A stretch of 64,000 bases of DNA, from contig NSKI01000003.1 of NCBI GenBank assembly GCA_003586005.1, positions 1 to 64,000 on the forward strand, given 5' to 3'. The position numbers and the translations under genes were made by a program. Source of the stretch: Haloplasmatales bacterium 4B. GTDB taxonomy: Bacteria > Bacillota_I > Bacilli_A > Haloplasmatales > Haloplasmataceae. Positions 1 through 64,000 of this stretch are shown here, piece by piece. Below the pieces are notes generated by a model. The model was not told the origin of the DNA. It searched no databases and worked only from the letters and a program-made list of their open reading frames with translations. Numbering within the stretch: the stretch's first letter is position 1; the number at the start of each line of letters is the position of its first letter.

Positions 1-91
1 TTTTTGATTCTGTCTCAAAGGTTTTAACTTAAGAATTTTAATTCTTACAATCTATTCTGTTTAGTTTTCAAAGATCTACTCGCAATTACGC
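1..91 (-). other. 5' leader of an rRNA operon (16S side), gene body outside the window
   Basis: Read on the minus strand, this stretch contains GATCTTTGAAAACTAAACAG (about 75-56), the antitermination-type 'CTTTGAAAACT' element that precedes 16S and 23S rRNA genes in Firmicutes. It lies directly downstream of three tandem sigma-A-like promoters. The 16S rRNA gene itself must start just left of position 1. An internal 16S-23S spacer is unlikely because the promoters and the rpsI terminator lie immediately upstream. Confidence 0.7.
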
Positions 92-97
92 CATATT

Positions 98-126
98 ATA
101 TTATCATTTATGCGTAATTTTGTCAA
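98..126 (-). promoter_or_regulatory. rRNA operon promoter P1 (proximal)
   Basis: Minus strand: TTGACA (126-121), 17-bp spacer, TAATAT (103-98). The start site would be near 91, giving a leader that contains the rrn element. Confidence 0.75.
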
Positions 127-175
127 CTTATTTTTTCGCTTTTTAAACTTTACATTTCATCAGCGACAATATAGA

Positions 176-204
176 ATTCTATCACCTATTCGCCAAGTTG
201 TCAA
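176..204 (-). promoter_or_regulatory. rRNA operon promoter P2
   Basis: Minus strand: TTGACA (204-199), 17-bp spacer, TAGAAT (181-176). It lies 78 bp upstream of P1. Confidence 0.75.
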
Positions 205-250
205 CATCTTTCTGCCTTTTTTTCACTCTTGTTTTCCTCAAGGACTTATG

Positions 251-279
251 ATTCTATCACTTCTTTTATATATAGTCAA
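251..279 (-). promoter_or_regulatory. rRNA operon promoter P3 (distal)
   Basis: Minus strand: TTGACT (279-274), 17-bp spacer, TAGAAT (256-251). It lies 75 bp upstream of P2. All three promoters have the same spacer length and near-consensus boxes. Confidence 0.7.
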
Positions 280-424
280 CAACTGCTTTTTTCCAGTTTG
301 TCTAATAACACAATGTATCCTACCACTATTATATTAATGTTGAAAACATTTATGATAAAAGAAAACAGCCAACTTAGCTATACACATTATTATGGCTCGA
401 GATATTCAATTTAATTCATATATA

Positions 425-456
425 TAAAAAAAGCAACATCCTTTTGGATATTGCCT
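425..456 (-). terminator. Rho-independent terminator of rplM-rpsI
   Basis: Minus strand hairpin GCAATATCC-AAAA-GGATGTTGC followed by a run of seven T, directly after the rpsI stop codon. It insulates the ribosomal-protein pair from the rRNA promoters. Confidence 0.85.
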
Positions 457-466
457 TGTAAACAAA

Positions 467-859
467 TTAACGTTTTGAGAATTGTGGTGCACGACGAGCT
501 TTTTTAAGACCATATTTTTTACGTTCTTTAGCACGTGGATCACGAGTTATTAGTCCTGCTTTCTTTAATACCTCACGGTAATCAGGATTTGCTACTAATA
601 AAGCACGAGTTATCCCTAAACGAATCGCTCCAGCTTGCCCAGTGATACCTCCACCAAATACATTAACAAACACATCATAGTTATTAACATTTTCAGTTAA
701 AGCTAATGGCTGTAAAACATCTAAACGAGTAGCTGGATTCGGAATATAATTTTCAAATTCACGACGATTAATAACTATTTTCCCTGTTCCTGGTATTAGA
801 CGAACTCGAGCAACTGAACTTTTACGTCTACCAGTTCCTAAATATTGTACTTTGTTCAT
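467..859 (-). CDS. rpsI: 30S ribosomal protein S9
   Basis: S9 is a small-subunit protein whose C-terminal tail reaches into the P site. The 130-residue product has the family's usual length. It starts with the [16 protein letters not shown] block (residues 6-21), has the [20 protein letters not shown] core (about 69-88), and ends in the basic tail [12 protein letters not shown] that contacts tRNA. It follows rplM by 18 bp, the normal L13-S9 operon order, with a good ribosome-binding site (GGAGG) before the ATG. Regulation is expected to be shared with rplM through its leader. There is nothing unusual in the protein. What is unusual is the position of the pair next to an rRNA operon and about 52 kb away from truA, its usual upstream neighbour in Firmicutes. 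Confidence 0.98.
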
Positions 860-877
860 ATATTGCCTCCTCCTTTA

Positions 878-1318
878 TTAACCTTGAAGCTCATAAACTT
901 CAGGTTTTTGCGCAACATGTGGATGCTCGTTACCACTATACACGAATAACTTCTTAATAAGTTGTCTACCTAAACGACCTTTAGGTAACATCCCAGCAAT
1001 CGCAATTTCAAGCATTTTTTGAGGCTGAGTTGCATTCATAACTTTAGCTGTTCTAGATTTTAAACCACCTGGATATCCAGAATGGTGAACATATAATTTT
1101 TTATTCCATTTGTCTCCAGTTAATTCAATTTTCTCTGCATTAACAATAATAACATTATCTCCACAATCAACATGTGGTGTAAATGTTGGTTTATGTTTAC
1201 CGCGTAATAGTGTTGCTACTTCAGTTGATAAACGTCCTAAAGTTTTGCCCTCGGCATCAACAACATACCATTTACGCTCTATATTTTGCGCATTTGCCAT
1301 AAATGTTGTACGCATCAT
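878..1318 (-). CDS. rplM: 50S ribosomal protein L13
   Basis: L13 is an early-assembly protein of the large subunit. The sequence shows the family start ([26 protein letters not shown]), the [20 protein letters not shown] block and the [10 protein letters not shown] motif near residue 115. Two adjacent ATG codons (1318 and 1315) compete as starts. The AGGAGG ribosome-binding site is 8 nt from the first and 11 nt from the second; Bacillus L13 proteins begin with a single M-R-T-T, so the second is also plausible. The gene is first in a two-gene operon with rpsI and is preceded by its own promoter and a structured leader. Confidence 0.97.
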
Positions 1319-1410
1319 AAAAGTATCCTCCTACTTTGATTTTAACTATTTAATATATATCTATTTCCCTTTTTCATGGGGCTACAAAAAAGTGGAAAGG
1401 AAATGTACCA
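1319..1410 (-). promoter_or_regulatory. Putative L13 autoregulatory mRNA leader
   Basis: About 92 nt separate the predicted start site from rplM. The 5' part contains CCTTTCCACTTTTTTGTAGC followed by a CCC-ATGAAAAA-GGG hairpin, resembling from memory the L13 leader that Firmicutes use for autogenous control of rplM-rpsI. A covariance-model search would settle it; I base it on position and partial sequence resemblance only. Confidence 0.5.
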
Positions 1411-1416
1411 AATTTT

Positions 1417-1445
1417 ATAATATAAAACTTTTATTAAAATGTCAA
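1417..1445 (-). promoter_or_regulatory. Promoter of rplM-rpsI
   Basis: Minus strand: TTGACA (1445-1440), 17-bp spacer, TATTAT (1422-1417). No other strong promoter is visible before rplM. Confidence 0.7.
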
Positions 1446-1497
1446 GATTTTTCTGCTTAAATTTTAAAATTATAAAGAATTTACTTGTATCTAGTAG

Positions 1498-3456
<1,959 letters not shown>

Positions 3457-3469
3457 TTAAATTTTTGCA

Positions 3470-3706
3470 TAAAAAAACCCTAGCTTTAATAGCTAGGGAC
3501 GAATAACCGCGGTACCACCCTAATTTGACTTATCTAAAGACACACTCAAAATTTTAACGCAATTAACGTATTATCCTAAATAAATTCAGATAATATACTC
3601 AGGAACCATCTTCAATAATTTTCCCTTGTCTTTTTCCACCCTTAAGACTCTCTTTTAAGCTTGAATTATTTACTCTTTCCGTCACAGTTTATTTATATAT
3701 TAATTA
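3470..3706 (-). promoter_or_regulatory. T-box riboswitch, methionine specifier
   Basis: Minus strand. The T-box sequence GGGTGGTACCGCGG lies at about 3520-3507 and overlaps an antiterminator. It is followed by the terminator CCTAGC-TATTAAA-GCTAGG with seven T (about 3499-3472). Stem I shows the AGAGAG bulge and GGTGGAA element (about 3650-3630), and the specifier loop carries ATG (Met) at 3609-3607 in the context GAAG-ATG-G. This matches the downstream metG. Confidence 0.92.
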
Positions 3707-3712
3707 TTTAAT

Positions 3713-3741
3713 AGTATATGTTATTAGATAGTATATGTCAA
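3713..3741 (-). promoter_or_regulatory. Promoter of metG
   Basis: Minus strand: TTGACA (3741-3736), 17-bp spacer, TATACT (3718-3713). A start near 3706 gives a T-box leader of about 260 nt. Confidence 0.75.
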
Positions 3742-3811
3742 TAGCTTATTTATTATAAACATAAATTTATTATTATATGTGATTAACAACCATTATATAT
3801 ACATTATAGAA

Positions 3812-3841
3812 ATAAAAAGAATCGTTTTAATAACGATTCCT
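3812..3841 (-). terminator. Terminator of pgk
   Basis: Minus strand hairpin GAATCGTT / AACGATTC followed by TTTTTATT. It overlaps the last base of the pgk stop codon. Confidence 0.8.
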
Positions 3842-5036
3842 ACTTATCTGCAATAGCGACAACACCAGGCAATTCCTTACCTTCCAGATACTCTAGTGAA
3901 GCTCCACCGCCTGTGGATATATGGGTAAATCTATCTGCATAACCTAATTGAATAGCTGCTGCAGCGCTATCTCCACCACCAATTATGGTGATTGCTTCAT
4001 TCAAATTTGCGATAGATTCACAAACATCTTTTGTTCCATTTGCGAAATTTTCCATTTCAAAAACACCCATTGGTCCATTCCAAACAACTGTCTTAGCTCC
4101 TTGTAATTCTTTAGTAAAAAGTTCTACACTCTTAGGTCCAATATCAAGCCCTATTTCATCTTCAGCAATTTCATTTACATCAACAACACGAAATGGGCTA
4201 TCATTACTAAAAGACTTAGCGGCTAATGTATCTATTGGTAATACTAGTTTATCACCAGCTTTTTCGATTAATGCTTTAGCAAATTCTAATCTATCATCTT
4301 CTACTAATGATTTACCGATTTTTAAACCTTTGGCTTTTAAAAAGGTGTACATCATCCCTCCACCAACAAGCACTTTGTCAGCTTTATTTAATAAATTTTC
4401 AATAACTGCAATTTTATCAGAAACCTTTGCTCCACCTAAAATTGCTACGTAAGGATGAACAGGATTATCAACTGCTCCACCAATAAATTCAATTTCTTTT
4501 TCCATCAAAAATCCTGAAACACATTCAATATTCGAAGCAATCCCAACATTAGACGCATGATTACGATGAGCTGTTCCAAAAGCATCGTTAACAAAAACAT
4601 CACCTAGACTTGCCCAGTATTTACCTAGGTCTGGATCATTTTTTGATTCTTTTTTACCATCAATATCTTCAAAACGAGTGTTTTCAAATAATAAACAGTC
4701 GCCATCATTTAACGCATTTATCGCTTTTTCTAATTTTTCACCACGAGTAACATCAATAAATGTAATTTCTTTGCCAAGTAATTCACTTAATCTTATCGAA
4801 ACTTTTTTCAAAGAATTTTTTACTTTATCTTCCTCTGATTTAACTTTACCTAAATGTGAAAATAAAATTACCTTACCTCCTTGTTCAACAATATACTTAA
4901 TAGTCGGTAATGCTTGGACAATTCGATTATCATCTGTAATTTCTTCAGTATTTTTATCCATCGGCACATTAAAATCAACACGCACCAGTATTTTGCGTCC
5001 CTTTAATTCCACATCTTTAACCGTTTTTTTCGCCAT
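3840..5036 (-). CDS. pgk: Phosphoglycerate kinase
   Basis: Glycolytic enzyme that converts 1,3-bisphosphoglycerate and ADP into 3-phosphoglycerate and ATP. The 398-residue protein has the full family set: the [11 protein letters not shown] signature near residue 15, substrate-binding SHLGK (60-64), NDAFGTAHR (about 150), the hinge around GGAKVSDK (204-211), and the nucleotide site WNGPMGVFE and GGGDSAAA near the C-terminus. It is transcribed alone from its own promoter with its own terminator, unlike the gap-pgk-tpi operon common in Bacilli. A Rex-like palindrome lies just upstream of the promoter, so redox control is possible. The AGGAGG site supports the ATG at 5036. Confidence 0.98.
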
Positions 5037-5067
5037 TATTGAAGCCTCCTATTTTGTAATCAGTTTA

Positions 5068-5096
5068 ATTATAATTCTAATCTAGTTTTTTTTCAA
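5068..5096 (-). promoter_or_regulatory. Promoter of pgk
   Basis: Minus strand: TTGAAA (5096-5091), 17-bp spacer, TATAAT (5073-5068). Confidence 0.75.
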
Positions 5097-5101
5097 TCAC
5101 A

Positions 5102-5119
5102 TTGTACATCATTTCACAA
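5102..5119. promoter_or_regulatory. Rex-like operator upstream of pgk
   Basis: The minus strand reads TTGTGAAATGATGTACAA, an imperfect palindrome that fits the Rex consensus TTGTGAA-N4-TTCACAA with two mismatches in the right half. It lies 5 bp upstream of the -35 box. Assignment to Rex is inference. Confidence 0.4.
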
Positions 5120-6340
5120 CTAAAGCGTTTTTATTAATTTATAAAGTTCATACATTAGTCCCATCATCGATCTAACCCTTACTTTAGTTCGGTCGCCATT
5201 GTATTGATGCTTATAAACTTTAGCACGTCCTTGAAAATATATCGCTGTATAAACTAAACCTACAGGTTTATCAATAGTCCCTCCTGTAGGACCAGCTATC
5301 CCGGTAACAGCTAACCCTATATCAGCATGACTATTTACGGTTACATTTTTCGCCATATCTTCTGCTACTTCTTTAGAAACAGCGCCATATTGCATTAATA
5401 AATCTTTATTAACACCTAGTCTATTGATTTTTGCTTCATTACTGTAAGTTATTAGTCCTTCTAATAAAATCTTTGAGCTTCCCGAAACATCAACAATACT
5501 AGAAGTTACCATACCTCCAGTACAACTTTCCGCGATAGCTAATGTTATATTTTTTTCTGACATTAAGTCTACTATTATTTCTTGAATACTTCTTGACCAA
5601 TCACCGATAATATAATCACTTAAAATTTCTTCAAATCCTTTACAACACGCCTCAAAATTGGCTCTATCATTTATATGTGGTGTTGAAACCATATAATCTA
5701 TAACGCCAACTGATGCATAAGGAGCTACTTTAATTGTTGGATATTTTTCATATAGAGATTTTATCAATGTCTCAGCATGAGATTCCCCTATATTCATCAA
5801 TCTAAATTGTTTTTCTAATATAATTACCTTTTCTTTATCTTTCAAATATGGAACGACGGTTTCATTTAACATAGGTTCTAATTCTTTCGGTGGTCCAGGA
5901 AGGTTTATCACTATTTTTTGTTCCTTCTCAAAAATCATACCTGGAGCTGTTCCATTATCATTTTTAATAATTAAAGCATTCTTAATAAAATATGCTTGCT
6001 TAATATTATTATCTGTCATATTTACACTATGAAAATAAGTTTTTATTTTTTCCAATTCTTCTGAAGCTAAAATCATTTCTTCTTTAAAATATTTAGCACA
6101 CACTTCTTTTGTCAAATCATCAACTGTTGGACCTAATCCACCAGTTGTAATTACAACTGAAGCATCCTTGTATAAAAAATCTAAAGCATCCATAATTTCA
6201 TGCACATTATCCCTAACTGCTAAATGATTTGTCACGATAAAGTGATTTGATTCTAATACTTTAGCTACATATGAAGCATTAGTATTCATTGTTTTCCCAA
6301 TGACTACTTCATCCCCTATTGTCAAAATTGCTACTTTCAT
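5120..6340 (-). CDS. cinA: CinA family protein: nicotinamide-nucleotide amidase with MoaB-like N-terminal domain
   Basis: CinA combines an N-terminal MoaB/MogA-like domain, which in studied homologues has ADP-ribose pyrophosphatase activity, with a C-terminal PncC domain that deamidates nicotinamide mononucleotide for NAD recycling. The 406-residue protein shows the N-terminal GDEVVIGKTMNTNASYVAK and TTGGLGPTVDDLTK motifs (residues 8-26 and 65-78) and the C-terminal AESCTGGMVTSSIVDVSGSS and GIAGPTGGT motifs of PncC (about 268 and 345). It lies 9 bp downstream of the AGCS transporter gene and is probably co-transcribed with it. In Bacilli cinA usually sits next to recA; here it does not. Competence induction cannot be inferred from this context. 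Confidence 0.93.
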   Translation of the reverse strand: MKVAILTIGDEVVIGKTMNTNASYVAKVLESNHFIVTNHLAVRDNVHEIMDALDFLYKDASVVITTGGLGPTVDDLTKEVCAKYFKEEMILASEELEKIKTYFHSVNMTDNNIKQAYFIKNALIIKNDNGTAPGMIFEKEQKIVINLPGPPKELEPMLNETVVPYLKDKEKVIILEKQFRLMNIGESHAETLIKSLYEKYPTIKVAPYASVGVIDYMVSTPHINDRANFEACCKGFEEILSDYIIGDWSRSIQEIIVDLMSEKNITLAIAESCTGGMVTSSIVDVSGSSKILLEGLITYSNEAKINRLGVNKDLLMQYGAVSKEVAEDMAKNVTVNSHADIGLAVTGIAGPTGGTIDKPVGLVYTAIYFQGRAKVYKHQYNGDRTKVRVRSMMGLMYELYKLIKTL

Positions 6341-6349
6341 ATACTCTCC

Positions 6350-7747
6350 TTACTTACGCCAACTTTCTAATTCCCAGTTTTGATAGCGTAATTCATCTTT
6401 CTTTTTATATTTTAACTCAAAATCACCGAGTGCTTCAAGAGCTTTATCGCTTAAGATTAAAATTACTATAATATTTACAAATGCTGCAACGCCAACACCC
6501 ATATCAGCAAGTATCCAAGCAAAATCGGCTCGATAAACTGCACTCAAAAATATTATTAACAAAAAAACAGTTTTATAAATAAAATTGGCTATTTTATATA
6601 TCTTTTTTCTTCTAAATACAAAAATAAGATTTGATTGCGCATTATAAAAACCACTAAATAACGATGTATAGGCAAAGAAAAAAATAGCAATTGTTACAAA
6701 AAACGAACCAAAATTATTTACCACAGTATTAATTGAGGTACTTACAAATTCAGTATAATGCAACCCAACATAGCCTTGATATAAGATTCTACCTTTATCC
6801 ATAACATTGTAACAATCAGTTATTAATATCATAAACCCGGTAGCTGAACATACAATAATTGTATCAATGAAAACACAAAAAGTTGATACTAAACCTTGCT
6901 TTACTGGATGAGTTACATTGTTTGAAGCTGATATATTGGGTGAAGAACCAACCCCGGCTTCATTTGAAAATAACCCTCTTCTAATACCATAACTCAAAGA
7001 ACTCCCCATAATACTACCATATATAGCATCTTTATTAAATGCACTATTTAAAATTAACCCAAAAACATTGTCTAGAAAATTTATATTTACTATAATAATT
7101 ATTAACGCTATTAACAAATAAATAAATGCCATAAACGGAACGACGACTTCTGCAACATTAATAATTCTTTTTGCATTTCCAAAGATAATATAGCCAACTG
7201 ATATAGACACTATCAAACCTATAACTACTTTAGGGAAATTAAAAGTAGTGTTCATTGTTGTAGATATAGTAGCTGATTGGATTGTGGGTAATAATAAACC
7301 AATACAAATAAAAAATATAAAAGAAATTACATGTGCCCAAAAAGGAGATCCAATTCCTTTTAAAATATAATAAGCAGGACCTCCTCGATATTCACCATTA
7401 ATCTCTATCTTATACATTTGTCCTAATGTATTTTCTATAAATGATAAGACAGAACAAAACAACGCCGTTATCCACATCCAAAAAATAACACCCGGTCCAC
7501 CATAAAGAATCGCGATAGAAACACCAATTATATTTCCTGCCCCAATATGACTTGCTAGAATCAAAGCTACAGTTTGAAAAGAAGAGATTTTTTCTTTGTC
7601 AGGATTTTTTTCAAATAATAGTTTAGGCATTAATTTAATAAACCTAAATTGTACAAGTTTAGTTTTTATACAAAAATAAATGCTAGCAAAAATTAATATT
7701 ACAATAAGTGGCCAGCCCCAGATAATTTTACTAACAATATAATCCAT
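6350..7747 (-). CDS. Sodium:alanine/glycine-type symporter (AGCS family)
   Basis: Inner-membrane amino-acid carrier driven by sodium or proton. The 465-residue, highly hydrophobic protein has about ten membrane segments and both AGCS hallmarks: GAGNIIGV at 69-76 and GIRRGLFSNEAG at 254-265, followed by GVGSSP. AGCS proteins carry alanine or glycine and occasionally other small amino acids. The gene lies next to the proline-catabolic operon, so proline or alanine uptake is conceivable, but a terminator separates the two transcription units and the substrate cannot be read from sequence. It is followed after 9 bp by cinA. The ribosome-binding site GGAGG supports the ATG at 7747. Confidence 0.93.
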   Translation of the reverse strand: MDYIVSKIIWGWPLIVILIFASIYFCIKTKLVQFRFIKLMPKLLFEKNPDKEKISSFQTVALILASHIGAGNIIGVSIAILYGGPGVIFWMWITALFCSVLSFIENTLGQMYKIEINGEYRGGPAYYILKGIGSPFWAHVISFIFFICIGLLLPTIQSATISTTMNTTFNFPKVVIGLIVSISVGYIIFGNAKRIINVAEVVVPFMAFIYLLIALIIIIVNINFLDNVFGLILNSAFNKDAIYGSIMGSSLSYGIRRGLFSNEAGVGSSPNISASNNVTHPVKQGLVSTFCVFIDTIIVCSATGFMILITDCYNVMDKGRILYQGYVGLHYTEFVSTSINTVVNNFGSFFVTIAIFFFAYTSLFSGFYNAQSNLIFVFRRKKIYKIANFIYKTVFLLIIFLSAVYRADFAWILADMGVGVAAFVNIIVILILSDKALEALGDFELKYKKKDELRYQNWELESWRK

Positions 7748-7811
7748 ATTCCCTCCACCATTTTATTTAATTATTACTATTTTATTCAATGAGAGGTGGT
7801 AAATATGATAA

Positions 7812-7841
7812 ATAAAAAAAGGTCGTGAAAATTCACAACCA
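7812..7841 (-). terminator. Terminator of the proline-catabolic operon
   Basis: Minus strand hairpin GGTTGTGAA-T-TTCACGACC (one G-T pair), then seven T, placed directly after rocA. Confidence 0.88.
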
Positions 7842-7849
7842 TTCTTTCT

Positions 7850-9403
7850 TTAAAGACTCTCACTAATTGTTTTCCCTTGCATATGTAGGATTAAATAATC
7901 TGGTCCTCCCGCTTTAGAATCTGTTCCACTCATATTAAATCCACCAAATGGTTGGTAACCTACTATGGCGCCTGTACATTTACGGTTAAAATATAAATTA
8001 CCGACATGGAACTCTTCACGAGCTTTCTCTAAATGCACACGATTATTAGAAATCACAGCTCCCGTTAATCCGTATTCTGTATTATTAGCAACCTCAATTG
8101 CCTCGTTAAAATCTTTCACTTTCGTTATCGCAACAAATGGTCCAAATATCTCTTCTTGCATGATTCTGGCAAATGGATCAACATCAATTATAACAGTTGG
8201 TTCAACAAACCAGCCAACAGATGCATCAACTTTACCACCCGCAACAATTTTCCCTTCATTTGCTCCGATTTTTATATATTCGCTTAAACGTTCAAATGCT
8301 TTCTCATCTATAACTGGTCCCATATAATTCGAGAAGTCATAAGGATCGCCTATAGTTAAAGCTTTTGTTTTTTCTACTACTTTACTTATAACTTCATCAT
8401 AGACATCTTGGTGAATAATCGCTCTTGAGCAAGCGCTACATTTTTGTCCACTAAAACCAAAGGATGATTTAACAATAGCATCAGCTGCAAGCTCAGTATC
8501 GATATCGCTATCAACAACAATAGCATCTTTTCCGCCCATTTCAGCAATTACTCGCTTTAACCATATTTGTCCTTTTTGAACTTTTGCAGCTTTTTCGTAT
8601 ATAGATGCTCCTACATTCTTTGAACCAGTAAAAGATATAAAACGAATTTTTGGATGATTAACAATGTATTCACCTATCTCTGAACCTTTTCCTGGAACAA
8701 AATTTACAACACCAGCTGGCAACCCAGCTTCTTCTAAAACTTCCACAAATTTATAAGCGATTATTTGAGTAGTTGAAGCTGGTTTTAATAATACTGTATT
8801 CCCACTAACTACCGCTGCAGTTGTCATACCTGTTAATATTGCAAGTGGGAAATTCCAAGGTGTAATAACAGCACCAACACCTAGAGGGATATACCGATAT
8901 TCGTTTCGCTCAATATTTCGGCGGCTTAAGACCTTGTTATCTATTGAACCAAGTTCTAACATTTGTCGCCCATAAAATTCTAAGAAATCAATAGCTTCTG
9001 CTGTATCAGCGTCTGCTTCAATCCATGGTTTCCCAGCTTCCTTCGTCAATAAAGCACTAAATTCAAATTTACGACGTCTTATAATGGCTGCCGTTTTAAA
9101 CAAAACATCTGCTCTGACTTTCGGATCAACTTTACTCCAAGTTTTAAACGTATCTAAAGCAACTTCCATCGCCTCTTCAGCTTCTTTTATTCCTGCCTGA
9201 TGGATACTACCTATTAATTCTTGGTGATTACTAGGATTATATGATTTAACTAATTGTCCGGTTTCAATTCTTTTCCCGCCTATAATAAGTGGATAATTTT
9301 TCTCATATTCTCCTACTTTTTTTAGACCTTTTTTAAACATTTCTTGATTTTCTTTTTTACTGAAATCCACTAGAGGTTCAGTTTTATATGTATATATCGC
9401 CAT
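7850..9403 (-). CDS. rocA: 1-pyrroline-5-carboxylate dehydrogenase (RocA type)
   Basis: NAD-dependent aldehyde dehydrogenase that oxidises glutamate semialdehyde (open form of pyrroline-5-carboxylate) to glutamate, the second step of proline catabolism. The 517-residue length and N-terminus ([10 protein letters not shown], then a [10 protein letters not shown] block) closely resemble Bacillus RocA. Catalytic residues are visible: Asn184 in TPWNFP, Glu288 in IAEMGG and the nucleophile Cys322 in SGQKCSAC. The FTGS nucleotide motif is at 258-261. It is the last gene of the operon, 21 bp after the flavin subunit of the dehydrogenase that should produce its substrate. That coupling is the main reason to read the upstream complex as a proline dehydrogenase. 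Confidence 0.95.
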
Positions 9404-9424
9404 TTTTTACTACCTACTACCTTT

Positions 9425-10570
9425 CTAAACTACTGATTTTTCATATATAAAATCTTTTTTATTTTTAAATCTACTTAGATGCAAATCACTAATGTCAATC
9501 GTAGACTTTTCCTTCAATATAATTTCCGATAACAAAAGTCCAGTCATTGGCGCAAACATAAATCCATGACCACTAAAACCACACGCTAAATAAAATCCTT
9601 CTAATTCATTAGTATCACTAATGATTGGTTGACGATCTGGAGACATGGTATATGACCCTCCCCATTGTCTTATAACACGAAGATTACCAACTAGCGGTAA
9701 TATTTCACAAACTGTTTTTGCCATTTCATCTAAAAATTTCCAAGTAGATTCATTACTATGATTATGCTCTACTTCAGGGTTACTTCGTCCCATAATAAAA
9801 CTTCCATGAGGAACTTGTTGACAATAGATGTTCTTAGTAAAAGACATAACCATCGGTCTTTGAACTTCCTCAATTGGTTCTGTTACTAAAATCTCATGAT
9901 TTTCAGCGTAAACAGGTATATTAACACCTGCCATATCGCCAATTTCTTTCGCATAACCTCCTGCTGCATTAACAACATTGTTTGAATTTATTTCCATATT
10001 AGCGGTGATAACTTTTTCAATTTTATTATTAACGATAATAATATCTGTAACTTCCTCATTAAAATAAAACTTTACACCTAGTCGTTTTGCTGCCTTAAAA
10101 TAAGCATCGGTCATACGAAATGGATTTAAATGACCATCTGTTGGACAAAAAGCGGCACCAGTAATAACATCTGTATTTAAATGCGGGACAATTTGTTTCG
10201 CTTCCTTTTTATTTATTTTTCTGGCTGGAATTCCTAAACTATTTTGAAGTTTTACATTTTTTTTAAATTGATGATCTTCTTCTTCATCAGTAGAAACAAG
10301 CAAATAACCTTCTTGCTTAAATTCAATGTCCCCATCATATTTTAATGTTTCTTTAGCTTTTTCAAAAAACTCAATACTCCCTTTAGCTAACAAACAATTC
10401 ATTTTCGTTCCCCATTGTTGCCTAATTCCAGCACCACATCTACCAGTAGATCCACTAGTAAGATATGCCTTTTCCAAAACAACAATGTCTTTAACACCCT
10501 TGATTGCTAAATTATAGGCAATACTACATCCACTAATTCCAGCACCAATAATTACATAATTAGCTTTCAT
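9425..10570 (-). CDS. FAD-dependent amino-acid dehydrogenase, catalytic subunit (probable proline dehydrogenase)
   Basis: D-amino-acid-oxidase/sarcosine-oxidase-like flavoprotein of about 381 residues. It has the FAD dinucleotide fold GAGISGCSIAY near the N-terminus, the ADP-binding VVLEKA end, a TSGSTGRCGAGIRQQWG segment typical of the multi-subunit dehydrogenase group, and the C-terminal FAD motif GGSYTMSPD...GFSGHGFMFAP. Homologues form the catalytic beta subunit of archaeal heteromeric L-proline dehydrogenases and of HcnC-like and octopine-type complexes. With rocA downstream, L-proline is the best guess; hydroxyproline or another secondary amine is possible. The ATG at 10570 is preferred over 10585 because AAGGAG sits 6 nt upstream; it overlaps the previous gene by 11 nt. 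No classical PutA/PRODH barrel protein is present in the window. Confidence 0.85.
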   Translation of the reverse strand: MKANYVIIGAGISGCSIAYNLAIKGVKDIVVLEKAYLTSGSTGRCGAGIRQQWGTKMNCLLAKGSIEFFEKAKETLKYDGDIEFKQEGYLLVSTDEEEDHQFKKNVKLQNSLGIPARKINKKEAKQIVPHLNTDVITGAAFCPTDGHLNPFRMTDAYFKAAKRLGVKFYFNEEVTDIIIVNNKIEKVITANMEINSNNVVNAAGGYAKEIGDMAGVNIPVYAENHEILVTEPIEEVQRPMVMSFTKNIYCQQVPHGSFIMGRSNPEVEHNHSNESTWKFLDEMAKTVCEILPLVGNLRVIRQWGGSYTMSPDRQPIISDTNELEGFYLACGFSGHGFMFAPMTGLLLSEIILKEKSTIDISDLHLSRFKNKKDFIYEKSVV

Positions 10571-10841
10571 TGTTTGCTCCTTCACAAATGGAATTTAGTT
10601 TTACTCCTGTTGCAAGTGGCCTCACTTTCTGAGTTTTTACATCTTCTAATTTCACTTTTAAATACTTACTAATTTCTCTTTGAACTAACTGACCACAGGT
10701 ATTACTTTGGCAAGGTCCCATACCAATTCTTAAGAGTCGTTTCAATTCCTCGAAACTGGTATAGCCTTGATCCATCATATCATGTAAATCTTGTAAGGTA
10801 ACATCCTCACAGCGACAAATAATCACATCTTTTTCACTCAT
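10560..10841 (-). CDS. BFD-like [2Fe-2S] subunit of the dehydrogenase complex
   Basis: A 93-residue protein of the bacterioferritin-associated-ferredoxin-like [2Fe-2S] fold. The four cysteines are in the expected pattern: IICRCEDV (C-x-C, residues 8-12) and GPCQSNTCG (C-x4-C, about 43-49). In heteromeric proline, hydroxyproline and opine-type dehydrogenases this domain carries electrons from the substrate flavin towards the NAD(P)-side flavoprotein. Its ATG overlaps the TGA of the upstream gene as ATGA, which indicates translational coupling and also shows that TGA is a stop codon in this genome. It overlaps the downstream flavin subunit by 11 nt. Confidence 0.87.
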   Translation of the reverse strand: MSEKDVIICRCEDVTLQDLHDMMDQGYTSFEELKRLLRIGMGPCQSNTCGQLVQREISKYLKVKLEDVKTQKVRPLATGVKLNSICEGANNES

Positions 10842-11317
10842 ATTTTTCTCCTAATGGTTACAAAATCATATAAGTAGTCTTGATCTACTAAAACTTGAAC
10901 TAAAGCAGTTCGATCTTGGCGCTTTGTTAATGTAATTTTTTCAATCAAAGCATCTCCAATCACTTCACCTTTACGATTAATAGCGTTCCAAATTTCTCCT
11001 TCAACTGGGTACGGTAAAAATTCATAAGAAATTTTAAACCGCAACTTATCACCACTAACCTCACAAACCATAATGGCTAAACCAGGACAATTATAAACAC
11101 ATACTCCACAACCTGTACATTTATCAAAATTAACCTCAGGTTTATTATTAATATCTTCCCCTATCGTAATGGCTTCAAACGGACAGCTAGTGCTACAAGG
11201 ATTACAAGGAATGTTTTCATAACATTCAATGATTGCTTTTGGCCTAGCTAAAATCTCATGATTTGGAAAACGAGATTGAACCTGCTCTAACGTCGCTACC
11301 CCTTCTTTAGCTAACAT
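10838..11317 (-). CDS. Ferredoxin-like 4Fe-4S subunit of the dehydrogenase complex
   Basis: A 159-residue electron-transfer protein. Cysteine clusters are IPCNPCSTSCPF and DKCTGCGVCVYNCPG, the second being a full C-x2-C-x2-C-x3-C-P ferredoxin motif; the first is shorter and may use an outlying cysteine (ECYEN). The C-terminal half (about 100-159) is a small beta-rich domain. The ATG at 11317 is chosen over 11374 and 11347 because AAGGAG lies 9 nt upstream and this start avoids a 50-nt overlap with the previous gene. It sits between the NAD-side flavoprotein and the BFD-like subunit, consistent with an internal electron wire. Confidence 0.85.
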   Translation of the reverse strand: MLAKEGVATLEQVQSRFPNHEILARPKAIIECYENIPCNPCSTSCPFEAITIGEDINNKPEVNFDKCTGCGVCVYNCPGLAIMVCEVSGDKLRFKISYEFLPYPVEGEIWNAINRKGEVIGDALIEKITLTKRQDRTALVQVLVDQDYLYDFVTIRRKI

Positions 11318-11321
11318 TTTC

Positions 11322-12401
11322 TCACGCTCCTTGCTTTTTGAGCCCATTGAGAATTTTATCCCCAAACGGACCATTACGTAAATTATTTAATTGTGTATTG
11401 TATTCATCCATTAGTTCATCATAGCGAGGGTGAACGTTTCCCAATTTTTTACTAGCTAATAATCCTGTAATATATCCCTCAACTATAGCACTACTTGCTT
11501 CTTCTATACCAGAAGCGTCTCCACAAGAGAAGATATTTTCAATACTAGTTTCGTGATTTGGATATATAACTGGAACTAATCCTCCCAATTCACTGATATA
11601 CTTCATTTCTGAACCAATCATCGATTGCAGATTGGTTAATGGAGTTAATCCTACTGCAATACATACGGCATCAACTTCATATTCTTTTTCGGACCCTGGA
11701 ACCTCATTCCATTTCTCGTCTAATTTAACGGTTACTATTTTTTCAACAGCTTCTGTTCCGATTGCTTTTTTAATAGTACAAGAAGTAACTATGTCAATAC
11801 CTAAACGTCGAATTTTTGATGCATGAACTTTATATCCCCCAATTTTAGGACTTGCTTCTATAATAGAAAGCACTCTCACGCCTGCTTGCATTAATTGATA
11901 ACTTACAATTAAACCAATATTTCCACTTCCGACCATAACAATTCTACTACCTGGTTTTACACCATAAACATTCATTAAGGTTTGAACAGCTCCGGCTCCA
12001 TAGATACCTGGTAAATCATTGTTTTCAAAGGCTAATACTTTTTCACTTGCACCTGTTGAAATAATAACTGCCTTAGATTGAACTTTAATATATAACTCAT
12101 TCTTCAATACGGTAATAACCTTATCTTGATAAAGACCAACAACAGTAGCATCATCCCATATTTCTATGAGATCAGGATGTTTTCTAACATCCTCTACAAG
12201 TTTATTCGCAATATCAATACCCCTTGTTTTCGCAAATTGTTTTTCAGAACCAAAGAACATATGAGTCTGTTTAATTAACTGTCCCCCTAAAGTCCGGTTA
12301 CGATCAATTAACAAACAACTTTGGCCAGCCTCAGCTGCCATTTTGGCTGCACATAATCCCGCTGGTCCACCACCAATAATGACTAAATCTTTATTTATCA
12401 T
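11322..12401 (-). CDS. NAD(P)/FAD oxidoreductase subunit of the dehydrogenase complex (HcnB-like)
   Basis: Pyridine-nucleotide-disulfide-oxidoreductase-type flavoprotein of about 359 residues. It has the FAD motif IIGGGPAGLCAA at the N-terminus, the ATG motif ISTGASEKVLAF, a second nucleotide fold VGSGNIGLIVSYQLMQAG (about 160), and the closing FSCGDASGIEEAS motif. It corresponds to the alpha (HcnB-like) subunit of heteromeric proline/opine dehydrogenases and should pass electrons to NAD or another carrier. The ATG at 12401 (AAAGGTG 6 nt upstream) is preferred over an upstream GTG; it overlaps the preceding gene by 11 nt. Confidence 0.87.
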   Translation of the reverse strand: MINKDLVIIGGGPAGLCAAKMAAEAGQSCLLIDRNRTLGGQLIKQTHMFFGSEKQFAKTRGIDIANKLVEDVRKHPDLIEIWDDATVVGLYQDKVITVLKNELYIKVQSKAVIISTGASEKVLAFENNDLPGIYGAGAVQTLMNVYGVKPGSRIVMVGSGNIGLIVSYQLMQAGVRVLSIIEASPKIGGYKVHASKIRRLGIDIVTSCTIKKAIGTEAVEKIVTVKLDEKWNEVPGSEKEYEVDAVCIAVGLTPLTNLQSMIGSEMKYISELGGLVPVIYPNHETSIENIFSCGDASGIEEASSAIVEGYITGLLASKKLGNVHPRYDELMDEYNTQLNNLRNGPFGDKILNGLKKQGA

Positions 12402-12711
12402 GAATTTCACCTTTATTGGTCTGTACTCTTACATCCATACCTTCCTTTAATAATGTAATACACGTTCTGACATTCGGTTCTCCATCAACAATCATACTAC
12501 AAGATGAACAATTACCTATTGCACAATAAAATCCTCTCGGTCTTTTCCAGTGGGAGCTTTCACTTAATTTTTTAATCCCTAAAGCATGTAAAGCCGAGGC
12601 AATTGTATCTCCTTCATAACCAGTAACTGGGAGGTTATTGAAGGTGAAATGAATTACTTTTTTTTCTTCTTCAAAATTTAGAATTGGATGCTCTTTTATC
12701 CGCAATCTCAT
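12391..12711 (-). CDS. HcnA-like [2Fe-2S] subunit of the dehydrogenase complex
   Basis: Small plant-type [2Fe-2S] protein of about 106 residues with the motif CAIGNCSSCSMIVDG and a distal cysteine in RTCIT, as in HcnA and the N-terminus of sarcosine oxidase alpha. It begins the operon. Start choice is open. A TTG at 12723 would leave no leader, because the promoter's start site lies about there. The ATG at 12711 has GAGG only 4 nt upstream. A TTG at 12705 has GAGG 8 nt upstream and would give the family-like start L-R-I-K-E-H-P-I-L. I give the ATG but regard the TTG as equally likely. Confidence 0.85.
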   Translation of the reverse strand: MRLRIKEHPILNFEEEKKVIHFTFNNLPVTGYEGDTIASALHALGIKKLSESSHWKRPRGFYCAIGNCSSCSMIVDGEPNVRTCITLLKEGMDVRVQTNKGEIHDK

Positions 12712-12728
12712 CACCTCTTCCAAATTTC

Positions 12729-12758
12729 ATTATATCATATAAGCGCTTACATTCACAA
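12729..12758 (-). promoter_or_regulatory. Promoter of the proline-catabolic operon
   Basis: Minus strand: TTGTGA (12758-12753), 18-bp spacer, TATAAT (12734-12729). The spacer holds a cre site, so bound CcpA would block RNA polymerase. Confidence 0.7.
12738..12751. promoter_or_regulatory. cre site (CcpA operator) within the proline operon promoter
   Basis: The minus strand reads TGTAAGCGCTTATA, matching the cre consensus TGWAANCGNTNWCA except at the last pair. It is nearly palindromic and sits between the -35 and -10 boxes. Confidence 0.75.
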
Positions 12759-12843
12759 TATAATCTAAAAAATTATAAAATAGAATTCTGATGCTCTTTT
12801 ACATTAATTAAGATAGTAGATAAACAATAGATAACTACTAAAT

Positions 12844-13049
12844 TCATAAAATTATTGTAACCATATCCTGTGCTATTCATTGAGTTGCTACAGATACAGA
12901 ATCATATTACAGATACCTTTCCCATAAATAGTAATATCTTGTCCATGAATAGAAGTAAAAATATATTTCCCACTTCTATTTCTTGAAAATATTTCCATTA
13001 ATGAAGCAAATAAAGACAATATAATAATAAGCCCCGTTAAAATATTTAA
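12844..13049 (-). pseudogene. Decayed small membrane-protein gene
   Basis: Translating the minus strand from 13049 gives a hydrophobic stretch LNILTGLIIILSLFASLMEI, then GQDITIYGKGI; one base is then missing and the next frame continues as YDSVSVATQ-stop-IAQDMVTIIL-stop. The pieces join into one protein of a kind I know only as uncharacterised membrane proteins with a GKGLYxYDSVSxAxQxIAQD-type motif. A strong AAGGAGG lies upstream but the start codon appears lost. One frameshift, one in-frame TGA and a truncated C-terminus indicate a dead gene. The family match is from memory. Confidence 0.6.
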
Positions 13050-13092
13050 GAAACTCCTCCTTCTTTTTGTTAATTTTTACCAGGATTAAAAC

Positions 13093-13121
13093 AAAAAAAA
13101 TCAGCCGTAATTACGACTGAC
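13093..13121 (-). terminator. Terminator of gapA
   Basis: Minus strand hairpin TCAGTCGTAA-TTACGGCTGA followed by eight T, 15 bp after the gapA stop codon. Confidence 0.88.
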
Positions 13122-13135
13122 TAATTTCTATTATA

Positions 13136-14146
<1,011 letters not shown>

Positions 14147-14204
14147 TTAAATTCCTCCTTAGTGTTTCTTAACGAAATATTTCACAGGGTTTTAATCCTA
14201 TTTA

Positions 14205-14233
14205 ATTCTACTATTATTGATAAATTTTTTCAA
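14205..14233 (-). promoter_or_regulatory. Promoter of gapA
   Basis: Minus strand: TTGAAA (14233-14228), 17-bp spacer, TAGAAT (14210-14205). A weak Rex-like half-palindrome (CTGTGAAATATTTCGTTA) follows the start site but is too degenerate to call. Confidence 0.72.
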
Positions 14234-14246
14234 GCATTAAACTATA

Positions 14247-14260
14247 TGTAAGCGCAGACA
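14247..14260. promoter_or_regulatory. cre-like site upstream of the gapA promoter
   Basis: The plus strand reads TGTAAGCGCAGACA, a full match to the cre consensus TGWAANCGNWNWCA. Its centre is about 55 bp upstream of the predicted gapA start site, a position where CcpA can activate rather than repress. Confidence 0.65.
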
Positions 14261-14263
14261 TTT

Positions 14264-14710
14264 TTATTTATTTAAGAATCTTTTAACAAATTGAGTTACT
14301 TGAGCCATATTTGCTCGTCCTTTTACTTGAGGAGATATCATACTCATGACTTTCCCCATATCTTTTATAGAAGTTGCATTTAACTCAACACACACTTTGT
14401 CTACTAAAGCAATTATCTCATTTTCTGTTAATTGCTTTGGAAGATATGTTTTTATAATGTCAAGTTGAATTTTTTCCTTCTCAATTAAGTCCACTCTACC
14501 CGCTTTTTCAAATTCACTTATAGAGTCTCTCCTTTGCTTAGCCTCTTTTGCGATAATTGCAATTTCTTGGTCTTCTGTTAAATTATCAACAGTAAGTTTG
14601 ATTTTTTCATTCATTAAAGCTGTTTTTATTAATCTTATTGTTTCTAATTTTGCTTTATCCTTACTTTTCATTGCAATTTTTAAATCATTATTAATTTTAT
14701 CTAACAACAT
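14264..14710 (-). CDS. GatB/YqeY domain protein
   Basis: A 148-residue, mostly helical protein of the YqeY family, which shares the C-terminal tRNA-binding region of the GatB subunit of Glu-tRNA amidotransferase. Length and motifs agree with the family: ETIRLIKTALMNEKI near residue 24, EAKQRRDSISEFEKAGR (about 76) and YLPKQLTENEI (about 108), with the terminal helix GRANMAQVTQFVKRFL. Its exact role is not established; a contribution to tRNA metabolism is assumed. It stands alone between the ABC exporter genes and gapA. In Bacilli it commonly follows rpsU, which is not here. Confidence 0.93.
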   Translation of the reverse strand: MLLDKINNDLKIAMKSKDKAKLETIRLIKTALMNEKIKLTVDNLTEDQEIAIIAKEAKQRRDSISEFEKAGRVDLIEKEKIQLDIIKTYLPKQLTENEIIALVDKVCVELNATSIKDMGKVMSMISPQVKGRANMAQVTQFVKRFLNK

Positions 14711-14750
14711 TATTATAACACCTACTTTTTAATTTATAACAAATACCAAA

Positions 14751-15980
14751 CTATTTGTTAAACATAATTTTTTCACTTCTAAACATTTTTTGAATTAAGA
14801 AAATTAAGATAATTGTATATCCAAAAGTACTAGCAACAGTAAATAACCAGTTTGTTATACTTAATTCAAACTGAAATACAGCCTTTAATGCAAGAACAAT
14901 ATTATAAATCGGAATAATATATGAAGAAATACTTTGTGGTATATCCTGGGTAAACACATTAAAGAAAGCAGCTCCCATAACAAGTAAATAAATTGGCATT
15001 ACTAATGTTCCCGCTTGCTTTACTGATTTTGAATAGGTTGATACAACTACAATTATTGCGACAAATAATAATACTGCAGCAAACATCACGGTAAATAACA
15101 TTGCATAATCAGTTAAATCATAACTTATTTTCCCAAAACCTTCTTCAGTATCTCCACCAATTTTCGCAAACGAAGGCATAACAGCTAGCAATCCAATAAA
15201 TGAAGCTATCGAACTTAAAACAGAAATTATGGATATACTTATTATTTTACCAATCGCTAATTGGCTTCTTTTAATTGGCGTCACCAATAATGTGGCAATT
15301 GTACCCCGTTCTTTTTCACCAGCAACAGATTCCATACCTATTCCCATTCCACCAGCCATTAAATAAATAACGATAAGTAATGGTAGTATCTTACTAATTG
15401 CTGATCCCTTTTCTTTTTCATCATCGCCAGTTTTGTCTTTAACTATTTCAAATACTTTCAATAAATCTAGATCAACTCGAGTACCAGCTATTTTATTTTC
15501 ATATAGTGTTAATGTATTTTGAAAACTCAAATATATATTTTCTGCATAAGTTTTATTTATATTATAATACATATTAACTTTAGGAAGGGTATCTATATAG
15601 TTTTCTACAGTTTCCTTAAAATTACTAGGAAATTCAATTATTAAATCAATTTCCTCATTTTCTAATTTTGTTTTTATTTCAACTAATTTATTGCTGTCTT
15701 CATAAGTAATGTTAGCATTTATTTCAAGATTTTCATCTAAAAAAGCTTCAAAACTAGCTGCCTCTTTTTCATTACTAGATATTTTATCTGGTGCATTAAT
15801 AACATACACAATCGCCGTATATTCATTAGCACTTTTATTTGCCTTTTCAGCTGACATTCCCATCAACCCATATATTAAGTAAATAGTAAGAGGCGGCAAA
15901 ATAAACAATGAAATAATAACACCTTTATCTGTAAACACTCTTGTTAATTCCTTTTTAACTATTGTCCATATATTTCTCAT
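14751..15980 (-). CDS. ABC-2 type exporter permease (NatB-like)
   Basis: Membrane subunit of an ABC exporter, 409 residues. It has one N-terminal membrane helix (about 20-38), a large extracytoplasmic region (about 40-195) and a C-terminal cluster of five or six helices, the usual ABC-2/NatB topology. The GGMGIGMESVAGEKERGTIATLL segment (about 218-240) is the conserved cytoplasmic coupling element of this family. Its start codon overlaps the stop of the upstream ATPase gene by 1 nt, so the two form one unit. NatAB exports sodium in Bacillus, but this family also contains drug and peptide exporters; the substrate is unknown. Confidence 0.9.
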   Translation of the reverse strand: MRNIWTIVKKELTRVFTDKGVIISLFILPPLTIYLIYGLMGMSAEKANKSANEYTAIVYVINAPDKISSNEKEAASFEAFLDENLEINANITYEDSNKLVEIKTKLENEEIDLIIEFPSNFKETVENYIDTLPKVNMYYNINKTYAENIYLSFQNTLTLYENKIAGTRVDLDLLKVFEIVKDKTGDDEKEKGSAISKILPLLIVIYLMAGGMGIGMESVAGEKERGTIATLLVTPIKRSQLAIGKIISISIISVLSSIASFIGLLAVMPSFAKIGGDTEEGFGKISYDLTDYAMLFTVMFAAVLLFVAIIVVVSTYSKSVKQAGTLVMPIYLLVMGAAFFNVFTQDIPQSISSYIIPIYNIVLALKAVFQFELSITNWLFTVASTFGYTIILIFLIQKMFRSEKIMFNK

Positions 15981-16771
15981 TATAATGCACCTCCTTCTTC
16001 TTCTTTTACTTGTTTAAAAATAATAAAGAAGGCATCTTCTAAATCGGTTGTATTTGTGGATTTTAATATCTCATCTAAAGTACCAACCATACGAAGTTTA
16101 CCATCAATAATAATTCCAATTCGATCACATAATTTTGCGGCTAAATTCATAATATGCGTAGAAACAATAATCGTTTTACCTTCATTTCGTAATTGAAACA
16201 AATAATCAGTTACAGTTTTAGCCGTCAACACATCAAGTCCATTAGTTGGTTCATCAAAAATAATAATTTCTGGATCATGGACTAGTGAAACGGCAATTGA
16301 AATCTTTTGTTTCATACCGGTAGATAACTGACTAACTTTAACTTCGGCAAATTCATTTATTCCAAATTGATTAAATAATTTTTGTTTGTTTTTTTCTATA
16401 GTTTCATCATCTAAACCATATAAACGCCCAAAAAAGTTAAACAGATAATTAGGCGTAAAATGGTCCTCTAATTTTAATTCACTAGTTAAAAATGATAAAT
16501 ACCCTCTTGCTTTATTATCTTCATTTACAGCACTTATCATTTCATCACCAATTAATACATCGCCACTATCTGGTTTAATTAATGTTGATATACAACGCAA
16601 TATAGTTGTCTTTCCAGCTCCATTAGGACCTAACAAACCAAATATTTCTCCTGGTTCCACTTCAAAACTGACATCATTTGCGGCTATTTTGTGATGATTT
16701 GTAGTATTTTCTAACTTCATTTGCTTTTTACTTAAACGAAAAGTTTTTGTAACATTTTTTACTTTTAACAT
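15980..16771 (-). CDS. ABC transporter ATPase (NatA-like)
   Basis: Nucleotide-binding subunit of 263 residues. It shows Walker [10 protein letters not shown] (residues 50-58), the signature LSTGMKQK (about 145), Walker [13 protein letters not shown] (about 165) and the switch histidine in VSTHIM. It pairs with the permease immediately downstream. The promoter region upstream, shared divergently with an acetyltransferase gene, contains TATAAT and a duplicated GAAC (CGAACGAAC on the minus strand, near 16828), which may be an operator. Substrate is unknown. Confidence 0.93.
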
Positions 16772-16946
16772 ATTTTCACCCCTCTATTAACTTTTACGTA
16801 ATATTAAAGTAAACTATTTATAAGTTCGTTCGTTAATTTACCATTAATATTATAGCATAATTCCAATTAATTAACTAATTTATCCACAAATATTATTGAT
16901 TATTTTGGGGAATATCGCTAAAATAATTAGTAATGAGGTGATAATA

Positions 16947-17381
16947 ATGAACTGTATCATAGCTACCACTCAAAAACATTTTTATGATCAAGTGATAATA
17001 AGAAGTGATGTTTTTCTTATTGAACAACATGTCCCCATCGAAGAAGAAATTGATATACTAGATTGTTATGCCACTCAATTTATTGCATACGATAATAATT
17101 TACCAATTGGAGCAGCCAGATTTAGAATTGTTGATAACTTGGGAAAAGTAGAGCGTGTTTGTGTAATTAAACCATATCGTAAAAGTGGTGTTGGGAAGTT
17201 AATTATGAATACCATTGAGGCATATGCTGAAAATCAGAATATTAATAAGCTTGTCTTAAATGCTCAGTTAAGCGCAGTGCCGTTTTATGAAACTCTAGGT
17301 TATAAAAAACATGGTAAAACTTTTTTAGATGCTAACATTGAACATATCGCAATGAGCAAAGACATAAAAAGTCATCCTTGA
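16947..17381 (+). CDS. GNAT family N-acetyltransferase (YjcF-like)
   Basis: A 144-residue acyltransferase. The N-terminal part (IIRSDVFLIEQHVPIEEEID) resembles the Bacillus YjcF/ElaA group, and the acetyl-CoA-binding motif A is RVCVIKPYRKSGVGKLIMNT. The C-terminal FYETLGY and HIAMSK motifs are also typical. The substrate is unknown. The ATG at 16947 has GAGGTG upstream; an in-frame ATG at 16896 lacks one. It is divergent from the ABC exporter genes and ends in a hairpin shared with mgtC. Confidence 0.85.
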   Translation: MNCIIATTQKHFYDQVIIRSDVFLIEQHVPIEEEIDILDCYATQFIAYDNNLPIGAARFRIVDNLGKVERVCVIKPYRKSGVGKLIMNTIEAYAENQNINKLVLNAQLSAVPFYETLGYKKHGKTFLDANIEHIAMSKDIKSHP

Positions 17382-17403
17382 GCATAAATATGGATGGCTT
17401 TTT
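17370..17403 (+). terminator. Terminator between the convergent acetyltransferase gene and mgtC
   Basis: Hairpin GTCATCC / GGATGGC followed by five T on the plus strand. The opposite strand also carries a T-run, so it may act for mgtC too. Confidence 0.7.
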
Positions 17404-17884
17404 AATTTTCATCATTCTTATCATTTTGAGATTTATAATAATAATTTCGCAAACTACTTAATAGTAATGTAATTAGAACAAGTACTGTTGCTGTAATTCC
17501 AATAAAATAATAGCCATAGCCAATTGCTATCCCAATCATAGCTGCTACCCATAAACTAGCAGCACTAGTTAGACCATTAACATATTTCTTTTCATGAATA
17601 ATTGTTCCTGCTCCTAAAAATCCTATCCCTGTAACTACCTGCGCACTAAGTCTGACTGTATCTACTTTTATAACTTCAGCAAGAACAGGATCATTATTGA
17701 CCATTTCAATTGTTCTTTGAACTGTTTCCACACCAACAATTGTTATTACTGCTGAACCCAAACATACTAAAACATAAGTTCTAAAACCCACAGGTTTATT
17801 ATGCCGTTCACGTTCAAACCCAAGTACACCACCCGAAACAAACGCCAACAACATTTTCAATATAATTTCAAATTCTGATTGCAT
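17402..17884 (-). CDS. MgtC/SapB family membrane protein
   Basis: A 160-residue membrane protein with the family signature GGVLGFERERHNKPVGFRTY (about 18-37), VTGIGFLGAGTI (about 87-98) and GLTSAASLWVAAMIGIAIG (about 106-124). There are four to five membrane segments. MgtC-like proteins help growth at low magnesium and in some species modulate ATP synthase; it is not itself known to transport magnesium. The ATG at 17884 is favoured (AAGGTGG 5 nt upstream) over a GTG at 17893. It is monocistronic. Confidence 0.92.
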   Translation of the reverse strand: MQSEFEIILKMLLAFVSGGVLGFERERHNKPVGFRTYVLVCLGSAVITIVGVETVQRTIEMVNNDPVLAEVIKVDTVRLSAQVVTGIGFLGAGTIIHEKKYVNGLTSAASLWVAAMIGIAIGYGYYFIGITATVLVLITLLLSSLRNYYYKSQNDKNDEN

Positions 17885-18037
17885 AATTACCACCTTTTTG
17901 TATATTGTTATATATTATTATGAATTTTTTTTTAATAAAATTACTATAAAAATTAACGAAAACCAGGATAAAATTAATATGATTATAAATAATATTAATG
18001 TAATTGTATAAAATTATTAATATTTTAAATAAAATGG

Positions 18038-18066
18038 TTGATTTTTATAAGCTTATGGCATATAAT
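18038..18066 (+). promoter_or_regulatory. Promoter of the DUF2089 locus
   Basis: TTGATT (18038-18043), 17-bp spacer, TATAAT (18061-18066). The start site near 18073 gives a short leader to the TTG-initiated gene at 18101. The stretch 17894-18037 before it holds only AT-rich sequence. Confidence 0.7.
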
Positions 18067-18100
18067 ATGAATATAATCATAAAGAACGGAGGTTGCTGAT

Positions 18101-18397
18101 TTGAATTACAAAATTAAGAAACCAAAAAAGCATGCTTCATATCTAAAGATTTATATTAAAACAGCTGATTATAAACTTAATTTAATTTCGATTCCTTTGT
18201 GGCTTACGAAAGAAATTTTAATTTTTATATTAAAAATTTCTAAATTTGTTAATCGTTTTAATGAAAATACAAACGTTGACATTGAAGAAATCTTACGACA
18301 AACTAAAACAATTATTAAGGAATTACGGAAGCATCCACCATTTAGTATTGTTGAAATAAAAACAAAAGATACTAATATTTTAATAAGAACAAAATAA
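18101..18397 (+). CDS. Small protein of the DUF2089/YvlB-type locus (TTG start)
   Basis: A 98-residue basic protein of unknown function. The only usable start is TTG, with GGAGG 8 nt upstream. Its middle (LNLISIPLWLTKEILIFILKISKF) contains a 'PLWL..' motif followed by an amphipathic or membrane helix. The layout matches the C-terminal domain of the third gene of this operon (KINVPLNLAKTMLRM), and both end with a short beta-like strand, so the two appear to share one domain. It is the first gene of a three-gene operon with the zinc-ribbon/HTH protein next, 12 bp away. A role in the same signalling or envelope-stress circuit is guesswork. Confidence 0.75.
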   Translation: MNYKIKKPKKHASYLKIYIKTADYKLNLISIPLWLTKEILIFILKISKFVNRFNENTNVDIEEILRQTKTIIKELRKHPPFSIVEIKTKDTNILIRTK

Positions 18398-18409
18398 AGG
18401 AGTGATTGT

Positions 18410-18775
18410 ATGCGTAAAGATGTTTTAGGTAAATGCCCTGTATGTGACGAACAGCTGAATGTAAGAACCTTGTATTGTGCTCATTGCAACACAGAAATTA
18501 TTGGGGCCTTTAGCTTAAATAAATTTAATTATTTAAGTAAAGAACAATTAGCATTTGTAGAAGTCTTTTTAAAAAATCGCGGTAGTATAAAAGAGGTTGA
18601 AAAGGATATGAATATCTCATATCCTACTGTCAGACGCTTACTTGATGAGGTTATTATCGCTCTTGGTTATAAAACAGCGAATGAACCCACAACAATAAAT
18701 CGTCTTGAAATTCTTGCAAAATTAGAAAGTGGAGAAATTACAGTTGAAACGGCAACTGAATTATTAAATAAATAG
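18410..18775 (+). CDS. DUF2089 family protein: zinc ribbon plus HTH
   Basis: A 121-residue protein with an N-terminal zinc ribbon (CPVCDEQL and CAHCNTEI, four cysteines between residues 9 and 27) and a helix-turn-helix segment LKNRGSIKEVEKDMNISYPTVRRLLDEVI (about 63-91), then a C-terminal SGEITVETATELL helix resembling SHOCT-like modules. It is probably a DNA-binding regulator of the flanking genes. DUF2089 proteins in Firmicutes commonly sit beside YvlB-type genes, as here. Targets are unknown. It is 12 bp from its neighbours on both sides. Confidence 0.9.
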   Translation: MRKDVLGKCPVCDEQLNVRTLYCAHCNTEIIGAFSLNKFNYLSKEQLAFVEVFLKNRGSIKEVEKDMNISYPTVRRLLDEVIIALGYKTANEPTTINRLEILAKLESGEITVETATELLNK

Positions 18776-18787
18776 GAGGGAAAAAAG

Positions 18788-19174
18788 ATGAATGAAGAGA
18801 TTAAAGCCATACTAAAAATGGTTGAAAGTGGTAAAATATCGGCCGAGGAAGGTGAAAAACTAATTTCAAGTTTAGGCAAGAAAAAAGGTATAGATACAAC
18901 TCATATAATAACAACCAAAAAATGGGTTCGCATTGAAGTTTATAGTAAAGATGAAGAAGAAGACAAAGAAGATACTAAAGTCAAAATTAATGTTCCTTTA
19001 AACCTCGCTAAAACAATGCTTAGAATGAATTCTATTAAAAACCAAATTAGTTTAAATGCTGATGATATTACTATTGATTTTGATGAAGTCATTAAATTAA
19101 TTGAACAAGATGCTTCAGGTGAATTGGTTAATATTGAATCAGGATCAACAAGAGTTAGAATATGGATTGAATAA
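18788..19174 (+). CDS. YvlB/SHOCT-like protein with C-terminal 'PL-helix' domain
   Basis: A 128-residue protein. The N-terminal 30 residues (ILKMVESGKISAEEGEKLISSLG) form the bihelical SHOCT-like or YvlB N-terminal module. An acidic linker (DEEEDKEDTKVK) follows, then a domain with the VPLNLAKTMLRM motif and a closing VRIWIE strand. The C-terminal domain resembles the first gene of the operon. YvlB-type proteins are linked to cell-envelope stress in Bacilli; whether this one is cannot be seen. A strong terminator follows. Confidence 0.82.
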   Translation: MNEEIKAILKMVESGKISAEEGEKLISSLGKKKGIDTTHIITTKKWVRIEVYSKDEEEDKEDTKVKINVPLNLAKTMLRMNSIKNQISLNADDITIDFDEVIKLIEQDASGELVNIESGSTRVRIWIE

Positions 19175-19179
19175 AAAAT

Positions 19180-19204
19180 CGGCCAGGATTTCTGGCCTTT
19201 TTTA
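19180..19204 (+). terminator. Terminator of the DUF2089 operon
   Basis: Hairpin GGCCAG-GATTT-CTGGCC with six T after it and six A before it, so it can serve both this operon and the convergent gene at 19213. Confidence 0.88.
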
Positions 19205-19212
19205 TATGTAAT

Positions 19213-20091
19213 TTAAAATTTATTTTTACATAGTAATATTTGATGAATTACTTCTTCATCAATAATACTAGGTTGATCAACCTTTTTTAAAAGTCGCGGG
19301 ATTAATCCCTCAGTAGCCTCTTTATAATTTTCAAGAATATTATTTTGTATTTCTAAATCCTTAATTTTTAATCGTAAATTATTAAGCTGTTGTTCTATAG
19401 CCTTATTTGATTTTTTTAATTTATCAAAATTAGAATTTAATTCACAATTTTCACTTTTAATTTCGGACATTTCTTTTTTTAACATGCTCACTTCTTTTTG
19501 AAGTTGTTTTATAACGTTTTCTAACTTTTTATTTTTTTCTTTAAGGAGAGTTATTTCTTTATATTTATTGGTTATAGTCTCACTTAAATATATAATATCA
19601 GATTGATATGATTCTTGTTTTTCTCTATTCTTCTGTTCTTTTAATAATAAATCACTATAATATCTAACATCTATACCCCTAATATTATTAACAAAAAAAT
19701 TGTTATAATAATTGTAAATCTTCCTAGATAACAAATGTATTTCTCTAATAAATTTAATAAATTGCGAAAATTTAAATTCAATAACTTTATGATGCTTGTG
19801 GTTATTACCGTAGTAGTTTATCTTCTTTAATATATCAATATCATTATATTCTATCCTAACTAAACAAAATGTAATTATCCTATAATTCTTTAAATAATCC
19901 CCTAATGTTTTAGGTTGAATAAGATTAAAATTTTCTCGTTTATTAATATATTTAAATAGATTTTCAAGATATGCTTGTATTTCAACATAGACATTCCCAT
20001 TTTTATTTTTCAAAGCATCCTCAATCATTAAATATCTTTTATACAAATCCTTGTTTAATTCTTCTAAAAAGATAAATTCCTCATTTTTCAT
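19213..20091 (-). CDS. Coiled-coil protein of unknown function
   Basis: A 292-residue protein I do not recognise. Residues 1-150 are helical and rich in Tyr, Asn and Lys; the YLENLFKYINKRENF and INYYGNNHKHH segments faintly recall DUF4145/HEPN-like N-terminal domains of restriction-related proteins. Residues about 150-265 form a long heptad-rich coiled coil (TLLKEKNKKLENVIKQLQ, then KKEMSEIKSENCELNSN). No membrane segment or signal peptide is visible. It is monocistronic and convergent with the DUF2089 operon. High AT content and unusual composition suggest accessory origin. The DUF4145 idea is weak. Confidence 0.7.
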   Translation of the reverse strand: MKNEEFIFLEELNKDLYKRYLMIEDALKNKNGNVYVEIQAYLENLFKYINKRENFNLIQPKTLGDYLKNYRIITFCLVRIEYNDIDILKKINYYGNNHKHHKVIEFKFSQFIKFIREIHLLSRKIYNYYNNFFVNNIRGIDVRYYSDLLLKEQKNREKQESYQSDIIYLSETITNKYKEITLLKEKNKKLENVIKQLQKEVSMLKKEMSEIKSENCELNSNFDKLKKSNKAIEQQLNNLRLKIKDLEIQNNILENYKEATEGLIPRLLKKVDQPSIIDEEVIHQILLCKNKF

Positions 20092-20166
20092 ATAACCCCA
20101 TCCTAATCATATTATATTTATTATACATAATATACTCCATATATCAAACTATTTCCCGCACAAATT

Positions 20167-20197
20167 AAAAAAACTCACTTTTAAAGCGAGTTTTTTA
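20167..20197 (-). terminator. Terminator of speA-speB
   Basis: Minus strand hairpin AAACTCGCTTT / AAAGTGAGTTT (one G-T pair) followed by T-rich sequence. Confidence 0.8.
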
Positions 20198-20201
20198 ACA
20201 T

Positions 20202-21050
20202 CTATTTACAAATTGCGATCAACAATTCTCTTAATATTTTACATGCAACAGCAGTTGATGCTCCAGACTGGTCATAATGTGGGGCTAATTCCATCACATC
20301 AGCACCAACAACATTTAAACCTTTAAATTTTAAAATAGCTTCCAATAATTCATGAAAACTAATCCCTCCTGGCTCTGGTGTTCCTGTTCCAGGAAATACC
20401 GAAGGGTCTAGTACATCATAATCAATCGTTATATAAACAGGTTTCCCTTTAACACGTTCTAAAGCCTCATCTAATCCATTTGTATTATATTTGTTTTGCA
20501 CTACATGCTTTTTCGCCCAAGCAAATTCTTCTTTATCACCAGAACGAATCCCAAATTGGAAAATGCGATTATCCCCAAGCATTTCCCAAACTCTATATAA
20601 TACATTGGCATGAGAAAATTTGTGACCATAATATGTATCCCTTAAATCTGTGTGAGCATCAAAATGGAGAATGTGTAAATCAGGGTACTTCTTTGCCATT
20701 ACTTGAATTGTCCCAATAGACAAAGAATGTTCTCCACCAATCATAACTGGCATTTTACCATCACTTACAATTTGTTTAGTAAATGAAGCAATGCTATCAA
20801 TCATAGCTTTTACATCACCAACATTTGGAACTAAATCACCTGAGTCAAAGATTTTAAAATCAGTAATTTCTTTGTCTTGATATGGGCTATAAATTTCTAA
20901 TCCATAAGACTCATTTCTAATAACCATGGGAGCAAATCTTGTTCCTGGTCGAAATGAAGTTGTTCCATCAAATGGTGCTCCAAATAATACTGTTTTTGCT
21001 TCATCATAATTTGCATTACAAAATAGAAATGTCAAAGAACTTTTATCCAT
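20202..21050 (-). CDS. speB: Agmatinase
   Basis: Manganese-dependent ureohydrolase that converts agmatine into putrescine and urea. The 282-residue protein carries all metal ligands: His108 in GGEHS, Asp131/His133/Asp135 in HFDAHTD, and Asp210/Asp212 in ITIDYDVLDPS. Substrate-loop features (GTGTPEPGG) fit agmatinase or related ureohydrolases rather than arginase. It lies 18 bp after the decarboxylase gene, giving the two-step route arginine to agmatine to putrescine. No spermidine synthase or SAM decarboxylase gene is adjacent. Confidence 0.94.
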   Translation of the reverse strand: MDKSSLTFLFCNANYDEAKTVLFGAPFDGTTSFRPGTRFAPMVIRNESYGLEIYSPYQDKEITDFKIFDSGDLVPNVGDVKAMIDSIASFTKQIVSDGKMPVMIGGEHSLSIGTIQVMAKKYPDLHILHFDAHTDLRDTYYGHKFSHANVLYRVWEMLGDNRIFQFGIRSGDKEEFAWAKKHVVQNKYNTNGLDEALERVKGKPVYITIDYDVLDPSVFPGTGTPEPGGISFHELLEAILKFKGLNVVGADVMELAPHYDQSGASTAVACKILRELLIAICK

Positions 21051-21068
21051 TTTATTCCTCCATTAAAT

Positions 21069-22520
21069 TTAATAAACTAATATATTTATATATTCATTAT
21101 CTAAATCTTCTGTACCAGTAATTAAACTACCTTTAGCTTTTGAATAAATTATGTAATCTATTGCTTCTTTACTGATAATTTCTCCTGGAGCAACAATCGG
21201 TATTCCAGGTGGGTAACACATAATAAACTCTCCACTAACTAGTCCTTCACTTTCAGTAAATAATACGGGCATTTTACGAGCATAAAAGGCTTCTCTCGGA
21301 GAAACTGATACTTCAGGGATTATAAATTCTGCTTTAACGATTTCCAATTTTTCGCAACTATATTTTTCTTTAATATCTTTTAAAGCAGCAACTAATTTAT
21401 CAATGTTTTCTAAATTATCACCTAAACTAATAACACACATAAAATTATTAGCATCTCCATATTCGATTAAAATATGGTACTCATCTCGTAATATATTGCC
21501 CATTTCAAAGCCGGATAATCCTATATTTGAAACATTAATACTTAATTTGGTTACATCATAATCAGCTATCGTATCCCCATTTATTAAATCTCTAGAAAAT
21601 ACAATATATCCACCAATCTTTTTAATTTCTCCTCTAGCATAGTCGGCTAACTCAACTGCTCGATTAATCATGTTAGTACCATTAAGAGCTAATTGTTTCC
21701 TAGCTAAATCAAGGCTAGTCAGAAGTAAATATGATGAACTTGTAGTTTGGGTAATATTTATTACACTACGAACATATTGAGAATTAATATTTTCATTTCG
21801 AACAAGTAATACAGAACTTTGTGTTAATGATCCGCCTGTTTTATGTAAACTCAAAGCACACATGTCAGCTCCTAGTTGCATTCCACCAAACGGTGAACTA
21901 TCTCCAAAGTAAAAATGGGTTCCGTGAGCTTCATCAATTAGAACAAGCATTTCATATTCATGAGCAATTTTAACAATCTCTTTAATATTTGAACAGATTC
22001 CATAATATGTTGGATTAATAATAAAAATAGCTTTAGCATCGGGGTTTTCTTCAATTGTCTGTTTTACATCTTCTACGCTCATTCCAAGCGAAATCCCTAA
22101 CTCATTATTAACACCAGGATTTATATAAACAGGAATAGCCCCGCTGATAATTAAGGCATTAATTGCACTTTTATGCACATTCCGAGGTAAAATAACTTTT
22201 TCTCCTTCTTTACAAGCAGCCATTAACATTGCTTGAACTGCAGAAGTTGTTCCGTTAACCATTAAGAAGGCATCATCAGCACAAAAGGCCTCAGCCATCA
22301 ATTTTTCAGCCTCGCGAATTACACCTGTTGGATGTATTGCGTTATCTATCGTCTTTGATGAATTTACATCAAATTCACATGCTCTTTCACCAATAAATTC
22401 TTGCAATAGAGGATTTCCTTTGCCTCGTTTATGACCAGGAACATCAAAGGGGATTGTATTATCTGCAATTAATTTCTTTAAAGCCTCATAAATGGGAGCT
22501 ATGTTTTGATTAAGTTCCAT
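21069..22520 (-). CDS. speA: Arginine decarboxylase (Orn/Lys/Arg decarboxylase class I, PLP)
   Basis: Pyridoxal-phosphate enzyme of 483 residues, the size of Bacillus SpeA-type decarboxylases. It has the N-terminal IPFDVPGHKRGKG motif (23-35), the cofactor region MVNGTTSAVQAM (87-98), DEAHG (196-200), and the Schiff-base lysine K227 in SLHKTGG. The C-terminal CYPPGIPIVAPGE motif is the usual closing element. Arginine is the best substrate because speB follows directly; lysine or ornithine cannot be excluded from sequence. It is the first gene of a two-gene polyamine operon. Confidence 0.9.
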   Translation of the reverse strand: MELNQNIAPIYEALKKLIADNTIPFDVPGHKRGKGNPLLQEFIGERACEFDVNSSKTIDNAIHPTGVIREAEKLMAEAFCADDAFLMVNGTTSAVQAMLMAACKEGEKVILPRNVHKSAINALIISGAIPVYINPGVNNELGISLGMSVEDVKQTIEENPDAKAIFIINPTYYGICSNIKEIVKIAHEYEMLVLIDEAHGTHFYFGDSSPFGGMQLGADMCALSLHKTGGSLTQSSVLLVRNENINSQYVRSVINITQTTSSSYLLLTSLDLARKQLALNGTNMINRAVELADYARGEIKKIGGYIVFSRDLINGDTIADYDVTKLSINVSNIGLSGFEMGNILRDEYHILIEYGDANNFMCVISLGDNLENIDKLVAALKDIKEKYSCEKLEIVKAEFIIPEVSVSPREAFYARKMPVLFTESEGLVSGEFIMCYPPGIPIVAPGEIISKEAIDYIIYSKAKGSLITGTEDLDNEYINILVY

Positions 22521-22634
22521 TAAAACTCTCCTTTAAATTTAACTAGTGCTGTTTAGCGACAATAAACTCTAGGTTTACTTTTATGATTTCTATGTTATTT
22601 TATTACTTTAATCAAAAAAATGCAAGGAAAAAAT

Positions 22635-22673
22635 CAAAAAAAGAATGATTATATATAGTTTATAATCATTCTT
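22635..22673 (-). terminator. Terminator after the gene at 22679
   Basis: Minus strand hairpin AGAATGATTATA / TATAATCATTCT with a 7-nt loop and a following T-run. Confidence 0.85.
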
Positions 22674-22678
22674 TAATA

Positions 22679-23122
22679 TTATGAATATTCTATTTCATAA
22701 GACATCACAATTGCATCTTTATATTTAGTTTTCAAGATGCTTTCTTCTGTTAAAAAGAAGTCCTTTTTAGGATATTCTGTAAACCCTAGGTCATTAAACA
22801 TCTGTTTTATATTATTGTTGTTTATTATCACAAAGACTTTATTCATTGATTTATTCTTTAGATTTTCAAAAAATTTTTCATACATGTTAACTAAGTAACA
22901 TTCTTCAACATCTTTATCAAAAATAAAGTAACGAATTAAGGCTTTATTCCTAAATACTTCAAATGTTATCATCCCGACAATTTCATCTTCATTAAGTATT
23001 ATAACCGCATTTTCAAACAAATCTTCTTCAATCTCTCCTAGAGTGTGAACTCCTTGAAGAAAACTCAATACTTTTTCATAATCATCAGGTTCGTATACTT
23101 TTACCACCTTAGACTGGGTCAT
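22679..23122 (-). CDS. Uncharacterised protein, possible GNAT fold
   Basis: A 147-residue acidic protein. An alternating beta/alpha layout with NAVIILNEDEIVGMITFEVF, ALIRYFIFDKDVEECYLVNM and an FNDLGFTEYP end resembles a degenerate GNAT fold, but the usual acetyl-CoA R-x2-G-x-G/A loop is missing. I cannot name a family. It lies downstream of spoIIR with a gap of 36 bp and a shared terminator after it, so it is probably co-transcribed. Some Firmicutes also have an acetyltransferase gene near spoIIR, which makes the reading plausible. Confidence 0.6.
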   Translation of the reverse strand: MTQSKVVKVYEPDDYEKVLSFLQGVHTLGEIEEDLFENAVIILNEDEIVGMITFEVFRNKALIRYFIFDKDVEECYLVNMYEKFFENLKNKSMNKVFVIINNNNIKQMFNDLGFTEYPKKDFFLTEESILKTKYKDAIVMSYEIEYS

Positions 23123-23158
23123 AAAAATCCCTCCCTTAAAGAATATGAAATATATACT

Positions 23159-23725
23159 TTATTTATAACCGAATAGTTCCTTTATTTTTTCAACTATCAA
23201 AAAAGAATACTCCACTTTAGGGGTGCTTGATAAACTTTCCTCATCAACCGCTAAATCCACTAAACACAGCGGCGGAAACAATACACACCACCAATTGTCG
23301 CCTCTCCCATCACCTAATACTATATACACAGATTCATAATTTCCCGCTGGATATAAATTGTTGTTATAAACTTTAGCAGGAAAATTCGTTAAGCCATAAT
23401 CAACATAGTAAGTTATATCCATATTATTTTCGACTAACACTTTTTCAACAGCTTCATTTATGTCATCAAGATGATCATAAATAATAATTCGTGCTTCATC
23501 CTTATCATCAACATCTTTAACCTTCTTTGATATTGTGTTAATAACTTCATCTCTAACCTTTAGTTTAAGTTCTTGGTCTTTTTCATCATTACTATTTGGT
23601 ATTATGCGTAAGCGAATAGCTTCCTCTGGTATAATCGTACTATCTGATTTAACAAAATTAATCTTATTTTGCATACCAATAAGTATCGCAAACAATAAAA
23701 CTAACAAGGTGATTCCGCGACGCAT
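23159..23725 (-). CDS. spoIIR: Stage II sporulation protein R
   Basis: SpoIIR is the forespore-made, secreted signal that triggers SpoIIGA to process pro-sigma-E in the mother cell. The 188-residue product has an N-terminal signal anchor (RRGITLLVLLFAILIGM), the family motif PEEAIRLRIIPNSNDEKDQ (33-51), KVRDEVI, YGLTNFPAKVYNNNLYPAG (about 110-128) and the diagnostic GRGDNWWCVLFPPLCLVD (about 140-157). It is complete and shows no damage. Its presence, together with the Spo0A-like gene at 32424, means this lineage keeps at least part of the sporulation programme. No other spo gene is visible in the window. Confidence 0.92.
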   Translation of the reverse strand: MRRGITLLVLLFAILIGMQNKINFVKSDSTIIPEEAIRLRIIPNSNDEKDQELKLKVRDEVINTISKKVKDVDDKDEARIIIYDHLDDINEAVEKVLVENNMDITYYVDYGLTNFPAKVYNNNLYPAGNYESVYIVLGDGRGDNWWCVLFPPLCLVDLAVDEESLSSTPKVEYSFLIVEKIKELFGYK

Positions 23726-23779
23726 ATTTTCACCTACCTTTCATATACATTATGAAAAATAGTAGGCTATTATATGCAA

Positions 23780-24685
23780 CTATTTTAAAATAGTTGTCAA
23801 CCAATTAAAAACATCTTGATAAACCTCAGATGAGTTAGTTTCATTAAAGATTTCATGTCTTGCATCTTTATATAACTTTAATTCTACATTATCTATATTA
23901 TTACTTAAAATTTGGTATAATGCTTTAACGCCTTCACCATTATTACTGACAGGATCTTTTTTCCCAGAGATAATTAATATTGGTAAATTCCTATTAATAG
24001 TTTTAAAATTCTTGCTTTTACTTAGTTCAATTAATCCACCAATTAAATCATGATAAAAACGATTGGAAAAAGTAAAACCACATTTGGAATCATTAATATA
24101 ATCATCTACTACAACTTCATCTCTGCTTAACCAATCAAACGAAGTTCTATTTGGTATAAAATATTTATTAAATCTACCTATTGAAAGTTTTTCAAGTAAT
24201 TTACCCTTTGTCTTTTCACCTCTAAAAATACATACCAATTTACTAACGATTCTTCCAAGTCTTAAAGATTTAGTTCCGTAATTACTTCCACTTAAAATTA
24301 TTCCATCAACTTTATCAAATAACTGAATAAACCTTTCAGTAATAAATGAGCCCATACTATGCCCTAAGATAAATATTTTTTCTTGTGGAAATTTTTCTTT
24401 AACATATGAAACTACGATATTTAAGTCATAAACCATTTTATTAAAGCTATTTTTACCTAAATAACCTAACTCTTCCCCTACTAAACAAGATTCTCCATGG
24501 CCCCGATGGTCATAAGTATAAACAGAAAATCCACTTTTATTTAAAAACAGTGCTAAATTTTCATAGCGTTTGCTATGTTCACACATACCATGAACGCATA
24601 TCACAATCCCTTTCATATTTTCAACTAAATAATCATTGACAATTAAACTAACATTATCTGTCCCCATTAATTTAAAGTTGCTCAT
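23780..24685 (-). CDS. Alpha/beta hydrolase, lysophospholipase/monoacylglycerol-lipase-like
   Basis: A serine hydrolase of about 301 residues related to PldB. It shows VICVHGMCEHSKRYENLA (oxyanion region), YDHRGHGESC, the nucleophile elbow GHSMGS, an acid in ISGKKDPVS, and the catalytic histidine in DARHEIFNE. It is expected to hydrolyse lysophospholipids or monoglycerides; no signal peptide is visible, so it acts in the cytoplasm or at the inner membrane surface. The ATG at 24685 is preferred over 24694, where the AGGG would touch the start codon. It is monocistronic. Confidence 0.9.
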   Translation of the reverse strand: MSNFKLMGTDNVSLIVNDYLVENMKGIVICVHGMCEHSKRYENLALFLNKSGFSVYTYDHRGHGESCLVGEELGYLGKNSFNKMVYDLNIVVSYVKEKFPQEKIFILGHSMGSFITERFIQLFDKVDGIILSGSNYGTKSLRLGRIVSKLVCIFRGEKTKGKLLEKLSIGRFNKYFIPNRTSFDWLSRDEVVVDDYINDSKCGFTFSNRFYHDLIGGLIELSKSKNFKTINRNLPILIISGKKDPVSNNGEGVKALYQILSNNIDNVELKLYKDARHEIFNETNSSEVYQDVFNWLTTILK

Positions 24686-24792
24686 ACATTTCATCCCTTT
24701 AGCTATTATTTTTTGTTACTTAAGTATTATAATAATTATATATTATTATTTGATAACTTACTAGATATTATTGAAAACGAACTTATATCATG

Positions 24793-25788
24793 TTATTTTT
24801 TAGAATATTTATAACCTTTATATAGTGTAACAATGATATTGATAATTGTTATTATAACGACAGTAATCATCACTGCGTAAATCGTTTGTTCCCAACTAGG
24901 AAAGCTAAAATCGGGATTATTTACTATATCTGGCAAGATAAAATCAAAAAAATGAACATTCCATATAGATTGATCTAAAAAGACAACAAGGGTTAGAAGT
25001 GTAGATGCTAAAGTTAATACTGAAGTTATAATCGCAAGTTTCAATGTCCATCTTCTTTGAATTAATTTTAATACTTCTTTTACTATAGTTATAACAAATA
25101 ATCCAATTAATAACGAACCATACCCCCTTAAGGCATCTACTTCAAACACAGGTATTACCTTATATCCACCGTCATCTTTCGAAATATAGGCAGCTATTAC
25201 TTCTGGTGTAAAATATAAAACAAAGATAAAGATTGATGAAAAAATAATACCAAGAATTGGTTCTACTAGTGAAATTTTAGCTTTCTTACCAGGTATTTCT
25301 GGTAATTTTTTTATATTCCAAATTTCATTTTTGGCTAATTGTTCTATATCATAATCATAATATTCAACTACACCAAAAATGACAGTTACCCAAACAAATG
25401 CTGAGAGTAAAGCTTGGTATAAGCTCTCTAAATAACTTACTAACATATTCAGAAAATTTTTATCTGAAAACGCTAATTCGAATCCTTTTGAAACAGTAAT
25501 TCCAACAAGAACTGTTAATAAGACAATTTTCAATACCAACAAATAATTATCAAAATTTTTAGGTCCAATTAAATAGCGTTTTTTACCTTTATACTTTTCG
25601 ACTAATAATTTTGGATCCCCTAATTCCAATAGGATTTTTTCTACCTTGCTTTCTTCTGAAGCATCACTTCTGTCTGATTCGAGCATATCATCTATTAATG
25701 TATATAATTCTTTAGAAATATCATCTTTTTGGTTTACTGGCAATTTACTAACCACAGCATATACATATTTATCAATGAGTTTATTCAT
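24793..25788 (-). CDS. Membrane protein with HAAS-type N-terminal domain, partner of PadR regulator
   Basis: A 331-residue membrane protein. The N-terminal 75 residues (VVSKLPVNQKDDISKELYTLI, ELGDPKLLVEKYKGKKRYLI) form the small helical domain common to DUF1700/permease-prefix proteins; about six membrane helices follow. Such proteins are regularly encoded directly after a PadR repressor, as here, where the genes overlap by 8 nt. ATG 25788 with AAGGAG 8 nt upstream is preferred over a GTG at 25797. Function is unknown; the family is thought to be involved in membrane stress or signalling. Confidence 0.8.
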   Translation of the reverse strand: MNKLIDKYVYAVVSKLPVNQKDDISKELYTLIDDMLESDRSDASEESKVEKILLELGDPKLLVEKYKGKKRYLIGPKNFDNYLLVLKIVLLTVLVGITVSKGFELAFSDKNFLNMLVSYLESLYQALLSAFVWVTVIFGVVEYYDYDIEQLAKNEIWNIKKLPEIPGKKAKISLVEPILGIIFSSIFIFVLYFTPEVIAAYISKDDGGYKVIPVFEVDALRGYGSLLIGLFVITIVKEVLKLIQRRWTLKLAIITSVLTLASTLLTLVVFLDQSIWNVHFFDFILPDIVNNPDFSFPSWEQTIYAVMITVVIITIINIIVTLYKGYKYSKK

Positions 25789-26134
25789 CTTTTTCACTCC
25801 TTATCAAATAATTTATCTTTTTTACGACATCTAACCATTGTTCAGTTAATTTAGAATAGATTGAGTTACCCATGTCACTCAAAACATAATACTTCCGTGG
25901 TTTTGTTCCTTCTGTGTCCCAATGACTATTTAACAACTCTTGTTTCTCTAATCGACGTAATAATGGATATAATGTTCCTGGATCAATTTTGAAACCTTTA
26001 TCTTCAAGTAAGACTACTAATGAATATCCATATTGTGGCTGTTTTAATTGACTTAATACACTGAGTACAATCGTACCTCTTCGTAATTCTAAATCTAAAC
26101 TTTCAAGTATCTGGGTTTCTTTGTTTTCATTCAT
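25781..26134 (-). CDS. PadR family transcriptional repressor
   Basis: A winged-helix regulator of 117 residues. The sequence shows RRGTIVLSVLSQLKQPQYGY (helices 1-2), the wing region TLYPLLRRLEKQELL and KPRKYYVLSDMG, then a short C-terminal dimerisation helix. It should repress its own operon and respond to an unknown small molecule. The ATG at 26134 has AGGAGG 6 nt upstream; an in-frame upstream start at 26182 would lie inside the promoter. It overlaps the membrane-protein gene it probably controls. Confidence 0.92.
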   Translation of the reverse strand: MNENKETQILESLDLELRRGTIVLSVLSQLKQPQYGYSLVVLLEDKGFKIDPGTLYPLLRRLEKQELLNSHWDTEGTKPRKYYVLSDMGNSIYSKLTEQWLDVVKKINYLIRSEKDE

Positions 26135-26152
26135 ACAAAACCTCCTATTATT

Positions 26153-26182
26153 ATCATACTGTACGGCACACACTATTGTCAA
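26153..26182 (-). promoter_or_regulatory. Promoter of the padR operon with putative operator
   Basis: Minus strand: TTGACA (26182-26177), 18-bp spacer, TATGAT (26158-26153). The spacer contains TGT-GCCGT-ACA, a small dyad that may be the PadR operator. The leader is only about 13 nt. Confidence 0.65.
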
Positions 26183-26276
26183 TATTTTATTATTATTATT
26201 TTGAAGATATTTATTAATTTATAGAAATGCTAATTTCAATAGTTTATAATGAATACAAATAAATAGGGAGGCTTTC

Positions 26277-26753
26277 ATGGATTTTTTAATAAGAAAAGGA
26301 CTATTTGAAGATTATGACATGGTTAACAAACTAGCTTTTGAATTGTATTACCTACACCACATCAATAGACCTGATATTTTTAATAAAACAGATATTTGTT
26401 TTAGTAAAGAGGCTTATTTTAAAGAATTAGACGACCCTAAAGCTAATATTTTTGTTGTTGAAAAAGATCATAACATAATTGCTTATGCCTGTTTTCACTT
26501 AGTTAATAAAAGACAAACATTATTAAAATGCGCTAGAAACTATGTAACAATAGAAGATTTTGTTGTTTCTAAAAGTCATCGTAATAATGGAGTTGGAAAA
26601 CTTTTACATGCTGAAATTTTTAAATACGCTAGGATGAACAGCTGTACTTCTATTGAATTAGATGTCTTAGCATTTAATGAAAATGCGATTGATTTTTATA
26701 TAAAATTAGGTTACACAGCTAAAAATTATTGTTTTGAATATATAATAAAGTAG
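26277..26753 (+). CDS. GNAT family N-acetyltransferase
   Basis: A 158-residue acetyltransferase. It has motif A FVVSKSHRNNGVGKLLHAEI and the C-terminal IELDVLAFNENAIDFYIKLGY block typical of ribosomal-protein or small-molecule GNATs. The substrate is unknown. A GGGAGG site precedes the ATG. The gene is divergent from padR and convergent with tsaC; a long inverted repeat ends it. Confidence 0.87.
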   Translation: MDFLIRKGLFEDYDMVNKLAFELYYLHHINRPDIFNKTDICFSKEAYFKELDDPKANIFVVEKDHNIIAYACFHLVNKRQTLLKCARNYVTIEDFVVSKSHRNNGVGKLLHAEIFKYARMNSCTSIELDVLAFNENAIDFYIKLGYTAKNYCFEYIIK

Positions 26754-26787
26754 ATTAGTCAACCGAAGAAGCTTCTTTTTAAATTTT

Positions 26788-26891
26788 AAAAAAAACGATA
26801 ACTCGTAAAATATACCCTGTAAGATAAACCTTTTTTAAATTGTCTATCCTACAGGGTATATATATTGCTTATTTGCGAGTTATCGTTTTTT
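26788..26891. terminator. Long inverted repeat, probable bidirectional terminator between acetyltransferase gene and tsaC
   Basis: The outer arms are AAAAACGATAACTCG (about 26791-26805) and its reverse complement CGAGTTATCGTTTTT (about 26875-26889). The inner arms are TATACCCTGTA (26811-26821) and TACAGGGTATA (26850-26860). Both strands end in a T-run. It overlaps the tsaC stop codon. At about 100 nt it is far longer than the other terminators here, so a small MITE-like insertion is an alternative. Confidence 0.7.
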
Positions 26892-27501
26892 ATTTTCCTA
26901 ATGCTTGTTTGATTTTTTCTAAACTAATAAAGCCTTCACGAAGTACTTTAATCTCTTGATTTTCGATAGTCACAACAGTAGATGGTATTCCAATTTCAGT
27001 TACTCCACCGTTAATTATGATGTCAACCTCCGACCCTAAAAGTTCTATAACATCTTCACCAACAATGATATTATCTTCACCAGAAATATTAGCACTTGTT
27101 GTAGCAAGTGGACCAATTGCTTTTAAGATTTCTAAAGCAACTTCATGTTTCGGTATTCTAACACCGATTGTTTCTAATCCACTATTCACATAAACTGGAA
27201 CATTAGGGTTTTTTGACAAAATAACTGTTAATGCTCCAGGCATAAACTGTTCAATTAATAGTTCAATGTCTTTAGGGATTTCATTAACTACTTGAAGAAT
27301 CTGTTGTTTATTAGCACATAAAACTGCTAACGGTTTATTAATTGAACGATGTTTAGTTTTATAAATTTTTCTAATCGCTTCTTCATCAAAGATATTCGCA
27401 CCGATACCATAAACAGTATCAGTAGGAAAGGCGATAATATCCGTTTTTTGATAACTATTAATTGCTTTTGTAATTTCATTTTTTAAAAAAACCCTTGCCA
27501 T
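26890..27501 (-). CDS. tsaC: Threonylcarbamoyl-AMP synthase (Sua5/TsaC family)
   Basis: The enzyme makes threonylcarbamoyl-AMP from threonine, bicarbonate and ATP for the t6A37 modification of ANN-reading tRNAs. The 203-residue product is the short single-domain form. Motifs: PTDTVYGIGANIF (26-38), KHRSINKPLAVLC (50-62), FMPGALTVIL (86-95), IGVRIPKH (113-120), TTSANISG (134-141) and PSTVV. It follows gpmI by 8 bp and is likely co-transcribed with it. Confidence 0.94.
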   Translation of the reverse strand: MARVFLKNEITKAINSYQKTDIIAFPTDTVYGIGANIFDEEAIRKIYKTKHRSINKPLAVLCANKQQILQVVNEIPKDIELLIEQFMPGALTVILSKNPNVPVYVNSGLETIGVRIPKHEVALEILKAIGPLATTSANISGEDNIIVGEDVIELLGSEVDIIINGGVTEIGIPSTVVTIENQEIKVLREGFISLEKIKQALGK

Positions 27502-27509
27502 AAAACCAC

Positions 27510-29054
27510 CTATTTTTTTATTAATGATACCCCTGTCATTTCTTGAGGTTGCTTTTCTTCTAATAATTCTAACATTGTTGGAGTAATATCTCCTAAATTC
27601 CCACCTTCACGAATAATAATATCTTTTTTTGTTATTATTATTGGTACAGGGTTTGTGGTATGTGCAGTAAATGGTTTGTTTTCTTCATCCAGTAATTTTT
27701 CAGCATTTCCATGGTCTGCAGTAATAAGTGCTACACCGCCTCTATTTATTACTTTATCAACTACTTTTCCTAAACAAGTATCCACTGTTTCAACTGCCTT
27801 AACAGCAGCATCAATATTGCCTGTGTGACCTACCATATCACAATTTGCATAGTTTAAAACAACTACATTTAAATCATCATTATCTAATTCTTTTAAGACC
27901 GCATCTGTTACTTCATAGGCACTCATCTCAGGTTTTAAATCATAGGTTGCAACTTTGGGTGAATTAATAAGTACTCGTTTAGACCCGGGAATCTCTTTAT
28001 CAACACCACCATCAAAGAAGAATGTAACATGAGCATATTTCTCTGTTTCTGCAATTCTCAGTTGTCTTAATCCTAATTTCGAAATGTATTCGCCAAATGT
28101 ATTACTTAAATCTTGCAATTCATAAGCAATATCACCTAAAACACTTGGAGCGTAATGCATCATACTCACAAACTTAACATTTCTAGGTCCCTTTGAAGAG
28201 TCTAGTGCCTTTTTACCTTCTTTAGTAAATTTATGGACATTTTCTGGATTAGAAATAGCAGTACCAATTTGAATTGCTCGATCTGGTCTAAAGTTTGCGA
28301 AAATAACAGCATCGTTACTTTCAACCATACCTTCATCCTTCACTACAAAAGGAATAACAAACTCATCAACAACGCCTTCATCATAAGAAGCTAAAATTCC
28401 TGCTTTAGCACTCTCAAAATGAACTCCTTCTGCAATAGTCATCGCATTATATGATAGCTGAGTTCTATCATAATTTTTGTCCCGGTCCATAGCATAATAC
28501 CGTCCAGAAACAGTAGCAATTTCACCTTTCCCTATTTTTTTCATAGCTTCTTCTAGTTGCTCAACATAAGTAACAGCTGATTTCGGACCTACATCACGTC
28601 CATCTAAAAAAGCATGAACATATAATTTATCAACTTTTTCTCTTTTAGCAAACTCAACTAACGCAATAAGATGATCTATATGTGAATGAACTCCACCATC
28701 AGATAACAAACCAAAAATATGTAATTTAGATTTATTTCTTTTGACAGTATTACATGCTTTTATAAAACTTTCATTTTTAAAAAATTCTCCATCTTTGATA
28801 GATTTATTTATTCTTGTTAATGATTGATATACAATTCTTCCAGCTCCAATATTTAAATGGCCAACTTCACTATTTCCCATTTGCCCAACTGGTAATCCCA
28901 CAGCTTCACCACTTGCATCTAGTGTTAAATTGGGGTATGCAGCGATTAATCTATCAAAATTAGGCTTTTTAGCAATTTCAATAGCATTTCCTTTATCTTT
29001 CTTTCCATATCCAAATCCATCTAAAACTATTAGCGCTACTAAATTTTTATTCAT
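27510..29054 (-). CDS. gpmI: Phosphoglycerate mutase, 2,3-bisphosphoglycerate-independent
   Basis: Manganese-dependent glycolytic enzyme that interconverts 3- and 2-phosphoglycerate. With the ATG at 29054 (GGAGG 8 nt upstream) the protein has 514 residues, the normal size; an upstream in-frame ATG at 29120 would include promoter sequence. Visible residues: Asp12 in VLDGFGYG, the phospho-acceptor Ser62 in GQMGNSEVGHLNIGAGR, HSHIDH, DGRDVGPKSA and the second metal set ADHGNAE with HTTNPVP. It has its own promoter and a cre-like box upstream, and tsaC follows. Confidence 0.96.
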   Translation of the reverse strand: MNKNLVALIVLDGFGYGKKDKGNAIEIAKKPNFDRLIAAYPNLTLDASGEAVGLPVGQMGNSEVGHLNIGAGRIVYQSLTRINKSIKDGEFFKNESFIKACNTVKRNKSKLHIFGLLSDGGVHSHIDHLIALVEFAKREKVDKLYVHAFLDGRDVGPKSAVTYVEQLEEAMKKIGKGEIATVSGRYYAMDRDKNYDRTQLSYNAMTIAEGVHFESAKAGILASYDEGVVDEFVIPFVVKDEGMVESNDAVIFANFRPDRAIQIGTAISNPENVHKFTKEGKKALDSSKGPRNVKFVSMMHYAPSVLGDIAYELQDLSNTFGEYISKLGLRQLRIAETEKYAHVTFFFDGGVDKEIPGSKRVLINSPKVATYDLKPEMSAYEVTDAVLKELDNDDLNVVVLNYANCDMVGHTGNIDAAVKAVETVDTCLGKVVDKVINRGGVALITADHGNAEKLLDEENKPFTAHTTNPVPIIITKKDIIIREGGNLGDITPTMLELLEEKQPQEMTGVSLIKK

Positions 29055-29080
29055 TAATAATACCTCCATACATAATTTAT

Positions 29081-29109
29081 AGTATACATTTATATCTATA
29101 TATTTACAA
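29081..29109 (-). promoter_or_regulatory. Promoter of gpmI-tsaC
   Basis: Minus strand: TTGTAA (29109-29104), 17-bp spacer, TATACT (29086-29081). The start site would be near 29074. Confidence 0.65.
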
Positions 29110-29132
29110 GACTTTAGCATGGTTAAACAATA

Positions 29133-29146
29133 TGTAAGCGTTAATA
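29133..29146. promoter_or_regulatory. cre-like site upstream of gpmI
   Basis: The plus strand reads TGTAAGCGTTAATA, matching cre except in the last positions. The centre is about 65 bp upstream of the start site, an arrangement very like gapA. Confidence 0.5.
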
Positions 29147-29470
29147 TTTATTATCTATTAATATTGTTTTATTTTTTAAAATTAAAATACAACATTTTCT
29201 CTTTGTTAGTATGTATAATTCTTTCTTCATGTTTCACTCTTAATTAAAACTAAATGTTTTTTCTATTTATATATTACAAAATCAGGATGAAAAGCGGGTA
29301 ATATTAATGACAGATAAAAAACCTAAAAAGAATCAGAAAGCGAAACCAAAATAATGTTGTTGGGTATAGTTTTTAGCATCACTTATTATCAAAATTTTAT
29401 TATAACAAGTACTTTACTTTTATTTTATATATAAAAATTAAAAGAATCCGTTACAATAACGAATTCTCTC

Positions 29471-29514
29471 TGTATAAATAAATAGTTGATTAGGGGGGTA
29501 AATATGTTATGTGA
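29471..29514 (+). repeat. 44-bp perfect direct repeat, copy 1
   Basis: The stretch from TGTATAAATAAATAG to ATGTTATGTGA is identical to 31423-31466. It includes AGGGGGG plus ATG, a strong translation signal. Upstream 35 bp are partly similar between copies and form a hairpin with a T-run on the minus strand. After the ATG a 25-codon reading frame follows (29504-29581). The rest of 29147-29470 holds no gene I can support. Confidence 0.9.
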
Positions 29515-29637
29515 AAATAGTTTCTATAAAATATTAAAAAAAATAAACAAAGAAAATGTAAAATTAATAAACTATATTTAGACATTTACAGACATTACCA
29601 TGAATTACCTAAATACTATTAAAACAAAAAGTTAGAC

Positions 29638-29665
29638 AAAAAGTGCACATTTTTTGCACACAAAA
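29638..29665. terminator. Small hairpin in the gene-poor region
   Basis: AAAAAGTGCA-CATTTTT-TGCACACAAAAAG: a short GTGCA/TGCAC stem with A/T runs on both sides. No gene is clearly associated, except possibly the 25-codon frame at 29504. Confidence 0.35.
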
Positions 29666-29875
29666 AGACTGAGATCATTTTTTCTCACTCTTTATGATTT
29701 TCTCCAAAACATTATTTTTGTTTTCTGTACCTTGGTTTTAGTTAAAATATTATTAACATAATATAAATTGTTTAAAAATGATAAAATAGATTGATATAAA
29801 GATGTATAAAATATAAATTACATTTATTTACAAATAAAAACTCCTTTCTAAATTAGCTTTAAGTGAGGGATTTTT

Positions 29876-29992
29876 TTATCTAACTTCGCTTCATATTAGT
29901 TGTTCTAATTGATGAAACTCTTTTATAATTTCTCAGAAAGTTTTATTTCCTAAAATATCTGTAATTAAATTTGTGTTTTTATTTCCTTCCCC
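29876..29992 (-). pseudogene. Short protein-coding remnant (possible transposase-like)
   Basis: The minus strand frame from 29992 reads NTNLITDILGNKTF, a TGA, EIIKEFHQLEQLI, a TGA, SEVR, TAA. The helical, protein-like composition between two TGA codons suggests a decayed gene. The start resembles the first residues of ISL3-type transposases, but that is a weak impression. Chance is possible in such AT-rich DNA. The rest of 29666-30075 shows no supported gene. Confidence 0.3.
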
Positions 29993-30075
29993 CAAAAATA
30001 AGGAAAATCATATCAAAATCATTGTGTTTTTTACTCTTTTTTCAATTAAATTGCTGATATTTTAATAGTATTATA

Positions 30076-30432
30076 TTAAAATATGCCTTTTAACAAATAA
30101 ATTATTAATAAATAAACAGCAATAATTGCCAAAATGATTAGTCTATATAATCTTTCGTTAATAGCTTTATTATAAAATTTTTTTAATATTTCATACGTAA
30201 CGAAAGAAATAATTATCCAATTCATTAATGGGATAAAGATGTGCGCGATATAATCTTTGCTAATATCAAAGGCTATTACGGTATAAGTTAATGTGCTTAA
30301 TGATAAAAAAAATATTAATAAATATAACCAAAACACAAATTTACTTTCCTGATTTCTAAATAAATAATAAAATATAAAACAACTTATAGAAAGAATCATG
30401 CTTATAATAGTTACTACTAATAATTGTATCAT
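30076..30432 (-). CDS. Small membrane protein, unknown
   Basis: A 118-residue protein with four predicted membrane helices (about 3-22, 32-52, 66-85 and 97-115) and almost no soluble part. I recognise no family. ATG 30432 with GAGGTGG upstream is preferred to a GTG at 30444. It lies 17 bp after the start-less reading frame at 30450 and might once have been its partner. Composition is more AT-rich than housekeeping neighbours. Confidence 0.55.
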   Translation of the reverse strand: MIQLLVVTIISMILSISCFIFYYLFRNQESKFVFWLYLLIFFLSLSTLTYTVIAFDISKDYIAHIFIPLMNWIIISFVTYEILKKFYNKAINERLYRLIILAIIAVYLLIIYLLKGIF

Positions 30433-30449
30433 ATTCCACCTCACTATAA

Positions 30450-30950
30450 TTAATACATATCAATATATACAGTATAATCTCTTTCATATAAACTACTATA
30501 ATTATATGTTTGTTGGTCCCATTCAGCTACAATCCAATCAATGTATACCCCATAATCTTTAATTTGCACGTATACAGGCTTACCTTGTTTTTCTTCAAGA
30601 GCATCTTTTATATCATCTATAACTATTGCTTTCATAACTTCACGGTAAGTAACTACAACGAATGTTGTAATACCTGCTGGCGGATAAAACAATCCAGCTA
30701 TAAGACCTGAACCACCCTCGCAAAAGTATTCTACCCATCCTGTAGAAATATCACTAATAAAGTCTTTCGCATCTTCTGTATTCGTAAAATATTCTTCAAA
30801 ATCACCACTTTCGCCATAAACAACAGAACTAGTGAATGCGCTTGTGCTATTTTCCTTTATTATATTATTACCAATATTATAGCTCGTTTTAATGGTATAA
30901 GATCCAATCTCACCTTGTACTTTTATTTGATATGTAACACCTTCCTCCTT
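30450..30950 (-). pseudogene. Start-less open reading frame, probably a 5'-truncated gene
   Basis: On the minus strand one frame stays open for more than 160 codons, from LKEEGVTYQIKVQGE at 30950 through SAFTSSVVYGESGDFEEYF, GWVEYFCEGGSGLIAGLF and EEKQGKPVYVQIKDYG to the TAG-type stop at 30450. The composition is clearly protein-like. The first recognisable start codon is an internal TTG at 30692, which has no ribosome-binding site. AAAGGAGG at about 30952-30945 is followed by GTG in the wrong frame. Either the true start was lost by deletion or a base is missing near 30940. Function unknown. Confidence 0.55.
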
Positions 30951-31126
30951 TAAAAAATATATTATTATATGTGTACCTATATAATAACATATTTTTTTAA
31001 ATATATGGTAAAAATTGTAAATAGTATATATTTTAGTCTCATAGGAGAGTGATTTTATAACTTCTTACAAGGAATTTTGTAAATTATTGTCGAATGATGT
31101 CGTAAAGTGTATTATTTCTATTTTTT

Positions 31127-31371
31127 TTAACCGATTTGTTTTAAGGATTTGCCTAAAGCTATTAAAAAGGCTCCTGGACCAGCATGTTCAGTATCGTCTT
31201 TTTGTCTGTACAATTTTAAACTTACTGATTGCTGACTCGATCTATTTTTTTCCTTTCATGAAAATTTTTGAATTTCAAATACTCTTGATATTCACTGTAA
31301 CTATCATCTTCTATAATCTCATATTCTGCACGCTGAGGAACAATGTGAAAATTAGTATATTTATTTTTTAT
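31127..31371 (-). pseudogene. Frameshifted gene remnant, unknown family
   Basis: Minus strand: one frame reads FHIVPQRAEYEIIEDDSYSE, then EYLKFKNFHERKKIDRVSNQ and a TAA at about 31224. A neighbouring frame continues as SVSLKLYRQKDDTEHAGPGA, FLIALGKSLKQIG and ends at 31127. Joined, these give a charged, plausible protein tail of about 75 residues with one frameshift near 31225. No start codon is present. A plus-strand ORF covering the same bases is its shadow. Confidence 0.5.
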
Positions 31372-31384
31372 CTAATTTTGCATA

Positions 31385-31420
31385 TAAAAACAAAAAAGAC
31401 CCGAAATATATCGAATCTTC
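31385..31420 (-). terminator. Hairpin with T-run upstream of repeat copy 2
   Basis: Minus strand AGATTCGA-TATAT-TTCGGGTCT (with G-T pairs) followed by six T. It may end transcripts from tpiA, whose stop lies 160 bp upstream. A similar hairpin precedes copy 1 (29441-29468). Confidence 0.5.
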
Positions 31421-31422
31421 CT

Positions 31423-31466
31423 TGTATAAATAAATAGTTGATTAGGGGGGTAAATATGTTATGTGA
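31423..31466 (+). repeat. 44-bp perfect direct repeat, copy 2
   Basis: Identical to 29471-29514, 1952 bp away. Here the frame after AGGGGGG-ATG stops after 14 codons (31456-31500). The stretch 31467-31579 contains no gene. Confidence 0.9.
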
Positions 31467-31579
31467 GTTTTGGGGGGATAAATTAAATTATAAAGGGTAG
31501 GTTTTGCACTAATGTGCATTAATATTGTGAGCCACAAACATATTTATTATGCAAAAAATTTTTAATTTTTTTTAATTAA

Positions 31580-32332
<753 letters not shown>

Positions 32333-32423
32333 TTAACTTCTCTCCTTTGATATTTTTTGTCCAATGATATTATACATCATAATTTTATAATAAAAAAATT
32401 TTTTGACGTGTAAACTATATTTT

Positions 32424-33194
32424 TCAACATGATTTATTATAATTGTTAGTTGTTATTGTGTTTTTTAATTCAATTAATGTTTTTTGACATATATGCAAAA
32501 ATATTGATGTAGTGGGATAATCATTATCTTGACAACCAAATAATAATTTTGAATAAAAATTTCGATTTTTTTCAAATGAAGATTTTACACAAGTTCTCAT
32601 CGCTTTTTCTACACTAGACTGAGTAGCATTAAAATGCATACTAATAATATTATAAATTTCTTTCATTGATTTATAAATATTTTCACCAATTTCAAACATA
32701 ATATTCAAAGCGTATTCAAAATAAGTATAACCTAGGTATATCTTTAACAAACCCAATTGCCTAAGTAATTTATTTATTTCAATTTGACAATCAAAATAGG
32801 TTGTATTCTCAGCATTTTTTTTAATTTCAATATCAAGCAATAAATTTGAGATATTACTGACTTTAATATCTAAGTCATGAATACAGTAGATCCCTAAACT
32901 TTGACATTTATGTAAAACAAAATCACTTATAAATGGAGTAATTAAAATAATATATCCCGGTTTTTTTTTAGTTTTTAATAATAAACTAGCCAGTGCATAT
33001 AAACCAGTTGTATATGTTAGTGCATTTTTAACTATGACTATGTCATAATCATCTAGATTTTCTTTATTTAATAATTCTTTACCATTTAATGCATATTCAC
33101 TAATATTGTATAACTCATTTTGTTGAAAATAATAGGCTAGTCGTTTAATAAATTCCATCTTATTGTGGACTATTAAAACACGTCTATTTCCCAT
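32424..33194 (-). CDS. Spo0A-like regulator with degenerate (pseudo-)receiver domain
   Basis: A 256-residue protein with the length and two-domain plan of Spo0A. The C-terminal half (about 138-245) aligns with the Spo0A DNA-binding domain: INKLLRQLGLLKIYLGYTYF against ITxxLHEIGVPAHIKGYxYL, the recognition-helix region TQSSVEKAMRTCVKSSFEKN against TxSRVERAIRHAIEVAWSRG, and LLFGCQDNDYPTTSIFL against SLFGY...KPTNSEFI. The N-terminal half keeps receiver-like strands (RRVLIVHN, YDIVIVKN, YIILITPFISD) but the acidic pair is His10-Asn11, the phospho-acceptor position is Lys56 and the conserved KP lysine is absent. It therefore cannot be phosphorylated like Spo0A. It may be an orphan paralogue, a constitutive regulator or a decaying gene; the frame is intact. 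Spo0A homology is from memory of the family. Confidence 0.8.
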   Translation of the reverse strand: MGNRRVLIVHNKMEFIKRLAYYFQQNELYNISEYALNGKELLNKENLDDYDIVIVKNALTYTTGLYALASLLLKTKKKPGYIILITPFISDFVLHKCQSLGIYCIHDLDIKVSNISNLLLDIEIKKNAENTTYFDCQIEINKLLRQLGLLKIYLGYTYFEYALNIMFEIGENIYKSMKEIYNIISMHFNATQSSVEKAMRTCVKSSFEKNRNFYSKLLFGCQDNDYPTTSIFLHICQKTLIELKNTITTNNYNKSC

Positions 33195-33240
33195 AAGTTA
33201 CCTCAGATCTTAAGTATATTAGTTGATAGCGTTCAAATAT

Positions 33241-33266
33241 AAAAAAGGGTAATATTCTATTACCCT
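33241..33266 (-). terminator. Terminator of DUF3137-lemA
   Basis: Minus strand hairpin AGGGTAATA-GAA-TATTACCCT followed by six T, touching the lemA stop codon. Confidence 0.88.
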
Positions 33267-33831
33267 AAAATTTCATTTCTACATCTTGGCGTTTAAATTC
33301 TTCTGCTTCAAAAAACTCACGAGTTGTAAAATGAAACATACCGGCAATGATATTTGAAGGAAATAATTGTACCTTTTGATTATAATATGAAACATTTGCG
33401 TTATAAACTCTTCTTGCAGCTTGTAAATGTTCTTCTACATCTGATATAGTCACTTGAAGATGCTTAAAATTTTCATTTGCTTTTAAATCTGGATATTGTT
33501 CCACAACAACATTAATTGCTCGCATTGCTTGGTCCATCTGTGTAACAATTTGCTGTTTTTCTTGAATTGATGCATTAGGTAATTTTACTGAGTTACGTAG
33601 TTCGACTACTTTTTCAAGTGTTTCTTTTTCATGTTTAGCATAACCTTTTACTACTTCAACCATTTTAGTTAATACATCAAAACGTTTTGTTAAGGCAACA
33701 TCAATTCCTGACTCAGCCTCATTCACCTTAATTTTACCAGATTGCAAACTATTATATCCGCCAGCAACCCATACCAAAATAATAAATAAAATTATTCCAA
33801 CGATTATTAATACTACAATACCTGGATTCAT
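33265..33831 (-). CDS. lemA: LemA family protein
   Basis: A 188-residue membrane-anchored protein. It has one N-terminal membrane helix (IVVLIIVGIILFIILVWVAG), then a long helical bundle with the family motifs YNSLQSGKIKVNEAESGIDV, LTKRFDVLTKMVEVVKGYAKHE and VYNANVSYYNQKVQLFPSNI. Function is not settled; LemA proteins are common in Firmicutes next to DUF3137 or peptidase genes. It follows the DUF3137 gene by 22 bp and shares its terminator. Confidence 0.93.
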   Translation of the reverse strand: MNPGIVVLIIVGIILFIILVWVAGGYNSLQSGKIKVNEAESGIDVALTKRFDVLTKMVEVVKGYAKHEKETLEKVVELRNSVKLPNASIQEKQQIVTQMDQAMRAINVVVEQYPDLKANENFKHLQVTISDVEEHLQAARRVYNANVSYYNQKVQLFPSNIIAGMFHFTTREFFEAEEFKRQDVEMKF

Positions 33832-33853
33832 AATTTTACCTCCTCATTTTCAC

Positions 33854-34738
33854 TTATTTTTTAAATATATCTCTATTTAGTCTTAATTCTTTAACAATTT
33901 CTTGGAGAATTATCACATCTTGAATTTGTTCATTTATAAAATTTTCATCAATAGATGAAAAAATAGGGGGTTCAAAAGAATTCTTAGAATTATAAATTGC
34001 GATATGCAATTGACTTCCTATAAAGGAAAAATAAATCTTTCCTGGGAATCTTTGTTCTAATTTTTTCATATTTAAAATTAATGATGGGGTTAGTACATAA
34101 AAGGCATCATGTTGATTTGTCGCATAAGTTTTAAATTTTTTATTAAACTCAACGTCTTCTAGGGTAATTTTATCTACATTTAAGCCCCAAGGATGGCCTT
34201 CTAAAAAACTAGCCTCTCTAACTTGAATAATACCATTGAATTCTTTATTGAAATCATATACTAACCATCTTCCTAAAAAGTAGGTAACATAATGTACATG
34301 TCTTCGACCTTTACTATCATGAGTTACTCTACGCTCCTGCATATGAACATCACTAGACATAAATCTAACGTCCTCAAATGTACCATACATTAAATCCTCA
34401 CAGTGATATCTGTCAGGTTTTTTAAATAATTTACTCCCCATAACAGTATCTTTACCAACACCATCTCGATAATTATATTCAAGATTCATTCCTGTTTTAT
34501 TAATTAGTAGTGGCATTAATTGATTTTTAAAATGGTTTTTATATTTAGTAACACTATCTGCCACTATGCCTACGGCTATAACTAAACTTATTATTCCCGC
34601 AAAAACTAGTACTTGAGTATCACCAAATAGAAAACCCACTAGTAAAGATACAAGAACAATTCCAATACCAATCTGAATTTTTTTCATAATTTGCTTTCGT
34701 TTATTTTCAAGTTGTTCTAATGTCTGATTGTAATTCAC
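33854..34738 (-). CDS. DUF3137 domain membrane protein
   Basis: About 294 residues. Two adjacent membrane helices (about 22-42 and 44-64) are followed by a soluble DUF3137-type domain that contains MYGTFEDVRFMSSDVHM, FLGRWLVYDFNKEFNG and a FYVLTPSLILNMKKLEQRF segment. Function unknown; the pair DUF3137-LemA recurs in low-GC bacteria. GTG at 34738 with GGAGGTG 5 nt upstream is preferred to the ATG at 34753, which would place the ribosome-binding site inside the gene. Confidence 0.85.
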   Translation of the reverse strand: MNYNQTLEQLENKRKQIMKKIQIGIGIVLVSLLVGFLFGDTQVLVFAGIISLVIAVGIVADSVTKYKNHFKNQLMPLLINKTGMNLEYNYRDGVGKDTVMGSKLFKKPDRYHCEDLMYGTFEDVRFMSSDVHMQERRVTHDSKGRRHVHYVTYFLGRWLVYDFNKEFNGIIQVREASFLEGHPWGLNVDKITLEDVEFNKKFKTYATNQHDAFYVLTPSLILNMKKLEQRFPGKIYFSFIGSQLHIAIYNSKNSFEPPIFSSIDENFINEQIQDVIILQEIVKELRLNRDIFKK

Positions 34739-34818
34739 CTTTACACCTCCCATTAATATTATTATAACACTTAATAAAAATATCTTAAATAAATTTTTTG
34801 CATATTTTTTTAAATACG

Positions 34819-35556
34819 TTATTTCATCATAAACATCTGCATTATTTCATCATTATACTCTTTATTTTCTTTATAAACAAAAAGTGGTGGTAAGATTCTT
34901 AAACCTCCTTGGCTACCTTTACGACCTTCAATCAATACCGTATTACACTCCTTATTTGATTTAGGATAAACTAATCTTAACCTTTTGGGTTCAATTTTAT
35001 ATTTACGCATCGTCTCAAATATATCTATGAGTCTATCAGGCCGGTGAACTAATGTAAAATATCCACCATGTTTTAATAAAACACTAGCTTCTTTAACTAC
35101 ATCATCTAAAGTTGTTAATATTTCATGACGAGCTATCGTTAAATAGTCATTTTTATTTACATTACTATCTTTATTAACCTTGAAAAATGGCGGATTACAC
35201 GTAACAATATCAAATGCATGATTTCCAAGCCTTTTATTAATATCTTTTAAATCACCATGAATAATCTCAATTTGTGATGTTAAATTATTTATTTCAATAT
35301 TCCTTTTTGCTAAGTCAAAAGAAATTTCTTGAATCTCTACACCAATAATTTTAGCTTTTGTTCTTAAACTTAAAAACAAGGGTATCGGACCGTTACCTGT
35401 ACCCAAATCAATAATTTTCTTAACATTTCTATTAATCGTAACAAAATTAGCTAATAAAGTAGAGTCTAATGAAAAGTTAAACATATCCGGTCTTTGAATT
35501 ATTTTTAAATGCTCATATCCTAATAAATCATTTAATACTTCATTTTCTTTCAGCAT
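34819..35556 (-). CDS. tRNA1(Val) adenine-N6 methyltransferase-like (YabB/TrmN6)
   Basis: SAM-dependent N6-adenine methyltransferase of 245 residues. Motif I is IIDLGTGNGPIPLFLS (about 48-63) and the catalytic motif IV is NPPFF (about 122-126). The C-terminal part has LRLVYPKSNKECNTVLIEG, a family element. In Bacilli yabB follows yabA and ricT; here it follows ricT directly by 18 bp. It is likely a tRNA methyltransferase, though YabB specificity has not been proven in many species. Confidence 0.88.
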   Translation of the reverse strand: MLKENEVLNDLLGYEHLKIIQRPDMFNFSLDSTLLANFVTINRNVKKIIDLGTGNGPIPLFLSLRTKAKIIGVEIQEISFDLAKRNIEINNLTSQIEIIHGDLKDINKRLGNHAFDIVTCNPPFFKVNKDSNVNKNDYLTIARHEILTTLDDVVKEASVLLKHGGYFTLVHRPDRLIDIFETMRKYKIEPKRLRLVYPKSNKECNTVLIEGRKGSQGGLRILPPLFVYKENKEYNDEIMQMFMMK

Positions 35557-35573
35557 TTTATAACCCCTTATCT

Positions 35574-36605
35574 CTACTCCTCTAAATCTAATAGCTCAGC
35601 GTCAACTGAATCCTCATCAACTTCAATCATTGGTGAAATTCTTTTTACATCTTCAATATTAAAAGCTTTTATTAAAGAATTTTCTGTTAAATATACCTTA
35701 ATAGTTTCTATAAGGGCATTTAGCCCTAAAACTCTTCCCTCGCCATCTGGAGTTGATACAATTTCGCCAATGTGTGGCATTACTCCAGACATTTCATCAT
35801 AAAAGTCTGCTTCATATCTTAAGCAACACAAAAGTTTTCCACAGGCTCCAGAGATTTTCTGTGGATTAAGTGATAAATTTTGATTTTTAGCCATTTTTAT
35901 TGAAACTGTATCAAAATTACCTAAAAAAGTATTACAACATAAAATCCGTCCACAAGGTCCTAATCCACCTATGTATTTAGCAGCATCTCTCACTCCAACT
36001 TGTCTTAATTCAATCCGGGTTCTAAAAACAGCGGCTAAGTCTTTAACTAGTTGACGAAAATCAATCCTATTTTCTGCACTAAAATAGATAATTAATTTTG
36101 TTCTATCAAAGGTGTATTCACAACCTAATAACCGCATTGTTAATTCATTTCTTATTATTAAATCATTACATACATCAATAACTTGATTTTCTTCTAATTT
36201 ATTTTGGTTAAATTTTTGTAAATCTTCTTCGGTTGCTTTCCTAATAATTGGTTTAATTGGTAAAAAGACCTCATTTTTTGCCACATATTTAATATCAGAA
36301 ACAACCTCGCCAAATTCTATACCTCTAACAGTTTCAACTAAAACTTTATCATTTGCTTTTAAATCAATATCACGAGGGTCAAAAAAATATTTTTTCCCTA
36401 CATTTTTAAACCTTACCGCAATTACTTTATATTCTTCTTTTTCTTCATATATAAAAAGATCATCATTAATTGATTCTACTACTTGCTCTTCAATTTCTGT
36501 TTCCGAAAGAGACTCTATTTTTTGTTTATTCATCCCAACTTCTTCTTCCACACTTTTATTTTTTTTATATGATTGATAATAATTTTTCTTTCTATTCTTA
36601 CTCAA
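35574..36605 (-). CDS. ricT: RicT (YaaT, PSP1 domain protein)
   Basis: A 343-residue PSP1-domain protein. RicT joins RicA and RicF in a complex with two [4Fe-4S] clusters that stimulates RNase Y-dependent mRNA processing and, in Bacillus, the Spo0A phosphorelay. The two cysteine sets GPCGRILCCNTF and GACGKLLCCLRYE (about 219 and 256) are intact. An N-terminal extension of about 60 acidic/basic residues precedes the PSP1 domain. It is positioned between holB and yabB as in Bacilli. Its link to Spo0A regulation is of interest given the degenerate Spo0A-like gene 2.4 kb away. Confidence 0.94.
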   Translation of the reverse strand: MSKNRKKNYYQSYKKNKSVEEEVGMNKQKIESLSETEIEEQVVESINDDLFIYEEKEEYKVIAVRFKNVGKKYFFDPRDIDLKANDKVLVETVRGIEFGEVVSDIKYVAKNEVFLPIKPIIRKATEEDLQKFNQNKLEENQVIDVCNDLIIRNELTMRLLGCEYTFDRTKLIIYFSAENRIDFRQLVKDLAAVFRTRIELRQVGVRDAAKYIGGLGPCGRILCCNTFLGNFDTVSIKMAKNQNLSLNPQKISGACGKLLCCLRYEADFYDEMSGVMPHIGEIVSTPDGEGRVLGLNALIETIKVYLTENSLIKAFNIEDVKRISPMIEVDEDSVDAELLDLEE

Positions 36606-36619
36606 TATCTTTACCTCCT

Positions 36620-37591
36620 TTACATTAAGTTAATAAGCAAATGGTCTAATAATAAAACGGTATTAGCATTATATCCAATATTGATTTTAGTTTTTAAAAT
36701 TTCATCAATATTAAACATTATTTTCTCACTTTTAATCTTATGAATATTCTCTTTTATAAATATTAGCTCTTGATCAAATACGATATTATCATTATTATTA
36801 TCGACGCTTTTTAAATCACCCATTAATATTAATAATATATCTAAAAAATATTCTAATTTTTTTCTATTATTGTATAAATTAACTTGACTATTTTCACATA
36901 TAATCAAAATATCTTCTCTTTTTTGTAAAATTTCATGAGTTATTAAAATAACTAGATCAATTATATCACTTATTAATTCATCACTAGCGATTTCTAAAGC
37001 GATATCTAAATCATTAGTCAGCTGAGCAACAATTTTCGCTACAGAATTATTAATTTCGTTTTGCTTTAGAAACTCTACAATTTCATTTTTAGGTAATGGC
37101 TGAAAATTAATAACTTGACACCTAGAAATTATTGTTGATAATATCTGTTGTAAATTATCAGTTATTAATATGGTGTAGGTATCAGGAAGTGGTTCTTCTA
37201 TAAATTTAAGGATACTATTTGCCGCATTTATTGACATTTTATCTATATCTTTAATAATATATACTTTTGGTCCTGGTTCTAATGTTGTTTTAGCATATTC
37301 TTGTTGAAGATAAATTATCTGTTCTTTCTTAATTGTATTTTGTTCAGGTTCTATTAATAAAACATTTGGATGATTATGATGTTCTATTCGCAAACAATTA
37401 TTACATTTACCACAGGGTTTATCACTGTCTTCACAATATAATAATTTTGCTAAATAAAAAGCAATTTCTTTTTTTTTCGTGCCTTTTTCACCTTCAAATA
37501 AATAAGCATGTGCTAAACGACCTTTATTATAACTATTCATTAGTATTTTAATTACTTTTAGTTGTGTTGATTTAAAGTCATTTATTAGCAT
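36620..37591 (-). CDS. holB: DNA polymerase III delta' subunit
   Basis: Clamp-loader subunit of about 323 residues. It has the N-terminal AHAYLFEGEKGTKKKEIAF region with a degenerate P-loop, as usual in delta', a zinc module beginning LYCEDSDKPCGKCNNC, the sensor/KFIEEPLPDTYTILIT segment and SRCQVINFQPL (SRC motif). The C-terminal part is AT-rich and divergent. The ATG at 37591 (GAGG 9 nt upstream) replaces a TTG at 37600. It follows tmk after 5 bp, without the yaaQ and yaaR genes found between them in Bacillus. Confidence 0.93.
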   Translation of the reverse strand: MLINDFKSTQLKVIKILMNSYNKGRLAHAYLFEGEKGTKKKEIAFYLAKLLYCEDSDKPCGKCNNCLRIEHHNHPNVLLIEPEQNTIKKEQIIYLQQEYAKTTLEPGPKVYIIKDIDKMSINAANSILKFIEEPLPDTYTILITDNLQQILSTIISRCQVINFQPLPKNEIVEFLKQNEINNSVAKIVAQLTNDLDIALEIASDELISDIIDLVILITHEILQKREDILIICENSQVNLYNNRKKLEYFLDILLILMGDLKSVDNNNDNIVFDQELIFIKENIHKIKSEKIMFNIDEILKTKINIGYNANTVLLLDHLLINLM

Positions 37592-37596
37592 CGTCT

Positions 37597-38220
37597 TCAA
37601 CCTCTTATTTTATTTACAATTATTTTATAAACATCATTAACCACTGACTCTAATTCTCTATTTGCATCAACAACAATTATTCGATCCTTAAACATTTTTT
37701 TAACAGTTTCATAGCCCACATAAGCTCGTTTATGAAAGTCGATAGTTTCTAAATCTAATCGATCTAATGATGATCTACTTGCTATTCTTGATAAACCAAC
37801 TTCAGGGCTTATATCTAAAAATACAGTTAAGTCAGGCATAACGTCCTCAATCGCAAATTGATTTATAGAAAATACTTCATTTATGCCTAAATTTCTTCCA
37901 TGGCCTTGATAAGCTAATGAGCTTTCAACAAATCTTTCGCATAAAACGATTTTGTTGTTTTTTAGAGCTGGTATCACTTTTTCTACTAAATGTTGACGAC
38001 GACTTGCTGCATATAAAAGTGCCTCTGTTTTGGCGTCCATTGCTGTATTATTAGGGTTTAAGATAATATTTCTAATTTGCTCAGCTATATCAATACCACC
38101 CGGTTCCCTAGTTGTAATATGGTTAATTTTATCTATATTAAGCATTTTCGATATTTTTTTAACTATCGTTGATTTCCCTGACCCATCTGGTCCTTCTATG
38201 GCGATAAATAGTCCTTTCAT
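37597..38220 (-). CDS. tmk: Thymidylate kinase
   Basis: Phosphorylates dTMP to dTDP. The 207-residue protein has P-loop EGPDGSGKST (9-18), the DRX-type motif ERFVESSLAYQG (about 95-106), TTREPGG (36-42) and the lid SRSSLDRLD. It starts the tmk-holB-ricT-yabB cluster. A helicase-gene terminator lies upstream, so a promoter is expected in 38221-38290, where only weak boxes are seen. Confidence 0.97.
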   Translation of the reverse strand: MKGLFIAIEGPDGSGKSTIVKKISKMLNIDKINHITTREPGGIDIAEQIRNIILNPNNTAMDAKTEALLYAASRRQHLVEKVIPALKNNKIVLCERFVESSLAYQGHGRNLGINEVFSINQFAIEDVMPDLTVFLDISPEVGLSRIASRSSLDRLDLETIDFHKRAYVGYETVKKMFKDRIIVVDANRELESVVNDVYKIIVNKIRG

Positions 38221-38292
38221 ATGTAAACCTCTTTTCTTAGATGCTTATCTTTTATATTATCGCATAAATTCATTATATTTTAAAGTATTAAA

Positions 38293-38347
38293 TAAAAAAG
38301 AACTGCTCAAAATGATTTTTAGTAAACCATTAAAAAGAGCAGCTCTT
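38293..38347 (-). terminator. Terminator after the large helicase-nuclease gene
   Basis: Minus strand hairpin AGAGCTGCTC / GAGCAGTTCT with a 28-nt loop, followed by six T. The large loop can fold further. Confidence 0.65.
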
Positions 38348-38450
38348 CATTAAGGAAAATAATAAATTATAAAAACTTCCATGTTTTAGTTCATCACTAA
38401 TAATTACGGTTAACATATTGATATGTTCTCTATTTTGCGTAACGTGCTCC

Positions 38451-41400
38451 TTATTTTACCAATTTATTCATAATATTAATTACTTTGTTTATCTCAAGTT
38501 CACTATCACGCCACCAGTCGCATCCCCAGATTCGATGGATTTCCCAACCATGACTTTCTAAATATTTTTGACGATGATAATCGCGTTCTTTAATAGAATT
38601 CATATGCTTCTTACTATTGTCCAGTTCTATTCCTAGTATATAACGATTTGATAATTTATCTACTATTGCAAAATTGATTTTATGTATTCCCGTACCTACA
38701 TTGCGTTCCACGTCAAAGCCACTATTAACTAATTCATTAAAAACACTTTCTTCAAACATACTATAATCTTCATTTATATTAACGTTAATATGGTCTGATA
38801 AACTATATAGTATTTTTTGAGTAGTATCCTGATCATCTTCATTAACAGCCTTAACATATTCTAAATAGCTTCTTAATAATTTAGGACCTCTATTTTTTAA
38901 ATCATCAACATTCAGTTCAAATGGTTCTATTGAAGTAACAACATATATTTTTTTCTTGGCCCGACTTATTGCGACATTTAAGCGATTTTCACCACCATCA
39001 TTATTTAACCAACCGAATTGCCTAACAATCCGATTATATTCATTTGGCGCATAGCCGATAGAAAAGATAATAATATCGCGTTCATCCCCCTGAACATTTT
39101 CAATATTTTTAACGAATAATTGATCTTTTGCTTCTCGAACTCTTTCACTAGCGATAATATTATTAAATTTAGAGTTATATAAACATTCTTCTTCTATCTT
39201 ATCTAAGATTAAATCTTTTTGTGTCGAGTTAAAAGTTATAATACCAATTGTTTCATCAGTTCTTTCACTAAATATATTTTTAAGCAAAATAATAATTTCG
39301 TTTGCTTCAGCTTCATTTTTTCGATCAATCCATCGACCATTAACTTTTACTCTTTCAATAGGTCTACTATTTGAAAGCTGAGGATTTGGACAAACATGTA
39401 GCTTACCTTCATAGAAAGCATAATTAGAAAACGCGATTAATTCTTCATATTTTGAACGGTAATGATAATTTAACATTACTTCATGATAGCGGTGTTTCGC
39501 TAAATCTAATAAACTTTCTTCTTCTAACACTCCACTATATTCATCATAATCAGCTTCTTCACTATCAATTCTTCCTAAGCCAAATTTAGATGGTCGTAAC
39601 TGTTTACTGTCACCTGCAATTATTACTTTTTTGCCACGATATAAAATTGGAATTGCATTTTCGATATACATTTGTGAAGCCTCATCAAAGATGATTATAT
39701 CAAAGATGGATTCTTTCATAGGTATTAATTCTGATACACCTTCGGGTGTTAACAACCAAACATAAACACTATTAAACAACTCCAAATTAAATTCTTTTAT
39801 TAATTTAGTAATTGACCATTTTCGTTTATTCTCGCATTTTCTTTTTAATTCATTTAAGCGCTTTGATTGCTCATTAAACACAGATTGAATATTGTCTTGT
39901 AAATAATTATACAAACACTCAAAAGTTAAACGTTCCTTTTCTAATGATAAATTAGTAATTTTATTTCTAATATCATGATATCTTTCAGAAATAATTAAAA
40001 TATTATCATATTTTTGTTCATATTCTATTATTTCGACAGCAGTAAATAAATCAATTAAATACTCATTTACTTTAGGAAAGGGAATATTGAGTTTTTTAGC
40101 TAAATAAAAACAATATTCGAAATATCTCTTTTCAATTAAACTTAAACTGTCATACACGTTTTTATTAAAAATATATTTGGGATAGGCTTCTATTGCCTTC
40201 ATGAACAAAGAAACATCTTCATAAATTGCTGTTTTTACTTTTTTCCGATGTTTTCCACCAAGATTCATTGTTAAAGCTTTTATTTCCTGATTTAATTCTT
40301 TGTTTTTTTGATTTAAACGAAATTTCGTAATCCAGCCAAACTTATTATATAAATCAACATAAAAGGGTATTTCATAAAAAGTTTTCGGTTGAACATACAA
40401 ATCTGTTTCATTAACATCTTCTTTAAATAAAGCATATATTTTTTCATATTTTACATCTTCTTTATAAGCTAGTAAATTTAAATAAAGTTGATTATTTTGA
40501 AACATTTGTCTCAAACTTATCAATTGTTCAAGGGTAAAACGATGATTAAATTTACGATGATTAATTTCTTTAAATAATCTTTCAATATCAAGGTCTTTTA
40601 AATCAAGTTTTCGAGAATTTTGATACATTTCCCGTAAGCTAGCATCAAGTTTTGTTTTACTATCCAGTAACATTTCTAAATCATTTAATTTGTCTAATTG
40701 AATATTTATCTCTGAAGCTTTTTCATTTATTTTTTCTTTATTTACAACTAATGAATCATCAAAGTCTAATATTGATAATAGTTGTTCATAAAATAATTCT
40801 TTGTTATTTGGATCATCTATATATAATACAAAATTGGCGATTTTCCCTAAACGATTATAAATTACATCAAGTGCTGTTTTCTTTTCTGAAACAATAAGAA
40901 CTTTTTTATCATGCAAAACAGCTTGTGAAACTAAACTTGTAATAGTTTGTGACTTACCTGTTCCTGGAGGACCTTGAATTACCATAGCATCTTTTACTTC
41001 AATATTTGCTAATACTTTTTCTTGTGAGTAATTTAGTTCATTGATGTAAAATAGTTGATTTTCATCGGGATTGTCTGCTGATTCAATTTGGTTTCCATTA
41101 CTATTAATATCATCCATACCAACAAATAAATCCCTTGCTAAGTGACTAATCGTTTTATTATCGATTATATCACTGAAATCCCTTTGAATCGCATTACTAT
41201 AAGAAGGAAAAGCACCTAAAACACAATAACCTTTTAATTGTAAATATGGATCATCATACATTGGAAAGTTTAAATTGGTTGTATTATGAAAAGGTTCCAC
41301 AGTGATACTTTCTTTGTTTTTAATCAAAACATTATGTTTTCTAAAAAATGATATCGCATTATCAATAAAGGCTTTTGTCATATCTTCAACAACATTATCT

Positions 41401-42149
41401 GTTACAACTTCATTTTTATTATTAAATTTATTATTAGCAAGTACAATAGTTGAATTATATAAAATATCCCTGCTTTTATCAAAACGTAATCGATATTCAT
41501 TATTCACTACATCAATTTGAGCTGGAAATAAACATAATGGCGCTTTAATCTTAAATTCACTATATAACTTACCCTCAACATATGGGAACGCTAAATAAAG
41601 CGTCTCTTGACCCTTTTCAATTCGCACAGTTTCTGTTGACCGATATAAAGCTTTAATCGCATTATACTCATCAACAGCTTTTAAATTATTTTTATCATAA
41701 CTTACTTTAGCAATCGTATATTGTCTTGAATCTTCATTAATAAATGAGCTTATTATTTTATCAACATTTTTTAACCTTGTTAAATCAAAAGCGGTTTTAT
41801 TTGTAAGCCGATTTGTATACAATAAACGATTTCGCTGATTTATATTAACCAATTTATTACTTAACTTTTGGAGAATCTCAATTTCTTTATTATTACAACG
41901 TGAATAAGAACTAGAATACTGATTTACAACATTTAAAAACCTTTCTGCATATTTTTCCACAAAGGTATCACCAACACCACGAATTTTCTTAAAGTCAGAT
42001 ACACATCCAGGCTTTAATTTTACAATCGCATTAATTACATCATCACTACAAACAACAACGCGACTATTTTTCTTTAATCTATTTCTAAAATTCTCATTTT
42101 TTATTTTATCTCTTAATGATACTAATTGACTAAATAATTCTTGATCCAT
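38451..42149 (-). CDS. Large HRDC-DUF4011-SF1 helicase-DUF559-like nuclease
   Basis: A 1232-residue protein. Residues about 2-75 look like an HRDC domain (SDDVINAIVKLKPGCVSDFK, IRGVGDTFVEKYAERFL). Residues about 100-330 begin with INQRNRLLY, the start of DUF4011-type regions. A superfamily 1 UPF1/Dna2-like helicase follows: Walker A GPPGTGKS at 393-400, a long helical insertion, Walker B FDEASQM with AGDSKQLRPS (about 840-865), NYHYRS, and the motif V/VI region NVQGDERDIIIFS and NVAISRAKKKIYVV. The last 85 residues (GIELDNSKKH, YHRQKYLESHGWEIHRIWGC) resemble DUF559/Vsr-like PD-(D/E)XK nucleases. It stands alone next to a Cas9 remnant. A role in defence against foreign DNA is inference; general DNA repair is possible. 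Confidence 0.85.
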   Translation of the reverse strand: MDQELFSQLVSLRDKIKNENFRNRLKKNSRVVVCSDDVINAIVKLKPGCVSDFKKIRGVGDTFVEKYAERFLNVVNQYSSSYSRCNNKEIEILQKLSNKLVNINQRNRLLYTNRLTNKTAFDLTRLKNVDKIISSFINEDSRQYTIAKVSYDKNNLKAVDEYNAIKALYRSTETVRIEKGQETLYLAFPYVEGKLYSEFKIKAPLCLFPAQIDVVNNEYRLRFDKSRDILYNSTIVLANNKFNNKNEVVTDNVVEDMTKAFIDNAISFFRKHNVLIKNKESITVEPFHNTTNLNFPMYDDPYLQLKGYCVLGAFPSYSNAIQRDFSDIIDNKTISHLARDLFVGMDDINSNGNQIESADNPDENQLFYINELNYSQEKVLANIEVKDAMVIQGPPGTGKSQTITSLVSQAVLHDKKVLIVSEKKTALDVIYNRLGKIANFVLYIDDPNNKELFYEQLLSILDFDDSLVVNKEKINEKASEINIQLDKLNDLEMLLDSKTKLDASLREMYQNSRKLDLKDLDIERLFKEINHRKFNHRFTLEQLISLRQMFQNNQLYLNLLAYKEDVKYEKIYALFKEDVNETDLYVQPKTFYEIPFYVDLYNKFGWITKFRLNQKNKELNQEIKALTMNLGGKHRKKVKTAIYEDVSLFMKAIEAYPKYIFNKNVYDSLSLIEKRYFEYCFYLAKKLNIPFPKVNEYLIDLFTAVEIIEYEQKYDNILIISERYHDIRNKITNLSLEKERLTFECLYNYLQDNIQSVFNEQSKRLNELKRKCENKRKWSITKLIKEFNLELFNSVYVWLLTPEGVSELIPMKESIFDIIIFDEASQMYIENAIPILYRGKKVIIAGDSKQLRPSKFGLGRIDSEEADYDEYSGVLEEESLLDLAKHRYHEVMLNYHYRSKYEELIAFSNYAFYEGKLHVCPNPQLSNSRPIERVKVNGRWIDRKNEAEANEIIILLKNIFSERTDETIGIITFNSTQKDLILDKIEEECLYNSKFNNIIASERVREAKDQLFVKNIENVQGDERDIIIFSIGYAPNEYNRIVRQFGWLNNDGGENRLNVAISRAKKKIYVVTSIEPFELNVDDLKNRGPKLLRSYLEYVKAVNEDDQDTTQKILYSLSDHINVNINEDYSMFEESVFNELVNSGFDVERNVGTGIHKINFAIVDKLSNRYILGIELDNSKKHMNSIKERDYHRQKYLESHGWEIHRIWGCDWWRDSELEINKVINIMNKLVK

Positions 42150-42449
42150 ATTTTCACCTCATTTCAATACTAGTATATTTTATCATAATTTAATTAATAA
42201 AAAAAGAAACAATAAATTGCTTCAATAAATATTATTTTATTGATATGTCGAATATTATTGAATATTATATTTTTATACAATATATTACATAGTTTATTAC
42301 TAAAAAGAGGTATTATTGCAACTAATGTTGTTTTTGCTTCAATTATCATTAACACTAATTTTAAAAACTTATAGATTAAACTAAATTAGCTGGTGATAAT
42401 TATATTAATTTACTACATTTACCATACATAAAATTAAAGAGTACTTAAA

Positions 42450-42659
42450 CTATTCTTCTTTTGAGTTAGTACCAATAATAGCTTTAGTTGATATTTTTGA
42501 TTTAGCTTCAATATTGTTTTCGTTTTCTACGTTATGAATACATCTTCTTTTAGCCAAATGATATAATACTATTGCAAATTCTTCACTACTTAATTTATTC
42601 GATAATCCTCTTACTCTTAAGTTAAAAGGCGTCGTCAAATTACATTCGAAATCAAAATT
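42450..42659 (-). pseudogene. Cas9 remnant (region between RuvC-I/bridge helix and REC lobe)
   Basis: Frame on the minus strand from about 42659: FDFECNLTTPFNLRVRGLSN, KLSSEEFAIVLYHLAKRRCI, HNVENENNIEAKSKISTKAI, IGTNSKEE, stop. This matches the conserved Cas9 block 'NPYELRVKGL..KLS.EEFA.ALLHLAKRRG.HNV....... ELSTKEQI..NSK', closest in my memory to compact type II-A/II-C Cas9 such as that of Staphylococcus aureus (about residues 98-160). A TAG stop follows, no start codon is visible, and nothing else of the 1000+-residue protein remains, except perhaps a YHQL segment near 42395. No cas1, cas2 or repeat array is present. The rest of 42150-42449 has no supported gene. Confidence 0.72.
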
Positions 42660-42689
42660 GTTTTTAATAATTGAGTTTTTTTATTATTT

Positions 42690-42716
42690 ATATAAAAAAT
42701 GGACTATATGTCCATT
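42690..42716 (-). terminator. Terminator overlapping the end of ldh
   Basis: Minus strand hairpin AAAATGGAC-ATATA-GTCCATTTT followed by TT. The ldh stop codon lies within the loop. Confidence 0.8.
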
Positions 42717-43654
42717 TTTCCAATAGATTCCCTAATTACTTTTGCACTATCTTTAAACTTATCTTGATCAGTTTTACTCATATGAATTTTTAGAACCTCT
42801 CTAACACCATCTCGATTAATAATTGCTGGCATTCCTATATATAAACCATCAACATCATAATAGTTATCAATATATCCGCTTACTGGTATAATACTATTTG
42901 CATCATTGAAGATAGCTTTTGTTATATGACATAGTGCCATTCCAATTCCATAATATGTCGATTTTTTATACTCAATAATTTTATATGCTGCATCACGTAC
43001 ATCAACATAAATCTTCTCTAAATCCTCTAATTTGTATTCTTTATGCTCGCTAACTATATCAAGTAGTGGTTTAACCCCAACATTCGCATTACTCCATAGT
43101 GGAAATTCGCTATCCCCGTGTTCACCAACTATATAAGCATGAATACTTTTACTATCAATTTTGAGATAATCTGACAAGAGATAACGTAGCCTTGCTGAGT
43201 CAAGTGATGTTCCTGACCCAAAAACTTGTTGTTTTTCAAGACCTGAATACTTGTAAGCAACATAAGTCATTATATCGACTGGATTCGTAGTGACTAAAAT
43301 TATCCCATTAAAACCACTAGACATTATACTATCGACAATTTGCTTAATAATTCCAGAATTTTTTTTCAACAAATCAAGCCTAGTTTCTCCTTCTTTTTGT
43401 GCTGCTCCAGCAGTAATTACGATAAGACTTGCGTCTTTACAATCACCATAACTCCCAGCGTATATCTTCATGTTTTTAGGTGCAAAGGCAACACCATGAT
43501 TTAAGTCCATTGCTTCGCCTTCAGCTTTTTTCGAATCTTTATCAATTAACACTAATTCATCACAACCACCTTGATTTAGTAATGAGTAAGCATAACTCAT
43601 TCCTACAAAACCAGCACCAATTAATACTACTTTTCTTGTTTTATCACTTTCCAT
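42704..43654 (-). CDS. ldh: L-lactate dehydrogenase
   Basis: NAD-dependent enzyme that reduces pyruvate to L-lactate. The 316-residue protein has the GAGFVGMSYAY nucleotide fold (13-23), Asp38 in LIDKD, Gln86 in AQKEGETR that favours pyruvate over oxaloacetate, and the catalytic His179 in VGEHGDSE. The C-terminal half has YGIGMAL. It provides a fermentative NADH outlet beside the hydrogenase. It is a single-gene unit. A convincing Rex box was not seen in its upstream 60 bp. Confidence 0.96.
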   Translation of the reverse strand: MESDKTRKVVLIGAGFVGMSYAYSLLNQGGCDELVLIDKDSKKAEGEAMDLNHGVAFAPKNMKIYAGSYGDCKDASLIVITAGAAQKEGETRLDLLKKNSGIIKQIVDSIMSSGFNGIILVTTNPVDIMTYVAYKYSGLEKQQVFGSGTSLDSARLRYLLSDYLKIDSKSIHAYIVGEHGDSEFPLWSNANVGVKPLLDIVSEHKEYKLEDLEKIYVDVRDAAYKIIEYKKSTYYGIGMALCHITKAIFNDANSIIPVSGYIDNYYDVDGLYIGMPAIINRDGVREVLKIHMSKTDQDKFKDSAKVIRESIGKMDI

Positions 43655-43717
43655 TGTTCCACCTCAATAATATTTTTATCTTATCGTATTTTTTCACACT
43701 ATTCTAATAATATACTT

Positions 43718-44044
43718 CTACATTAATTCTATATTAACAATACTTGCTATACTAAATTTTTCCCTTTTCCCATTATTTTCAACTATAATTAATTGTTTTA
43801 ATGGTTCAATTTTTATTATTATACCTTCAACTAAATAAATATAACCATCATGATAATACTCAAGAGCCACCATTTCTTTATTTTCAAAATATCTAAATAA
43901 CTTCTCATTTAATTCATCGAGCTGATCCTCACTTAATATTGGTCTATCAATTTTATTCATGTCATAAACTAACTGATTAATATAATTAGCTTGTTCTGGT
44001 AGTGACGCAAATGGCTGCCACTTCACCATTTTCCGTTGTTTCAT
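43718..44044 (-). CDS. YolD-like protein
   Basis: A 108-residue YolD-like protein with MVKWQPFASLPEQANYINQL at its start and a C-terminal Sm-like barrel region (GYIYLVEGIIIKIEPLKQLI). YolD proteins are habitually encoded beside UvrX/YqjW-type translesion polymerases, as here (15 bp downstream), and are part of the same SOS operon. The precise role is unknown; they are thought to act like UmuD-type partners. Confidence 0.88.
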   Translation of the reverse strand: MKQRKMVKWQPFASLPEQANYINQLVYDMNKIDRPILSEDQLDELNEKLFRYFENKEMVALEYYHDGYIYLVEGIIIKIEPLKQLIIVENNGKREKFSIASIVNIELM

Positions 44045-44058
44045 TTTAGCACATCCTT

Positions 44059-45330
44059 TTATTTGTGATATTCAAGCTCAGCATAATGACCACCAATCAA
44101 TTTACTTCTTCTTATTGAAGTTGCTTTATCTAAATAAGACACACCTCGAAGAATGCTTCTTTTGCCAAACTTGTCTCTAATTTTATCCATAGTATAAGCT
44201 AACCTTTGTTGTCTTTCTCTATCCTCAAACAATCCAAGCTGTAGTGGTTTATCATCACACAAATGGCCAATGCTAATTGAGATTTTTCTGATTGGTCTTC
44301 CATCATAAAACTTTGTAAATAGATATTCACAAGCCTCATAAATTTCATGAGTTAGATTTGTTGCTTCACTTAGCGTAATTTGTCTAGAAAATCCACCACC
44401 ACCAATATCTCTCGAATAATTTATACTTAAATGAATTGTCCTCCCCATCTTCCTTTTCATCCTAATTCTCATTCCTAGCTCTTCTGCTTGCTCTAGCATA
44501 ATAATGCGAATATTTTCATAATAATCTTCAAATAATGTTTGCCCAATTCCATAGTTATGATCATGAATTTCATGTGGAGCTCCTATAGTACTTTTATCAA
44601 TTCCATTACTATGATAATATAACTCTTCGCCAATAACGCCTAATTTTTTACTCAGTTTTTTAACATCAAAATTAGCTATATCCCCAACTTTGTATATTCC
44701 CATTGAATTTAATGTTCTTTCTAAATTTACACCAATTCCCCACATTTTTGATAATGGCGTTACAGGCCATAATTTATTCTCAACATCATGATAATGCCAA
44801 TAAGCTATTCCATCTGCGTTTTTTTTAGCCTCTAAATCAAGCGATAACTTTGCCAGTAACATATTAGGACCAATCCCACAAGCAGCTGGTAACCGTGTTT
44901 CTTCTAAAATATCACCCATAATTATTTTTGCCATTTCTTTTATATCAGTCGCAAATAAATGCATTGTTTCTGTTACATCCAAGAAACTCTCATCAACAGA
45001 ATAAATATGCAAATCTTCTAGCGGTACATATTTCAAAAATATTTTAACAATTTTTTGTGAGAACTCTAAATACGTTCTCATCCTAGCTGGGGCCATAATA
45101 ATTCCTTTATCTTTGGGTAGTTCAAAATAACGGCACCTACTATTAACTCCTAATTTTTTAACTGCCGATGATATCGCTAATACAATACTACCTTGCCTTT
45201 TTAAATTACCAACAACAGCAAGCTTAGACTCCATTGGATCTAAACCTCGCATCACACATTCACAACTTGCATAAAAGCCACGTAAATCAATGCACATAAT
45301 ATTTCGATTACTTTGATATTCTAACATCAT
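44059..45330 (-). CDS. Y-family DNA polymerase, UvrX/YqjW-like
   Basis: Translesion DNA polymerase of about 423 residues. Catalytic motifs are MCIDLRGFYASCE near the N-terminus and YSVDESFLDV (about 110), followed by LPAACGIGPNMLLAKL, the helix-hairpin-helix region KMWGIGVNLERTLNSMGIYK and the little-finger domain. The ATG at 45330 has GAGGA 7 nt upstream; an in-frame start at 45420 would include the promoter and a LexA box. Two LexA boxes flank the promoter, so it is DNA-damage induced. It is followed by yolD. Confidence 0.93.
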   Translation of the reverse strand: MMLEYQSNRNIMCIDLRGFYASCECVMRGLDPMESKLAVVGNLKRQGSIVLAISSAVKKLGVNSRCRYFELPKDKGIIMAPARMRTYLEFSQKIVKIFLKYVPLEDLHIYSVDESFLDVTETMHLFATDIKEMAKIIMGDILEETRLPAACGIGPNMLLAKLSLDLEAKKNADGIAYWHYHDVENKLWPVTPLSKMWGIGVNLERTLNSMGIYKVGDIANFDVKKLSKKLGVIGEELYYHSNGIDKSTIGAPHEIHDHNYGIGQTLFEDYYENIRIIMLEQAEELGMRIRMKRKMGRTIHLSINYSRDIGGGGFSRQITLSEATNLTHEIYEACEYLFTKFYDGRPIRKISISIGHLCDDKPLQLGLFEDRERQQRLAYTMDKIRDKFGKRSILRGVSYLDKATSIRRSKLIGGHYAELEYHK

Positions 45331-45341
45331 ATCACTGTCCT

Positions 45342-45355
45342 CAAACAAATGTTCG
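45342..45355. promoter_or_regulatory. LexA/DinR box 1 of uvrX-yolD
   Basis: The minus strand reads CGAACATTTGTTTG, matching the Gram-positive SOS box CGAAC-N4-GTTCG with one changed base. It lies just downstream of the predicted start site. Confidence 0.8.
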
Positions 45356-45366
45356 TTTATACTTTT

Positions 45367-45395
45367 ATTATATGAAAATTTAATAAGAAAAACAA
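45367..45395 (-). promoter_or_regulatory. Promoter of uvrX-yolD
   Basis: Minus strand: TTGTTT (45395-45390), 17-bp spacer, TATAAT (45372-45367). Confidence 0.65.
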
Positions 45396-45414
45396 CTATT
45401 TTTTGTTTGAAAAA

Positions 45415-45426
45415 GAACATTTGTTC
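45415..45426. promoter_or_regulatory. LexA/DinR box 2 of uvrX-yolD
   Basis: GAACATTTGTTC, a perfect GAAC-N4-GTTC palindrome about 20 bp upstream of the -35 box. Confidence 0.8.
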
Positions 45427-45527
45427 TAGAAACTCTATCTATTTCACATTTTTTATAAAATTTGACAAAAATTAGTTTATAAATAAGCAAGATATGTTAT
45501 TATATATATAAATAGGGAGGATATTAT

Positions 45528-45851
45528 ATGGAAAATATTACAACTAAAAATGAATCGTATTTTGATGGCGGTTTGCTAGGTCTTATTGGAATAAGCTTAT
45601 TAGGACTTTTAATAACAATCTTTACATTAGGTATTTGCTTACCTTGGGCAGTATGCTTAAAGCAAGATTGGATAACTAAACACACTGTTGTCGATGGCAG
45701 AAAATTAAAATTTGCTGGTACTGCAGTTGGATTATTTGGTACTTGGATAAAAATATTACTTTTAACTATTATTACTATTGGAATTTATAGTTTTTGGGCT
45801 AACTTAGCTATAAAAAAATGGGTAGTTAAACATACCCACTTTGCTGATTAA
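45528..45851 (+). CDS. DUF898 family membrane protein
   Basis: A 107-residue protein with two membrane helices (about 15-40 and 65-90). It has the family motifs YFDGGLLGLIG and LGICLPWAVCLKQDWITKHT, GRKLKFAGTAVGLFG and IYSFWANLAIKKWVVKHT. The function of DUF898 (YjgN-like) proteins is unknown. It is divergent from uvrX; a TTGACA at 45462 may belong to its promoter, though no well-spaced -10 box is seen. GGGAGG supports the ATG. Confidence 0.88.
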   Translation: MENITTKNESYFDGGLLGLIGISLLGLLITIFTLGICLPWAVCLKQDWITKHTVVDGRKLKFAGTAVGLFGTWIKILLLTIITIGIYSFWANLAIKKWVVKHTHFAD

Positions 45852-45863
45852 ATTCATAAAAAC

Positions 45864-45891
45864 TAAAAAAAGGGAATTAACCCTTTTTTTA
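45864..45891. terminator. Bidirectional terminator between DUF898 gene and hydrogenase operon
   Basis: AAAAAAAGGG-AATTAA-CCCTTTTTTT: symmetrical stem with T-runs on both strands between convergent units. Confidence 0.82.
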
Positions 45892-45904
45892 TTTATCTTA
45901 ATTA

Positions 45905-47692
45905 TTATTTTTTTAGATATTCATTAAATAAACCACGTTTAGTATAATCGGTATGCAAATATTTATGTGAGAGATGTCCTAAAGGATAGTCTAGAAATTC
46001 TTCATAAAGCTTTTTAACAAAAGGATTATCATGAGACTTTCTTAATTCTTTCCCCTCATCTTCCTTATAAATTGCTTCTAAACGTTTTTCCCTTACATAA
46101 TCATTTGTTGGTCGTGGCTGTCCTCCACCACTAATGCAGCCCCCAGGACAACCCATTACTTCAATAAAGTGATATGGGGATGTACCGTTATTAATTTCTT
46201 CCATTAGTTTTTTGGCACCATCTAATCCACTTGTAACTGCAACTTTTACTGTTATGTTATTAAGAAAATCATATTCAGGAAGTGGATTTTCAATTAAAAT
46301 CTCGGCTACCTTAACTTGTTCGAAACCAACTACAGGTATGACATGAAGATTTTTGAAAGGTAATTCTCTACCTGTAACAATTTCATAAACTGTTCTTAAT
46401 GCCGCCTCCATTACACCACCAGTTGTTGCGAAAATATCTGCTGCTCCTGTTGATAAACCTAATGGATTATCAAATTCACTATCTCCTAAAGTTTTAAAAT
46501 CAATTCCTGCATCTTTGATCATTCTTGCTAATTCTCTTGTGGTTAAAACAGCATCAACATCAGGATATCCGGTTGAATTCATTTCTGGACGAGTAATTTC
46601 AAATTTTTTAGCTGTGCATGGCATTACCGAAACAACATAAACATCTTTTGGATTTATATCAATTTTTTTTGTATAATACGATTTTATAAGTGCCCCTAAC
46701 ATCATATGTGGAGATTTACATGTTGAAAGATGAGTTAATTTTTCTGGATAAGCATGTTCAATATACTTAATCCAACCGGGACTGCAGCTAGTAATCATTG
46801 GTAGTGTTGCTTCCTTCTCATGTAAAGAATTAGTTATCCGTTTTAAAAATTCTGTTCCTTCTTCAACAATAGTTAAATCAGCCGCAAAATTAGTATCAAA
46901 AACATCATCAAAACCAATATCTCTTAAAGCAGATACCATTTTACCAGTCACTAGTGTTCCTGGCTCATAGCCAAATTCTTCACCAAGTGCAGCCCTAATA
47001 GCTGGAGCGGTTTGGATAACAACACGTTTATTCTCATCATAAAGCGCTTGCCAAACATCATCTACTGATTCTTTCTCATATAATGCTCCAACTGGGCATA
47101 CGGTAATACATTGGCCACAGTTACTACAATTTACTGAATTAATAGGTAAATCATCCGGAGGACCTATAATCGTTTTAAATCCTCTGTTTTGTGCATTTAT
47201 TACACCAACACCTTGAATCTCATTACATACTGTTACACATCGCCTACATAAAATACATTTTGAAGTGTCTCTCACGATTGAAGGTGATGAATAATCAACT
47301 ATTGATTTTGATTTTTCGCCTTCAAAGCGAATATCATCTATTTGAAGTAGTTCCCCTAATTTTTGAAATTCACAACTTTGATTGCGAGAACAACTTAAAC
47401 AATTTTTAGGATGATCAGATAACATCAATTCATAAATAACTTTTCTTGCTTGTCGCACCAATTTAGTATTAGTTCTTACAACCATTCCCTCTTTTGCTTT
47501 GACCATACAAGAAGATTGAAGTGTTTTTGCTCCCTCTACTTCAACAACACAAATTCGACAAGAACCAATTTGATGAACTCCCTCAAGATAACATAATTGA
47601 GGAATAATAATGTTGTTGAATTTTGCTGCCTCTAATATCGTCATTCCATCTTTCGCTTTAACATTTTTATTATTTATAGTTAGATTAATCAA
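45905..47692 (-). CDS. hydA: [FeFe] hydrogenase catalytic subunit (HydA/HndD type)
   Basis: A 595-residue iron hydrogenase. N-terminal [2Fe-2S] domain with Cys34/45/48/62; His94-Cys98-Cys101-Cys107 site; two [4Fe-4S] clusters with Cys146/149/152/156 and Cys189/192/195/199. The H-cluster motifs are TSCSPGW (302-308), MPCTAKKFE (357-365) and VMGCPGGCISGGGQP (512-526). A C-terminal small-subunit region (KKLYEEFLDYPLGHLSHKYL) is present. It makes or consumes H2 in the cytoplasm and, with the two upstream subunits, probably couples ferredoxin and pyridine nucleotides by flavin-based electron bifurcation. L1 reads TSCSPGW where clostridial CpI has TSCCPGW. Start is 3 nt after the upstream subunit gene. 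Confidence 0.95.
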   Translation of the reverse strand: MINLTINNKNVKAKDGMTILEAAKFNNIIIPQLCYLEGVHQIGSCRICVVEVEGAKTLQSSCMVKAKEGMVVRTNTKLVRQARKVIYELMLSDHPKNCLSCSRNQSCEFQKLGELLQIDDIRFEGEKSKSIVDYSSPSIVRDTSKCILCRRCVTVCNEIQGVGVINAQNRGFKTIIGPPDDLPINSVNCSNCGQCITVCPVGALYEKESVDDVWQALYDENKRVVIQTAPAIRAALGEEFGYEPGTLVTGKMVSALRDIGFDDVFDTNFAADLTIVEEGTEFLKRITNSLHEKEATLPMITSCSPGWIKYIEHAYPEKLTHLSTCKSPHMMLGALIKSYYTKKIDINPKDVYVVSVMPCTAKKFEITRPEMNSTGYPDVDAVLTTRELARMIKDAGIDFKTLGDSEFDNPLGLSTGAADIFATTGGVMEAALRTVYEIVTGRELPFKNLHVIPVVGFEQVKVAEILIENPLPEYDFLNNITVKVAVTSGLDGAKKLMEEINNGTSPYHFIEVMGCPGGCISGGGQPRPTNDYVREKRLEAIYKEDEGKELRKSHDNPFVKKLYEEFLDYPLGHLSHKYLHTDYTKRGLFNEYLKK

Positions 47693-47694
47693 AC

Positions 47695-50600
47695 TTAACC
47701 CCTCCTATCACAGCGTAAACATCTCATCGCTTCAGCTAGCGCATTTAACTTATGGAAACCTACAGCCACTTCCTTAAAATTATCTGATCTATCTTTAGGA
47801 TCAAGAAATTTCATTGGGAATCTTTCATGTTCAACTAATTCTTTCTCATCTTTTCCATTTGGAATCTCTATATCTTCACCAGTATTTAAAATCCCTTTAC
47901 CACCTAAGAATTTATCTATTGATTTAGCACAATTTTTACCATCAGCAATCGCTGTAATGACAGTATCTGAACCTCTTGCTACATCTCCACCTGCAAAGAC
48001 GCCTTCCAAAGTTGTCATAAAAGTATCTCTATCTATCACAAAGTTACCCCATTTTGTCACTTCAACTTCATCGTGTTTGATAAATGGTAAATCTGAATAT
48101 TGACTCACTGCAGGAATAACCATATCAGCTATAATTTTAAATTCAGTACCCTTAATAGGTACAGGCTTACGTCTTCCACCAGAATCAAACTCGCCAAGCT
48201 CCATCTTCAAACATTCAATTTCTTCTACTCGACTTAAACCATGAATTTTAATTGGTGATACTAATTCCAAAATTTTAATGTTTTCCTCTTGTGCATCCTT
48301 TATTTCACGTTTATCAGCTGGCATATCATCTATTGTTCTTCGATATAAAATAGTAACTTCTTCAGCACCTTTTCTAATGGCTACTCTCGCTGCATCAATC
48401 GCTGTATTTCCTCCACCTATTACAACAACCCTACCATTAACTTCTTTACATATTCCAAGGTGAACATCCCTTAAAAAATCTAAACCATGGTATACCCCTT
48501 TTAATTTCTCTCCCGGAATTCCTATTTTACGAGAAAATTGTGTGCCGGTAGCGATGTAAACTGAATTATGTTTTTCTCTTATTTCTTCAAAAGTTATATC
48601 TTTACCTACCTCAATATTTAGATTTATTTTAACACCCACTTGTTCAATTAAAGAAATTTCTTTTTGTAGTGTTGCTTTAGGCAATCTATATTCAGGTATT
48701 CCAAAAGCTAAAATACCTCCCGCTACAGGTTGTTGTTCATACACTTCAACATCATAACCTAACCGCGCTAAATAATATCCACAAGTAAGCCCTGAAGGTC
48801 CTGCACCAACAATAGCAATTGATTTCCCTTTTTTAGGAAAAACTAAATCCATATATGGTTCTTCATCTTTTAGAACTTCATCAGCTACATAACGTTTTAA
48901 ATCAGCAATTGAGATTGGTTCATCTAACTGTGCTCTTCGACATTTACTTTCGCATGGATGAGTACAAACCCTTCCGCATACAGCGGGAAATGGATTATCT
49001 TTCCTAATTAGATTATAAGCATCTCTAATTCTACCTGCAGCTATAAGGGCAATATATCCCGGTACATTTACTCCTGCAGGGCATACATTTTGACATGGTG
49101 ATAAAAACAAGTCACTACACACACCTGCTTCACAATATTTATATTTTATATGATCGATATATTCCTGTCTAAAATACTTGATAGTACTAAGTACTGGATT
49201 AGGTGCTGTCTGCCCTAAACCACATACTGCGGTTTCTTTAATGATTTCACCTAATTCTTCTAATAATTCAATGTCCCCATCTTTTCCTTCACCTTTAGTA
49301 ATTCTTTCCAGTATCTCCAACATTCTTTTTGTTCCTAATCTACAAGGCACACATTTCCCACATGATTCTTCTTGAACAAATTCCATAAAGAAGCGTGCCA
49401 TATCAACCATACAAGTATCCTCATCCATACTAATTAGACCACCTGAACCCATAATGGCACCTAATTTACGTAAATTATCATAATCAATTTTTGTGTTTAA
49501 ATACTCTTTTGTGATGCATCCACCAGAAGGGCCACCTGTTTGAGCTGCTTTAAATTTTTTATTTTTAGGTATTCCTCCACCAATATCGAATAAAATATCA
49601 CCTAAAGTTATTCCCATAGGTACTTCAACGATACCAGTGTTATTTATATTACCAGCTAAAGCAAATACTTTGGTTCCACTATTATCTTTAGTTCCAAAAC
49701 TCTCAAACCATTTGCTGCCATTCACAATAATACTTGGCACGTTGGCAAATGTTTCAACATTATTAATAATAGTTGGTCTCGAAAATAATCCTTTTTCAAA
49801 AGGGAATGGTGGTTTTTGATTAGGTTCACCTCTGCGACCTTCTATTGAAGCCATTAGTGCTGTTTCCTCTCCACATACAAAAGCACCTGCTCCAATTCGA
49901 ATTTCAATATTAAAACCAAACTTACTTCCTAAAATATCTTCCCCTAAAATCCCTCTTTTTCTTGCTTCAGTAATCGCATTTTGCAATCTTTCAACAGCTA
50001 ACGGATACTCTGCTCTTACATAGACATAACCTCGTTTTGCTCCTATCGCATATCCACCAATTATCATACCCTCAATAACACAATGAGGATCACCTTCAAG
50101 AATACTTCGATCCATAAATGCTCCTGGGTCACCTTCATCTGCATTGCATACAATGTATTTCACATCACCAGCTGCTTTTAAACCGGCTTCCCATTTAATT
50201 CCCGTTGAGAAACCACCACCGCCACGACCACGCAAACCTGATTGTTTAATTTCTTTTACAACATCTTTTGGACACATTTTAAATACTTTGTCTAAAGCCA
50301 TATAACCATTATTTGCGATATATTCTTCTATAGAAGCATAATTAATTAAACCACAATTTTTTAAAGCTATTTTTTCTTGCCTTTTAAAGAAATTTATATT
50401 AAAAAGATTAGGGATATATTTTTGCTGTTTATGATCATAATAGGTTTTATCTAATTTAATCTCTCCATTAATAAAATGTGATGTAACTATCTCGTTTACA
50501 TCAGAAGCCTTTAACAATGTATAAAAAACATCTCCAGGCTTCACTAATATTACAGGTCCAATATCACATGTTCCCATACAGCCTGTTTCAGAAAGATAAA

Positions 50601-50790
50601 CATCGTCAGTTAAATTATTATCATCAATTGCTTTTTTGAGAGCATTTGCTACATCATAACAATTTGATGATATACACCCAGCCCCTCCACAAACTAATAC
50701 TGTATATTTATACTTACTTTTATTCTCGTTAAACTGGGCTTTAATCCTTTCTAAATCATCAATACTTTTAATTGACTTGTTACTCATCAT
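47695..50790 (-). CDS. Hydrogenase diaphorase subunit: NuoF-like HydB fused to a GltD-like NADPH flavoprotein
   Basis: A 1031-residue fusion. Residues about 30-115: thioredoxin-like [2Fe-2S] domain (Cys36/41/73/77). About 150-560: NuoF-type NADH/FMN domain with GRGGGGFSTG (190-199), NADEGDPGAFMDR, and a [4Fe-4S] site Cys479/482/485/525. About 560-1030: GltD/NfnB-type module with cysteines 568/572 and 607/611/615/619 for low-potential clusters, FAD motif GAGPSG (664-669), the NADPH-type fold GGGNTAIDAAR (795-805), YRR (818-820) that favours NADPH, and GGDVARGSDT. Ordinary HydB lacks this last module. The complex could therefore link H2, NADH, NADPH and ferredoxin. The ATG at about 50790 is preferred over a GTG at 50796. 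Confidence 0.93.
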   Translation of the reverse strand: MMSNKSIKSIDDLERIKAQFNENKSKYKYTVLVCGGAGCISSNCYDVANALKKAIDDNNLTDDVYLSETGCMGTCDIGPVILVKPGDVFYTLLKASDVNEIVTSHFINGEIKLDKTYYDHKQQKYIPNLFNINFFKRQEKIALKNCGLINYASIEEYIANNGYMALDKVFKMCPKDVVKEIKQSGLRGRGGGGFSTGIKWEAGLKAAGDVKYIVCNADEGDPGAFMDRSILEGDPHCVIEGMIIGGYAIGAKRGYVYVRAEYPLAVERLQNAITEARKRGILGEDILGSKFGFNIEIRIGAGAFVCGEETALMASIEGRRGEPNQKPPFPFEKGLFSRPTIINNVETFANVPSIIVNGSKWFESFGTKDNSGTKVFALAGNINNTGIVEVPMGITLGDILFDIGGGIPKNKKFKAAQTGGPSGGCITKEYLNTKIDYDNLRKLGAIMGSGGLISMDEDTCMVDMARFFMEFVQEESCGKCVPCRLGTKRMLEILERITKGEGKDGDIELLEELGEIIKETAVCGLGQTAPNPVLSTIKYFRQEYIDHIKYKYCEAGVCSDLFLSPCQNVCPAGVNVPGYIALIAAGRIRDAYNLIRKDNPFPAVCGRVCTHPCESKCRRAQLDEPISIADLKRYVADEVLKDEEPYMDLVFPKKGKSIAIVGAGPSGLTCGYYLARLGYDVEVYEQQPVAGGILAFGIPEYRLPKATLQKEISLIEQVGVKINLNIEVGKDITFEEIREKHNSVYIATGTQFSRKIGIPGEKLKGVYHGLDFLRDVHLGICKEVNGRVVVIGGGNTAIDAARVAIRKGAEEVTILYRRTIDDMPADKREIKDAQEENIKILELVSPIKIHGLSRVEEIECLKMELGEFDSGGRRKPVPIKGTEFKIIADMVIPAVSQYSDLPFIKHDEVEVTKWGNFVIDRDTFMTTLEGVFAGGDVARGSDTVITAIADGKNCAKSIDKFLGGKGILNTGEDIEIPNGKDEKELVEHERFPMKFLDPKDRSDNFKEVAVGFHKLNALAEAMRCLRCDRRG

Positions 50791-50816
50791 TTTCACTTCC
50801 TTCTTGAATTATTTTT

Positions 50817-51311
50817 TTAATAATATTTTTCAAGGATTGATTTTAATTTATCTGGATTAACCTGTTTATATACTTTATCATTAATGCTTATTGCAGGTGC
50901 TAACCCACATGCACCAATACATCGCATAACTTCTAAAGTAAACTTACGATCGATAGTGGTATCTCCTACATTTACATCTAAAATTTCTTTTAACTTTTCA
51001 ACAATCTTCTTTCCACCTCTTACATAACAAGCAGTCCCTAAGCAAACACGTATAGTATTTTCTCCACGTGGTTGAGTAGAGAAAAAAGAATAGAACGAAA
51101 CAACTCCTGAAATTTCTGACAATGGTATGTTTTGTTTTTTAGCGATAAATTCCTGTAGTTCTAGTGGTAGGTAACCAAAAATTCCTTGAGCAAAATGAAG
51201 AATTTGAATAAGACTTCCTTCTTTATCCTTGTACTCTTCAATTATTTCTTCAATCTTTTTATATTTTTGCTCATCTGTTTCTAGACAACAACATTTAGAT
51301 TGATGATTCAT
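50817..51311 (-). CDS. hydC: Hydrogenase subunit HydC (NuoE-like [2Fe-2S])
   Basis: A 164-residue thioredoxin-like [2Fe-2S] protein. The ligands are Cys90/Cys95 in CLGTACYVRGG and Cys131/Cys135 in RCIGACGLAPA. The N-terminal helical domain contains LHFAQGIFGYLPLELQEFIA, as in NuoE. It starts with an extra cysteine cluster CCC at residues 7-9, of unknown meaning. It is the first gene of hydC-hydB-hydA, preceded by a promoter overlapping a Rex-like site. Confidence 0.94.
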   Translation of the reverse strand: MNHQSKCCCLETDEQKYKKIEEIIEEYKDKEGSLIQILHFAQGIFGYLPLELQEFIAKKQNIPLSEISGVVSFYSFFSTQPRGENTIRVCLGTACYVRGGKKIVEKLKEILDVNVGDTTIDRKFTLEVMRCIGACGLAPAISINDKVYKQVNPDKLKSILEKYY

Positions 51312-51325
51312 ACTAAACCTCCCTT

Positions 51326-51353
51326 ATAATAGAATTTGTTATGAATTTCACAA
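51326..51353 (-). promoter_or_regulatory. Promoter of the hydrogenase operon
   Basis: Minus strand: TTGTGA (51353-51348), 16-bp spacer, TATTAT (51331-51326). The -35 box forms the left half of the Rex-like palindrome. Confidence 0.6.
51336..51353. promoter_or_regulatory. Rex-like operator in the hydrogenase promoter
   Basis: The minus strand reads TTGTGAAATTCATAACAA, a palindrome that matches Rex consensus TTGTGAA-N4-TTCACAA with two mismatches. Overlap with the -35 box implies repression at low NADH/NAD ratio. Rex itself is not in the window. Confidence 0.55.
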
Positions 51354-51464
51354 TACAGAACAGAACAAAAAAACACCCTCTTTATACATTGATTATAACA
51401 TCACATTATAGCGATTTCAAAATATTTTACATGCCATAATTCGACAAATATTACGTTATAATTA

Positions 51465-51500
51465 TTAAAAAACTGATTGAGAACTGCCTTCAACCAGTTT
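51465..51500 (-). terminator. Terminator of the amidohydrolase gene
   Basis: Minus strand hairpin AACTGGTTGA / TCAATCAGTT (one G-T pair) with a following T-run. Confidence 0.82.
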
Positions 51501-51508
51501 GATTTTCA

Positions 51509-53107
51509 TTATTTTTTATAGACTAATTTCCCACCAACAAATGTCATTTCCACTTTAATGTCCTTAATTTTATTAACATCAACTTTAAATATATCTTCAT
51601 CTAAAACAATAAAATCAGCCAGTTTACCTTTAGATATACTCCCTTTAATATCTTCTTCAAAAGCCGCGTAAGCACTACTCATAGTATAACTATATATTGC
51701 TTCGTATACCGAGACTTTCTCTTTACTATTCCAACCATCCTTTGGATACCCTGATAAATCACTTCTAGTTACAGCACAATGTACATTAGACATTGTATCT
51801 AGAGCTTCAACAGGACAATCCGTACCAAATGAAGTATGAATCCCTTTATCAATCATTGATTTGAAAGCATATGTCTTACTAGCTAACTCTTTCCCAACCC
51901 TAGATTCTACAATATGCAAATCATAATGAAGGAAAATTGGCTGCACATAAGCTATGACATTTAATTCTTTAAATTTATTTAATAATGTTTCATCAGTAAT
52001 CTGACAATGAATAATTCCATGTCTGTGGTCTTTGCGATTGTTTGCTTTTAAAGCTATTTCATAACTATTTAATACACTATACATCGCTCTATCGCCAATA
52101 CAATGAACTGATATTTGCATACCATTATCGTGGGCAAGTTTTATCAGCTCATCTAGTTCAGCCTGAGAATAACACATTATACCATTAGTTTTAGAATTAT
52201 CAGCATATGGGTTAACTAATGCAGCTGTTCTTGCTCCAAGTGATCCATCGCTTAATAATTTTAATGGTCCTAATTTATAATAATTGTCTCCATAACCGGT
52301 ATTATAGCCAAAATCTAAAAATTCTTTTAATTTTTCTTTACTATCTAATAAACATTGTTGATATATTCTGCAGGTCAATTTCCCTGCACGTCTTAATGAC
52401 TCGTAAGCCTCAATCAATAACTTATAATTACCTGCATGAGCTAAATCATCTGTTTGAATAGAAGTGATCCCATGCTTATTAGCATACTCCATCCCATCAA
52501 TCAATGCTTTTTTCACCTCTTCTTTTGTAGGTTTGGGGATATTAGCGGAAATTAGACTAATTGCATTCTCACTAAATAGACCCAAATCAAAATTAAATTC
52601 ACCACCATCTACCTGAGGTGTGTTTATATCTATTCCACAAATCTCTAATGCCTTAGTATTTACTACAGCTAAATGACCACAAGCTCTTGACAGCATAATG
52701 GGATTAGTTGTGGATATCTCATCTAAATCAAACCGAGTTGGAAAGATTTTATCACCTTTAAAATAATCTTGATTCCAACCTCTACCTATTACCCATGCAT
52801 TTTCTCTAATTTCTTTACTACTAATAAATTCTTTTCCCCGATTAATAATTTCCTTCACAGAAGTAGCATTTTTAAGATCTACCATTTGTAAACCTTGTCC
52901 AAAACCATATAAATGCATGTGACTATCATTAAATCCTGGAATAACAAGCTTTCCATGTAAATCAATTAAAGTAGTATCTTTAGTTTTATGAACTAATATC
53001 TGATCATTCGTCCCTACAAATTCGATCTTATCATTTTTAATTAGAATTGCTTCAGCCTCTTTTAAATAATTATCCATCGTTACAATTTTACCATTATATA
53101 AAATCAT
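51509..53107 (-). CDS. YtcJ-like metal-dependent amidohydrolase
   Basis: A 532-residue amidohydrolase of the YtcJ/AepA group. It has the metal-binding start GFNDSHMHLYGFGQG (58-72), preceded by an IDLHGKLVIP strand, then the SVHCIGDRA motif (about 335), GIIHCQ, and the C-terminal SFGTDCPVEALDTM and GKLADFIVLDEDIF elements. Family members hydrolyse N-substituted amides or formamides; the substrate here is unknown. No signal peptide is visible. It is monocistronic between the hydrogenase operon and truA. Confidence 0.88.
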   Translation of the reverse strand: MILYNGKIVTMDNYLKEAEAILIKNDKIEFVGTNDQILVHKTKDTTLIDLHGKLVIPGFNDSHMHLYGFGQGLQMVDLKNATSVKEIINRGKEFISSKEIRENAWVIGRGWNQDYFKGDKIFPTRFDLDEISTTNPIMLSRACGHLAVVNTKALEICGIDINTPQVDGGEFNFDLGLFSENAISLISANIPKPTKEEVKKALIDGMEYANKHGITSIQTDDLAHAGNYKLLIEAYESLRRAGKLTCRIYQQCLLDSKEKLKEFLDFGYNTGYGDNYYKLGPLKLLSDGSLGARTAALVNPYADNSKTNGIMCYSQAELDELIKLAHDNGMQISVHCIGDRAMYSVLNSYEIALKANNRKDHRHGIIHCQITDETLLNKFKELNVIAYVQPIFLHYDLHIVESRVGKELASKTYAFKSMIDKGIHTSFGTDCPVEALDTMSNVHCAVTRSDLSGYPKDGWNSKEKVSVYEAIYSYTMSSAYAAFEEDIKGSISKGKLADFIVLDEDIFKVDVNKIKDIKVEMTFVGGKLVYKK

Positions 53108-53164
53108 ATCATCTTCTCCTTATTCTAATATAATTATTATATAATTTAAATGATTCATTTACAA

Positions 53165-53200
53165 TAAAAAAAGAGTGTGAGTTCTTCACACACTTATAGA
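53165..53200 (-). terminator. Terminator after truA
   Basis: Minus strand hairpin AGTGTG...CACACT with a 9-nt loop and seven T. It closes the long ribosomal-protein/ECF transcription unit. Confidence 0.82.
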
Positions 53201-53205
53201 GGAAA

Positions 53206-53937
53206 TTAATATTCAACACTATATAAATATAATGCTTGTGGCTCAGCTGTAAAACTAGCTTTAGTTCGATCTTTTATTACGAATAATTGTTTAAGACTAT
53301 CTACTTCTCGTTTACCTTTACCAATTTCAATTAGGGTTCCCATCATAATCCTAATTTGATAACGCAAAAATCCATTACCTTTAAATATAAACTCCAATTC
53401 TTTACCACAAACTTTCATCTTTGCTTCATAAATAGTTCTTACTCGATTTTTCTCAATTTTTCCAGATGAAAAAGAAGTGAAATCATGAGTTCCAATAAAC
53501 AATTTAAGTGCTTCATTTATTTTTTCTAAGTTTAGGGTATCTCTTTGAAAACAAACATATTGACTTCTTAATGGATTAAATTCATCCATTGAAATATAAT
53601 AGCGATATTCTTTTTTCTTACTACTAAATCTTGAGTGAAATTCACTTGTTACAATCTCAACATTTTTTATGTAAATATCCGTAGGGAGCATAGAGTTAAT
53701 TGCTCTTTTCCAGTTTTCTTCTTTCATATCCAATTTTGTTGTAAAATGGAATACTTGTCCAAGTGCATGTACAAAAGCATCTGTTCTACCAGAAGCATGG
53801 ATAATTATAGGTTGCTTATTTATTTTTGTTAAAACTTTTTCAATTTCATCTTGAACGGTTCTTGAATTTATTTGTTTTTGAAATCCATGATATCTTGAAC
53901 CATCATATTGTACAACACATTTAATTCTTATTGACAT
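53206..53937 (-). CDS. truA: tRNA pseudouridine(38-40) synthase
   Basis: Modifies U38-40 in tRNA anticodon stems. The 243-residue protein has VVQYDGSRYHGFQKQ (8-22), the catalytic Asp in SGRTDAFVHALGQVFHF (about 52) and GNGFLRYQIRIMMGTLIEIG (about 192-211). It ends the gene run rplQ-NusG_II-ecfA1-ecfA2-ecfT-truA. In Bacilli rplM-rpsI comes next; here a terminator follows. Confidence 0.97.
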   Translation of the reverse strand: MSIRIKCVVQYDGSRYHGFQKQINSRTVQDEIEKVLTKINKQPIIIHASGRTDAFVHALGQVFHFTTKLDMKEENWKRAINSMLPTDIYIKNVEIVTSEFHSRFSSKKKEYRYYISMDEFNPLRSQYVCFQRDTLNLEKINEALKLFIGTHDFTSFSSGKIEKNRVRTIYEAKMKVCGKELEFIFKGNGFLRYQIRIMMGTLIEIGKGKREVDSLKQLFVIKDRTKASFTAEPQALYLYSVEY

Positions 53938-53953
53938 ATTTTCACACCTAAAT

Positions 53954-54952
53954 TTATCTGTAGTATATTAAAAATAAAGTTAATACAACAAAACTAAAAG
54001 AATAAAGAGAATCGCGGTATTGCCATTTTAACTCTTTTAGACTTGTGCGTTTCTTTCCAGGAATGTAGCCCCTTGCTTCCATAGCGTTGGCTAAATCCTC
54101 AGCTCTTCTAAAAGAGATTATAAACATCGGAATTAACAATGAAATAATCTGAACAACCTTATCTTTAAGGTTACCTTCAGTAAAATCAGCACCACGAGAA
54201 GTTTGTGCTTTTAAAATCTTTTGAGTTTCTTCAAGTAAAGTTGGTATAAATCGTAATGAGATAGAAATCATTAAAGCTAATTCCGAAACTGGCAATTTAA
54301 TAAGTTTCAAAGGGCCTAAAACCTTTTCTATTGCTAGAGTTAAATCTGTTGGTTTTGTTGTAAAAGTTAGTAAAGATGAAAATGAAATAATAAGGACTAA
54401 TCTTAATACAATAAACCCACCATTAATAACAGCATTTTTATAGACAATCCATTTAAAAGACCAGGTGTATTGTTCAAAGCTAAATAAATAGACTAATACT
54501 AAGTTCATGATAATAATAAGCAATGTCGAAAACTTGAATATTTTCCCGGAAATATGTTTTTTTATCACTTTAGACAATCTTAAAATAATTAGTAGTGCTA
54601 AAATTATAGCGAAAGTTCCAGCCATAATTTGATTGATTTTAATATATATTGGTGAAAATGATTTTCCTGTCTTATTAAAAAATAAATTCATAAAAAAAGT
54701 AAGTAGCATTAGAAAGAAAATAGGTTTTATACTACGAAAGAAAAATTTCAAAGAAACTCTGCTCGTTAACACAATAGCTAATGTGAAAATTGTTGCTCCT
54801 AAATAAGTCACCCAATTAGTAGCCAAAAAAATAGTAACGATAAATAAAACAGACATAATTAATTTAGCTCGTGGGTCTAAACGATAATACCATGAATTAC
54901 CGTGTAAATATTGCCCTAATTTAATATTATTTAGCAACTTGTTCACCACCAA
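53954..54952 (-). CDS. ecfT: ECF transporter transmembrane subunit EcfT, enlarged
   Basis: Scaffold membrane subunit that couples the two ATPases to exchangeable vitamin-binding S components. Motifs: GNSWYYRLDPRAKL near the start, and the two coupling Ala-Arg-Gly-type motifs SRGADFTEG and EARGYIPGKKRT. At about 330 residues it is some 60-70 longer than usual EcfT; the extra part (about 108-175) adds two hydrophobic segments around ILALLIILRLSKVI and TLLIIIMNLVLVYLF. Start is uncertain: TTG 54952, tandem GTG, or TTG 54937; all overlap the end of ecfA2. Confidence 0.9.
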   Translation of the reverse strand: MVVNKLLNNIKLGQYLHGNSWYYRLDPRAKLIMSVLFIVTIFLATNWVTYLGATIFTLAIVLTSRVSLKFFFRSIKPIFFLMLLTFFMNLFFNKTGKSFSPIYIKINQIMAGTFAIILALLIILRLSKVIKKHISGKIFKFSTLLIIIMNLVLVYLFSFEQYTWSFKWIVYKNAVINGGFIVLRLVLIISFSSLLTFTTKPTDLTLAIEKVLGPLKLIKLPVSELALMISISLRFIPTLLEETQKILKAQTSRGADFTEGNLKDKVVQIISLLIPMFIISFRRAEDLANAMEARGYIPGKKRTSLKELKWQYRDSLYSFSFVVLTLFLIYYR

Positions 54953-55799
54953 TTTTCATAATAATATCTGCGGATAGATCTTCTACACTTTTAATTTCAT
55001 TATCTAATTTTATGTTTAATTTGTCTTCAATCTCAACAACTAATTTGCTTAAATCGGGTAAATCTAGCTGACATTTTTTTAATAATGGTTTCTCTAAAAA
55101 TAATTCTTTAGGTAACCCATCATATACTATTTTACCATGGTCCATTACTACAACTCTTTTTGCATATTTAGCGACATGATTCATGTCATGTGTTATCAAG
55201 ATAATGGTTTTATTATATTTCTCATATAAATTATTAAATACTTCCATCATTTCTTTTTGACCTTGAGGGTCAAGTCCAGCTGTTGGCTCATCTAAAATTA
55301 AAACTTGCGGTTCCATGGCGAGAATTCCCGCAATAGCAACACGACGCATTTGCCCACCACTTAAATTTAATGGCGATCTTGATAAGATATCTTCATCAAG
55401 CCCAACTAGTTTTATTACTTTGTGAGCCATTTCAGAAGCTTCTTCTTTTGATGCACCAAAATTCATTGGTCCAAACATAATATCTTTTTCAACAGTTTCT
55501 TCAAATAATTGATATTCAGGAAACTGAAAAACTAACCCAACAGTTTTTCTAATTGAATTAATTCCCTGATTTTTCTTTCCAGCAATAACCTTTTTATCTA
55601 GTATCTTTACTGTTCCTGTTGTTGGTTGCAACAAAGCGTTCATGTGTTGAATTAAAGTTGATTTACCAGAACCAGTATGACCAATGACAGCTAAAAATTC
55701 TCCTAATTCAATATCTAAATTGATGTCAATTAGCGCTGCATTTTCATATGTACTGCCTTCAGCATACTTGAAATTTACTTTCTCAAATTGTATTCCCAT
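54927..55799 (-). CDS. ecfA2: ECF transporter ATPase EcfA2
   Basis: A 290-residue ATPase. Walker A GHTGSGKST (39-47), Q-loop VFQFPEYQLFEETV, signature LSGGQMRRVAIAGILA, Walker B VLILDEPTAGLD, and the switch ITHDMNHV. The FQFPEYQLF Q-loop type is typical of EcfA2. Overlaps ecfA1 by 25 nt, which suggests translational coupling. Confidence 0.96.
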   Translation of the reverse strand: MGIQFEKVNFKYAEGSTYENAALIDINLDIELGEFLAVIGHTGSGKSTLIQHMNALLQPTTGTVKILDKKVIAGKKNQGINSIRKTVGLVFQFPEYQLFEETVEKDIMFGPMNFGASKEEASEMAHKVIKLVGLDEDILSRSPLNLSGGQMRRVAIAGILAMEPQVLILDEPTAGLDPQGQKEMMEVFNNLYEKYNKTIILITHDMNHVAKYAKRVVVMDHGKIVYDGLPKELFLEKPLLKKCQLDLPDLSKLVVEIEDKLNIKLDNEIKSVEDLSADIIMKIGGEQVAK

Positions 55800-56608
55800 A
55801 ATGAATTCACCAAATCTTCCTGTTTAACATATAATTTATCAATTATATTAGCATCTTTTAATTTTTGTGACAACTTAACTGTCATCGGAACGTCTAATCC
55901 ACAATCTACCAAAAGCTCTTCTTCTTGTAAAATATCGATAGGTAGTCCTGTTTTTACTACACGTCCGTTTTTCATCACAATAATACGATCAGCTAATATT
56001 GCTTCACTTAAATCATGTGTAATTGAAATAATTGTTTTATCCCCATCTGATTTTAATTCTTTTATCAAATTTATAATGTCTTCTCTTCCTTGTGGGTCAA
56101 GCATCGATGTTGATTCATCAAATATTAATATTTTTGAGTCAAGAGCTAATGCTCCGGCAATCGCAACTCTCTGTTTTTGTCCACCTGATAACATATGTGG
56201 CTCAGAATCTAAGAACTGCTCCATTTTTACTTTATGCAAAAATTTATTGATTCGAATCTTCATTTCTTCTCTTTCAATTTGTTGATTTTCCATGCCGAAT
56301 GCGACATCATCTAAAACCGTGGTTCCAACAAATTGATTATCTGGATTTTGAAAGACTATACCAACATCTTTTCTAATATCGTAGACATTTTCTTCATTCA
56401 AAACCTTACCATTAACTTCTACTATACCTTTTAAAGGGGCTAGTAAACCTATAATAAGCTTAGATAATGTTGATTTTCCTGAACCATTATGTCCGAGAAT
56501 ACAAACCCACTCTTTCTCATAAATTTCTGTAGATAATTTGTTAACTGCAAGTGTTTTATTATCATAACTATAATATAAATCTTCAATTTTGATTATTGTA
56601 TTATTCAT
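55775..56608 (-). CDS. ecfA1: ECF transporter ATPase EcfA1
   Basis: A 277-residue ATPase. Walker A GHNGSGKST (38-46), Q-loop VFQNPDNQFVGTTV, signature LSGGQKQRVAIAGALA, Walker B ILIFDESTSMLD (Ser in place of the usual Pro-Thr, a known EcfA1 trait) and ITHDLSEA. Works with EcfA2 and EcfT to energise vitamin uptake. It follows the NusG-domain protein by 18 bp instead of rplQ directly. Confidence 0.96.
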   Translation of the reverse strand: MNNTIIKIEDLYYSYDNKTLAVNKLSTEIYEKEWVCILGHNGSGKSTLSKLIIGLLAPLKGIVEVNGKVLNEENVYDIRKDVGIVFQNPDNQFVGTTVLDDVAFGMENQQIEREEMKIRINKFLHKVKMEQFLDSEPHMLSGGQKQRVAIAGALALDSKILIFDESTSMLDPQGREDIINLIKELKSDGDKTIISITHDLSEAILADRIIVMKNGRVVKTGLPIDILQEEELLVDCGLDVPMTVKLSQKLKDANIIDKLYVKQEDLVNSLWEYNLRK

Positions 56609-56626
56609 AATTAATCCTCCTATAGA

Positions 56627-57052
56627 TTATCGAGAAATTGCATCATTTTCTGGTTCTCCACCTTCAATTACCACTTTCAAATGATGAGGCACACAAATTA
56701 TCGCTATTCCAGGCATTTTTACAAATCCCTGTCTCACATCATCTTGATTTTCGCAATCCGCTGCAAGTACTTCTACACCACCATTATGTATAAAAATAAC
56801 ATTATAGTCATACTCTGTATCTACTAATCTCCCATAAACGATTTCGATAAACTTTCCATTTTCAGTTAAGACAGTATAATATTCTTCATTACTATTTGTT
56901 AATTTAATTTTTTCTCGAACAAATCCATCAACGTAGATACTAACATATCTATCTGTTCCTAAACTGTTAATGTATATTTTATAACTTATGCCTAATATTG
57001 CCATTATTATTATTGCGAATAGACCTATGATTAGATCACCTTTCTTCATCAT
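56627..57052 (-). CDS. NusG domain II-like membrane-anchored protein
   Basis: A 141-residue protein with one N-terminal membrane helix (LIIGLFAIIIMAILGISYKI) and an extracytoplasmic beta domain of the NusG_II type, ending in GFVKMPGIAIICVPHHLKVVIEGG. The CVPH-x-L-x-V-x-I-x-G end is diagnostic. The function is unknown; in other Firmicutes it is often near Gx transporter or thiamine/redox genes. Here it sits between rplQ and ecfA1, an unusual insertion in a conserved gene run. Confidence 0.82.
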   Translation of the reverse strand: MMKKGDLIIGLFAIIIMAILGISYKIYINSLGTDRYVSIYVDGFVREKIKLTNSNEEYYTVLTENGKFIEIVYGRLVDTEYDYNVIFIHNGGVEVLAADCENQDDVRQGFVKMPGIAIICVPHHLKVVIEGGEPENDAISR

Positions 57053-57113
57053 ATCACCTCTTTAATGATTAAGCACATTAATTATAACAAACTTTTCTGA
57101 AAATTACATTATC

Positions 57114-57169
57114 AATTATTTACTTAAATAAAAAAACAAATAATTATTTATATATTTAAGTAAATAATT
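57114..57169. repeat. Perfect 17-bp inverted repeat
   Basis: AATTATTTACTTAAATA (57114-57130) and its exact reverse complement (57153-57169), separated by 22 nt of AT-rich sequence. It lies between the rplQ terminator and the NusG_II gene. It could be a second transcription stop, an operator or a small insertion scar. Confidence 0.8.
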
Positions 57170-57210
57170 TAAAAATAGGGGACTTGATGAAAATTTCACC
57201 AAATATCCCC
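57170..57210 (-). terminator. Probable terminator after rplQ
   Basis: Minus strand hairpin built from GGGGA and TGGTGAAA pairing with TTTCATCA and CCCC, followed by TATTTTT. It separates the alpha operon from the NusG_II-ecf-truA unit, though read-through is likely. Confidence 0.65.
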
Positions 57211-57218
57211 ATTTATTA

Positions 57219-57584
57219 CTATTCAACAAACTCAATAATTACCATAGGTGCTGCGTCTCCTTGACGAGTCCCTATTTTTAAGATTCTTGTATATCCTCCG
57301 TTACGTTCTTTAAAACGAGGAGCAATATCATCAAATAACTTTTGAATTGCATCTTGAGATTCATTTGCTTCTTCACGACGTACATAAGCTGCCACTTGAC
57401 GGCGAGCATGTAAGTCACCACGTTTACCTAGAGTAATCATCTTTTCTGCAATAGAACGAACTTCCTTTGCACGAGTATCTGTCGTAGTAATACGTTCATT
57501 GATAATCAAATCAGTTACTAAATTACGTAGCATATGTCTACGATGATCACTTCTACGACCTAATTTACGATATCCTCTTGCCAT
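57219..57584 (-). CDS. rplQ: 50S ribosomal protein L17
   Basis: 121 residues. The start [19 protein letters not shown] is the L17 signature, followed by [20 protein letters not shown] and the closing [16 protein letters not shown] element. Follows rpoA by 41 bp, as in all Firmicutes. Confidence 0.98.
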
Positions 57585-57625
57585 CGTACTCTGGTCCTCC
57601 TTCCATGTGAAATTCGGAATAAATA

Positions 57626-58576
57626 TTAATTACGACGTAATCCTAAGCTTAATTCATTTAATTTGTCTTTTACTTCTTTTAATGATTTACGACCTAAGTT
57701 ACGTACCTTCATCATATCTTCTTCAGTTTGATTAGCTAATTCCTGCACTGTATTAATACCAGCGCGTTTTAAGCAATTATATGAACGTACAGATAAATCT
57801 AAGTCTTCAATACTCATCTCTAAAATCTTGTTTTTGCTGTCTTCTTCGCTTTCAATCATGAATTCAGCCATTTTTGCACGATCATTTAATTCAACAAACA
57901 CATTTAAATGTTCAATTAATATTTTTGATGATAAGGCGATTGCTTCCTGCGGTTCTATGCTACCATTAGTATAAACTTCGATTATTAATTTATCAAAATC
58001 TGCGTTTTGTCCAACACGAGTTTTCTCAACTTCATATTGAACTTTATCAACAGGTGTATAAATAGAATCAATTGCAATTTGCCCAATTTCATTATTGAAC
58101 TTTTTATTTTCATTAGCACTAATATATCCACTACCACGACGAGCAATTAAAGTCATATCCAATTTACCACCCTTTGCGATAGTAGCAATAGGTAATTTAG
58201 GGTTTATGATAGTTACTTGTTCGTCATGTTCAATATCAGCTGCTGTTACTACACCTTCGCCATTTACATGGATTTCTAAAACTTTTTCAATAAAATCATC
58301 GTCAGAATCGATGTGAAGTATCAACTTTTTAATATTTAATATTATTGTTGTAACATCCTCTACTACACCAGTGATAGCACTAAACTCATGCTGTACACCT
58401 TCAATTTTAATGGTTGTAACTGCTGAACCAGGTAATGAAGATAACAAGATCCTCCTAAGTGAATTTCCTAAAGTAATCCCGTAACCTCTTTCTAAAGGTT
58501 CAATAACAAATTTTCCATAGTATCTATCTCTAGCATACTCTTCGATTTTAACATCTGGTTTCTCAAATCGTAACAT
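57626..58576 (-). CDS. rpoA: RNA polymerase alpha subunit
   Basis: 316 residues. The N-terminal assembly domain has [20 protein letters not shown] (24-43) and the [19 protein letters not shown] region. The C-terminal domain binds UP elements and regulators ([35 protein letters not shown]). Complete and standard. Confidence 0.98.
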
Positions 58577-58641
58577 AATAGCATTAGCCCTCCTTTATTG
58601 TTTTTTCCCCTTGATTTTCTATCAATAAATTATTCAATAGA

Positions 58642-59025
58642 TTATCCACGAGGACGTTTTGGAGGACGACATCCGTTATGAGGAACAGGTGTAACGTCCT
58701 TAATAGATGTAATATCCAATCCTGCAGCTTGCAAAGCTCTAATAGCTGCCTCACGTCCTGGTCCAGGACCTTTAACAGATACCTCGACTCTTTGCAAACC
58801 TTGTTCCATTGCAGCTTTTGCAGCAGCCTCAGAAGTCATTTGCGCAGCGAATGGAGTGGATTTACGAGAACCTTTAAATCCTAATGCACCAGCACTGCTC
58901 CATGCAATAGCATTTCCTTGTTCATCTGTAAGAGTAACAATTGTATTATTATAAGTCGAATGAATATGTGCCATTCCAACTGGAATATTCTTTTTCACAC
59001 GACGTTTACGTACTTGTTTAGCCAT
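58642..59025 (-). CDS. rpsK: 30S ribosomal protein S11
   Basis: 127 residues. It has [34 protein letters not shown] and the invariant end [15 protein letters not shown]. Lies between rpsM and rpoA, the usual order. Confidence 0.98.
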
Positions 59026-59044
59026 TTTTTAACCTCCTTCGCTA

Positions 59045-59419
59045 TTACTTAGTAGCTTTTTTCTTATTAGCAACAGTACGAACTGGACCTTTTCTAGTAC
59101 GAGCATTTGTCTTACTTCTTTGTCCACGTACTGGTAGTGATCGACGATGACGTAATCCACGATAACTTCCTATTTCCATTAAACGTTTAATATTTAATGA
59201 AACCTCACGTCTTAGTTCCCCTTCGATTCGAAACTTTTCAACTTCGCGACGAATACGGTTTATTTCATCTTCAGTTAAATCACGTACACGTGTATCCTCA
59301 GATACATTAGCATTTTTCAAAATCTCTTCGGCTCTTGATCTCCCGATCCCGAATATGTATGTCAATGAAATAACAACGCGTTTTTCACGTGGGATATCTA
59401 TACCTGCGATACGTGCCAT
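59045..59419 (-). CDS. rpsM: 30S ribosomal protein S13
   Basis: 124 residues from ATG 59419 (AGGAGG 8 nt upstream), giving the family start [20 protein letters not shown]; the in-frame codon at 59428 lies too close to the ribosome-binding site. Features: the helix-turn-helix-like [14 protein letters not shown], and the basic tail [19 protein letters not shown]. Confidence 0.98.
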
Positions 59420-59438
59420 TAAGTGCACCTCCTAATTT

Positions 59439-59567
<129 letters not shown>

Positions 59568-59588
59568 TTATCTTTTGGGAGCTGAGAT

Positions 59589-59807
59589 TTACTTATGTCT
59601 ATAAGTTATACGGCCACGTGTTAAATCATATGGCGACAGCTCAACTGTCACTTTATCTCCTGGTAAAATGCGTATGTAATTCATGCGGATTTTACCAGAA
59701 ACGTGTGCCAAAATTTTATGACCATTTTCTAATTCAACTCTGAACATAGCATTAGGTAATGTTTCGATTACAACAGCTTCAACTTCAATAACATCTTGTT
59801 TTGTCAT
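59589..59807 (-). CDS. infA: Translation initiation factor IF-1
   Basis: 72-residue OB-fold protein that binds the A site of the 30S subunit. It has [37 protein letters not shown] and the end [11 protein letters not shown]. Between map and rpmJ. Confidence 0.98.
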
Positions 59808-59831
59808 AGTTAACTCCTCCTTTTAAACACA

Positions 59832-60577
59832 TTATAATTGTGTTAAGATTTCGTAACCATCATCTGTTATAACTATTGTATGCTCATAATGCGCACATAG
59901 TTTTTTATCAGCTGTAATAACAGTCCAATTATTAGCTAAGACTTTGACATGTCTTTTGCCAAGATTTACCATTGGTTCTATCGCTAATGTCATACCTTTT
60001 TTCAACAATGGTCCACGACTTGGAAGGCCATAGTTTGGAATAGGTGGATCTTCATGAAGTTCTTGACCTATTCCATGGCCGACATATTCTTCAACAATTG
60101 AAAACCCATTATTTTCAACATGCGTTTGAATAGCATGTGATATATCTAATAGTCTGTTACCCGGTCTCACTTGTTTTAAACCTTCGTACAGAGACTCTTC
60201 TGTTACAGTCAAAATTTTTTGCGCTTGATTAGAAATTTTCCCGACTGGGAATGTCCATGCTGAGTCCCCATGGTAACCGTTAAATTTAGCGCCGATATCG
60301 ATGGAAATAATGTCACCATCTTTTAATACTCTTGGTCCAGGTATTCCATGAACAAGTTCCTCATTCACGGAAGCACATATACTTCCAGGAAAGTCATTAT
60401 ATCCTTTAAAGCTAGGATAAGCATTATTAGATTTAATAAATTTTTCAGCTATTTCATCAAGTTCAATAGTGGTAATCCCTGGTTTTATATGCTTTCGCAA
60501 CTCTTCACGGGTTAAAGCTACAATACGACCAGCTTGCCGCATTATTTCAATTTCACGTTGAGTTTTGCATATAATCA

Positions 60578-60578
<1 letters not shown>
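59832..60578 (-). CDS. map: Methionine aminopeptidase, type I
   Basis: Removes the initiator methionine. The 248-residue protein has metal ligands Asp in [19 protein letters not shown], His in [19 protein letters not shown], and Glu in AIEPMVNLG and HYEHTIVIT. The start codon overlaps the adk stop by 1 nt. Confidence 0.97.
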
Positions 60579-62594
<2,016 letters not shown>

Positions 62595-62595
62595 A

Positions 62596-63075
62596 TCATA
62601 TCACCTCAACATTTCCACCAACGGCATTAATTTTTTCAACAGCTGAAGCGCTAAATTTTGTTGCTTTAACTGTTAATTTTTTAGAAAGTTCACCACTTCC
62701 TAAAATTTTGATACCTAACTTCCTTTTTTGTACTTTTGTTAATTCTGCATTTGTAATAACTTTATTTTCAAATAAAAATTCTGGCGTTACTACTGAATTT
62801 TCTTCAAAATTGTTTAAATTATCTAAATCAATTATAATGAATTTTTTTGTAGTAAAGTTTGTAAATCCACGTTTTGGTAAACGTCTGAATAATGGAGTTT
62901 GACCTCCTTCAAATCCAGGTCGTACTCCACCACCTGAGCGTGAATTTTGTCCTTTAGTACCTTTCCCAGCAGTTTTACCTGTTCCAGAACCAGTACCACG
63001 TCCAAGACGTTTTTTAGATTTACGAAAAACGATTTTTTCACCATTCTCGTTATATCCAAGTTGATTTAATTTCAC
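62596..63075 (-). CDS. rplO: 50S ribosomal protein L15
   Basis: 159 residues, somewhat longer than the usual 145. [20 protein letters not shown] and [20 protein letters not shown] are diagnostic; the C-terminal part ([20 protein letters not shown]) is also standard. The start codon is GTG with AAGGAGG 9 nt upstream. The N-terminal [17 protein letters not shown] segment is atypical for the family. Confidence 0.97.
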
Positions 63076-63092
63076 GGCGAGACACCTCCTTG

Positions 63093-63275
63093 TTATTTCT
63101 CTTCTACATTAACTAAATGTGAAATTTTATTGATCATTCCACGAATTGTAGGAGTATCTTCTTTCACTACTACGCTATTAACTTTAGAAAGTCCTAAAGA
63201 TTCAGCATTTTTACGCATGTCAGGTCTTGCTCCAATTAAACTTTTAACCAAAGTTATTTTTAATTGTTTAGCCAT
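63093..63275 (-). CDS. rpmD: 50S ribosomal protein L30
   Basis: 60 residues: [33 protein letters not shown] and the typical [13 protein letters not shown] end. Between rpsE and rplO, the usual spc order. Confidence 0.97.
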
Positions 63276-63290
63276 TTGGAGTTTCCCTCC

Positions 63291-63794
63291 TTATCCTAAA
63301 ATTTCCTGTGCAGATTTTCCTCTTAACGCAGCAACTTCTTCAGCTGTACGTAATTCGCTTAAACCTTGCATAGTTGCACGTACCATGTTTATTGCAGTAC
63401 GTGAACCTAAACTTTTTGATAATATATCTTTAACGCCTGCGAGCTCTAATACAGCACGAACTGGACCACCAGCGATAACTCCTGTACCTTTTCCAGCAGG
63501 TCTTAATAATACTTTCCCTGAACCGTAGATTCCGTTAATTTCATGTGGAATTGTTGTATTTATAATAGGAATACTAATTAAATTCTTTTTAGCATCTTCA
63601 ATCGCTTTTTTAATTGCGTCAGGAACTTCATTAGCCTTACCTGTACCGAATCCAACATGACCATTTCTATCTCCTACAATCGCTAAAGCAGCAAAACGCA
63701 TACGACGTCCACCTTTAACTACTTTTGTTACACGATTTATAGAAACTACGCGTTCTTCTAATTGTAAGTTACTAGGGTCGATATAATCACGCAT
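63291..63794 (-). CDS. rpsE: 30S ribosomal protein S5
   Basis: 167 residues. It has [20 protein letters not shown], the [20 protein letters not shown] segment and [20 protein letters not shown]. Functions in decoding fidelity and 30S assembly. Ribosome-binding site GGAGGG upstream of ATG. Confidence 0.98.
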
Positions 63795-63812
63795 CGAGTT
63801 TCCCTCCTCTTA

Positions 63813-64000
63813 TTAAAATTCAAGTCCTGCTTCTCGAGCAGCTTCAGCCAATGCTTTAACACGCCCATGATATAAATATCCAGCACGGTCAAAAATCGCT
63901 TTTTTAATGTCTTTTGATTGTGCTCTTTCTGCGATTAATTTTCCAATTAATTTAGCAGATTCAATATTCCCACCATTTTTTACATTCAATTCTTTTTCTT
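63813..64000 (-). CDS. rplR: 50S ribosomal protein L18, C-terminal part (runs off the window)
   Basis: Partial; the last 61 codons are present. The frame contains [20 protein letters not shown] and ends [26 protein letters not shown] with TAA at 63815-63813, the standard L18 C-terminus. Upstream of rpsE as expected; the start lies beyond position 64000. Confidence 0.95.

Follow-up and report, generated by a model that had tools for sequence, protein, structure and literature searches.

We propose, with about even confidence, that the 1232-residue protein encoded in the window (the whole stretch of 64,000 nucleotides that was analysed, from Haloplasmatales bacterium 4B) is an SF1 helicase/translocase of the Upf1/SMUBP2/Dna2 type that works by itself and is settled in the chromosome, whose ancestry appears to be Hhe- or PDC-S37-like and whose putative role is genome maintenance. 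A settled DNA-handling enzyme seems likelier than an active phage-cutting weapon, because the gene has ordinary chromosomal neighbours and the protein has lost a catalytic residue. Three features of the sequences argue for the maintenance role: the helicase motifs are intact, the nuclease domain is eroded yet constrained, and the locus between a lactate/malate dehydrogenase-like gene (ldh) and the thymidylate kinase gene (tmk) is conserved. The main rival is a working solitary anti-phage gene of the Hhe kind, in which the helicase would sense or unwind invading DNA and the Vsr-like domain would cut or block it through a noncanonical site, or the helicase would be the sole effector; we regard this as possible and give it clearly less than even credence.

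The gene is a single-gene unit that starts with ATG, which agrees with the sequence-only reading that it stands alone, and the four-part HRDC, DUF4011, SF1 helicase and Vsr-like nuclease layout proposed there was confirmed by Pfam, with fold matches supporting its two ends (Table 1). The HRDC, DUF4011, AAA_11, AAA_12 and MTES_1575 profiles all exceed their curated cut-offs, DUF559 falls slightly below its own, the SF1 core is complete, and the Walker B motif DEASQ (residues 822-826) lies upstream of AAA_12. AlphaFold models of residues 1-362 (pLDDT 86.9) and residues 1100-1232 (pLDDT 87.5) were searched with Foldseek. The former resembles the RecQ HRDC domains 1wud and 2rhf (TM by target 0.82-0.87) and the latter the DUF559/Vsr-type endonucleases 3hrl and 3r3p (I-Bth0305I; TM by target 0.77), with Foldseek E-values above 0.001 in both cases. 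The DUF4011 unit is modelled confidently up to about residue 345, and this part has no fold match among PDB structures. MTES_1575_REase is defined as a Vsr-fold nuclease (PMC3710099).

Table 1. Features of the helicase gene and its surroundings in the window.
Feature	Position	Strand	Basis
CDS, HRDC - DUF4011 - SF1 helicase - Vsr-fold pseudo-nuclease, 1232 aa	38451..42149	(-)	ORF and Pfam
Ribosome-binding site GAGGTG	42155..42160	(-)	Sequence
HRDC domain, residues 2-81	41907..42146	(-)	Pfam 27-75, E 1.9e-7; RecQ HRDC fold match
DUF4011, residues 99-235	41445..41855	(-)	Pfam E 1.2e-6
SF1 RecA-like domain 1, AAA_11, residues 372-531	40557..41036	(-)	Pfam E 2.3e-19
Walker A GPPGTGKS, residues 393-400	40950-40973	(-)	Alignment
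SF1 RecA-like domain 2, AAA_12, residues 879-1073	38931..39515	(-)	Pfam E 1e-18
MTES_1575 REase (Vsr-fold), residues 1132-1225, site eroded	38475..38756	(-)	Pfam E 3.1e-25
N1159, replacing the catalytic Asp of the PD-(D/E)XK site	38673..38675	(-)	Alignments with Hhe and intact relatives
E1175, kept	38625-38627	(-)	Alignments
D1177, kept	38619-38621	(-)	Alignments
tmk, conserved downstream neighbour; then holB and a PSP1-type gene	37597..38220	(-)	Names read from translations
ldh, conserved upstream neighbour; yolD and dinB before ldh	42704..43654	(-)	Names read from translations
Cas9 fragment between ldh and the helicase gene, probably a nonfunctional remnant	42459..42671	(-)	cas_Csn1 positions 76-155, E 3.1e-8

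The nuclease site was compared across relatives. As judged by alignment, intact relatives carry a D...ExD site in the Vsr fold; the window protein has N1159 at the first position and also retains E1133. In the model, N1159 starts the second strand and E1175 lies near the end of the third, matching the expected PD-(D/E)XK layout. The six orthologues of the Haloplasma-group family have N, N, N, N, H and D at the catalytic Asp position, the last belonging to G003, whose D/E/D triad is full and counts against the maintenance role. Among copies of the main Izemoplasma lineage, the motif-III Glu (the E1175 position) is changed to I, V or L in all 23 that are readable, a count that includes some contig-end fragments lacking the N-terminus and leaves out L169, which is another protein that has the triad but no HRDC. 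The E1175 position is also I, V or L in L041, L043 and L044, and the nuclease site is lost too in L046, L047, L064/L074, L071 and L072. L047 (G018, 7733-11356) is a second HRDC copy in one genome of the Izemoplasma family, and its nuclease end is strongly degenerate. Outside the HRDC form, a large clostridial clade (L073-L131) has Ser (or Pro) at the catalytic Asp position, the Ser form keeping ExD; by its sequences, this clade represents a separate loss of the nuclease site. The triad is intact in treponemal and clostridial HRDC members, in one archaeal member (L057) and in L053/L056, which favours a solitary defence gene, while the loss of catalytic residues in the window protein and most of its close relatives argues against one. 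The sequence-only reading had named a nuclease dead in all homologues as evidence against defence: degeneracy holds for five of the six orthologues and the readable Izemoplasma copies, but other homologues are intact.

That the protein is still a helicase-nuclease with a shifted active site, built from N1159, E1175, D1177 and E1133, seems improbable to us. Catalytic sets do differ among Vsr/DUF559 enzymes, the window protein retains the three acidic residues, and the 1159 position is Asp in G003. However, PD-(D/E)XK enzymes rely mainly on the motif-II Asp to bind the metal, the position varies between D, N and H inside one family, and the Izemoplasma lineage lost the Glu instead.

The helicase is better conserved than the nuclease and HRDC domains, with mean identities within the Haloplasma-group family of 0.78-0.80, 0.63 and 0.57, respectively. 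Neither Walker A nor Walker B changes in alignment A1 or in any full-length HRDC relative read, and the other helicase motifs are conserved. Open frames are full-length in all six orthologues, and pN/pS among them is 0.11-0.44 in every domain and 0.22-0.29 in the nuclease domain, ratios that are rough since synonymous changes are near saturation. Given this identity and pN/pS alongside an eroded site, the nuclease domain is under purifying selection and kept, though probably not as a catalyst, and such constraint would fit a retained binding role. The same data bear on the reading of the gene as a defence gene in decay, drifting since it lost its nuclease. The catalytic site has indeed eroded repeatedly, with at least five changes of state on the tree within the HRDC clade and eight over the whole tree, but the full-length frames, the invariant helicase motifs and the low ratios in every domain already disfavour decay, which we consider very improbable.

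For the favoured maintenance enzyme, the following mechanism may be envisaged. The HRDC domain and the Vsr-fold pseudo-nuclease would bind branched or otherwise unusual DNA, DUF4011 would probably couple this binding to the motor, and the ATP-driven motor, with a 5'-3' polarity predicted from SF1B relatives, would remodel the bound DNA at stalled forks, flaps, R-loops or protein-DNA blocks. Its role would lie mainly in genome maintenance and not in the cutting of invading DNA. As to origin, we find it rather unlikely, but worth stating, that an anti-phage helicase-nuclease lineage was domesticated several times in Bacilli, in which the inactivated nuclease stayed on as a pseudo-enzyme that binds DNA, while the helicase turned into a vertically inherited maintenance factor; RecC, with its inactive nuclease-like domain, offers a parallel.

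The gene occupies a largely conserved place in the Haloplasma group. In the genome collection the order consists of this single family of eight genomes (G000-G007), six of which carry an orthologue, and in five of the six carriers (G000, G001, G003, G004 and G006, representing five species and four genera) the gene lies between ldh and tmk-holB-PSP1-trmN6. This long-kept place beside tmk-holB weighs against a solitary defence gene. G005, the deepest member by housekeeping proteins, has ldh adjoining tmk without the gene, which sits elsewhere by sugar and transport genes; this empty site suggests that the insertion between ldh and tmk may postdate the G005 split. The sequence-only reading had held that a fixed housekeeping place across the order would speak against defence, which the ldh-tmk site in five carriers bears out and the different G005 site does not. 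Contigs of G002 (L143/L144) end exactly at ldh and tmk, the expected site, so that this genome is uninformative on absence. Divergence of the gene is close to that of its neighbours (correlation 0.69 over 10 pairs from the five ldh-tmk genomes), but the G004 copy has diverged further than expected from its neighbours (0.64 vs about 0.75), so inheritance is only approximately vertical. A location fixed across orders was rejected, since in G066 and G067 the gene is near tmk but at a different junction; there (L177 and L094, respectively) it lies between the end of a ribosomal-protein operon and ecf transporter genes, upstream of truA-tmk-holB. The AT-rich setting pointed out earlier is nothing special, the GC content of 26-29% being similar to that of the housekeeping genes on the tmk side.

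To place the protein among its relatives, we used a FastTree tree of 89 sequences based on the DUF4011-helicase columns, in which FastTree flagged some long branches and whose sample, the best 80 of at least 573 genome matches plus relatives, is biased toward near relatives. The HRDC-bearing sequences form one monophyletic clade (37 of the 89 sampled relatives, support 100, one change of state), and the window protein has both the N-terminal HRDC domain and a position inside this clade. Members come from the Haloplasma group, Izemoplasma, Acholeplasma, Clostridia, Treponema (Spirochaetota) and two Thermoplasmatota MAGs; the occurrence in Spirochaetota and in the Thermoplasmatota MAGs, provided that these are free of contamination, implies horizontal transfer of the HRDC form, a spread that speaks against the maintenance role and for solitary defence. 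Of 49 Izemoplasma-family genomes, 29 have the HRDC form, usually as a single copy with few exceptions, which would suit a maintenance factor, but the gene's position varies between genera and some genera are without it; this patchiness favours defence and, like the different site in G005, counts against maintenance. G005 also has a second relative of the DUF4011-helicase-MTES_1575 type (L050, G005:C4, 8000-12007), 1335 aa long and without HRDC.

The surroundings of other HRDC members give little sign of defence. When 129 and 139 proteins encoded near members outside the ldh-tmk locus were scanned with PADLOC, no recurring defence partner emerged among these 268, an absence of enrichment that is qualitative only. 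The matches were scattered (one AbiE pair, one Fic, one type II methyltransferase, and RecQ-like matches to DpdF), and the neighbours examined were mostly housekeeping genes, such as those for MetRS, Ddl, Mur ligase, RecD2 and transporters, as would be expected of a maintenance gene. The survey of neighbourhoods proposed by the sequence-only reading was thus run and yielded no defence island. Nor was the HRDC form seen on mobile elements: no plasmid record reaches 80% query coverage, one phage record matches 40%, the form is absent from the seven viral loci inspected, and the relatives tested on viral contigs are without HRDC. Both observations argue for maintenance and against a solitary defence gene. 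The adjoining Cas9 remnant, a point for defence, is real but tiny and lies in an enlarged gap; a search of the source genome turned up no full Cas9, and the fragment is no part of the helicase protein's function. G005 has a second partial Cas9-like match (C7:113593-113904). Overall, the earlier suggestion of defence holds in that the protein's kin are anti-phage proteins, but it is weakened by the conserved place, the degenerate nuclease and the lack of a recurring partner.

Two repair-related roles were also considered and rejected. Complementation of a missing AddAB does not apply, since AddB occurs in all eight family genomes (over the cut-off in seven, with a partial match in G007), and where some Izemoplasma genera lack AddB this does not track presence of the gene. 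Replacement of RecQ is likewise not supported: canonical RecQ exceeds the cut-off in two of the eight family genomes, G004 and G005, and both carry the gene too, so the two are not mutually exclusive.

These results bear on how such proteins are annotated. Defence annotation tools match them strongly to Hhe or PDC-S37, and the recurrent loss of nuclease residues with a kept helicase is a warning against defence calls based on homology only. The natural series from intact to eroded sites within one clade would also allow a test of whether Hhe-type proteins need the nuclease at all.

Finally, we compared the window protein with named systems, where the nearest characterised kin are anti-phage proteins, a point against the maintenance role. 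The best PADLOC match is PDC-S37, a phage defence candidate (E 5e-151; 503 bits over two stretches, the better being residues 751-1230 on profile positions 874-1341 of 1550), whose relatives have the order DUF4011 - SF1 helicase - MTES_1575; non-HRDC relatives score anywhere from below to above the window protein on this profile. ProA (NCBIfam NF058533 anti-phage, 1903 positions) is matched in the C-terminal helicase and nuclease region (E 2e-154), at 516 bits against a cut-off of 1500. Hhe, which has the same order of DUF4011, SF1 helicase and MTES_1575, is matched with E 1.6e-80 in PADLOC and, by NCBIfam, at 379 bits over two stretches against a cut-off of 2000. These three matches favour a solitary defence gene, but from the scores the window protein is a distant, short relative of Hhe and ProA, well under the NCBI cut-offs. 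The Hhe example WP_064824465.1 from a Klebsiella plasmid shares ~34% identity over the C-terminal 470 residues; it differs in having 1893 aa and no HRDC, in keeping the nuclease site IDIAV...GIECDGATYH where the window protein has N1159, and in its plasmid location with insertion sequences on both sides. The anti-phage helicase-nuclease kinship suggested earlier is therefore real, but among named systems the protein stands closest to PDC-S37, ProA and Hhe rather than to Mokosh. Mokosh type I comprises an SF1 helicase with the partner MkoB, and type II has a PLD nuclease domain; the window protein matches only the SF1 helicase core (MkoA 7e-39, MkoC 3e-29 in PADLOC), Pfam finds no PLD domain in it, its conserved locus offers no partner gene, and membership was rejected. 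HRDC is common to RecQ/BLM (TIGR01389, E 8.8e-6; fold match 1wud), but RecQ joins an SF2 core to a C-terminal HRDC, whereas here an SF1 core follows an N-terminal one. In the literature searched we found no published name for the HRDC-DUF4011-SF1-MTES_1575 subfamily, which the DUF4011 papers there were not seen to treat, and PDC-S37 goes unmentioned there. That the arrangement fits no named system, as first proposed, is true of the HRDC form but not of its core: the HRDC-less arrangement is already known from Hhe and PDC-S37, and what is new, on sequence grounds, is an HRDC-bearing variant whose nuclease is eroded and whose helicase is retained.

Follow-up and report, generated by a model that had tools for sequence, protein, structure and literature searches.

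SaCas9-related type II systems have been gained and inactivated in low-G+C bacteria of the Mollicutes, and of 21 systems in the survey drawn on here, at least 8 are predicted to be inactivated or degraded (PMC6882279). The locus described here carries a Cas9 remnant between ldh and a helicase-nuclease gene in a draft genome of 2.26 Mb (77 contigs, listed as 100% complete). It lies within a 64-kb window, the whole stretch of DNA that was analysed, and its features are collected in Table 1.

Table 1. Features of the interval between ldh and the helicase-nuclease gene, with the flanking genes, in window coordinates.
Feature	Position	Strand	Basis or remark
Helicase-nuclease (HRDC, DUF4011, AAA_11/AAA_12, REase_MTES_1575)	38451..42149	minus	Downstream neighbour, outside the fossil
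Helicase-nuclease upstream region	42150..42223	minus	Alignable with 4/4 relatives; low-coordinate edge of the extra DNA
Remaining extra DNA, about 18% G+C	42224..42449		No detectable homology, Rfam match or stable fold
In-frame TAG; intact Cas9 proteins continue here	42450..42452	minus	Homologue comparison
Cas9 remnant, 76 stop-free codons	42453..42680	minus	SaCas9-type Cas9 homology, about profile positions 82-158
ldh (name from the first-pass annotation)	42704..43654	minus	Upstream neighbour; 68-77% identical in 6/7 other family genomes

Identity and extent of the Cas9 remnant

The ORF reported in the first-pass annotation is present at 42450-42638 on the minus strand (TTG start, 62 aa), and the stop-free frame that contains it is longer. 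In phmmer comparisons, solved SaCas9 in the PDB matches the 62-residue ORF with E = 6e-11 and the 76-residue frame with E = 7e-11; residues 85-143 of entry 7el1 and residues 88-146 of entry 5axw align with fragment residues 15-74 (E = 7e-11 for each). The PADLOC Cas9 models match the fragment with E values down to 7.9e-7, and TIGR01865 matches it with E = 5.5e-9 and 34.8 bits, under the whole-protein cut-off of 100. A Cas9 profile built from 18 proteins scores 51.7 bits on the fragment, compared with a maximum of 7.9 bits among 1000 dinucleotide shuffles of the region (six frames each) and with 7.0 bits at the second-best site in the 64-kb window. Because these scores lie far above those of the shuffles and of the second-best site, the homology is real, and the fragment is Cas9 by descent. 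A Pfam search of the 62-aa ORF gave nothing meaningful (best match Suv3_N, E = 0.17). The "open frame 1409 aa" that was printed for the TIGR01865 match was taken to be a tool artefact, since stops occur in all three frames. The initial identification of a Cas9 fossil is upheld by the profile search that had been proposed as its check, the best matches being neither to an unrelated family nor at background level, and the estimate of about 65 matching codons is superseded by the 76 codons of the stop-free frame.

Of 395 genomes of the class, 35, this one included, have a match to the fragment with an E value no higher than 0.001, and the open frame here is the shortest among them (76 aa vs 219-1376 aa in the others). 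As a single query, the fragment gave no match in genome contigs, viral contigs, or phage or plasmid records; an alignment query of the genome contigs returned 16 loci, the best-scoring of which are from Terrihalobacillus insolitus (46%) and Aquibacillus sediminis (43%; both values refer to tblastn segments). The 18-protein profile comprises the sequences over 900 aa, namely 14 of these 16 loci and L036-L039; the 882-aa L053 and the 291-aa L060 were excluded as too short, and L040 and L007-L010 are likewise not part of it. In a joint alignment, the Cas9 proteins of A. sediminis and T. insolitus are the closest, with 43% identity over 74 and 75 residues, respectively, and none of the homologues found exceeds 47% identity across the full fragment. 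A tree of 24 sequences and the fragment joins the fragment with these two proteins with 98% support, a placement that calls for caution because its signal comes from 76 residues alone and the fragment branch is long. The tree includes L091, a broken frame of 878 aa, and L094, which has a long branch. In it, L038 is separated from L057 by branches of zero length and L050 from L051 by almost none, so that the rows of the profile are not independent. The L091 Cas9 (genome G178), ranked near the fragment by HMMER, is encoded in two frames, one of 878 and one of 232 aa, and this split may reflect a pseudogene or a code in which TGA is read as Trp. The open frame runs to 1057 codons in the cas9 gene of T. 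insolitus (L045) and to 1071 in that of A. sediminis (L046), as against 76 in the fragment, and whereas cas1 and cas2 follow the T. insolitus gene, the fragment is accompanied by neither.

What survives is a small internal part of the gene, about 7% of it, drawn from a profile of 1070 positions. SaCas9 has ~1053 aa, and the fragment lacks the remainder, including the nuclease domains; with no RuvC, HNH, bridge helix, or PAM-interacting domain, it is not a functional Cas9. In the alignment, the Arg-rich segment of the homologues, which we take to be the bridge helix, sits just upstream of the fragment's first residue and is absent here, and the fragment itself presumably represents the start of the REC lobe. 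The first-pass annotation had described the segment as lying around the bridge helix, a location that the alignment revises; its statement that the rest of the gene is gone agrees with the near-complete absence seen here.

The reading frame bears further marks of decay. Translating past the TAG improves the score by one or two bits at best, and with the Terrihalobacillus Cas9 as query weak similarity runs through this codon to 42441. No in-frame ATG was found in the remnant, and no purine-rich ribosome site was found before either of its two in-frame TTG codons. The truncation, the in-frame TAG, and the lack of any usable start seen together identify the fragment as a pseudogene. The glycine of the LAKRRG motif, conserved in all 24 of the homologues examined, is Cys in the fragment, so that the substitution already noticed in the first reading of this locus is real. 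Key residues are mostly kept; of the eight columns labelled "invariant," one (Arg in the homologues and Lys here), lying in the poorly aligned first residues, was left unused. The fragment region scores 64.6 bits, at the low edge of the 64.7-110.1 bits of the 18 homologues, each of which was scored against a profile built without that sequence, and a frame open over 76 codons was matched by none of 2000 shuffles of the fragment. Because 76 codons are free of stops and most key residues are kept, the remnant is either fairly young or slowly eroding, and it is less worn than would be expected of a very old fossil.

Genomic surroundings

No other piece of Cas9 was found in the genome, in which TIGR01865 and an intact Cas9 query match this place alone. 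Cas1 and Cas2 family searches of the 2.26-Mb draft genome gave no match; among 14 control genomes, the Cas1 search matched 9 and the Cas2 search matched 7. A RuvC_III search of the same genome carries little weight, as its controls gave no match. No closely spaced direct repeats, and hence no CRISPR array, were found in the 64-kb window, and the leftover repeats for which the first-pass annotation had suggested looking were likewise not found in it. The components that would define a type II system, cas1 and cas2 in the genome and a nearby array in the window, are therefore lacking. Rfam gave no match in 42100-42760, and the region folds no better than shuffles, both being weak tests for a tracrRNA given that this RNA diverges too fast. 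The earlier observation that no array, cas1, or cas2 is nearby is accurate; of the putative complete type II system whose loss at this locus was claimed along with it, a piece of cas9 is all that is seen.

The Cas9 profile matched two of the eight family genomes, this one and G005 (below the cut-off); an intact Cas9 over the cut-off was found in none of the eight, and the fragment was found in none of the other seven. No genome of the same genus is among the family relatives listed for comparison. The G005 match (L012) is a 380-aa frame that covers Cas9 profile positions 544-649 alone, below the cut-off and outside the fragment's segment, and is possibly, at a guess, an IscB-like or HNH nuclease.

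The helicase-nuclease gene lies between ldh and tmk in five of the eight family genomes (the present one, G001, G003, G004, and G006), and the order ldh, helicase, tmk, holB is found in the last four of these. In G005, ldh adjoins tmk without the helicase-nuclease; G002 stops at a contig edge, and G007 has no ldh match. The shared gene order argues that the helicase-nuclease is a stable resident with no sign of a worn-out island, and the gene looks vertically inherited. A defence island, in the sense of a variable defence cluster that differs between relatives, is not what is seen here, and the "worn-out defence island" envisaged in the first-pass annotation is not supported, given this synteny. 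The C-terminal half of the helicase-nuclease resembles anti-phage Hhe and ProA, with NCBIfam scores of 379 and 516 bits that are far under the cut-offs.

The gap between ldh and the helicase gene, otherwise short, holds extra DNA in this genome. Measured from the last aligned ldh residue to the first aligned helicase residue, the gap spans 557 bases here vs 88 in G003, 92 in G001, 149 in G006, and 391 in G004. The extra DNA amounts to roughly 465 bp (about 42224-42690, the upper edge set by eye), and a six-frame search of it revealed no Cas9 beyond the one frame. A 21-nt direct repeat, considered as a second copy of the fragment, is a chance match, since 225 of 1000 shuffles gave an equally good alignment. 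On the helicase side, the ~74 bases before the gene align with four relatives, each at a score that 0 of 300 shuffles reach; on the ldh side, no alignment above chance with the relatives was obtained. A hairpin followed by a T-run is visible by eye at or just past the ldh stop here and in three of the four relatives. Aligning the region to relatives, as had been proposed, thus recovered the helicase-side edge in all four and a full locus in none, each of them being without the Cas9 piece. In G004, which belongs to another genus, the gap contains a different relic (L042:320-523), a 68-codon frame that by itself matches no Pfam family. Across 40 residues it shares 50% identity with a G001 protein, a 302-aa ORF for an Rce1-like CAAX protease. 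With the Cas9 piece here and the CAAX protease fossil in G004, gene remnants have accumulated in the ldh-helicase gap on at least two occasions.

Origin of the remnant and comparison with known systems

Whether a whole gene was lost or a short piece captured, the remnant is very probably a dead Cas9 scrap. We infer that a SaCas9-like cas9 was probably gained in this lineage and then inactivated and almost wholly deleted, leaving a functionless remnant. The gene would have arrived by horizontal transfer in the ldh-helicase gap, co-oriented with its neighbours and after the split from the other sampled genera, and would later have been inactivated and nearly all deleted. Left over would be the 76 codons from the presumed start of the REC lobe and about 230 bp of unrecognizable A+T-rich DNA. 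It is plausible that a complete gene or system, perhaps with a tracrRNA, cas1, cas2, and an array, once stood at this place; that no tracrRNA, repeat, or second Cas9 piece backs a former full system here counts against it. Points that weigh against the account of gain and loss as a whole are the frame, unbroken over its 76 codons, the want of any homologue with more than 47% identity, and a 77-contig assembly compared with relatives that include none of its own genus.

The same scrap could have been left by an unlikely, though serious, alternative in which illegitimate recombination of incoming DNA brought in no more than a small part of a foreign cas9 and neither the complete gene nor a type II system was ever present. 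Such a capture would account for the detection of this one segment of the profile, for the ~230 bp of extra DNA without Cas9 similarity, for the failure to find cas1 and cas2 in the genome or an array in the window, and for the fragment's occurrence in no other family genome. The orientation shared with the neighbours and the location immediately after the ldh stop codon and its hairpin, however, fit deletion of a resident gene too, and as a general expectation so small an internal piece seems a rarer outcome of transfer.

The open frame and its mostly conserved key residues would also suit a small gene still in use, in which about 76 residues of Cas9, taken from where the REC lobe starts, had been domesticated. 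Expressed from an unrecognised start, the product would have a role of its own; it might, for instance, bind RNA or interfere with incoming Cas9. This reading is very improbable in view of the missing ATG and ribosome site, the loss of the invariant Gly, and promoter-like matches at chance level (8 vs a mean of 7.2 in shuffles), and the piece recurs neither in the seven other family genomes nor, as a single query, in the phage, plasmid, viral, and genome collections. An assembly chimera or contamination, to which a draft in 77 contigs might be prone, is scarcely credible, as the piece lies inside a contig of 127,880 bases with flanking genes in the family-typical order and has 17% G+C at third codon positions vs 18% in the neighbouring genes.

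Gain of a SaCas9-like cas9 followed by its near-total loss would be of a kind already known, as decayed SaCas9-related systems have been described in the Mollicutes (PMC6882279). The present locus contributes a single further case of Cas9 loss, positioned by synteny, in a family whose 8 genomes yielded no intact Cas9 over the cut-off, and it indicates that this lineage met a SaCas9-like gene. Apart from that encounter, it is an ordinary gene relic, the product of an everyday kind of event. Whereas the Mollicutes loci are described, in the part of the survey drawn on here, as degraded systems (PMC6882279), the locus in this genome consists of a lone 76-codon piece.
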